Shown here: one piece after another, positions 1-34,492 of the stretch | Layout: every line of letters begins with the position of its first letter | Numbering within the stretch: position 1 is the first letter of the stretch | Assembly: GCF_944390595.1 (NCBI RefSeq) | Contig: NZ_CALXRN010000239.1 | Span: 1 to 34,492 of the forward strand | DNA from: an uncultured Brachyspira sp. | Lineage (GTDB): Bacteria; Spirochaetota; Brachyspiria; Brachyspirales; Brachyspiraceae | Direction: 5' to 3' | Length of the DNA: 34,492 bases | Notes under the pieces: generated by a model | What the model was told of the DNA's origin: nothing | What the model saw: only the letters and a program-made list of their open reading frames with translations | Databases searched by the model: none | Made by a program: the position numbers and the translations under genes

Positions 1-287
1 ATTCTGATGAGAAAATAAGAGTAGCAACAGAAGCAGCAAGAAAATCTCAGGAGATATTTACAGATATTAAAGATAAAATAGAAAATACAGCAAATATAAT
101 GAGAGATATTTCAAGTACAGCAGTTGAACAGCAGTCCGGAGTTGATCAAGTTAATCAGGCTGTATTAAGAATGGATGCAAGTACTCAGGAAAATGCAAGT
201 TTAGTAGAACAGTCTAAAGATGCAAGTATAACATTAAGTACTGAGGCTCAGAAATTAATAGAAGTTGTAAGCTACTTTAAGTTATAA
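1..287 (+). CDS. Methyl-accepting chemotaxis protein, C-terminal fragment (cut by window edge)
   Basis: The reading frame is open from base 3 and ends with TAA at 285-287, so only about the last 94 residues are present. They form an uninterrupted amphipathic helix rich in Ala, Glu, Gln, Ser and Thr. It contains the pattern STAVEQQSGVDQVNQAV followed by ASTQENASLVEQ, which is typical of the distal methylation helix of bacterial chemoreceptors. The protein would sit in the inner membrane and signal through CheW/CheA. The sensor domain lies outside the window, so the ligand is unknown. The protein ends YFKL with no CheR-docking pentapeptide. An intrinsic terminator follows 13 bases after the stop. 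The family call is secure; the start codon is not visible. Confidence 0.9.
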   Translation, partial: SDEKIRVATEAARKSQEIFTDIKDKIENTANIMRDISSTAVEQQSGVDQVNQAVLRMDASTQENASLVEQSKDASITLSTEAQKLIEVVSYFKL

Positions 288-300
288 ATATATTTTCAAA

Positions 301-337
301 AATGGACTTAATTATAAAATTAAGTCCATTTTTTTAT
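301..337 (+). terminator. Intrinsic terminator after the chemoreceptor gene
   Basis: A perfect 12-bp stem (AATGGACTTAAT at 301-312 pairing with 319-330) has a 6-base loop and is followed by a T-run at 329-335. It lies between convergent genes. The short T stretch on the opposite strand is weaker, so it may also slow transcription arriving from the abgT side. Confidence 0.9.
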
Positions 338-343
338 ATCAAA

Positions 344-1919
344 TTAATAGTGAATTACTCCTCCGATACCTATAGGTAATCCTGTTAACATCCAAATTAT
401 TAAAAGTAAAGACCATGAAACTAAGAAAGTTATAGAATACGGAAGCATTAATGCTGCCAAAGTACCAAGACCTGAACCTTCCTTTTGTTCTTTAGATTCA
501 TATTTTTCAGCAAATACAACTATCATAGCAAAGTATGACATTAAAGGAGTTATAATATTTGTGCTTGAATCTCCTATTCTATATGCAAGCTGAACAAATT
601 CAGGAGAATAACCGATTTGCATAAACATAGGTACAAATATAGGAGACATTATAGCCCATTTTGCTGAAGCAGAGCCTATAAATAAATTTATAAATGCAGA
701 AGCAAATACAAATGAAATAATAAGAGGAACTCCAGTAAATCCTGTTGATTTTAATAGGTTAGCTCCTGTTACAGATATTATAGTTCCTATATTTGTATAA
801 GAAAAATAATATACAAATTGAGAGGCAAAAAATGATAAAACAAGATAGTATCCTAAAGTAGACATAGATTCTCCCATTGACTTCATAACATCTTTATCAT
901 TTTTAAATTGTTTTGTTACGAATGCATATACTACACTAGGTATAAAAAAGAATAATGCTATTATAATAACTATTCCGTCCATAAAAGGAGATTTCAAAAA
1001 TGCTCCGTTTTCTCCTCTTAATATTCCATTTGATGGTACTACTAATATACAAATGATAATAGCGAATATTATAAATGATAATAGCGAATATTATAAATGA
1101 TAATAAAGCCATCATTAATCCTTTTTTATCTAATTCGCTTATATTGAGATCATGTTCATATTTATCAGAACCTTCTCCTTCATATTTTCCTAAATTTGGC
1201 TCTACTATTTTTTCTGTTACTATTGTTCCCACTATAGTAAGCAGTATTGTAGAAAACGCTAGAAAATAAAAATTTGAAGTTCCTGCCACGTGATAATTAG
1301 GATCTATTATATTAGCAGCAGAAGTTGTAAAATTTGCAAGCAATACATCTACAACACCAACTGTTAAATTAGCACTATAGCCTGCAGATACTCCTGCAAA
1401 TGTTGCCGCAAGACCTGCCAACGGATGTCTTCCCATTATAAGAAATACTATAGCACCAAGAGGTATTAAAATTACATAACCTATATCGCTTGCAACATTA
1501 GACATAATACCGGCAAATACAACCACAGCAGTAATTAATCTTTTAGGTGTTTTTAATACTAATAATTTTAATGCAACTCCTATAAGACCGCTTTTTTCAG
1601 ATATACCTACACCCAACATAGCAAGCATAACAACACCAAGCGGAGCAAACCCTATATAATTCGGCAAAGCTTTTGTAACTATGATTCTAATACCTTCAGC
1701 ACTCAATAATGATTTAGCACTGGATGTTATAGTGGTTTCAACTCCGTCTTTAAAACCTATATATTCAACTGATATACCTAATCTAAATGCTATTTCAGAT
1801 GCTATTATTACAATTATAGATAATATAATAAATATAGTACATGGATCAGGTAATTTGTTTCCAATAATTTCTATGTAATTTAATGCTTTTAATAATGATG
1901 ACGGCTTTTTTGATGACAT
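344..1919 (-). pseudogene. AbgT-family transporter, frameshifted by a 22-bp tandem duplication
   Basis: AbgT-family inner-membrane proteins import p-aminobenzoyl-glutamate or export folate-related compounds. The first part of the gene (1919 down to about 1100) encodes the family's motifs: FAPLGVVMLAMLGVGISEKSG, then GIMSNVASDIGYVILIPLGA and GRHPLAGLAATFAGVSAGYS. The frame is then lost at a 22-bp direct repeat and runs to a stop near 936. Removing one repeat copy joins the halves smoothly through AIIICILVVPSNGILRGENG and FLKSPFMDG, giving about 517 residues, normal for the family. The downstream piece has only a TTG and no ribosome-binding site, so it is unlikely to be translated alone. The start ATG at 1919 has GGAG upstream. 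The gene has a good promoter at 1958-1986, so the lesion looks recent, or could be reversible or a sequencing error. The substrate is not predictable. Confidence 0.9.
1051..1104. repeat. 22-bp tandem direct repeat inside the AbgT-family gene
   Basis: Two identical 22-bp copies lie at 1051-1072 and 1073-1094, and the first 10 bases of a third follow at 1095-1104. Because 22 is not a multiple of three, the extra copy shifts the reading frame of the transporter gene. The partial third copy means a 10-bp direct repeat flanked the original single unit, a natural substrate for slipped-strand duplication. Confidence 0.95.
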
Positions 1920-1957
1920 AAACAGAAATCTCCAATATTTTAAATTATATAATTTGT

Positions 1958-1986
1958 ATTATACATTTTAATAATTTACTTGTAAA
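1958..1986 (-). promoter_or_regulatory. Sigma70-type promoter for the AbgT-family gene
   Basis: On the minus strand TTTACA (1981-1986) and TATAAT (1958-1963) are 17 bases apart, about 40 bases before the start codon at 1919. Its intactness supports a recent loss of the transporter frame. Confidence 0.6.
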
Positions 1987-2011
1987 GCAATATAATGTAT
2001 TTATAAAAATT

Positions 2012-2815
2012 TTAATTTTTGGAAATAATATCATTATTATAATGTTTTTTAATTTCATCTATAAAATTTGAACATATTATATTTTGTCTTTTTGATTTTA
2101 TTTCTATTTCTATTTCTTATGTTATCATTTTATTTGAATTTGATTTTTCATCTATATTTGCAAGATAATTACCTTTTTCATCGCATATAAAACTTTTACC
2201 TATAAAAGATGCTTCCATAATAGAATTTTTTTCTATGCCTATACGATTGCATAATACTAAAGGTGTTAGATTTTCTATAGCCCTTATTCTAGCTATTTCA
2301 AAAGTTGTGTTTGAACCAAAATTAGCAAGTACGCAAATAATATTACTTCCGTTTAATATTTGTGCTCTTGATATTTCATTGAACCATAAATCAAAACATA
2401 TTTGTACAGATATACATGTATTATTTAAATTAAAAACTAAATTACTGTTATTTATATCACCTGAGTTAAAAAAATTCTTTTCAAAGTCAGATAAATGTAT
2501 TTTTCTGTATACACCTTTTATATTTCCTTTTTTATTATTACTGCAGAATTATAAATTTTATCTTCAAACTCTTCAGCAAATCATGTAATAATTGAAATAT
2601 TATTTTCTTTTGATATTTTTGATAAATTATTTATAAATATGCCATTTTCTATTTTTTCAGCTGATTTTTTTAATGCTTTCAAATACATATCCGCTAGAAG
2701 ATAATTCAGGCAATACTATAATATCTGTATTTTCTTTATTTAAAGCTTCTTGTATTATTTCAATATTTTTATATTTATCTTTTTGCACATCAAATTGAAA
2801 TGCACTAATTTTCAT
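2012..2815 (-). pseudogene. Carbon-nitrogen hydrolase (nitrilase superfamily), decayed
   Basis: Enzymes of this superfamily hydrolyse non-peptide C-N bonds with a Glu-Lys-Cys triad. All three signature regions can be read across frames: IVLPELSSSGY (Glu), YRKIHLSDFE (Lys) and SVQICFDLWFNEISRAQ (Cys). The start ATG at 2813-2815 (MKISAFQFDVQ) overlaps the end of the upstream gene by 11 bases. At least four lesions break the frame: one extra A in the A-run complementary to 2665-2671, a TGA at 2581-2583 where family members usually have Gly (ITGFAEE), a missing base in the A-run near 2530-2537, and a TAA at 2117-2119. Beyond each lesion the protein similarity resumes in the expected order, so this was a normal gene of about 265 residues. 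The accumulated damage marks it as truly dead, unlike the single lesion in the transporter next door. Confidence 0.88.
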
Positions 2816-3755
2816 TTGGATCTTTGTATCCTTTTTCATTAAGTTCTGTTCTTATTTTTTTGTCTATACTTTTATCATCAGTTATTACAGATACAAATTT
2901 TAATCTAGGCATAGTTTCTTTAGAGAGCATATTTACATCAAAGCACTTTACATTTTCTAAAATCAATGTTCTTATTTTTGTATGATTTAATATAGAATCC
3001 ATATTATCAAGGCTTCTTAAATTTCTTAAAACAACAGTTTTCAAATTTTCTAAATTGCTCAAATCAGGAATTTCTTTAAGAGTTTGTATATTATTAAGTT
3101 CTAATTTCTTTATAGTTTTCATCTCTGATAGAAAATTAAATGATCTCATATTTTTGCCTTTTTCTAAATAAAATTCCTCAAGTTCTGGAAGTTTTTTAGG
3201 TATTTCTTCTTCATGCGAAGCACCTGACAGTATAGCTAATTTTTTTATATTAGGATTTTTATCAAAAGACTCCATTCTAAAAGTGCCTGCTCCTATTTCT
3301 CTAATAGTAGGTCTTGCTGCTAAATAAACATCCTGTCTTAATGTGAGCCCGTTTTCTATATATATACTCTCTAAATTTTCTATATTATCAAGAGGTTTTA
3401 ATTCCATATCTTTAGGCAAATCTCCGTATAGGTGAAGGCTTTTTAAGTTAATTAATCTTGCAAATATATCAACTCCTTTTAATGGAAATTTTAAAGAGGC
3501 ATGATATATAAGATTCTTGATATCAGGCAAAGCTATTAATAAATCATTTCCCATTATACTATTTTTATTATTTTCATCTTTATCAGAAGACATATTTAAA
3601 AAGAAATCTTCTCTGTTTCTTAATATTTCATTAAGTGTTGAAATATTTTCTTTAGATACACCTGACTCATCTACAAATAGTATATAGCTTTTTTCAGAAA
3701 GAAGTAAATCAAAAAGGGTTTGATTGTCTAATGAAGATATTTTTATTTTTTCCAT
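2805..3755 (-). CDS. Leucine-rich protein of unknown function
   Basis: The 316-residue protein has no signal peptide or membrane span and is probably cytoplasmic. From about residue 85 it shows irregular leucine-rich units such as LINLKSLHLYGDL, LDNIENLESIYIEN, LSNLENLKTVVLRNL and HTKIRTLILENV, spaced roughly 23-25 residues apart. The first 80 residues are not repeat-like. The repeats are more degenerate than in the classic LRR protein at 21023-21979, so the fold is inferred from spacing. No Shine-Dalgarno sequence is visible before the ATG at 3755. The gene lies 41 bases after cardiolipin synthase on the same strand, and its end overlaps the start of the decayed hydrolase, so the three were probably cotranscribed. 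No specific function can be assigned. Confidence 0.75.
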   Translation of the reverse strand: MEKIKISSLDNQTLFDLLLSEKSYILFVDESGVSKENISTLNEILRNREDFFLNMSSDKDENNKNSIMGNDLLIALPDIKNLIYHASLKFPLKGVDIFARLINLKSLHLYGDLPKDMELKPLDNIENLESIYIENGLTLRQDVYLAARPTIREIGAGTFRMESFDKNPNIKKLAILSGASHEEEIPKKLPELEEFYLEKGKNMRSFNFLSEMKTIKKLELNNIQTLKEIPDLSNLENLKTVVLRNLRSLDNMDSILNHTKIRTLILENVKCFDVNMLSKETMPRLKFVSVITDDKSIDKKIRTELNEKGYKDPNEN

Positions 3756-3796
3756 GTTATTATTTATTTATATTATTAATATTATTTTATAGCTAA

Positions 3797-5314
3797 TTAT
3801 AAAACAGGTGCGATTATTCTGCAAGCAGAATTTCTAAGTCTTATCAATTTAGGCTGTTTTGCATATTCTTCAGATGTAATTTTGTGCGAATTTAGAACAT
3901 CTTTTTTGAATATATCCTCAAATTTTTTAGCTATATCAACATCATATATAACCGCATTCATTTCATAATGTAAATAAAAACTTCTTATATCCATATTGCA
4001 AGTTCCGCATGATACTATTCTTCCATCTATAGCACAGAATTTACTATGTAAAAAACCTTTTTCATAAAGATAAATATTTACCCCCGCTTTAAGTAAAGTT
4101 TCAAAATATGTTTGTGCTACCCACCATGCAACCTTTTTATCAGGTTTTCCTGTTATCATTAAATTAACATTAACTTCAGATAATGCAGCATTTTCTAATG
4201 TATGCAAAAAACCATCATCCGGTACAAAGTAAGGACTCTCTATATAAATACTTTCTTTTGCTTCTTCTATCATCTTTGAATATACTTTTTGTATGCTGTC
4301 CCATTTTGAATCTGCACCTGATGTTATGATTTGAACAGGCAGAAATTTGTCCGTAGTTGATTGAGGGAATAAATCCTTTCTAATAATAGAAATTTTTTCT
4401 TCATTTAGGTTTTTATTAGCATATTTTATTCTTCTTCTTTTTTTCTCTTTTACATTGAATACTTCTAAATCTCTTCCTCCGGCATTATACCAATCGCATA
4501 CAAAGACATTTTGTATAAGGTTGCATGCATCTCCTACTATACGCATATGAACATCTTTCCAAGAATCAAAACGTTTTCCTCCGTCTATGTATTCCTGTCC
4601 AAGATTCATGCCTCCCATATATGATACTATTCCATCTATTACAACTATTTTTCTATGGTTTCTATAATTTACAAATCTAGTCCATAATATAGAAAAAGGA
4701 TCATGATAATATAAAAACTTTATTCCATTTTTCTTTAATTCATTTCTATATTTTTTATTTATTCTCATCAAAGAACCGACACCGTCAAATATCAATCTAA
4801 TCTCAACACCTTGATTTGCTTTTTTTATAAGAACATCTTTAATTCTTTCTCCAAGTTCATCGCTTCTCCATATAAAATATTCCATGTGTATAGTTTTTTC
4901 CGCTAATTTTAAATCATGAATTATGGCATTAAAAAGTTCTTCTCCTTCATCAAATACATAAACTTCATTTTGTACTGTAATTGGAGAGTATCCGCTTTTT
5001 ATTGCAAGTTTTACTAAATTAATATGCTTTCCATAATGTCCCTGCATATTATCAAGTATTTTTATCTGTTCTTGGAGTAAAGATGAGAAATACTGCTTTA
5101 TCATATCTTCCGGCAATTTAGCAGAAATTTTCTTTTTAGATTTTTTCCAATTCATTCCTAAAAATATATAAAATACAACTCCTACATAAGGAAGAAATAC
5201 TAATACAGTAAGCCAAGCTATGAATGAATAAGGAGGTCTGTTTTCAAGAAGCATTTTTATTGCTATTGATATTACATATAAGAAAAATATTATAGTTAAT
5301 ATATAAAATACCAT
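3797..5314 (-). CDS. cls: Cardiolipin synthase (phospholipase D superfamily)
   Basis: The enzyme joins two phosphatidylglycerol molecules to make cardiolipin and glycerol at the inner membrane. The 505 residues carry the usual layout: two N-terminal membrane helices (about 2-20 and 31-54, the PLDc_N region), then two PLD catalytic domains. Each domain has an H-x-K-x4-D motif: NHRKIVVID (His220, Lys222, Asp227) followed by GGMNLGQEYI, and LHSKFCAID (His423, Lys425, Asp430) followed by GTCNMDIRSF. Length and motif spacing match bacterial ClsA-type enzymes. The gene is first in a minus-strand group with a leucine-rich protein and a hydrolase pseudogene. Its promoter (5348-5376) is divergent from the rimP-nusA promoter. 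Confidence 0.95.
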   Translation of the reverse strand: MVFYILTIIFFLYVISIAIKMLLENRPPYSFIAWLTVLVFLPYVGVVFYIFLGMNWKKSKKKISAKLPEDMIKQYFSSLLQEQIKILDNMQGHYGKHINLVKLAIKSGYSPITVQNEVYVFDEGEELFNAIIHDLKLAEKTIHMEYFIWRSDELGERIKDVLIKKANQGVEIRLIFDGVGSLMRINKKYRNELKKNGIKFLYYHDPFSILWTRFVNYRNHRKIVVIDGIVSYMGGMNLGQEYIDGGKRFDSWKDVHMRIVGDACNLIQNVFVCDWYNAGGRDLEVFNVKEKKRRRIKYANKNLNEEKISIIRKDLFPQSTTDKFLPVQIITSGADSKWDSIQKVYSKMIEEAKESIYIESPYFVPDDGFLHTLENAALSEVNVNLMITGKPDKKVAWWVAQTYFETLLKAGVNIYLYEKGFLHSKFCAIDGRIVSCGTCNMDIRSFYLHYEMNAVIYDVDIAKKFEDIFKKDVLNSHKITSEEYAKQPKLIRLRNSACRIIAPVL

Positions 5315-5347
5315 TTTTATCCCAAATTTGAATTATAATACCTTTAG

Positions 5348-5376
5348 ATACTATATAAAACAATTATAAATGTCAA
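5348..5376 (-). promoter_or_regulatory. Promoter of cardiolipin synthase
   Basis: On the minus strand TTGACA (5371-5376) is 17 bases from TAGTAT (5348-5353), ending about 34 bases before the cls start codon. It stands back to back with the rimP promoter. Confidence 0.65.
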
Positions 5377-5418
5377 GAAAAATTGTATTATATGTAATGA
5401 TAAATTTTAATTAAATAC

Positions 5419-5446
5419 TTGACAAAAATCATTAGTAGGGTACAAT
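5419..5446 (+). promoter_or_regulatory. Promoter of the rimP-nusA operon
   Basis: TTGACA (5419-5424) and TACAAT (5441-5446) are separated by 16 bases. Transcription would begin near 5453, giving a leader of about 85 nucleotides before rimP that contains the hairpin at 5475-5516. Confidence 0.8.
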
Positions 5447-5474
5447 AATATTACTTCCGAAAATATTTGTAATG

Positions 5475-5521
5475 AAGGGCGTTGGTTTTCTTTCCCAGAA
5501 AGAAACCGACACTCTTTTTTT
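5475..5521 (+). promoter_or_regulatory. rimP leader hairpin, candidate attenuator
   Basis: Between promoter and start codon lies an inverted repeat of about 19 pairs. The 5' arm starts AAGGGCGTTGGTTT, the tip is CTTTC-CCA-GAAAG, and the 3' arm is AAACCGACACTCTT, with one C/A mismatch and one bulged T. Seven T residues follow at 5515-5521. This is the form of an intrinsic terminator placed before the first gene of its own operon. Structured leaders before rimP (ylxS) are known in several bacterial groups. NusA affects termination, so the hairpin could let the operon sense NusA supply; that last step is inference. Confidence 0.75.
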
Positions 5522-5537
5522 ATTTGTGGGAAATATA

Positions 5538-6098
5538 ATGAATAAAGATAGAAGACCTCAAAAGCAAAAAGAATATGGCAGAGAGCCGAAGAAAAAAAAA
5601 TTAAAAAAAGAAAAAACTAAAAAAGCAGATACAAATATAATAGATGAAGTATTATTATTTAATTGTATAAATAATAAATTAGAAGATAAGAATATATATT
5701 TATTGGATTTAAAAGTAAGATGTATTTCTGATAATAAAAAAGTTTATGCAGTTATTTATAAAAAGAAAGAGAGTGTATCTCATACCCATTGTATAGAAAC
5801 TACAAGATTAATTCAGGAAGCTATTAAATCAAACGGCTATGATGAGGGAGATTACACCATTACAGTTTCTTCTGCTGGGTTTAGATGGAAGTTTAATGAT
5901 AGGTATGAATTATTTGAAGATATGCCTATAAAAATTAAATATAAAGAAGGCGAGGGTTTTACTACGGCTTATGCTGTTTTAAAAGAAGCTAAGGATGATT
6001 ATATTATTGTCAGTATAACTGATGAAGATAATATTATTAATGAAACAGATATAAAAATATTAAAAAGTGATATTATAAAAGCAAGATTAAATTGTTAA
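5538..6098 (+). CDS. rimP: Ribosome maturation factor RimP
   Basis: RimP assists maturation of the 30S ribosomal subunit. The 186-residue protein has a very basic N-terminal extension of about 35 residues (runs of KKKKLKKEKTKK). The RimP core follows, with the family landmark YTITVSSAGFRWKF (V-S-S-x-G) and a C-terminal SH3-like part. I place the start at ATG 5538. The in-frame ATG at 5472 would lie inside the leader hairpin and add unconserved residues. The ribosome-binding site is weak (GGGA, 7 bases upstream). nusA follows after 46 bases, the usual rimP-nusA order. Confidence 0.88.
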   Translation: MNKDRRPQKQKEYGREPKKKKLKKEKTKKADTNIIDEVLLFNCINNKLEDKNIYLLDLKVRCISDNKKVYAVIYKKKESVSHTHCIETTRLIQEAIKSNGYDEGDYTITVSSAGFRWKFNDRYELFEDMPIKIKYKEGEGFTTAYAVLKEAKDDYIIVSITDEDNIINETDIKILKSDIIKARLNC

Positions 6099-6144
6099 TA
6101 TTTTTAACAATAAAAATATATAAATAAAGAATTGGAGATAATAA

Positions 6145-7623
6145 ATGTTTGAAAACGTTGGAACTTATTTACAGCAGCTTTCTGAAGAGAAGGATATTAG
6201 TATAGAGCTTTTAAAAGAAGTTATAGAATCTACTATGGTATTGGCACTAAAAAAGAAATATGGTAATGATATAAATTTCCATATACATTTTGATAGCAAG
6301 AATAATCCTACTGTATATAAAGGTGCTAACGTTGTGGAAGAAGTTAGAGATGATAAAAAAGAAATATCATTGGAAGATGCTAAAAAATTAGATCAAGATA
6401 TTAATTTAGGCGATGAGGTTTTAATACTCGTTGATCAAGTTGAAGCATTCGGAAGAATAGAAAGTATGGTTGCTAAGACTACATTCTTTCAAAAAATTTC
6501 TGAGCTTGAAAAGAATATTATTTTTAATGAGTTTAAAAGAAGAGAGAATCAGCTTGTAAACGGATATTTCCAAAGAGAAAACAGAGGCAATATCTATGTA
6601 AATTTAGGTAAAACAGAAGGTTTGCTTCTAAAAAAAGATCAATCTCCAAAAGAACATTATACTGCAGGCGATAGAATAAGAGCCTATATCTACAAAGTAG
6701 AAAATGATAAATCAGGTCATCCTACTATATTCCTTACTAGAACAAAAGGTGATTTTATTAAAAAACTTTTTGAACTAGAAATACCGGAAATAGCAGACGG
6801 TACTGTAGAAATAAAAAATATAGTAAGACAGCCGGGATTAAAAATAAAAATAGCTGTTGTATCTAATAAACCGGAAGTTGATCCTATAGGTGCATGTATC
6901 GGACAGAAAGGAATACGTATACAATCTATAATAAAAGAGATAGAAGGCGAAAAAATAGATGTTGTTAAATGGTCTAAAGATATTAGAGAGTATATTGCTG
7001 AGGCTATAACTCCTGCTAAGCCTATTAGAATTATTATTACAGATCCTGAGAAAAAAGATGCTATGATTATAATACCGGATGAGCAACTTTCTCTTGCACT
7101 TGGTAAAAGCGGATTTAATGTAAAACTTGCTTCTCAGCTTACAGGATATCATTTTGACATAAAAACTGAAAGCGATATTAAAGAGAATCCGGAACTGCTT
7201 AAAGATATTGTTCCGCTTAATCAAATATTCTCAGATACTGCAGAAAGCACAGAAGAAAGCAGCAGCGATGAAACAGTTGAAATTGCTGAGTTAGAAAGTA
7301 ATTTGTATTCACTTCAAGGTGTTGATGAATCTATTATTAAAATACTTATAGAAAATAATATCAATTCAATAGAAGAACTGTATAATATGTCTGCTGAGGA
7401 GATAATAGAAAAAACAGGCATAGAGAAGAGTATTGTTGATAATTTGATGCTTATAATGAAAGATGTTGTTGAAATAGTTGAAGCAGGCGAAGATGAATAT
7501 GAAACTACTTCTGAAGAGGTTGTAGAAGAAATAGAAGTTTATGAGTGTCCTAACTGCGGTTCAAGCATAACTGAAGATATGACTAAATGTCCTAAATGCG
7601 GTATTGAGCTTACTTTTGAATAA
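6145..7623 (+). CDS. nusA: Transcription termination/antitermination factor NusA with C-terminal zinc ribbon
   Basis: NusA binds RNA polymerase and nascent RNA and modulates pausing, termination and antitermination. The 492 residues show the N-terminal RNAP-binding domain (1-125), S1 domain (about 135-200), KH1 with GQKG near residue 254 and KH2 with ALGKSGFNVKLA near 318-328. After an acidic linker comes a helix-hairpin-helix-like segment (388-440). The unusual part is the end: after an acidic stretch the protein closes with CPNCG and CPKCG (Cys468, 471, 482, 485), a short zinc ribbon that standard NusA lacks. The ATG at 6145 has GGAGATAATAA upstream. The gene is between rimP and a methyltransferase that starts two bases after its stop. 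infB, which commonly follows nusA, is absent here. Confidence 0.95.
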   Translation: MFENVGTYLQQLSEEKDISIELLKEVIESTMVLALKKKYGNDINFHIHFDSKNNPTVYKGANVVEEVRDDKKEISLEDAKKLDQDINLGDEVLILVDQVEAFGRIESMVAKTTFFQKISELEKNIIFNEFKRRENQLVNGYFQRENRGNIYVNLGKTEGLLLKKDQSPKEHYTAGDRIRAYIYKVENDKSGHPTIFLTRTKGDFIKKLFELEIPEIADGTVEIKNIVRQPGLKIKIAVVSNKPEVDPIGACIGQKGIRIQSIIKEIEGEKIDVVKWSKDIREYIAEAITPAKPIRIIITDPEKKDAMIIIPDEQLSLALGKSGFNVKLASQLTGYHFDIKTESDIKENPELLKDIVPLNQIFSDTAESTEESSSDETVEIAELESNLYSLQGVDESIIKILIENNINSIEELYNMSAEEIIEKTGIEKSIVDNLMLIMKDVVEIVEAGEDEYETTSEEVVEEIEVYECPNCGSSITEDMTKCPKCGIELTFE

Positions 7624-7625
7624 TT

Positions 7626-8522
7626 ATGGTATGTAATATTTGCGGCAGCGATAAGTATACTAAAATCGGATATATAAAAAATATATGGCAGAATGATAAA
7701 GAAGTATATCAATGCTGTAATTGTGCTTTATATTTTATAGAACCTCCAACTGATGAAGAGATATATTTATTATATAAAAATGAATATCATAATAATATAA
7801 AAAATAAATTATTTGAGACAGCTAAAAGCAAAATGCGTTATGCTAGAAGCTTGTCTCAATTTAATTTTATAAAAGATTATATTGATATTAATAATAAAAA
7901 AATATGCGAGATAGGTGCTTTTGACGGCTTGCTTTTAAATATATTTAAAAATAACGGCTGTAATGTATTCGGATATGAGCTTAATGACAATGCTAGAGTT
8001 TATGCTAAAAGTAAATATAATATAGATTTGAAAGCAAATTTCTTAGAAAGCAATGAAAAATATGATATTATAATACTTTCTCATGTTATAGAACATTTCA
8101 AAAATCCAAAAGATATATTATTAAAAATAAAAAGCATGCTTAATAATGACGGATATATTTATATAGAAGTTCCAAATTCTCCAATGCCTAATCAATGCAG
8201 TTATGAAATGCTTATGAGGTATCTCAATACAGAACATACTGTAAATTTTAATATGGATAATATGAAAATGTTTGCTGCCTCAAATGATTTAGATATAATA
8301 GCATGTAAATATAGTAATTATCGTGTTTCAAAGACTAATGAAAAACTAAGGGCTAACATTTTAGAGGGAAGTCTTCCTAGTATATCTAATCTATTTTCAT
8401 TTTTTATGTTTACTTTTAATGTGTTAATATTAACAAACAGAGTTTTTATTAATTATGATGATAACAACAATTTATGGTCTTATGGTGAAAATGTACGAAT
8501 AATAACTAAAAATAAATCATAA
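7626..8522 (+). CDS. Class I SAM-dependent methyltransferase with N-terminal zinc knuckle
   Basis: The 298-residue protein opens with two Cys pairs (CNICG at residues 3-7 and CCNC near 35-38), a metal-binding module often found in front of Methyltransf_23-type enzymes acting on sugars or small molecules. The SAM-binding motif is KICEIGAFDGLLLNIF (E-x-G-x-x-x-G), with an acidic post-motif in FGYELN and motif IV-like YDIIILSHVIEHF. A hydrophobic stretch near residues 258-272 may touch the membrane. The ATG lies two bases after the nusA stop with no separate strong ribosome-binding site, so translation is probably coupled. The substrate is unknown. The terminator at 8514-8548 closes the operon, so this is its last gene. 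Confidence 0.82.
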   Translation: MVCNICGSDKYTKIGYIKNIWQNDKEVYQCCNCALYFIEPPTDEEIYLLYKNEYHNNIKNKLFETAKSKMRYARSLSQFNFIKDYIDINNKKICEIGAFDGLLLNIFKNNGCNVFGYELNDNARVYAKSKYNIDLKANFLESNEKYDIIILSHVIEHFKNPKDILLKIKSMLNNDGYIYIEVPNSPMPNQCSYEMLMRYLNTEHTVNFNMDNMKMFAASNDLDIIACKYSNYRVSKTNEKLRANILEGSLPSISNLFSFFMFTFNVLILTNRVFINYDDNNNLWSYGENVRIITKNKS

Positions 8523-8548
8523 ATTAAGTTTTTAATTTATGATTTTTA
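8514..8548 (+). terminator. Terminator of the rimP-nusA operon
   Basis: A perfect 14-bp AT-rich stem (8514-8527 with 8532-8545) encloses a 4-base loop and ends in a T-run. The methyltransferase stop codon lies within the 5' arm. Confidence 0.75.
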
Positions 8549-8568
8549 TTAAAAAACAGAATATTATT

Positions 8569-8596
8569 TTGACTTTATTACATAATTGTATATATT
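8569..8596 (+). promoter_or_regulatory. Promoter of the chemoreceptor gene
   Basis: TTGACT (8569-8574) and TATATT (8591-8596) are 16 bases apart, ending 43 bases before the proposed GTG start at 8640. Confidence 0.5.
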
Positions 8597-8639
8597 TAAA
8601 TATATTCGTTTTTATAAAATTTCTATAAAGGTTATTCCC

Positions 8640-10457
8640 GTGAGAAACAAATTGATGTTTAAATTTTTATCGCCATTCGTAATTTTCTTATTTGTATTAT
8701 TTGTTGCTATTTATATTATATACAGACCTTTATATAGGACAAGATTTCTACAAGAAAAATATCTTGCTTCATTAGAGGTTAAGACAAAAGCAGAAAGTTA
8801 TGTAGAAGAATTAAAAAATACAGTATATGTTGTAGAGGCATATTTAGAATCCAGCCCTAATTTAATTGAATTTGGTAATTTTATAACAAATGTTCAAAAA
8901 TTAAATGACGGATATTTAAATGTGTATTTCGGAGATACTGTTCCATATCCTAATGGAGGAACATTCATTAATACTTTAGAAGTTTATCCTTTAACTTATG
9001 ATCAAACATCTAGGGACTGGTATAAGGATTCTGTTGCCACTAATGATGTAATGATAAGCAATCCTTATATAGATTTTGCAGTTAATAAACTTACTATAAC
9101 ATTTGCAAAAGCAATATATACAAATGGTTTTTTAAAAGGAGTTTTTTCTATAGACTTTGCTAATATTAATAGTATTAGCGACGGATTAAAGAAAAATTTT
9201 GATGAAGAAATTTATATAGTATCTGATAACGGAGTGTTTATGACACATGATAATGCAGACTATATATTAAATGAAACTAATAATTTATTTACATATCCTA
9301 TATTTTCCGGATTTAATAATAATTTAGTTTCTCATATTGGAGATTTGGATATAATCAAAAATGAATGGTATTCTATTCAAAAAACTGATAATGCTCCTTG
9401 GCTTTTGGTATTTAAAGGAAGTGCTGAGCCTTTTTATGCTCAATTTAGATTTTTAATGATAAGTTTATTTTTATGTATTCTTGTACTTATTATTTTAGAG
9501 GCTTTGCTTGTTGCCAGAATAGTTATACCTTTATCTAATAATGTGTATCAGGCAATTACTATAATGACGCTTATGCAAGACGGACGATTCGACAGTCAGT
9601 TTGAAGAAAAAGATTTAAAAAGAAAAGACATTTATGGAATGCTTGCAAATTCTATTAATGATATGCAGCATATAATGTATAATATAGTTTCTGAATTAAA
9701 AGAGAATATATCTATGATAAATAATTCTTCTCAAAAAATATCTAAAGGGATTGACAATTTATCTGACAGAACTTCATCTCAGGCGGCAGCTGTTGAACAG
9801 ATTACAAGTTCTATAGAGAATTTATTTTCTACCATTTCAAATACATCTAAAAACTCTTACGATGCTAAAAATATGAGTGCTAAAGTGGCAGAGTCTACAC
9901 AGAATGGTGTTTCTGCTGTTAATGAAATATCCAACAATATGAATGAAATTTCTGAATCAAGCAAAGAGATATCAAATATTACAAAATTGATACAGTCTAT
10001 AGCATTTCAAACTAATATATTGGCACTTAATGCTGCAGTAGAAGCTGCACGTGCCGGAGAGCAGGGCAGGGGATTTGCGGTTGTTGCTTCTGAAATTAGA
10101 TCTTTGGCTCAGAATGTTAATGATGCTGCTGGAAACATAACAAATATTATAGAAAAAACTGTATCTAAAATAGAAATAGGAGATGAATCTGTTAAACGTT
10201 CTTTAGATATACTCTTGGAGATAGAGAATTCTGCCAGAGATGTTTCTAATATATTGGTGGACATATATGAATCAGCATCTTCTGAGGAAGAAAGTGTAAA
10301 ACAAATAAATACTGCTATGAATGAATTAAATGCAATTACTCAGGAGAATGCTGAGTTGGTTAATAATAGTTCTTATTTAGGTAAAGAAGTTGTAGACGGG
10401 ACGACTAATCTTTATTCGGAACTAGAATATTTCAAATTAGATAAAAAGTTTAAGTAA
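8640..10457 (+). CDS. Methyl-accepting chemotaxis protein with periplasmic dCache domain
   Basis: The 605-residue receptor has a first membrane helix (about 9-28), a periplasmic region of about 250 residues with dCache features ([44 protein letters not shown]), a second helix near 280-300 and a HAMP-like linker. The cytoplasmic signalling helix contains the near-invariant hairpin tip [20 protein letters not shown] followed by [16 protein letters not shown]. dCache domains often bind amino acids or small carboxylates; the ligand cannot be read from the sequence. I choose the GTG at 8640, which has AAAGG eight bases upstream and directly precedes the first membrane helix. A TTG start at 8586 would add 18 residues but lies within the promoter region. 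The gene is monocistronic between its own promoter and terminator. Confidence 0.93.
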
Positions 10458-10470
10458 GGTTAAAATATAA

Positions 10471-10498
10471 AAGGAGCTGTTTGATTAGCTCCTTTTTT
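10471..10498. terminator. Bidirectional terminator between chemoreceptor and threonine aldolase
   Basis: The stem AAGGAGCT/AGCTCCTT (10471-10478 with 10487-10494) is followed by T-runs on both strands, serving the two convergent genes. Confidence 0.85.
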
Positions 10499-10509
10499 AT
10501 ATTTTTAAA

Positions 10510-11535
10510 TTATAATTTTAAATTTTTTATTATTTCGCATGCTTCATCTACTTCTTTCATACTTATATCTCTATGCGTAACAAATCTTACTTTATATTCT
10601 ACGAATGAACTAGCTCTTACACCAAGTTTTTCCAATTTTTCTATAATATATTCTGAAGTTTTTTCTGTATCTGCTATAACTATATTTGTTTCTACATGTT
10701 CAAAATCAAGAGTACCAATTCCTGCTTCTACAATAGTTTTTGCTATTTTTTTAGCTTTTATATGATCTTCTTCCAATGCTTCTATATTGTGCTGTAAAGC
10801 ATATATACCAGCAGCTGCCATTAATCCTATTTGTCTCATACCGCCGCCTATTAATTTTCTCATTATAAATGCTTCTTCTATGAAATCTTCTTTACCGCAA
10901 ATCATAGCTCCCATTGGGGCACCAAGTCCTTTAGATAAACAGAATGTAATAGAATCAGTATTTGATGCTATTTCTTTTACAGGTACTTTTGAAGCAATAG
11001 ATGCATTGAAAACTCTAGCTCCATCCATATGAAGATGAACATTCTTAGATTGAGTAAATTCATATAATTCTCTAAGAACTTCTATAGGATAAACAGAACC
11101 GCCATGTCTGTTATGGCTGTTTTCTACTTCTACCATATTTATAGGTGAAACGAAATACGGCTGATGTCCGGCAAAATATTTTTCTACTATGCTTTTTGTT
11201 AATATTCCTCTATCTGCTTTTGTTGTTATAGTCATTATTCCGGCAAGCGAAGAAGCTCCTCCCAATTCATAATGCATAATATGTGATTCTTCCTCCAAAA
11301 GCATTTGTTTGCTTCTTGTTCCTAATATTAACATAGGTATTAAGTTACCCATAGTACCGCTTGAAACAAATATAGCTTTTTCTTTACCTGTAATTTCAGC
11401 AGCCATTTCCTGAAGTTTATTAACAGTAGGGTCTTCCATATAAACGTCATCGCCGCATTCTGCTTCATATATAGCTTTACGCATTTCATCACTTGGTTTT
11501 GTAATGGTGTCGGTTCTTAAATCGTATATTTTCAT
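10510..11535 (-). CDS. ltaE: Low-specificity L-threonine aldolase
   Basis: This PLP enzyme cleaves L-threonine or L-allo-threonine to glycine and acetaldehyde in the cytoplasm. The 341-residue protein begins with the family start MKIYDLRTDTITKPSDEM. It continues with GDDVYMEDPTVNKLQEMAAE and FVSSGTMGNL, and has the cofactor lysine in CLSKGLGAPMG near residue 201. The HMDGARVFNA segment, which positions the PLP ring, is also present. I start at ATG 11535, with GGAG upstream. An upstream in-frame ATG at 11592 overlaps the promoter and adds unconserved residues. The gene is divergent from purB. Confidence 0.92.
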   Translation of the reverse strand: MKIYDLRTDTITKPSDEMRKAIYEAECGDDVYMEDPTVNKLQEMAAEITGKEKAIFVSSGTMGNLIPMLILGTRSKQMLLEEESHIMHYELGGASSLAGIMTITTKADRGILTKSIVEKYFAGHQPYFVSPINMVEVENSHNRHGGSVYPIEVLRELYEFTQSKNVHLHMDGARVFNASIASKVPVKEIASNTDSITFCLSKGLGAPMGAMICGKEDFIEEAFIMRKLIGGGMRQIGLMAAAGIYALQHNIEALEEDHIKAKKIAKTIVEAGIGTLDFEHVETNIVIADTEKTSEYIIEKLEKLGVRASSFVEYKVRFVTHRDISMKEVDEACEIIKNLKL

Positions 11536-11580
11536 CTTTTTATTACTCCGATTATTAAAATAATGAGATTTTTTATCACA

Positions 11581-11608
11581 ATTATAATACATTTGATATA
11601 AATTACAA
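11581..11608 (-). promoter_or_regulatory. Promoter of the threonine aldolase gene
   Basis: On the minus strand TTGTAA (11603-11608) and TATAAT (11581-11586) are 16 bases apart. The position also argues against a start codon at 11592. Confidence 0.55.
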
Positions 11609-11625
11609 CAGCTATTAAAAAATAA

Positions 11626-11654
11626 TTGAAATAATTAATAATTATATCTATAAT
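11626..11654 (+). promoter_or_regulatory. Promoter of purB
   Basis: TTGAAA (11626-11631) and TATAAT (11649-11654) are 17 bases apart and end 35 bases before the purB start. I see no purine-riboswitch-like structure in this short leader. Confidence 0.6.
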
Positions 11655-11689
11655 ATTTTGAAAATTATATACAGTAAGGAAAATAATTT

Positions 11690-12982
11690 ATGATAAAGAG
11701 ATATACAAGAAAAGAGATGGGAGAGCTTTGGAGCTTGCAAAATGAGTTTCAGGTTATGCTTGATGTTGAGATTGCTGCTTGCGAGGCTATGGCTGAAATA
11801 GGTGAAATTCCTCAAGAAGCAGTAAAAAATATTAAAGAAAAAGCAACTTTCACAGTAGAAAGAATCGCAGAAATAGAAAAAGAGACTAATCATGATATTA
11901 TATCATTTGTAACTGCTGTTCAGGAAAATGTAGGAGAGGGCGGACAATATATACATAAAGGCTTAACTTCAAGCGATGTTAAAGATACTGCATTGGCTGT
12001 TATGATGAAAAGATCTGCTGAAATTATATTAGATGATTTGAAAAGATTATCAGAAGTTTTATTAAGAAGAGCAAAAGAACATAAATATACTCTTTGTATA
12101 GGACGTACTCATGGTATACATGCTGAGCCTATGACATTGGGATTAAAATTTATATTATGGTATGATGAGAATGAAAGAAATATTAAACGTGTTGAAGAGG
12201 CTAAAAAACAGGTTTCTGTTGGTAAGCTTTCAGGAGCAGTTGGTACTTATAGTAATATTGATCCTAGAATAGAAGAGCTTGTTTGTAAAAAGTTAGGTAT
12301 AGAAGCAGACAAAGTTTCCACTCAAATAATACAAAGAGACAGACATGCTCAGTATCTTACTACTTTAGCAATAGTTGCTAGTTCATTGGAGAAATTTGCT
12401 ACAGAGATTAGAAATTTACAAAGAACAGATATAAGAGAAGCAGAAGAATATTTCAGTGAAAAGCAAAAAGGTTCATCTGCTATGCCTCATAAAAGAAACC
12501 CTATCACTTGCGAAAGAATATCAGGTTTAGCAAGAATAGTAAGAGGTAATGCATTAGCATCTCTTGAAGATATAACTCTTTGGCATGAAAGAGATATAAG
12601 CCATTCATCAGTAGAACGTGTTATACTTCCAGATTCTACAATTGCAGTTGATTATGCTATTAATAAATTCATTGACATAGTAGATAAACTTTTAATATAT
12701 CCGGATGCTATGAAAGCTAATATTGAAAAGACAGGCGGTTTAATTTTCAGCCAAAGAATATTAATAAGTTTAGTTAATAAAGGCATTGACAGAGATAATG
12801 CTTACAGATGGGTTCAGAGAAATGCAATGAAAAGATGGCTTAACAATGAAGACTTCAGAGAGAATGTTCATAAAGATGAAGATATAACAAAGTATTTAAG
12901 CTCTCAGGAAATTGATGACTGTTTCGATTATGCATACTATTTAAGAAATATTGATGTTATAATGAAAAGATTTGGAATATAA
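11690..12982 (+). CDS. purB: Adenylosuccinate lyase
   Basis: PurB catalyses two fumarate-releasing steps of purine synthesis: SAICAR to AICAR, and adenylosuccinate to AMP. The 430 residues fit the bacterial short type. Landmarks are the N-terminal MGELWSLQNEFQVMLDVE, GLTSSDVKDTALAV, the catalytic-histidine region GRTHGIHAEPMTLGLK, and the fumarase/aspartase superfamily signature GSSAMPHKRNPITCE near residues 260-275, with its mobile-loop serines. The ATG at 11690 has AAGGAAA upstream. It stands alone rather than in a pur cluster and is followed by a strong terminator. Confidence 0.96.
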   Translation: MIKRYTRKEMGELWSLQNEFQVMLDVEIAACEAMAEIGEIPQEAVKNIKEKATFTVERIAEIEKETNHDIISFVTAVQENVGEGGQYIHKGLTSSDVKDTALAVMMKRSAEIILDDLKRLSEVLLRRAKEHKYTLCIGRTHGIHAEPMTLGLKFILWYDENERNIKRVEEAKKQVSVGKLSGAVGTYSNIDPRIEELVCKKLGIEADKVSTQIIQRDRHAQYLTTLAIVASSLEKFATEIRNLQRTDIREAEEYFSEKQKGSSAMPHKRNPITCERISGLARIVRGNALASLEDITLWHERDISHSSVERVILPDSTIAVDYAINKFIDIVDKLLIYPDAMKANIEKTGGLIFSQRILISLVNKGIDRDNAYRWVQRNAMKRWLNNEDFRENVHKDEDITKYLSSQEIDDCFDYAYYLRNIDVIMKRFGI

Positions 12983-13005
12983 ATTATATTACAAAATTAA
13001 TAATA

Positions 13006-13043
13006 AGCCAAATAGAATAATATAATTTCTATTTGGCTATTTA
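13006..13043. terminator. Terminator between purB and the convergent membrane-protein gene
   Basis: A 12-bp perfect stem (AGCCAAATAGAA at 13006-13017 with 13027-13038) has a 9-base loop. T-rich sequence follows on the plus strand, with a weaker T stretch on the minus strand. Confidence 0.75.
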
Positions 13044-13044
13044 T

Positions 13045-14328
13045 TTATCCTAGTATATTTTTTATTCTGCTGAACAATGACTGCTTATCATTTTCTAAAG
13101 ATTTATAATCTATATTTTCATCATTACAGAATTTTACAGCTGTTTCTATATTTTTATTTGCTAATTCTATAATGCTTTTTATTATAATTTCTTTAATTGT
13201 TTTTGTTTTTATAACATTGTTGTTTTTATATAGTTTAATTAATTCTTCAGAAGATTTTTCATAATTATTTGTATGATAATAGGATATTGCTCTGTTATAG
13301 TAAGCATTAAAAAAATTTCCGCTTAATTCTATAACTTTATCATAATAGGATATAGCCGCATCATATTCATTATTATCAAATGCTATATTTCCTATATTAT
13401 AAAAATTATTTATCTCTTCATTTTTGTTTTTTAAATTTTCAAAATTTTTTATTTCTTTCTTTAATACTTTTAATTGTTTTTTATATAAAGTATTAAATTT
13501 GTTCATTTTTAATTTTGATTTTTTTAATATATTATTATTTATAACTATACCGATTAAAGTAAAAACTATTATTATAACAGTTAAAAAAGCAAACCAGAAA
13601 TTTATTAAATTATTTGATGATTTAATAGTTTCATTCATCGACTGTTCTAAATTTCTATAGTAATTGTCAAATACATTTTTTAATGCCGATTCTAAATTTT
13701 CAATATTTGAGCTTTTTAATATTATATGATTTGTTGCTGTTTTATTACTTGATACCTGCCTTATTAACATATTGGTATAATAATCTTCTTTGGCTATAAT
13801 TATATTTTCAAGAGAAGGAGAATAATTTGTTATAGAGTAATTTAATCTTCTTTCTATTTCCATATTATGATTTAAATATATATTTCTGAACATAAGCATT
13901 GATAATACAAATAATATTATAAAAGTAAGCATATAATATCTATGAAAGAATTTTAAGACTCTAGTTGGATATTTTCTTTTTGAATGTTCTTTTATTGTAT
14001 TTATGCTGGTATCGGCTATATTTTTAATTTTTCCTTTGACATCTTTTTCATCTAAATATTTTTGGAATTTATCTATATTATCTGATGTAAAATCTTTTGC
14101 TTTTTCAAAACTTTTTATTGCAGCATCTTTAGCTTTTTCTATATTTTCATTGGCAAAATCTTTGGCCTTTTCTATATTTTCACTAGCAAAATCTTTAGCT
14201 TTTTGTATATTATCATCATTTATAAATCCTTTATTTTTATTAATGATATTGTTTTTATTTTTTTTATGATGTCTTATTCTTTTTTGTCTATTTAATTTAG
14301 ATCTTTTGGATTTATTATTTTTTTTCAT
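13045..14328 (-). CDS. Unrecognised two-span membrane protein with 11-residue repeats and TPRs
   Basis: I do not recognise a family. The 427-residue protein has four visible parts. (1) A strongly basic N-terminus, about 1-33. (2) Five 11-residue repeats at 40-94 of the type N-I-E-K-A-K-D-F-A-N-E, which predict a long amphipathic helix resembling apolipoprotein/LEA-like repeats. (3) Two membrane helices (about 132-150 and 240-262) around a segment of about 90 residues that would be extracytoplasmic if both ends are inside. (4) A coiled-coil stretch, then at least two TPR-like units near 310-370 (FYNIGNIAFDNNEYDAAISYY and AYYNRAISYYHTNNYEKSSEE). Such a protein could anchor a complex at the inner face of the membrane, but that is conjecture. 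The ATG at 14328 has AAGGG upstream. It is a single gene, divergent from glgA. Confidence 0.8.
   Translation of the reverse strand: MKKNNKSKRSKLNRQKRIRHHKKNKNNIINKNKGFINDDNIQKAKDFASENIEKAKDFANENIEKAKDAAIKSFEKAKDFTSDNIDKFQKYLDEKDVKGKIKNIADTSINTIKEHSKRKYPTRVLKFFHRYYMLTFIILFVLSMLMFRNIYLNHNMEIERRLNYSITNYSPSLENIIIAKEDYYTNMLIRQVSSNKTATNHIILKSSNIENLESALKNVFDNYYRNLEQSMNETIKSSNNLINFWFAFLTVIIIVFTLIGIVINNNILKKSKLKMNKFNTLYKKQLKVLKKEIKNFENLKNKNEEINNFYNIGNIAFDNNEYDAAISYYDKVIELSGNFFNAYYNRAISYYHTNNYEKSSEELIKLYKNNNVIKTKTIKEIIIKSIIELANKNIETAVKFCNDENIDYKSLENDKQSLFSRIKNILG
14047..14211 (-). repeat. Five imperfect 33-bp in-frame repeats
   Basis: The 33-bp units encode the five 11-residue helical repeats of the membrane protein. 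The second and third units are the most alike at DNA level, which suggests expansion by unit duplication. Changes in copy number would keep the reading frame. Confidence 0.8.
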
Positions 14329-14466
14329 AAGGCTTACCCTTAAATATTTTTTTATATTTTATTATAAAATTAGAATAATTAAAATATTAAAATTTATTTA
14401 AACTTGATTTTTAACGTTAAAAGGTATATAAATATATTATAATAAAATCTTTATGGAAGTAAAGTT

Positions 14467-15948
14467 ATGAATATATTTATAGCATCTAGTGAGGCCTATC
14501 CTTTTTCCAAGACAGGAGGGCTAGGTGATATTGCAGGAAGTCTTCCTTTAGCATTAGATTCTATCAAAATTAATACTTCTTTAATAATACCTCTATATAA
14601 ACAAAATTATAATTTAGTAAACAAGAAAAACATATTAGCTAAAATACTAATAGAACATGGAAAAAATACAGAAGAAGTTGAAATAATAAAAATTAAACAT
14701 CCTGAAAATAGTAATGTTTATGTTTATTTTATAAAGCATGATAATTTTTTTAAGAGAAACGGTATATATTCAGAAAATGGAATTGATTACAATGATAATG
14801 CAAGCAGATATATATTGTTTTCAAAAGCTATTGTAAAACTTATTATATATTTATATGAGAAAGAAAATCTAAAAGCAGATATACTTCATATTCATGATTG
14901 GCAGACATCATTGGCAGCACTCTATATAAAAGAAGTTTATAATGATGAAAATGCATTAAAAGATTTAAAGGTAATGTTTACTATTCATAATTTAGCTTAT
15001 CAAGGTAATTTTAATACAGATATATATATATTGCTTAATATTTCTTGGAAATTCTTTGTTCACAGCAGACTTGAGTTTTACGGATATGTAAGTTTTATAA
15101 AGGCCGGCATAATACTTTCAGATATTGTTACAACGGTAAGTCCTTCTTATTCTAAAGAGATACAGGGTGAGGAATTTGGATGCGGTATGAATAGCCTGCT
15201 TACAGATGTTTCTCATAAGTTGTACGGAGTTCTTAATGGTGTATATGATGATTCTTGGAATCCTAAAACAGATAAATATATAAAAAATAATTATGATATA
15301 AATAATCCGGAAAAAAAGAAACTTATAAAGAATTCTTTATATAAAGAATTAGATTTTATTAATAAATCATATCCTCTTGTAACTATGATTTCAAGATTTG
15401 ATCCTCAAAAGGGACTTGATTTGGTATATTCATCATTTTTTGAATTATCCACTTATGAAGCTAATTTTGTTTTTTTATTTGCCAAGAATAATTATTTTAA
15501 AGATTTTGAATACGAATTTACAAACAGAGCAAAAAGAGCAAAGAATATAAAAGTGTTATTTACATTTGATGAATCATTAGCTCATAGATTAACAGCAGGC
15601 AGCGACTTATATTTAATGCCCAGCAAATTTGAACCATGCGGACTTAATCAAATATACAGTATGAAATATGGAAGCCTTCCTATAGTACATGCGGTAGGAG
15701 GATTAAAAGATACTGTTATAAATTATAATGGAAATAAGACGGTTAATAAAGCTACTGGTTTCTCATTTAATGAATATTCTATAAAAAGTTTTGTTCAAAC
15801 TATGGACTTAGCTTTTGATTTATATTATAATAAAAAAGATATATGGGATAAATTAATTTTCAATGCAATGAGCAAAGATTATTCTCTTCATAAAACAGCT
15901 TTAGAGTATGCTAAACTCTATAAAAAAATGTTAAACAATAAAAAATAA
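14467..15948 (+). CDS. glgA: Glycogen synthase (ADP-glucose type, GT5)
   Basis: GlgA extends alpha-1,4-glucan chains from ADP-glucose. The 493 residues show the N-terminal sugar-nucleotide loop (ASSEAYPFSKTGGLGD, with the KTGGL motif at about residues 15-19), HIHDWQTSLAALY, TIHNLAYQG and NGVYDDSWNP. The C-terminal GT-B half has SRFDPQKGLDLV and the catalytic signature PSKFEPCGLNQIYSMKYGS with HAVGGLKDTV. Length and motif order are standard. The ATG at 14467 has GGAAG upstream. yajQ follows after 45 bases on the same strand. No other glycogen gene is in the window. Confidence 0.94.
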   Translation: MNIFIASSEAYPFSKTGGLGDIAGSLPLALDSIKINTSLIIPLYKQNYNLVNKKNILAKILIEHGKNTEEVEIIKIKHPENSNVYVYFIKHDNFFKRNGIYSENGIDYNDNASRYILFSKAIVKLIIYLYEKENLKADILHIHDWQTSLAALYIKEVYNDENALKDLKVMFTIHNLAYQGNFNTDIYILLNISWKFFVHSRLEFYGYVSFIKAGIILSDIVTTVSPSYSKEIQGEEFGCGMNSLLTDVSHKLYGVLNGVYDDSWNPKTDKYIKNNYDINNPEKKKLIKNSLYKELDFINKSYPLVTMISRFDPQKGLDLVYSSFFELSTYEANFVFLFAKNNYFKDFEYEFTNRAKRAKNIKVLFTFDESLAHRLTAGSDLYLMPSKFEPCGLNQIYSMKYGSLPIVHAVGGLKDTVINYNGNKTVNKATGFSFNEYSIKSFVQTMDLAFDLYYNKKDIWDKLIFNAMSKDYSLHKTALEYAKLYKKMLNNKK

Positions 15949-15993
15949 TATTTTTAATTAATAGATAAAATAAAAAATTAAAGGAGAATTATT

Positions 15994-16491
15994 ATGACAA
16001 AAGACCCAAGTTTTGATATAGTTTCTGAGGTTGATATGCAGGTTATAGATGATTGCGTAAATGTAGCCACTAAAGAAATAGATAATAGATTTGATTTTAA
16101 AGGTCAAAATATTAAGATTGAATTAAATAAAGGTGAGAAAACTATTACAATAATTGCCCCTGCAGATTTTGTATTGAATCAGGTTAAAGATATTCTCTTT
16201 CAAAAGTTTATTAAGAGAGGGTTAAATCAGAAATGTTTGAAAGAGAAGAAGAAAGAAAAAGCTGCTGGAGATGCTGTTAGAGAAATTGATGAAATAGTAC
16301 ATGGTATAGATAAAGACTTGGCTAAGCAAATAGTAAAAGATATAAAAGACATGAAATTAAAAGTTCAGGCAAGCATACAGGATGAACAGATAAGAGTGTC
16401 AGGTGCTAAGAAGGATGATTTGCAGGCAGTAATTTCTATGATTAAAGAAAAAGATTATCCTATACCTTTGCAATTTACAAATTACAGATAA
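15994..16491 (+). CDS. yajQ: YajQ family nucleotide-binding protein
   Basis: The 165-residue protein matches the YajQ (UPF0234) family over its full length: [41 protein letters not shown] and the end [11 protein letters not shown] are characteristic. These small cytoplasmic proteins have two RNP-like folds; some members bind cyclic di-GMP, others RNA or nucleotides. Which applies here is not shown. The ribosome-binding site is strong (AAAGGAG). It is probably cotranscribed with glgA, and the terminator at 16509-16537 ends the unit. Confidence 0.93.
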
Positions 16492-16508
16492 TAATAAAGA
16501 TAAAATAA

Positions 16509-16537
16509 AAAGGGGATTAAATATCCCCTTTAATTTT
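16509..16537. terminator. Terminator between yajQ and lexA
   Basis: The stem AAAGGGGAT/ATCCCCTTT (16509-16517 with 16523-16531) has a 5-base loop and is followed by a T-rich tail on the plus strand. The A-run before the stem gives Ts on the minus strand, so it can act for both convergent units. Confidence 0.85.
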
Positions 16538-16552
16538 TATTATATATATTTA

Positions 16553-17182
16553 TCATATTTTTAATCTTATTAACCCCACAACTTTACCAACTATAGATAC
16601 ACTTTCCTTTATGATAGGCGGATAATCCTTGTTTTCAGGCATCAATTTGATACAGTCTTTTTCTCTAAAAAATCTTTTAACTGTTATCTCTTCATTGCCG
16701 TTATCATCAATTTTAGCAACAACTATATCTCCGTTATCAGGCTCGCTTGTAGTAGGATGAACTAAAATCATGTCTCCTTCTTTGATGTGTGCATCTATCA
16801 TTGAGTCTCCGGCAACTCTCATAAGAAAATTATTTTCATCCTGTACTATAGATTTAGGAAGAGAATAAGTTTCTTCAACGGATTCATCAGCAACATCCAT
16901 TAAAAGTCCTGCTTTTACTTCATTACTTAAAAGCGGTATCTTTATAAGGTTATGATTTCCCTTATTGAAAGTGTCTATAGGAACACTTCCTCTAGCTCTT
17001 TTTCCTGTTTTTTTAACATATCCTTTCTTTTCCAAAGCTGTTAAATGTGTTGTTACTGCAGTAGGAGAAGCAAAATTAAAATGAACCATAATTTCTTTAA
17101 CAGTTGGAGGATATCCGTTTTCATTGGTGAATCTTTGCAAAAAGTTAAAAATATCTCTTTGCTTATCTGTTAATTCAGTCAT
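16553..17182 (-). CDS. lexA: LexA repressor
   Basis: LexA represses the SOS regulon and cleaves itself when RecA filaments form. The 209-residue protein has an N-terminal winged helix (PTVKEIMVHFNFASPTAVTTHLTALEKKG split over residues 26-54), a linker, and the S24 peptidase domain. Functional residues are in place: cleavage site Ala91-Gly92 in EVKAGLLMD, nucleophile Ser127 in AGDSMIDAHI, and general base Lys169 in EITVKRFF. The start ATG at 17182 has GAGG upstream. A full-consensus promoter and a palindrome suited to autoregulation lie in front. Confidence 0.96.
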   Translation of the reverse strand: MTELTDKQRDIFNFLQRFTNENGYPPTVKEIMVHFNFASPTAVTTHLTALEKKGYVKKTGKRARGSVPIDTFNKGNHNLIKIPLLSNEVKAGLLMDVADESVEETYSLPKSIVQDENNFLMRVAGDSMIDAHIKEGDMILVHPTTSEPDNGDIVVAKIDDNGNEEITVKRFFREKDCIKLMPENKDYPPIIKESVSIVGKVVGLIRLKI

Positions 17183-17201
17183 ATTTATACCTCTTTATAT
17201 T

Positions 17202-17209
17202 TACATGTA
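17202..17209. promoter_or_regulatory. Candidate LexA operator, TACATGTA
   Basis: A perfect 8-bp palindrome lies about 10 bases downstream of the lexA -10 box, between the expected transcription start and the start codon. LexA usually represses itself through a palindrome at this place. The core resembles the centre of other LexA boxes only loosely, and no second copy was recognised in the window, so the assignment rests on position. Confidence 0.35.
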
Positions 17210-17218
17210 GTATTTGTT

Positions 17219-17246
17219 ATTATACTATATAAAAATATGATGTCAA
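17219..17246 (-). promoter_or_regulatory. Promoter of lexA
   Basis: On the minus strand TTGACA (17241-17246) and TATAAT (17219-17224) are 16 bases apart: both boxes match consensus perfectly. A strong promoter fits a gene that is normally held down by its own product. Confidence 0.8.
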
Positions 17247-17424
17247 GTTATAATGTGAAAAAAATTGTATTTTTACGGTTATTTGGGCATAAATTAAAGT
17301 GTAATATAGTTTAAATTTAATCTATTTTATGAAATTATTATACTTTTATATAAAGTATTTATAAATATATGTATTTAAATTTATTATATTATTTTTTGCT
17401 TAATAAAGCAGATTGTATTGATTA

Positions 17425-17452
17425 TTGATATTTTTGTGAATAATATTATAAT
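17425..17452 (+). promoter_or_regulatory. Promoter of the importer permease-ATPase genes (copy 1 of a shared promoter)
   Basis: TTGATA (17425-17430) and TATAAT (17447-17452) flank the 16-base spacer TTTTTGTGAATAATAT. Nearly the same spacer recurs in the promoters of both binding-protein genes (18931 and 20036), so the three units are likely controlled together. Confidence 0.75.
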
Positions 17453-17490
17453 GATACCTTATTAATTAAAAATCATTATTGGTTGTATTT

Positions 17491-18141
17491 ATGGATTATG
17501 TAATATCTACTACTATTTATCTGCTTAAAGGTACGTACACAACTTTATGTCTTTATATTGTAACTGTATTATTTTCACTGCCTTTATCAATGTTATTTGC
17601 AGCATTACAATTTAGTTCGCCAAAGTTTGTAAAATATATTTTTGATATATATGCTTGGATATTCAGAGGTACTCCATTAATACTTCAGCTTATATTCTTT
17701 TATTATGGTCTTCCGCTTATGACTAATAATGCAATAGCTTTCCCGGCATTTACATCAGCAGCTATTACATTCGTACTTAATTATTCAGCTTATCTTATGG
17801 AAATATTTAGAGCAGGTATTGAAAGTATAGAGAAGGGACAGTATGAAGCAGCTTTTGCTCTTAATTTAAATTACAGACAAATTATGACTAGAATAATTCT
17901 TCCGCAAGCTGTAAGAAGAGTACTTCCTCCTTTATCTAATGAAGCTATAAACTTAATAAAAGATACTGCTTTAGTTATAGTGCTAGGAATAGGAGATTTA
18001 ATGCTTCATGCAAGACAGATACTTACTAGGGATTATAAATTACTGCCATTTTTAATAGCAGCTATTATATATTTGTTATTTACTTCAGTTCTTGTATTTG
18101 TATTCAGACAATTGGAGAAGAAATATGTCATCAGAAATTAA
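17491..18141 (+). CDS. Polar amino-acid ABC importer, permease subunit
   Basis: The 216-residue inner-membrane protein belongs to the HisM/GlnP group. It has about five membrane helices and the cytoplasmic EAA loop that contacts the ATPase: YEAAFALNLNYRQIMTRIIL followed by PQAVRRVLPPLSNEAI. An FRGTPLILQLIFFYYG segment typical of this group comes earlier. Only one permease gene is present, so the channel is probably a homodimer. The ATG at 17491 begins MDYVISTTIYLLKG; the ribosome-binding site is weak. The end overlaps the ATPase gene by 17 bases. The substrate is most likely a polar amino acid by family; the exact one is unknown. Confidence 0.93.
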   Translation: MDYVISTTIYLLKGTYTTLCLYIVTVLFSLPLSMLFAALQFSSPKFVKYIFDIYAWIFRGTPLILQLIFFYYGLPLMTNNAIAFPAFTSAAITFVLNYSAYLMEIFRAGIESIEKGQYEAAFALNLNYRQIMTRIILPQAVRRVLPPLSNEAINLIKDTALVIVLGIGDLMLHARQILTRDYKLLPFLIAAIIYLLFTSVLVFVFRQLEKKYVIRN

Positions 18142-18907
18142 AGAAACTATTTTGAAAGTTGTCAATGTAAAAAAACATTATAAAGACACTCCGGCAATAA
18201 ACGGTGTATCATTTGAAGTTAATAAGGGTGATATATTATCTATTATAGGCCCTTCCGGTGCTGGTAAAAGTTCTCTCCTAAGAAATATTATACAGATAGA
18301 AGAACCGGATTACGGTGAAGTTTATATAGATAATGAAGTTTTATTTTGTAAAAGGGAAGGTGAGAAAGCAGAATCTATTACTCATGCAGATTTTATGAAG
18401 CGTAAAGAAAAAATAGGCATGATATTTCAGCATTTTAATTTGTTTCCTCATAAGACAGCATTAGAAAATATAATAGAAGCTCCTATTGTTGTAAAAAAGA
18501 AAAACAAAGATGAAGCTATAGAAGAAGCATTGAAGCTGCTTGACAGTGTAGGACTTAAACATAAAAAAGATAGTTATCCAAATGAGTTATCAGGAGGACA
18601 AAAACAGAGAGTTGCCATTGCAAGAGCTTTGGCTATGAAGCCTGAGGTACTTTTATGCGATGAGCCTACATCTGCTTTAGACCCTGAACTTATAGGAGAG
18701 GTTCTTGCTGTATTAAAAGAACTTGCTAAAGAAAAAATGACAATGATTGTTGTAAGTCATGAAATAAGTTTTGTGCATGAACTTTCTATAAACATAGCTT
18801 TTATGGACGGAGGTAAAATAATAGCTATGGATTCATCAGATAATTTCTTTAATAATCAAAGCAATGATAGAATAAAAGATTTTTTGAATAAAATTTTTCA
18901 TAAATAG
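18125..18907 (+). CDS. Polar amino-acid ABC importer, ATPase subunit
   Basis: The 260-residue ATPase (GlnQ/HisP type) energises the permease. It shows Walker A GPSGAGKSS (residues 42-50), Q-loop IFQHFNLFPHKTALENI, signature LSGGQKQRVAIARALA, Walker B VLLCDEPTSALD and the H-loop VSHE. I start at ATG 18125 (MSSEIKE), which has TTGGAG upstream; an earlier in-frame codon at 18092 lies deep inside the permease gene. Overlap with the permease points to coupled translation. Confidence 0.95.
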   Translation: MSSEIKETILKVVNVKKHYKDTPAINGVSFEVNKGDILSIIGPSGAGKSSLLRNIIQIEEPDYGEVYIDNEVLFCKREGEKAESITHADFMKRKEKIGMIFQHFNLFPHKTALENIIEAPIVVKKKNKDEAIEEALKLLDSVGLKHKKDSYPNELSGGQKQRVAIARALAMKPEVLLCDEPTSALDPELIGEVLAVLKELAKEKMTMIVVSHEISFVHELSINIAFMDGGKIIAMDSSDNFFNNQSNDRIKDFLNKIFHK

Positions 18908-18930
18908 TTTGCTTAATATATATTTTTTTA

Positions 18931-18958
18931 TTGACATTTTTATGAATAGTATTACAAT
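18931..18958 (+). promoter_or_regulatory. Promoter of binding-protein gene 1 (copy 2 of a shared promoter)
   Basis: TTGACA (18931-18936) and TACAAT (18953-18958) flank the spacer TTTTTATGAATAGTAT. The binding protein thus has its own promoter 24 bases after the ATPase stop, allowing more binding protein than transporter to be made. Confidence 0.8.
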
Positions 18959-18991
18959 AACTAGTAATGAATGTTTGTCAGGAGTTCTTAG

Positions 18992-19063
18992 ATGCATAAT
19001 TGCAGATTCCATTTCAATAATATCTTTTATTCAATTCTTTATAACAAACATCATACCAATTAA
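18992..19063 (+). CDS. Possible 23-residue leader peptide
   Basis: An ATG at 18992 with a good ribosome-binding site (AGGAG, 7 bases upstream) opens a 23-codon frame ending TAA at 19061-19063. The peptide begins MHNCRFHF and ends NKHHTN; four of 23 residues are His and five are Asn. It lies in the 5' leader of binding-protein gene 1. The matching leader of gene 2 keeps the AGGAG but has ATA where this ATG stands. There is no clear terminator hairpin after it, so attenuation is not established. It may equally be a chance frame. Confidence 0.35.
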   Translation: MHNCRFHFNNIFYSILYNKHHTN

Positions 19064-19124
19064 AGTTTTATTATAAATCATCAAAATATAAATTTATTAA
19101 TTCTTATCATCAAAGGAGTAAATT

Positions 19125-19961
19125 ATGATGAAACGTATATTTTTATTATTATTTGCAGCAATTATGATTATTAGCTGCGGATCTAATAATACAGCAAATG
19201 AAGGTAATGGAGCATCTACGGATGCAACAAATGCTCAAGCAGATAATTCATTGCAAAAAGTAAAAGATGCAGGCAAACTTGTTTTAGGTTTGGATGATAC
19301 TTTTGCTCCAATGGGTTTTAGGGATGAAAATGGTCATGTAGTTGGTTTTGATATCGATTTAGCAGCTGAAGTAGCTCGCCGTATGGGTGTTGAGCTTGAA
19401 ATTAAACCTATAGAATGGTCTAGCTCAATATTAAGCCTAAATAAAGGTGATGTAGATGTTCTTTGGAATGGTGTTACTATAAATGAAGCTAGGAAACAGC
19501 AGATTAATTTTTCAAAGCCTTATCTTAATAACAGACTTGTTATAGTAAAAGCTGTTGATGATAATACAATAAATTCAAAAGATGATTTGAAAGGTAAAGT
19601 ATTGGGTGTTCAGGTTGGAAGTAATGATGAGGCGTTAACAGCTGATCCTTCAAGTAAAAATGCTAAAGAAATACGCAGATATGATGTAAATGTTAATGCA
19701 TTTTTAGATTTACAGGCAAAAAGAATAGATGCTGTTATTATAGATGAAGTTGCAGCTCAGTATTATATATCTGATAAAAAAGCACCTTTTGTTGTTGTAG
19801 ATAAAAGCCCTTTAACTGAAGAGTTATATGGAGTAGGAGTTAGAAAAACTGACGGACAGCTTTTAGCTGAAATTGACAGAATATTAGATGAAATGAAATC
19901 TGATGGAAAAGCAGCTGAAATATCTCAAAAATGGTTTTCTAAAGATATAGTTTTAAAATAA
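19125..19961 (+). CDS. Amino-acid-binding lipoprotein 1 of the ABC importer
   Basis: This SBP_bac_3 family protein captures the substrate outside the membrane and delivers it to the permease. The 278 residues begin with a lipoprotein signal (MMKRIFLLLFAAIMIISC; lipidated Cys18), then a low-complexity spacer. The binding domain starts LVLGLDDTFAPMGFRDENG and continues VGFDIDLAAEVARRMGVELE, VDVLWNGVTINEARKQQINF and VGVQVGSNDE-like segments. The start has AAAGGAG six bases upstream; ATG at 19128 is an alternative. A close paralogue follows at 20132, with the same promoter and terminator style. Confidence 0.94.
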   Translation: MMKRIFLLLFAAIMIISCGSNNTANEGNGASTDATNAQADNSLQKVKDAGKLVLGLDDTFAPMGFRDENGHVVGFDIDLAAEVARRMGVELEIKPIEWSSSILSLNKGDVDVLWNGVTINEARKQQINFSKPYLNNRLVIVKAVDDNTINSKDDLKGKVLGVQVGSNDEALTADPSSKNAKEIRRYDVNVNAFLDLQAKRIDAVIIDEVAAQYYISDKKAPFVVVDKSPLTEELYGVGVRKTDGQLLAEIDRILDEMKSDGKAAEISQKWFSKDIVLK

Positions 19962-19981
19962 TTAATTATTTTTTACATATT

Positions 19982-20014
19982 AAGTGTATATTTACAATAA
20001 TATACACTTTTTTT
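19982..20014 (+). terminator. Terminator of binding-protein gene 1
   Basis: An 11-bp stem (AAGTGTATATT at 19982-19992 with 19999-20009) has a 6-base loop and a T-run after it. The same stem sequence recurs in the terminator of gene 2. Confidence 0.85.
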
Positions 20015-20035
20015 ACAAAAAAATTAAATTTACTA

Positions 20036-20063
20036 TTGATATTTTTATGAATAGTAATACAAT
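20036..20063 (+). promoter_or_regulatory. Promoter of binding-protein gene 2 (copy 3 of a shared promoter)
   Basis: TTGATA (20036-20041) and TACAAT (20058-20063) flank the spacer TTTTTATGAATAGTAA. The similarity to copy 2 continues downstream through AGTAAT and TTAGGAGTTTGTAA. Confidence 0.78.
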
Positions 20064-20131
20064 ATATAGTAATAGTTTGTTAGGAGTTTGTAAATATTTT
20101 TTATTCAATGAAAATCTATTAGGGTTAAATT

Positions 20132-20944
20132 ATGAAGAAATATATATTTTTGTTATTTGCGGTAGTTTCAATAATTATCGGATGCAGTTCAAAAACTAGT
20201 AATGAGCAAACTCTTACTCAGGAAGATGATTCTCTTAAAAGAGTAAAAAATGCAGGCAAACTTGTTTTAGGTTTAGATGATACATTTGCTCCCATGGGAT
20301 TTAGAGACAGCAACGGAGAAATAGTTGGTTTTGATATTGATTTAGCAACTGAAGCAGCAAGACGCATAGGGGTAGATCTTGAGACTGTATCTATAGAATG
20401 GCCAAATTCAACATCTATTTTGACTAATGGAGAAGTTGATGTAATTTGGAATGGTCTTAATATAATTGAGGCTAGAAAAAAAGATATGATTTTTTCTAAG
20501 CCTTATCTAAATAATAAACTTGTTATAGTAAAATCAATAGATGATGAAACAATTAATTCTTTGGAAGATTTAGTTGAAAAAAATGTTGGGGTTCAGTCCG
20601 GCGGTAATTATGAACAAATTTCTAATAATACTGCAATATCTAAAATTACAAATATGAGTAAATACAATGATAATATTAAGCTATTTGAGGATTTACAATC
20701 AGGAATATTAGATGCTGCTATTATAGATGATGTTTTTGCTCAATATTATATAGCTGAAAAGAACTCTCCTTTTGTAATTCTTGAGAATATACCTTTAACA
20801 AATGGATTATATGTTGTAGGATTTAGAAAATCTGATACTGAGCTTTTAAATGAGGTAAATAGAATATTGGATGAAATGAAGTCTGATGGGACAGCTGCTA
20901 AGATATCTGTAAAGTGGTTTGGGAAAGATATAGTTTTGAAATAA
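20132..20944 (+). CDS. Amino-acid-binding lipoprotein 2 (paralogue)
   Basis: The 270-residue SBP_bac_3 lipoprotein has a signal ending in IIIGC (Cys18). It shares long identical stretches with protein 1: GKLVLGLDDTFAPMGFRD, VGFDIDLA, FSKPYLNN and the end of the pattern WFGKDIVLK / WFSKDIVLK. It diverges at likely pocket-lining places; for example protein 1 has WSSSILSLNKGDVDVLWNGV and this one has WPNSTSILTNGEVDVIWNGL. That suggests a changed or broadened specificity served by the same permease and ATPase. The ribosome-binding site (TAGGGTT) is weaker than that of gene 1. No second permease set follows. Confidence 0.92.
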   Translation: MKKYIFLLFAVVSIIIGCSSKTSNEQTLTQEDDSLKRVKNAGKLVLGLDDTFAPMGFRDSNGEIVGFDIDLATEAARRIGVDLETVSIEWPNSTSILTNGEVDVIWNGLNIIEARKKDMIFSKPYLNNKLVIVKSIDDETINSLEDLVEKNVGVQSGGNYEQISNNTAISKITNMSKYNDNIKLFEDLQSGILDAAIIDDVFAQYYIAEKNSPFVILENIPLTNGLYVVGFRKSDTELLNEVNRILDEMKSDGTAAKISVKWFGKDIVLK

Positions 20945-20967
20945 TCATACCGTTTATCCATAAAAAT

Positions 20968-21008
20968 AAAAGTGTATATTAATATTTATATATTGATATA
21001 CACTTTTA
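20968..21008 (+). terminator. Terminator of binding-protein gene 2
   Basis: A 12-bp stem (AAAAGTGTATAT at 20968-20979 with 20996-21007) has a 16-base AT loop. The T-run is short, so efficiency may be modest. It reuses the AAGTGTATAT arm of the gene 1 terminator. Confidence 0.65.
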
Positions 21009-21022
21009 TGTTATGATCTTAA

Positions 21023-21979
21023 TTATGAAATTTTTATTATATCTACATTATATAGTAATGAATTAATATTTTTAGGCAAAATTGTTTTATTATCTACACC
21101 TAGTAATTTTAATTTTTTTAATTTGCTGATTTCTTTTGGGATTTCTTCTATATTATTGAAATATAGATATTCTAAATTTTCTAAGCTGTACATTTCTTCC
21201 GGTATTGAATATATATTTCCTTTTAGGTATAGTTTTTTTAATTCTTTAACATTCTTTATATTGCGAGGTATTGTTATAGTATCATAGCTTGAAAAGTAGA
21301 ATTCTTTTAAATTGGTAAGAGAACCTATATATTCAAAGCTTCCGTTAAGATTATTATTCTTTAATGATAAAGTAGTTAATTTTGATAATTTAGTTATATG
21401 ATTAGGTATCTTTTCTATTTTATTATTATCAAGATAAAGTTCTTTTAAATTTTCTAAATTGGTAATTTCTTTAGGTATATCATTAATATTGTTATTTGAT
21501 ATATTTAGTTCTTCTAATTTTGAAAGTTTAAATATTTCTTTAGGTATGCTGTTTAATTTATGTCCGGATAAATTTAATGTTTTCAAATTTTTTAAATTTA
21601 ATATTTCTATTGGAAATTCTTTAAACATATTATTACATATATCTATTTCTTCAAGTTTTTTTAAATTTGATATTTTATCAGATAAATATTTTATTTTATT
21701 AAAGCTAATATCTATATATTTTAAATTATTTAAATTAAATATGCTTTCCGGTATTTCTTTTATATTATTATTACATATATCTAAAATTTCAAGATTTTTT
21801 AATATAGATATTTCATTTGGTATGTTATTTAATTTGCAGCAGCTTAAATCTAATTTTTTTAGATTTAATAATTCTTTTTTAGTATAATTTGCAAATCTGT
21901 TTATATTATTTTTTTTGAAAAAAATATATAGATTATTTAAATTTTTTTCTAAACTTTTATTTGCTGATATATCTTTCAT
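21023..21979 (-). CDS. Leucine-rich-repeat protein
   Basis: The 318-residue protein has no signal peptide. From about residue 38 it is built of roughly a dozen 23-residue LRR units of the form NLKKLxxLDxxxNxIxxIPxxI, for instance LKNLEILDICNNNIKEIPESIF and LENLKELYLDNNKIEKIPNHIT. These form a curved solenoid used for protein binding. The first 37 residues are helical and charged. Such cytoplasmic LRR proteins occur as families in Brachyspira genomes; partners are unknown. The ribosome-binding site is strong (AAAGGAG). An inverted repeat overlaps the predicted promoter at 22010-22043. Confidence 0.88.
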   Translation of the reverse strand: MKDISANKSLEKNLNNLYIFFKKNNINRFANYTKKELLNLKKLDLSCCKLNNIPNEISILKNLEILDICNNNIKEIPESIFNLNNLKYIDISFNKIKYLSDKISNLKKLEEIDICNNMFKEFPIEILNLKNLKTLNLSGHKLNSIPKEIFKLSKLEELNISNNNINDIPKEITNLENLKELYLDNNKIEKIPNHITKLSKLTTLSLKNNNLNGSFEYIGSLTNLKEFYFSSYDTITIPRNIKNVKELKKLYLKGNIYSIPEEMYSLENLEYLYFNNIEEIPKEISKLKKLKLLGVDNKTILPKNINSLLYNVDIIKIS

Positions 21980-22009
21980 CTAAATATTCTCCTTTTATGA
22001 TATATTAGC

Positions 22010-22043
22010 ATTATAAGAGTTTAGTATGACAAATTTTGTCATA
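22010..22043 (-). promoter_or_regulatory. Promoter of the LRR gene with overlapping 19-bp inverted repeat
   Basis: On the minus strand TATAAT (22010-22015) lies 31 bases before the LRR start codon. A near-perfect palindrome, TATGACAAATTTTGTCATA (22025-22043), covers the -35 position, where no good -35 box is visible. An activator or repressor site is plausible. It is a poor terminator for aroD because no T-run follows on that strand. Confidence 0.4.
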
Positions 22044-22054
22044 TATAATTTTTT

Positions 22055-22774
22055 TTAGTTATAAATTGTATCAAGTATATATTTTAATTTCATTGCTTCC
22101 AATTGTCCAGGTGCAGATGAACGCTTAGCAGATGCAAATGTAATAACAGAACCAAATATTCTGCTTATAATTCCAAGTTCACCCATAGATATTGCAATTA
22201 TAGGAAAATCTTTTATTTCGCTTGAAGCATCTAATAAAGTAATTACATCTTTTTTATTTTTAGGCATATATGCAACTTTTGCAATGTCGCATTTTAATTT
22301 TATCATTTTATTTATTCTTGAAACTATTTCTTTTTTGGATGGTGTTTTATTAAAATCATGATTTGATATTATTGTTTTTATATTTTTATCATTAGCCAAT
22401 TTTATTATTTTTTTTATATCATATTCTTTTATTGTTAATAGTTCTAAATCTATTAAATCAAAACATTTATTTTCTATAATAAAATAATATATATCTATTA
22501 TATTTTTATATACACTATATTTTATATCTATATTTCCGCCTTCTTTTGACGATCTTAATGTAAATAATATTGGCTTATTAGTAACTTTTTTCATATCTTT
22601 TGAAATTTGTACTATACTGTCATATTTATCAATATTATCTATATAAAAATCAGCCCTCCATTCTATAATATCAACTGGAAGTTTATTTATTTCTTTTATA
22701 TATTTGATTATATCCTTTTCATTTTTTTCAACTACAGGTATGCATATTTTTGGAGAACCTTTTCCTACTCTCAT
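22055..22774 (-). CDS. aroD: 3-dehydroquinate dehydratase, type I
   Basis: The enzyme dehydrates 3-dehydroquinate to 3-dehydroshikimate through a Schiff base. The 239 residues show the type I features: EWRADF (Glu38, Arg40), LFTLRSSKEGG, catalytic His139 in SNHDFNKTP, Schiff-base Lys166 in AKVAYMP, AISMGELGIISRIFGS and the end SAPGQLEA. The ribosome-binding site is AAAGGA. The gene lies 30 bases after aroE, the next enzyme of the same pathway, on the same strand. Confidence 0.95.
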   Translation of the reverse strand: MRVGKGSPKICIPVVEKNEKDIIKYIKEINKLPVDIIEWRADFYIDNIDKYDSIVQISKDMKKVTNKPILFTLRSSKEGGNIDIKYSVYKNIIDIYYFIIENKCFDLIDLELLTIKEYDIKKIIKLANDKNIKTIISNHDFNKTPSKKEIVSRINKMIKLKCDIAKVAYMPKNKKDVITLLDASSEIKDFPIIAISMGELGIISRIFGSVITFASAKRSSAPGQLEAMKLKYILDTIYN

Positions 22775-22804
22775 ATTTTATCCTTTCTTAAGTGTATTTA
22801 ATAT

Positions 22805-23656
22805 TTATTTAAATATAATATTTTTTATATATTCTACAGGCATTTTTTCTTTAGTCCAAAGCTCAAAAGCTAATGCTCCCTGATATAATAACATACCCAT
22901 TCCGTTTATTATTTTACATCCTTCTTTTTCAGCTATTTTTAATAATTTGGTTTTTGCAGGATTATATATACAATCGCTTACTACTAAATCACTCCTAAAA
23001 AAAGTTTTATCTTCTATAAGAGAAACATCATCTTTCATACCTACACTTGTTGCATTTATTAAAACATAGCTTTTATCTATTTCTTTTTTTAATCTGTTTC
23101 TATCTTCTAAAAAGTAGAGATTTATACTGCAGTTGGTTTTACATGCAATGTTGTCTATTATATTTTTTTGCTCCTGCCAATTAGTATCTCTTTTAAATAC
23201 TGATATTTCTCTTACACCATATAAAGCTGCTTGAGATATTATGGCAATAGAAGCTCCTCCGGTACCTAATATTGTAATACATTTATCTTTTATATATACA
23301 TTTTCTGATTCTAATGATCTTATGAATCCTTCTCCGTCTGTGCTATATCCTGTAAGAATTCCGTTATCATTAACTATTGTATTAACACTTTGAGTCATAT
23401 ATGCTGCATCTGATACTTTATCTAAATATTTTATTACTTCTTTTTTATTGGGCATAGACAAATTAACCCCTCTCATATTTAATGTTTTTATAGATTTTAC
23501 AGCATCTTCCAAATTATTTTTGTCTACTTCAAAAGCTAAATATGCATAATTTAAATTTAGTTTTGCAAAAGCCTCATTATGCATTATAGGAGATATACTG
23601 TGTTTAGAAGGTGAAGCAAATAATCCTGTTAATATAGTTTTTGCGTCTATTTTCAT
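22805..23656 (-). CDS. aroE: Shikimate dehydrogenase
   Basis: AroE reduces 3-dehydroshikimate to shikimate with NADPH. The 283 residues carry the substrate site SPSKHSISPIMHNEAF, catalytic Lys71 in NLSMPNKKEV (one base-type variant of the usual NVTxPxK), Asp107 in GYSTDGEGF, the nucleotide-binding loop LGTGGASIAI and the C-terminal NGMGMLLYQGALAFELWT. It is the first gene of an aroE-aroD pair; the enzymes act in the reverse order of the genes. Promoter at 23697-23724. Confidence 0.95.
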   Translation of the reverse strand: MKIDAKTILTGLFASPSKHSISPIMHNEAFAKLNLNYAYLAFEVDKNNLEDAVKSIKTLNMRGVNLSMPNKKEVIKYLDKVSDAAYMTQSVNTIVNDNGILTGYSTDGEGFIRSLESENVYIKDKCITILGTGGASIAIISQAALYGVREISVFKRDTNWQEQKNIIDNIACKTNCSINLYFLEDRNRLKKEIDKSYVLINATSVGMKDDVSLIEDKTFFRSDLVVSDCIYNPAKTKLLKIAEKEGCKIINGMGMLLYQGALAFELWTKEKMPVEYIKNIIFK

Positions 23657-23696
23657 ATTATTATTAACCCTATTATTTTCATTAGTATTATCTTAT

Positions 23697-23724
23697 ATAA
23701 TAATATAATTTGTACTATTGTCAA
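23697..23724 (-). promoter_or_regulatory. Promoter of aroE-aroD
   Basis: On the minus strand TTGACA (23719-23724) and TATTAT (23697-23702) are 16 bases apart, ending 40 bases before the aroE start. Confidence 0.6.
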
Positions 23725-23753
23725 ATACTATTATAAAAATAATTGATAATTAC

Positions 23754-23782
23754 TTGATATTTTATTAAAAAGTTATTATAAT
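23754..23782 (+). promoter_or_regulatory. Promoter of the RidA gene
   Basis: TTGATA (23754-23759) and TATAAT (23777-23782) are 17 bases apart, ending 52 bases before the start codon. Confidence 0.6.
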
Positions 23783-23834
23783 TAACATAATAAATTGTGA
23801 GAAATTTTTTTATATATAAAGGAGAACTTAATAC

Positions 23835-24218
23835 ATGGATAAAAAAATCATTAAAACCCACAAAGCTCCACAAGCAATAGGTCCATATTCACAGGCAGTA
23901 AAAAGCGGAAATTTTATATTTGCTTCTGGACAAGTACCTTTAGATCCTATAAGCGGCAATATTGAAGAAAATGATATAAAGAAACAAACTACTAGAGTAA
24001 TGGAAAATATTAAAGGGTTATTAGAATCAGAAAATTTAACTATGGCTAATATTATTAAAACAACTTGTTTTTTGACTGATATGTCTAATTTTGCAGCTTT
24101 TAATGAAGTATATGCAACTTATTTTACAGAAAATCCTCCTGCTAGAAGCACTGTAGCAGTAAAAGCTCTTCCTAAAGATGCTTTAGTAGAAGTAGAAGTT
24201 ATAGCAGTAGTTGAATAA
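23835..24218 (+). CDS. ridA: RidA family enamine/imine deaminase
   Basis: RidA proteins hydrolyse reactive enamine and imine intermediates released by PLP enzymes such as threonine dehydratase. The 127-residue length is typical. Signature parts are APQAIGPYSQAVKSGNFIFASGQ, the key Arg104 in PPARSTVAVKALPKDA, and the closing VEVEVIAVVE. The protein forms a trimer in known members. The ribosome-binding site is strong (AAAGGAG). It is a single gene with its own promoter and terminator. Confidence 0.94.
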   Translation: MDKKIIKTHKAPQAIGPYSQAVKSGNFIFASGQVPLDPISGNIEENDIKKQTTRVMENIKGLLESENLTMANIIKTTCFLTDMSNFAAFNEVYATYFTENPPARSTVAVKALPKDALVEVEVIAVVE

Positions 24219-24240
24219 TTATTATTCATAAAAATATATA

Positions 24241-24277
24241 AAACCATGTTTAATTTATAATTATTCATGGTTTTTTA
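24241..24277 (+). terminator. Terminator after ridA
   Basis: The stem AAACCATG/CATGGTTT (24241-24248 with 24266-24273) has a long AT loop and is followed by a T-run to 24276. Confidence 0.75.
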
Positions 24278-24326
24278 TTTATCAAATATTTTCATTTTTT
24301 CATAATATAATATTAAAGAGGGTTAC

Positions 24327-25184
24327 ATGAGAGAATATATATCTTATATCATTAAAGGAATGGCTATAGGCGTGGCAAATGCTATACCTGGGGTATCTGG
24401 AGGAACTATTGCTTTTGTACTTGGCATATATGAAAAATTGACATATTCCATATCTATTTTACCTACAGCATTGATTAAACTTCAGTGGAAAGAAATAAAA
24501 GATAGTTTAAAAGTTTTAATACCAATTGCTTTAGGGGCAGCAGTTTCTATAGTATTATTTTTAAAACTAATTAATTATACATTTATACATTATCCTATTC
24601 CTACAAGAATATTTTTTGTAGGATTAATATTAGGCTCTTTTCCTTTTATAACAAAAACAGTAGAAGAATTTAATATTAAAGTTTTTGCTGCATTTTTACT
24701 AGGTGCTTTTATAATGGCTATATTTGTATATTTTGATGTAAACAAGCCGGTTGGGGCAACTACTTATTCTGGTAATTTTTCAGTACTTTACGGCATTAAA
24801 TTGTTTTTATGCGGGATTGCAGCTGCTGTTGCTATGGTAATACCTGGTATTTCTGGTTCTCTTCTTTTATTAATATTGGGTGAATATGAAAATATATCCT
24901 ATTTTATATCATCATTTTTTGATACATTTAATCTTCAGCTTTTAATACCTTTAATATTTTTGGGTTTTGGTGTTATTATAGGAATATTTACAATATCAAA
25001 GTTAGTGACTATTTTACTTCAAAAATATAAATCAATATTGTTTGGTTTTGTACTCGGAATTATAATAGTATCGTTTTTAAGTTTGTGGCCTAATATAACA
25101 TCTTTAAGTATACCAATGCTTGCTTCTACTGTTATTTCCATGTGTTTGGGTTTTTTAGTAGCTATAGCAATGGAAAAAATATAA
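24327..25184 (+). CDS. DUF368 membrane protein, likely undecaprenyl-phosphate translocase (PopT type)
   Basis: The 285-residue integral membrane protein has about eight hydrophobic segments. It shows the two DUF368 repeats with their conserved glycine-proline motif: ANAIPGVSGGTIAFVLGIYE near residues 17-36 and AMVIPGISGSLLLLILGEYE near 170-190. DUF368 members have been shown to return undecaprenyl phosphate to the inner leaflet for reuse in envelope synthesis. The role here follows from family membership. The ATG at 24327 has GAGGG upstream. No operon partner on either side is obvious. Confidence 0.88.
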   Translation: MREYISYIIKGMAIGVANAIPGVSGGTIAFVLGIYEKLTYSISILPTALIKLQWKEIKDSLKVLIPIALGAAVSIVLFLKLINYTFIHYPIPTRIFFVGLILGSFPFITKTVEEFNIKVFAAFLLGAFIMAIFVYFDVNKPVGATTYSGNFSVLYGIKLFLCGIAAAVAMVIPGISGSLLLLILGEYENISYFISSFFDTFNLQLLIPLIFLGFGVIIGIFTISKLVTILLQKYKSILFGFVLGIIIVSFLSLWPNITSLSIPMLASTVISMCLGFLVAIAMEKI

Positions 25185-25281
25185 AATATGATTTTTTAGT
25201 CATTACATATCCGAAATTGCTTAATTAAATTTTATATATTTCATTTCCGAGAATTGAAATAGCATATATAGGATAATTGTA

Positions 25282-26271
25282 ATGAACAAATTAATAAAAA
25301 ATAAAAAAAGCATATACATATTATTTGCCTTTGTAAGTATAATAATTTTTTATTTATCTATAAATATTTTATATACACAAACTTCAAATGATTTGCCTAA
25401 TGCTGAAAGATTTGTAAATAGCATTACATTATCTAAAACTAACGACAGTGAAATTTTAATAGAATGGGATGGAATAAGCAACAGTAATTTAATTTATTAT
25501 GTATATAGAAGTGAAAGCCCTATAGTTGGTAAATATTCTTTAGTAGATTCTAAAGTTGTTGATTATGTTAAAGCTACAAATACTTCTAGGAAATATGCTA
25601 TAGTTGATAGACCAGTATTATCATCTATATATTATTACGCTGTAGTTTCATATATAGATAATTTAAGTTTTTATAATGCTAAAGCAAATGTTGATACATT
25701 ATCAATAATATTTAATGGCGGAATAAAAGAAAAAGATTCTGCTGACAATGTAGTAACAAATAAAAATTCATATGAACCTAAATATGATATTATAACATCC
25801 ACAAATATTATCACAACTACAAATATTATAACGACTACAAATAATATTACAACAACAAATAATATAACTAATTATTATACTATTACTAATACAAAATTAG
25901 CTACAAATACAGTAGTTTATACAAATATTATTACTACTACAAATATATATAATTTAACAAATACTTATAACGGCAATGCTTCGATTAAAGGTACAGCATC
26001 GCCTAATGAGTATAGCAGATATAAAAGTGAATATGACAGGGCTGTGATACAATTTAAAGCAGGCAACTATTTATCTGCTGTATCAATTTTGGAGCCTGTA
26101 TCAAGAAGAAATATAGATAGAACATTGTATTATAATATTAATTTGATGCTTGGAAAATGCTATAAGAATTTAGGCAGGAAAAAAAATGCATTGGATGTAT
26201 TTAACCGTATAAAAACGTATAATGCACAAGAGGTTAATTTTTGGATAAATCAGGTTTTAACTGATTTGTAA
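25282..26271 (+). CDS. Exported or membrane-anchored protein with FnIII-like domain, Thr/Asn linker and TPRs
   Basis: Family not recognised. The 329-residue protein has an uncleaved-looking N-terminal membrane helix (about 11-31). A beta-rich segment (about 40-145; ILIEWDGISNSNLIYYVYRS and YYYAVVSYID) resembles a fibronectin type III domain. Next comes a low-complexity linker built of six-residue units like TNIITT (about 173-231), then a helical C-terminus with TPR-like AVIQFKAGNYLSAVSILEPV and MLGKCYKNLGRKKNALDVF. It is probably periplasmic. The next gene, a TPR protein, starts 21 bases on, so the two likely form a complex. A role as a spirochaetal periplasmic scaffold, for example around flagella, is possible but not shown. 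Confidence 0.75.
   Translation: MNKLIKNKKSIYILFAFVSIIIFYLSINILYTQTSNDLPNAERFVNSITLSKTNDSEILIEWDGISNSNLIYYVYRSESPIVGKYSLVDSKVVDYVKATNTSRKYAIVDRPVLSSIYYYAVVSYIDNLSFYNAKANVDTLSIIFNGGIKEKDSADNVVTNKNSYEPKYDIITSTNIITTTNIITTTNNITTTNNITNYYTITNTKLATNTVVYTNIITTTNIYNLTNTYNGNASIKGTASPNEYSRYKSEYDRAVIQFKAGNYLSAVSILEPVSRRNIDRTLYYNINLMLGKCYKNLGRKKNALDVFNRIKTYNAQEVNFWINQVLTDL
25801..25974 (+). repeat. 18-bp in-frame repeats encoding the Thr/Asn linker
   Basis: Four 18-bp units (each beginning ACAAAT) run through 25801-25872. Three more lie at 25921-25974, after a diverged stretch of 48 bases. Each unit encodes six residues, so gain or loss changes linker length without shifting the frame. Confidence 0.85.
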
Positions 26272-26292
26272 TTGGAGTTGGAGAAGTATTTT

Positions 26293-27333
26293 ATGAAAAC
26301 TTATGCAGCAGTTTTAGCATCTGTCATAACCATAGTGGCAATTTTAGGAGGCGTTTTTATTACAAAAGTTTCTGCTTTATCCTCTCCGGAAAGATATTTT
26401 CAAAAAGGCAAAAGAAGCTATGAAATAGAAAATTATCAAGATGCTATTAATAATTTGAATGAGTATTTATCTATAGATAGTAAATCAAGACCTGTTAATA
26501 ATATAGCTGAATCATATTTTATGGTTGCTGATTCATTAAAAAAATTGAAGAAGTATGCTTTAGCTAAAGAGCGTTTAAGCGATATAATAAATAATCCTAA
26601 TTTTGTATATTATTCTACTAATGCAATACTTGCTTATGCTGACATATCAAGATTAGAAAATAATCCGGATTCGTATATAATATCTAAGCTGCAGCAAAAC
26701 TTGAATGTTGCAGATAAAGTTTTAAGTTCAAAAATCAATACTCAGTATGGATATCAGTTATTTTTGCAAAAAAAATATGGAGAAGCATTAAGTTATTTTT
26801 TAAGAGCAGATGGAGAATTAGCCGTATTAGGAAGGGCAAGAGTATATTTCAATATGAATGAATATGACAGAGCTTTTGAAACTTATGAGGATTTTCTTAA
26901 ATATAATAAATCAAGCATATATTATGATGAGGTTGTAAGAACATATTTAATACAAGTTCCTGCAATGGCACATAGATATTTTATTAATACAAATTATACT
27001 AAAGCTAGAATGTATTATATTAAAATTTCGGAATTATTTCCTAGAACAGAAAATGAAGAGGATGCATTATTTAGAATAGCCCAATCATATTATAATGAAA
27101 AAAATTATAATAAGGCTTTGGAGTATTATAATAGAGTTAGATTAAACAATGTATATACATTAGATGCTGAAGCCTTGCTTTATATTGGTTTATCATACTT
27201 TAAGGTTGGAAGATATTCTGATTCTTATAAAGCTTTAGATGCATTTATTTCAGAATATCCGGCTAATCCTAATGCATCAAGGGCGAGAGAATATATGCAG
27301 GCTCTGCAGGAAACTCTGCTTACAATTAATTAG
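26293..27333 (+). CDS. Membrane-anchored TPR protein
   Basis: The 346-residue protein has one N-terminal membrane helix (about 4-26) and then tetratricopeptide-like repeats almost to the end. Examples are YFQKGKRSYEIENYQDAINNLNEYL, YGYQLFLQKKYGEALSYFLRA, YFNMNEYDRAFETYEDFL and LFRIAQSYYNEKNYNKALEYYNRV, each split into shorter helices. The final ones resemble the outer-membrane lipoprotein (BamD/YbgF-like) type. It is probably a periplasmic scaffold partner of the preceding gene. I start at ATG 26293, which has GGAG upstream; a TTG at 26272 directly after the previous stop is less likely. Confidence 0.82.
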   Translation: MKTYAAVLASVITIVAILGGVFITKVSALSSPERYFQKGKRSYEIENYQDAINNLNEYLSIDSKSRPVNNIAESYFMVADSLKKLKKYALAKERLSDIINNPNFVYYSTNAILAYADISRLENNPDSYIISKLQQNLNVADKVLSSKINTQYGYQLFLQKKYGEALSYFLRADGELAVLGRARVYFNMNEYDRAFETYEDFLKYNKSSIYYDEVVRTYLIQVPAMAHRYFINTNYTKARMYYIKISELFPRTENEEDALFRIAQSYYNEKNYNKALEYYNRVRLNNVYTLDAEALLYIGLSYFKVGRYSDSYKALDAFISEYPANPNASRAREYMQALQETLLTIN

Positions 27334-27338
27334 ATAAG

Positions 27339-28097
27339 TTATGGTTTTACAGATAGAGTAGCCCAAAAAGTAGGAATATTATATTCATGCAGTATGCCGT
27401 ATCCATTGGTATCTTCGTAAATATCTTCAAGTTTGAAACCTGCTTTTAACTGACCTCTGATTTGTTCTTCTATAGTATGTGAAAATTGTATGCCGTCATT
27501 ATTTTTAATTGCATTGTTTAATAAATTATTATCTTTTAAAGGATTAAATGGAAGTTTATATTTTATTTCTTTTTCATTTTCTGAATTTTCTTCAAATAAA
27601 AAATTTATACCATTATCTAAACCAGACATAAGTATTCCGCCTTTTTTAAGTACTCTGAAGCATTCTCTCCATACATGCATAACATCTTCTATATAGCAGT
27701 TTGATACTGGATGAAATATTAAATCAAAAGTTTCATTTTCAAAAGGAAATGTTTTTGTCATATCAGCTTTTACAGTTTCAATTTTATAGTTTTCTCTTTT
27801 TGCAACTAATAAATCGCTGTCAATTTGTTTTTGAGAATAATCCATCAATGTGCATATTGAGCCGAGTGCAGCGAAAATAGGCATTTGCTGTCCTCCGCCG
27901 GAAGCAAGCCCTAAAACTTTTTTATTTTTTAAATTTGGAAACCATTCTTTTGGCACTGTTTTTGTAGGTGTTAAAAGCATGTCCCATTTGCCGTTTTTAG
28001 CATCTGCAAATACTTCATGTGTGATTGGAATTCCCCATTGTCATCCCATTTCTACCCATTTATCTATAGTTTCGGAGTTAATTTTTGAGTATTCCAT
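27339..28097 (-). pseudogene. SAM-dependent methyltransferase interrupted by one in-frame TGA
   Basis: From ATG 28097 the frame reads MEYSKINSETIDKWVEMG, then a TGA at 28041-28043, then QWGIPITHEVFADAKNGKWD and on without a break to 27339. The remainder has a Rossmann motif (KKVLGLASGGGQQMPIFAALG), LMDYSQKQIDSD, FDLIFHPVSNCYIEDV and ECFRVLKKGGILMSG, all typical of class I methyltransferases of about 252 residues. A Trp (TGG) is expected where the TGA stands, so one base change explains the break. A restart at ATG 27980 would lose the first 39 residues and has no good ribosome-binding site. It is last in a minus-strand group after the WecG-like gene. Substrate unknown. A recent nonsense mutation or a sequencing error is more likely than an old pseudogene. 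Confidence 0.82.
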
Positions 28098-28106
28098 TTT
28101 ATAATA

Positions 28107-28856
28107 TCAATTTTTATTATTCTTAGGTTTTTTTGTAGTTATTTTTTCAAATAGAACTAATGTCCAAAAACGTATGTAATTTATATATAAAAATATTCTG
28201 AATATATTTTTTTTAAGATAGAATTTTTCTTCTTTGTTAGAATTTAATACATCCATACTTGGAGGTTTTATTTTACCTGCAAAACTATCTAATGGTCTTT
28301 TTATTGGTATGCAGAATTTCATTTCCAAACTATCTTTATTATTATTAAACCAGTATAAAGACTTTTTTAAATTCATATGTATTAAAAAAACATCAGGTTC
28401 TATTTTTTTGAATCCTATAAAAGCTTTTTCTAATTCATTTTTATCTTTAGTGTTTTGGAAATTTCCAAGCATATAAATTCCTGGATATATTTTTTTTATT
28501 TTTTCTGAAATAGTAAAGAAATATTTTTCTTCATCTCCAAATAAAAACATAGACATCTTTTTTTGTTCTATGTAATCCATTACTTTAGAAAATAAAATAA
28601 AATCTTTTATATATGTTAATTCTTCTTTATGAATAAATTTATATGCTTTGGCTATAGATGGATGAGCAGCAATTACTAATGAAGCATTTTTTATAATTTC
28701 TTTTAGTTTTTTATTAGAACGCACTTTAAGTAATTGATGAACATCCAAAGTAGTTATAAGTACATTTTTACCATATTTAAGATATTCTAAAATTTCTTCA
28801 AAACTCACATGAAAATTATCTACTCTAACACCTAAAATGGATTTATTATCTATCAT
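28107..28856 (-). CDS. WecG/TagA/CpsF-like glycosyltransferase, divergent
   Basis: Family members transfer a sugar, often N-acetylmannosamine or its uronic acid, to a lipid carrier. The 249-residue protein shows the general family course: an N-terminal VRVDNFHVSFEEILEYL, then VLITTLDVHQLLKVRSNKKL, KEIIKNASLVIAAHPSIAKA, SMFLFGDEEKYFFTISEKI with KKIYPGIYMLGNF, and PDVFLIHMNLKKSLYW. The usual D-G motif after the first half (commonly PDGxG) reads AHPSIAK here, and the glycine-rich loop is reduced (LFGDEE). It may therefore be inactive or altered. The basic tail (residues about 215-249) could bind membrane. It lies 26 bases from pfkA and 9 bases before the methyltransferase pseudogene. Confidence 0.6.
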   Translation of the reverse strand: MIDNKSILGVRVDNFHVSFEEILEYLKYGKNVLITTLDVHQLLKVRSNKKLKEIIKNASLVIAAHPSIAKAYKFIHKEELTYIKDFILFSKVMDYIEQKKMSMFLFGDEEKYFFTISEKIKKIYPGIYMLGNFQNTKDKNELEKAFIGFKKIEPDVFLIHMNLKKSLYWFNNNKDSLEMKFCIPIKRPLDSFAGKIKPPSMDVLNSNKEEKFYLKKNIFRIFLYINYIRFWTLVLFEKITTKKPKNNKN

Positions 28857-28882
28857 AATCTATAGCCTCAATCATAAATTTA

Positions 28883-29863
28883 TTATATAGCAAGAGTTCT
28901 GCATAAAGCTAAATCTATAGGATCTATCTTAGGAACTTTTTTAACAGCATCTGCCAAAGGAGTATAAGTATATTCTCCTTTCCAAACTCCTACAGCAACA
29001 TTTTTTTTGCCTTCTAATAACGCTTTTACAGCAATATATCCGAATCTTGCAGCCATTAAACGTTCTCTTGAAGTAGGAGATCCGCCTCTTTGCATGTGTC
29101 CTAATATTGTTACTCTAGTATCAAAACCTGTTTTTCCCTCTATCTGTTTAGCTGTTTCCATAGCACCGCCTGATTCATCTCCCTCAGCAACTACAATAAT
29201 GGAAGATTTTTTACCTCTTTTTTTAGCAAGCTGTAATTCTTCTACGATTCTATCCATATCAGTAGGTGTTTCCGGTATCAATATATCCTCAGCTCCAGAT
29301 GCAATACCAACTTCCAAAGCAATATATCCAGCATGTCTTCCCATAACCTCAACAACAAAACATCTTCCATGACTAGTAGCAGTATCTCTCAATTTATCTA
29401 TAGCATCCATAGCAACATTAACAGCAGTATCATATCCTATAGTATAATCTGTTCCGAATATATCATTGTCAATAGTACCAGGTATTGCAACAACAGGATA
29501 TTCAGGATGATGATTAGTAAAATCTAAGGCTCCTTTATAAGTACCGTCTCCTCCAATAACTATCAAGGCGTCTATTCCATGATATTTCATATTATCTGCT
29601 GCTTTTTTCATTCCTTCTTCTGTTTGAAATTCTGGAGATCTTGCAGAAAATAATATAGTTCCTCCATGGTTTATAATGCCTCCAACACTTCCCGGCGTCA
29701 TTTGATATAAATCATTATACATAAGTCCTTGATAACCTTCTCTAATTCCCATTACTTCCAATCCATTAGCTATAGCAGTTCTTACAACGCTTCTTATAGT
29801 AGGATTCATTCCAGAAGCATCTCCGCCGCTTGTTAATACACCAATTTTTTTGATATCAGCCAT
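28883..29863 (-). CDS. pfkA: ATP-dependent 6-phosphofructokinase
   Basis: The enzyme phosphorylates fructose 6-phosphate in glycolysis. The 326 residues show LTSGGDASGMNPTIRSVVRT, the nucleotide loop IGGDGTYKGA and the catalytic PGTIDNDIFGTDYTIGYDTA, plus EVMGRHAGYIAL and GHMQRGGSPTSRER. Gly in GGDG and in PGTIDND is the ATP-type pattern; PPi-dependent enzymes usually have Asp and Lys at these places. The start has AAAGGAG upstream. It is the first gene of a minus-strand group, divergent from mgtE. Confidence 0.96.
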   Translation of the reverse strand: MADIKKIGVLTSGGDASGMNPTIRSVVRTAIANGLEVMGIREGYQGLMYNDLYQMTPGSVGGIINHGGTILFSARSPEFQTEEGMKKAADNMKYHGIDALIVIGGDGTYKGALDFTNHHPEYPVVAIPGTIDNDIFGTDYTIGYDTAVNVAMDAIDKLRDTATSHGRCFVVEVMGRHAGYIALEVGIASGAEDILIPETPTDMDRIVEELQLAKKRGKKSSIIVVAEGDESGGAMETAKQIEGKTGFDTRVTILGHMQRGGSPTSRERLMAARFGYIAVKALLEGKKNVAVGVWKGEYTYTPLADAVKKVPKIDPIDLALCRTLAI

Positions 29864-29991
29864 ATTAAAATAACTCCTTTACATTTTAATAATATAAAAA
29901 TACCTTGTTTGATTTTTTTTTATTAAATTATATAATGCACATATTATATAATAATAATGAAAGAATTGATATACTATAAACATAAAAAATT

Positions 29992-31356
29992 ATGATAGAA
30001 AGTAAAGAATATACAGAAATTATTAATATTATAGAGAATCAAAGATGGGATAAACTTAAATATCTGCTGGCAAGTATGCATGCTGCTGAAGTTGTGGATA
30101 TAATACGCATATTAGATAATGATAAAAATAGAAGTATTGTTTTTAGGCTTTTATCTAGGGAAATGTCGGCTTATGTTTTTTCTGAGTTAGAAACAGAAGA
30201 GCAAGAAAAGATTATTGCTTCAATAAATGATAATGAAATTAAAGACCTTATACATGAGATGAGTCCGGATGACAGAACTTCTCTTTTTGAGGAGCTTCCT
30301 GCTGAAATAACAAAAAAGATTTTTTCTCTTATGGGAGAAAAAGATTTAAATATAACAAGGCAATTATTAGGATATCCTGAAGACAGTATAGGACGTATAA
30401 TGACTCCTGAATATATTGATGTTCTTCCGGATTATACCGTAAAACAAACTTTAGAATATATTAGAAAATACGGTAAAGATTCTGAGACTTTTGAAGTTAT
30501 TTATGTTGTAGATAGAAATGAGACTTTATTAGGATATATTTTATTAAAAGATTTATTATTTGCTAAACCTGAAGAAAAAATAGAAGATCTTATGCATACA
30601 GATATAATATATTTGTCTGTATATTCTGACCAAGAAGAAGCAGTTAGGGTAGGAAGAAAATATGATTTGCTTTATATACCTGTAGTTGATTCTAAAAATG
30701 CTTTGATAGGTATTGTTACAATAGATGATATATTTGATATAGCTGAAGAAGAGGATACAGAGGACTTTCATAAATTGGGAGCTATTAGTATAGATGATGA
30801 TTTTGACAGCAATATAAAACAAGCTAATCCTTTAATTCTGTATAAAAGAAGAATATCTTGGCTTTTTATATTGGTATTTGTTAACATAATATCAGGATAT
30901 GTTATAGGATTATTTGAGGAGACTATAAGTCAATATGTTTCTTTAATATTTTTTCTTCCTCTTCTTATAGATAGTGCAGGCAATGCCGGAGCACAGTCAT
31001 CTACTTTAATAATAAGAAGTTTATCTGTTGGCGATGTTAAAAAAAGCGACTGGCTTTTTATGCTTGGAAAGGAGATAGCCGTTTCAAGCATACTTGGACT
31101 TACTATGAGTATTGCTGTCTCTTTAATTGCAGTTTTTAGAGGCGGATTAATGATAGCTTTAGTTGTATCATTATCTATGATATTAGTTGTAGTTATAGGC
31201 AGTTTAATTGGTTTATGTCTTCCTTTTTTATTTGTAAAATTGAAAAAAGATCCTACAACAAGCAGTGTGCCTTTGGTAACTTCTATATGTGATATTAGCG
31301 GTACTGCTATATATTTATTGTTAGCAACTACTATATTAACTAAATTCACTGTTTAA
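29992..31356 (+). CDS. mgtE: Magnesium transporter MgtE
   Basis: MgtE is a homodimeric Mg2+ channel gated by cytoplasmic Mg2+. The 454 residues have the standard order: an N-terminal helical domain (1-130; MSPDDRTSLFEELP), two CBS domains (about 135-260; RIMTPEYIDVLPDYTVKQTL and LYIPVVDSKNALIGIVTIDD) and five membrane helices with the pore signature SAGNAGAQSSTLIIRSL. The acidic EEEDTEDFHKLGA linker belongs to the Mg2+-sensing plug region. The leader is only 128 bases from the divergent pfkA start and has no visible ribosome-binding site before the ATG. Confidence 0.95.
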   Translation: MIESKEYTEIINIIENQRWDKLKYLLASMHAAEVVDIIRILDNDKNRSIVFRLLSREMSAYVFSELETEEQEKIIASINDNEIKDLIHEMSPDDRTSLFEELPAEITKKIFSLMGEKDLNITRQLLGYPEDSIGRIMTPEYIDVLPDYTVKQTLEYIRKYGKDSETFEVIYVVDRNETLLGYILLKDLLFAKPEEKIEDLMHTDIIYLSVYSDQEEAVRVGRKYDLLYIPVVDSKNALIGIVTIDDIFDIAEEEDTEDFHKLGAISIDDDFDSNIKQANPLILYKRRISWLFILVFVNIISGYVIGLFEETISQYVSLIFFLPLLIDSAGNAGAQSSTLIIRSLSVGDVKKSDWLFMLGKEIAVSSILGLTMSIAVSLIAVFRGGLMIALVVSLSMILVVVIGSLIGLCLPFLFVKLKKDPTTSSVPLVTSICDISGTAIYLLLATTILTKFTV

Positions 31357-31374
31357 AATAATTTGGGGGTTAAA

Positions 31375-32232
31375 ATGAAAAAAATTGTATATTTTTTTAT
31401 TATTAGTTTATTTATAATTTCATGCGGTGGAAAAAGCGGCAGTTCTTCTGATGTGAATTTTTCTGTACAAAGTACTTCTTCCGTACCAGCTCCGGCTCCA
31501 TCTCCAGCTCCTAAATTTGAAGAAGCTGCTGTAAGTGATGCTGTTAATGTTGATAATGCTGCTAATATGGAAAGAAAATTAATAATAACTGTTGATGTAA
31601 GAATAAATTCACGCGATGTAGAAAAAAGTTATAAATCTGTTGAAAATAAAATTAAAGAATATAATGGTTATTTTGACACTGTTGAATCTTCTAAAAATAG
31701 ATACTATCTTACTATAAGAGTGCCAAAAGATAATTTGTATAATTTTATAAATTTTTTAGAAGAAACAGAAAATATTGAAAATAAAAATATTAATACTCAG
31801 GATGTTACAGATACATATTATGATACAGAGAATAGAATAAAAAATAGGGAAGTACTTTTAGAGAAATTAAGAGCATATTTAAGAGAAGCTAAAAGTATTG
31901 ATGAGATATTAAAAGTTGAAGATAGAATTAATACTTTAACTTATGAAATAGAAACTATGAAAGGTAATTTAGAAACATTAACATCATCTATAGATTATTC
32001 AAGAGTAACTTTAAATATTTCAAATCAAGAAGCTATCAAGAGCAATACAAATATATATAACAAATATTTAAATTTAATATCATTTTTAAAAGAATTTTTC
32101 TCTGGCATATTATTCTTTTTGGTTGGCTTTGTAGCAGTTGCTATACCAGTTGTTTTGATATTAGCTTTATTCTATTATATATGTTTTGGAAAAATTGGAC
32201 TAATAAAGAAATTATACAGAAAAATAAAGTAA
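31375..32232 (+). CDS. DUF4349 lipoprotein
   Basis: The 285-residue protein starts with a lipoprotein signal (MKKIVYFFIISLFIISC; Cys17). A Ser/Pro/Ala-rich spacer follows, then the DUF4349 domain: RKLIITVDVRINSRDVEKSY, YNGYFDTVESSKN and YLTIRVPKDNLYNFINFL, with a long coiled coil around residues 150-215. A C-terminal membrane helix (about 240-268) and a basic tail close the protein. It is thus tethered by lipid and helix, or spans the periplasm. The function of DUF4349 is not established. I start at ATG 31375 with GGGGGTT upstream, 18 bases after mgtE on the same strand, so cotranscription with mgtE is likely. Confidence 0.88.
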   Translation: MKKIVYFFIISLFIISCGGKSGSSSDVNFSVQSTSSVPAPAPSPAPKFEEAAVSDAVNVDNAANMERKLIITVDVRINSRDVEKSYKSVENKIKEYNGYFDTVESSKNRYYLTIRVPKDNLYNFINFLEETENIENKNINTQDVTDTYYDTENRIKNREVLLEKLRAYLREAKSIDEILKVEDRINTLTYEIETMKGNLETLTSSIDYSRVTLNISNQEAIKSNTNIYNKYLNLISFLKEFFSGILFFLVGFVAVAIPVVLILALFYYICFGKIGLIKKLYRKIK

Positions 32233-32365
32233 TTTTCATATACTTATCTATAGTATAATAAAAAAATAATTTTTTTATAATTTTTTGGGAACTTTTTTAA
32301 TTGGTATGCGTCTAATAGAGCATAATAAAACAAAAATAAAAACAATTAAAAAAGGAGAAAACATT

Positions 32366-32575
32366 ATGAGAAAAGGTATAATAATTTTTGTTTCAATAGC
32401 AATTATGGTATTGGCTTCTGTATCTTTATTTGCTCAATACGGCAGAGGTTATGGCAGAAGAGGCGGTGCCGGATACTGCGGAAATGGGAGAGGATACAAT
32501 ATGGGGTACAGATACAACAATGAAAATAGATATAATAATTATACCGGCTGTTATAACAATATGCTAATAAAATAA
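32366..32575 (+). CDS. Small secreted Gly/Tyr/Arg-rich protein (short paralogue of the next gene)
   Basis: The 69-residue product starts with a signal peptide (MRKGIIIFVSIAIMVLASVS, cleavage likely after LFA) and continues QYGRGYGRRGGAGYCGNG and Asn/Tyr-rich sequence. It matches the first half of the protein encoded at 32611 but lacks the helical Spy-like domain and ends at a TAA. The ATG at 32366 has AAAGGAG upstream; the open frame before it is only chance. Either a truncated gene copy or a deliberate short secreted peptide. Confidence 0.72.
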   Translation: MRKGIIIFVSIAIMVLASVSLFAQYGRGYGRRGGAGYCGNGRGYNMGYRYNNENRYNNYTGCYNNMLIK

Positions 32576-32610
32576 TAAAAATATATAAAAGTTAAAAAGG
32601 AGAAAACAAT

Positions 32611-33090
32611 ATGAAAAACATAATCAGTAAAAAAACAGTTATTTTTATTTCAATAGCAATTATGGCTTTGGCTTCAATATCTTTATTTGCTCAATACGGC
32701 AGAGGTTATGGTGACGGATACGGCAGAGGAGCTCATCATGGATATGGAAGAGGATACGGATGTGATTATGGTTACGGAAGAGGACATGGAATGAGAGGCG
32801 GATGCGGTTATGGATATGGAAGAGGTTACGGATACTACAATAATGCGCTTACTCAAGAACAAATATCTCAAATTCAGGCTATAAGAGATAAATATTTCCC
32901 TCAAATGGATGAATTAAGAAGAGAAATATACAATCAGTCACAAATAATTAATGCTGAAATGTATAAAGAAAATCCAGATCAAACTGTTATTAATACAGCA
33001 ATAGATGCTAGAACTAAAGCTAGAGCTGATTTGGATAAATTAAGAACTCAATGCTTTATAGAGACAGACAAAGTTTATAAAAATAAATAA
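32611..33090 (+). CDS. Secreted Spy/CpxP/ZraP-like protein with Gly/Tyr/Arg/His-rich arm
   Basis: The 159-residue protein has a signal peptide (about 1-27, ending SLFA). A Gly/Tyr/Arg-rich arm with His and Cys residues (HHGYGRGYGCDYGYGRGHGM, about residues 39-58) follows. A helical domain then starts with the LTxEQ-type motif ALTQEQISQIQAIRDKYFPQ and continues through DELRREIYNQSQIINAEMYK. That layout fits periplasmic Spy/CpxP-like chaperones and zinc-responsive ZraP. His and Cys in the arm suggest metal binding, which is inference. The ribosome-binding site is strong (AAGGAG). It lies 35 bases after the short paralogue. Confidence 0.78.
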   Translation: MKNIISKKTVIFISIAIMALASISLFAQYGRGYGDGYGRGAHHGYGRGYGCDYGYGRGHGMRGGCGYGYGRGYGYYNNALTQEQISQIQAIRDKYFPQMDELRREIYNQSQIINAEMYKENPDQTVINTAIDARTKARADLDKLRTQCFIETDKVYKNK

Positions 33091-33108
33091 AAATCGCTCA
33101 AAATTCTT

Positions 33109-33144
33109 CCCGCATGATATGAAAATGTTATGCGGGTATTTTAT
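33109..33144 (+). terminator. Terminator after the Spy-like gene
   Basis: The stem CCCGCAT/ATGCGGG (33109-33115 with 33130-33136), extendable by four weaker pairs, is followed by a T-rich tail. It separates the first two paralogues from the third. Confidence 0.8.
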
Positions 33145-33204
33145 TTTATATTATTTGTACTGTTTTAATATATATAATAGTAATAATTAGGAGGATATTA
33201 TATT

Positions 33205-33672
33205 ATGAAAATATTATCATTATTTTTAATACTTTCAATTACAGCATTTTCTCAGTATTATTATGCTCCTAAACCAGGAGTAGGTAATGTTAAGCCTTTT
33301 GTACCTGCAAACAGAAGATCTGCAATACCTGTTTATCCGTATAAAAATGATCTTACAACACCAAGATTTGCAAATCCAGGATACACTAAAACATATTATA
33401 GAAATGGAAGATTTCATTATTTTGGAAGCGGATATATGAGTTATATGGAAAGAGAAAAATTAAGAGCTATAGACGGCAGATATTCTCCAAGATATAGAAT
33501 GCTTGAAAATCAGATGAGAGTTAATAACTCAAGAATAAAGTCTCAAATATATCAAAGAAATCCAAATAATAATGTTATAAATAGTGCGGTAAATGATAAT
33601 TTTAGAATACAAATGGAAATGCAAATGATAAGAACTTTAAGAGAGCTTGATTTGAACAGACATTTTAAATAA
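33205..33672 (+). CDS. Secreted Spy-like protein 3 (Pro/Tyr-rich arm)
   Basis: The 155-residue protein has a short signal peptide (MKILSLFLILSITAFS). A Pro/Asn/Tyr-rich middle follows, then a helical C-terminus: MEREKLRAIDGRYSPRYRML followed by NNSRIKSQIYQRNPNNNVINSA. The latter lines up with NAEMYKENPDQTVINTA in the previous protein, which supports a common origin. It lacks the Gly-rich arm and has no Cys. The ribosome-binding site is AGGAGG. Confidence 0.72.
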   Translation: MKILSLFLILSITAFSQYYYAPKPGVGNVKPFVPANRRSAIPVYPYKNDLTTPRFANPGYTKTYYRNGRFHYFGSGYMSYMEREKLRAIDGRYSPRYRMLENQMRVNNSRIKSQIYQRNPNNNVINSAVNDNFRIQMEMQMIRTLRELDLNRHFK

Positions 33673-33777
33673 TTATGTTATCAACTTTTTAAGCGAGTTT
33701 ATAGCTAGCAATAATAAGAAATTATTATTGTTGCATATAATTAAAGCTAATACTTTTTATTAGCAGTAATATGTTTT

Positions 33778-34347
33778 TCAATAGTAATCTCTGTAAAATT
33801 TTTTGTAATCGTCATCTTCGTTGGTGTCATCCTCATCATCTGAATAATTATCATAAAAGAAATCAAACATACTATTTAAAAATTTATTGCTTATATCTAA
33901 GTCCCCAAGATGTATATAAAGCGGATTTTCTGATATTACTCTTCCTTTGAATTTTTTTAAATAATAGCTTTGAGGGTCTTTAAGATATATAAAAAGATAT
34001 CCTCCTATTACATCCATATCTTTTATTTCTTTCCAAAGTACATATATGTAATTTTTTACCAATAGGTTATTATAATATATTCCTTTATCATCAAGTATGA
34101 AGCTGGCTCTTTTAAAAATTACACTTTTAATTAAAATGATAGATAATATAATAACACCGAACATAAAGAAAAATATTACAAATATAATTGCAGCTCTCAT
34201 GTCTTTATCAGCTTCTGTAAATAATACGCTTATTAAAAGTATTGTAATAACAAGCCCTATCATCATTATGGCAAAATACCTAATATTATTAATATAAACT
34301 TTAACAGAAAATTTACTGTTTGAAAATAATTTATTAATATCTTTCAT
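33778..34347 (-). CDS. Small membrane protein with acidic tail, unknown function
   Basis: The 189-residue protein has two adjacent membrane helices (about 24-45 and 53-78), then a cytoplasmic beta-rich segment (FILDDKGIYYNNLLVKNYIY and WKEIKDMDVIGGYLFIYLKD). This resembles the PH-like region of STM3941-type proteins. The tail is strongly acidic (YSDDEDDTNEDDDYK). The similarity is by pattern only. I choose ATG 34347, two bases after the TGA of the preceding gene on this strand. The frame could also open at a TTG two codons earlier, which is less likely. Probably cotranscribed with the partial gene upstream. Confidence 0.7.
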   Translation of the reverse strand: MKDINKLFSNSKFSVKVYINNIRYFAIMMIGLVITILLISVLFTEADKDMRAAIIFVIFFFMFGVIILSIILIKSVIFKRASFILDDKGIYYNNLLVKNYIYVLWKEIKDMDVIGGYLFIYLKDPQSYYLKKFKGRVISENPLYIHLGDLDISNKFLNSMFDFFYDNYSDDEDDTNEDDDYKKFYRDYY

Positions 34348-34349
34348 AA

Positions 34350-34492
34350 TCAAACAACCCCAGTACTTTTTTCAAAATAATATGTTATCATAGCTAGAAC
34401 AGTAACAGGATCTTTTAATCCCAACATATAAAAAACAATAGGTTCATTAGGATTTTTTCTATTTATAGATAAACTGCTTTCTTCTTTTAAGT
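34350..34492 (-). CDS. C-terminal fragment of an unknown protein (cut by window edge)
   Basis: The minus-strand frame is open from the window edge to a TGA at 34350-34352, giving about 46 residues. It starts LKEESSLSINRKNPNEPIV and ends LAMITYYFEKSTGVV. No family is recognisable. Its tight spacing to the next gene (stop and ATG separated by two bases) supports it being real and shows that TGA is used as a stop in this genome. Confidence 0.6.
   Translation of the reverse strand, partial: LKEESSLSINRKNPNEPIVFYMLGLKDPVTVLAMITYYFEKSTGVV

Follow-up and report, generated by a model that had tools for sequence, protein, structure and literature searches.

In NusA, a core elongation factor, no part varies more or is less understood than the C-terminus. 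The nusA gene of an uncultured Brachyspira sp., read here within a window of 34,492 nucleotides (the whole stretch of DNA that was analysed; contig NZ_CALXRN010000239.1, forward strand), encodes a protein that closes with two cysteine pairs. This raises the question of whether the pairs form a genuine module, how widely such a module occurs and which role it could play at the end of an elongation factor.

A four-cysteine ribbon at the end of NusA

The nusA open reading frame is complete, running from ATG to TAA and encoding 492 aa with the C-terminal end ...EVYECPNCGSSITEDMTKCPKCGIELTFE. The product matched the equivalog model TIGR01953 (N-terminal domain, S1, KH and KH in order) with 378.7 bits against a cut-off of 253.4, and this was the only match in the genome. 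Pfam domains followed the order NusA_N, S1, KH_5, a weak second KH and helix-hairpin-helix (HhH), an acidic linker and Zn_ribbon_3. The KH_NusA_C (24.2 bits) and HHH_5 matches scored under their Pfam cut-offs, which indicates that both domains are divergent. The closest named record was that of B. alvinipulli ATCC 51933, whose tail differs by two visible substitutions. The features of the gene are the following:

6145..7623 (+), nusA gene, 492 aa; TIGR01953, NusA_N, S1 and KH_5; single copy in the genome
6145..7185 (+), NusA core with N-terminal domain, S1, KH1 and KH2 (aa 1-347); Pfam and fold matches to solved NusA structures
7210..7296 (+), acidic disordered linker 1 (aa 356-384); pLDDT <50; pN/pS 0.42 over aa 348-384
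7297..7458 (+), divergent HhH (AR-like) domain (aa 385-438); HHH_5 23.1 bits, below cut-off; fold matches
7468..7530 (+), acidic disordered linker 2 (aa 442-462); pLDDT <50; pN/pS 0.36 over aa 439-460
7546..7623 (+), C-terminal four-Cys ribbon CPNCG-x9-CPKCG-IELTFE (aa 468-492) and stop codon; PF13248 above cut-off; pLDDT about 83; pN/pS 0.044 (aa 464-492)

An earlier note on this DNA had described a four-Cys ribbon closing NusA after an acidic linker, and the reading frame, the cysteine positions (Cys468, 471, 482 and 485, with codons beginning at 7546, 7555, 7588 and 7597), the PF13248 match and the AlphaFold prediction all agree with that description. The spacing of ten residues given there is right for the gap between the second and third Cys (GSSITEDMTK) and wrong for the gap between CPNCG and CPKCG, which is nine. 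PF13248 (Zn_ribbon_3) scored 31.1 bits on the whole protein (cut-off 27), covering all four Cys, and 35.8 bits on the tail alone, and it matched 23 of 28 diverse spirochete NusAs at E<=0.01. The protein has five cysteines in total, and a CxxC-x8-16-CxxC arrangement arose in 1 of 200,000 shuffles of its sequence. The ribbon shares the CPxCG-x9-CPxCG spacing of PF13248, PF13240 (Zn_Ribbon_1) and PF12773 (DZR); these are generic ribbons of many proteins, whereas the acidic flanks and the terminal LxFE are peculiar to the spirochete NusA set.

AlphaFold (14 sequences) was confident for aa 471-490 (pLDDT 83) and for the HhH domain (about 80), with values under 50 at aa 356-384 and 442-462, that is, two confident domains parted by disorder; the isolated C-terminal fragment gave the same picture. 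Within the ribbon, which was predicted without metal, strands were placed at 465-467 and 474-476 (pLDDT about 83). Being too short for a fold search, the ribbon could not be matched in this way, so that the search with the C-terminal fragment probes the HhH domain only; its best match was the N-terminal HhH of RAD51, with the E. coli NusA AR domains (1wcl, 6ib8) matching weakly. A search of the PDB with the ribbon sequence returned only weak, generic zinc-finger matches, some of them to Zn-ribbon RNA-binding proteins, including ribosomal ones. The solved NusA structures of Thermotoga (1hh2), E. coli (6flq), Planctomyces (4mtn) and Mycobacterium (1k0r) share the N-terminal domain and the S1-KH-KH core with the window NusA; no solved NusA structure matched the ribbon, and the sequence matches end at or before aa 371.

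Conservation and distribution of the ribbon

The earlier note had named a lack of the Cys pairs in close relatives as one result that would speak against the module. Both pairs were present in the NusA of all 30 class genomes having one (a thirty-first, 85% complete, gave no NusA match), and the four Cys are invariant across the class. Since the rows of alignment A1 were picked for both CxxC pairs, Cys invariance there is circular, and the class survey and the position of a conserved Phe, described below, were used in its stead. Among 24 NusAs of the genus Brachyspira, the ribbon (aa 464-492) displayed a mean identity of 96% and a pN/pS of 0.044, as compared to 0.090 for the S1-KH-KH core, 0.16 for the N-terminal domain, 0.32 for the HhH domain and 0.42 and 0.36 for the two linkers. 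Synonymous divergence was high and alike across regions (pS 0.42-0.55), therefore the low ratio of the ribbon reflects constraint and not recency, and selection on it within Brachyspira is strong. Class-wide, its pN/pS was 0.170, near that of the core (0.136). An origin of the ribbon by chance or sequencing artefact is ruled out by the shuffles, the 30 class genomes and the pN/pS values. In one single-contig Brachyspira genome (L048, G011:C1:1466966-1467977), nusA lies in two frames with the ribbon end intact, probably owing to a sequencing frameshift.

The ribbon had also been regarded as specific to this lineage, which proved too narrow because it is spread over much of Spirochaetota. In a phylum survey that sampled 54 family codes, each by at least one genome and some by many, 145 of 207 NusA rows carried the ribbon and 62 did not, and 28 of the 54 codes had at least one ribbon NusA; Brachyspira and Treponema-like genomes are over-represented among the rows, and a number of genomes were counted twice. 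Ribbon-bearing families include f19 and f37, which we infer to be Treponema-like and Borrelia-like, respectively. A Brachyspira-only origin is ruled out by this survey. On a tree of the NusA core, from which the tail was left out, the ribbon requires at least 8 state changes, against 32.5 with shuffled labels, and apparent losses fall in one large 23-row clade, f48/f42/f54, f51, f11, f10 and f49 g136. From this tree, the ribbon looks to have been present early in the phylum and to have been lost several times later; gain versus loss at the phylum base is uncertain because the tree is rooted on two distant outgroups and its deepest branches are long. The 23-row clade takes in the named Spirochaetes MAGs L014-L017, and 'Leptospira-like' as a label for this clade is only a guess.

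Several individual tails depart from the common form. NusA of L152 and L153 (f16 g35) carries a tandem pair of ribbons at its end (CPEC...CPNCGIDIYYCPDCG...CSRCGIEIEFE), an apparent duplication. Degenerate ribbons occur in L118 (f3 g40), with CPES in the first pair and an extra Cys beyond the second, and in L050 (f24 g29), which ends inside the second pair (CPS, then stop); either ongoing decay or sequence error may account for them. Two genomes of one genus (f10 g13) differ, the ribbon being present in L151 and absent in L081, which would represent a recent loss. The ribbon-less tails of L014 and L191 contain many copies of the hexapeptide ETDKQA.

Outside Spirochaetota, the ribbon was found neither in PDB chains nor in nine plasmid and viral-contig NusA tails, sampled from other phyla or viral contigs (L212 and L215, with no clear NusA end, were left out of the nine), in line with the earlier statement that standard NusA has no such module. 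Viral contigs gave no match to the window protein and three NusA relatives to A1, none with a ribbon, and in phage records the NusA matches end ahead of the tail. No description of a NusA zinc ribbon was found in the openly accessible papers searched, subscription papers and database domain listings lying outside that scope, for which reason a prior mention is possible. The C-terminal ribbon is a real, widespread NusA variant and apparently an undescribed one. In Borrelia, NusA co-purifies with RNA polymerase and has been called unstudied (PMC10319736); an in vitro system with a Borrelia polymerase exists (PMC7237435). With ribbon NusA in roughly half of the spirochete families surveyed, Borrelia-like and Treponema-like families among them, inferences from E. 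coli or Bacillus would not transfer simply.

Relationship with AR2 and possible roles

Across 56 genus-level representatives, the consensus was acidic-[YF]-x-CPxCGxx[IV]TxDMTxCPxCG[VI]x[LI]xFE-acidic. The Cys positions served to select these representatives, and the Phe, Tyr and acidic positions did not; the Phe six positions past the last Cys was present in 54 of the 56. The end of the linker, the ribbon and the tail together have a median net charge of -15 (range -4 to -26), and the loop between the Cys pairs one of -1 (range -4 to +2), with no conserved basic patch.

HhH repeats were counted with a profile built from the surveyed NusA proteins. Two repeats were found in 0 of 145 ribbon NusAs and in 6 of 62 ribbon-less ones (f48 twice, f42, f54, f51 and f11), with a Fisher p of 0.0006 on raw rows; on the tree, this exclusion amounts to just 3-4 independent events, too few for the independent-pairs sign test (p 0.5) to reach significance. 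In these five families, the second HhH stands at the position of the ribbon, and since the two modules never occur together, the place of the ribbon would, going by these few events, be that of E. coli AR2. Most ribbon-less lineages have a single HhH, the second being missing too in the ribbon-less 23-row clade, f10 and f49 g136, and therefore neither module is obligatory. That ribbon and second HhH were exchanged in a few lineages is, on these comparisons, a lead and not proof.

The AR2 domain of E. coli NusA is acidic and C-terminal, binds alpha-CTD, NusG-NTD, SuhB and lambda Q via its last helix (W490, F491), and latches KH1 (PMC7171158). The ribbon resembles it in being C-terminal, strongly acidic and tethered past the first HhH, and it has a conserved Phe-Glu near its end. 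However, AR2 is a metal-free helical domain of about 65 aa, whereas the ribbon is a 25-aa Cys4 module predicted to consist of short strands and loops, only the domain ahead of it being a helical HhH; because of this difference in fold, the ribbon stands outside the AR2 family. Binding to alpha-CTD, NusG or KH1, a property of AR2, would be putative for the ribbon.

In E. coli, NusA is anchored to the flap of RNA polymerase by its N-terminal domain. We hypothesize that the same domain would keep the spirochete protein there, and that the ribbon, a Cys4 module presumably holding Zn(II) at the end of its flexible acidic tether, could then dock onto a protein partner. Candidate partners would be RNA polymerase itself (e.g., through alpha-CTD or some other accessible surface), a further elongation factor or the KH1 of NusA, on whose surface the ribbon would act as an autoinhibitory latch. 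The ribbon would thereby fill the role of the acidic AR2 by a different fold. To this reading, a metal-stabilised, AR2-like docking module tethered to polymerase-bound NusA, we assign a probability of roughly 45%. The module itself, its conservation and spread, the tethered arrangement, the acidity and the exclusion of a second HhH are observed here, whereas the metal (zinc), the role (docking to a protein) and the partner are inferred. In a few lineages, the ribbon is gone and a second copy of the adjacent helical domain stands in its place, so that it probably serves another protein as a docking point, and a functional counterpart of AR2 made from a putative metal ribbon is the simplest reading. 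The contact with RNA polymerase, RNA or another factor suggested earlier would then be retained for a protein partner, which appears more likely, and not for RNA.

The apparent exchange of ribbon and second HhH offers a natural experiment on the function of the NusA C-terminus. It is rather doubtful, on present evidence, that much of the phylum controls elongation through a metal-dependent NusA docking module, counterpart of AR2, which was swapped with a duplicated HhH several times; if true, control through NusA would have two C-terminal designs that can stand in for each other, of which one depends on metal.

The main rival is transcription-translation coupling, in which the ribbon would contact the ribosome or IF2. 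In Mycoplasma pneumoniae, an extension at the NusA C-terminus contacts ribosomal proteins (PMC8116511), and in E. coli the C-terminal part of NusA makes contact with IF2 (PMC12297416), so lineage-specific extensions do couple elsewhere, and long disordered tethers are suited to bridging. By description, the Mycoplasma extension is likewise flexible, lineage-specific and located past the KH domains; it contacts the ribosome, whereas the partner of the spirochete ribbon is only proposed. Nevertheless, those of the weak PDB matches that are ribosomal zinc ribbons belong to RNA-binding proteins, at odds with the strongly acidic spirochete tail, and infB is not beside nusA in the window, the next gene being a methyltransferase. 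We consider coupling unlikely.

Lower still is the chance that the ribbon is an additional nucleic-acid-binding domain extending the S1-KH-KH surface along the nascent RNA. Small four-Cys ribbons often bind RNA or DNA, as do some proteins among the weak PDB matches, but RNA contact is improbable because nearly all members are acidic throughout ribbon, linker and tail and carry the near-invariant Phe. About equally improbable is a redox or metal sensor, whereby zinc supply or CxxC oxidation would switch NusA activity. Many spirochetes are anaerobic or microaerophilic, and the two CxxC pairs are class-invariant; structural ribbons look alike, however, and the conserved Ile, Met, Gly and Phe, together with flanking acidic and aromatic residues, suit a binding surface. 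A passive cap shielding the disordered tail from proteolysis would agree with a ribbon at the extreme C-terminus past a disordered linker, but is very improbable, since constraint within the genus exceeds that on the RNA-binding core and, in f5, f24 and f44, the ribbon is followed by another acidic stretch and thus does not cap the end there.

Neighbouring genes in the window

Upstream of nusA, an ORF at the rimP position (5472-6098, +) has a Lys-rich N-terminal extension and a weak RimP_N match (12.6 bits), its position beside nusA being conserved; from its sequence, we take it to be a very divergent RimP. A SAM methyltransferase gene (Methyltransf_23; 7626-8522, +) starts 2 nt past the nusA stop, and in 11 of 13 Brachyspira loci examined the gene immediately after nusA is this methyltransferase. 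Its product opens with a four-Cys cluster of its own (at 7632, CNICG...CCNC). Another four-Cys motif, CRQCRSTVIYFNNKKFICWRC, lies in an open frame at position 30975 (+) of the window.
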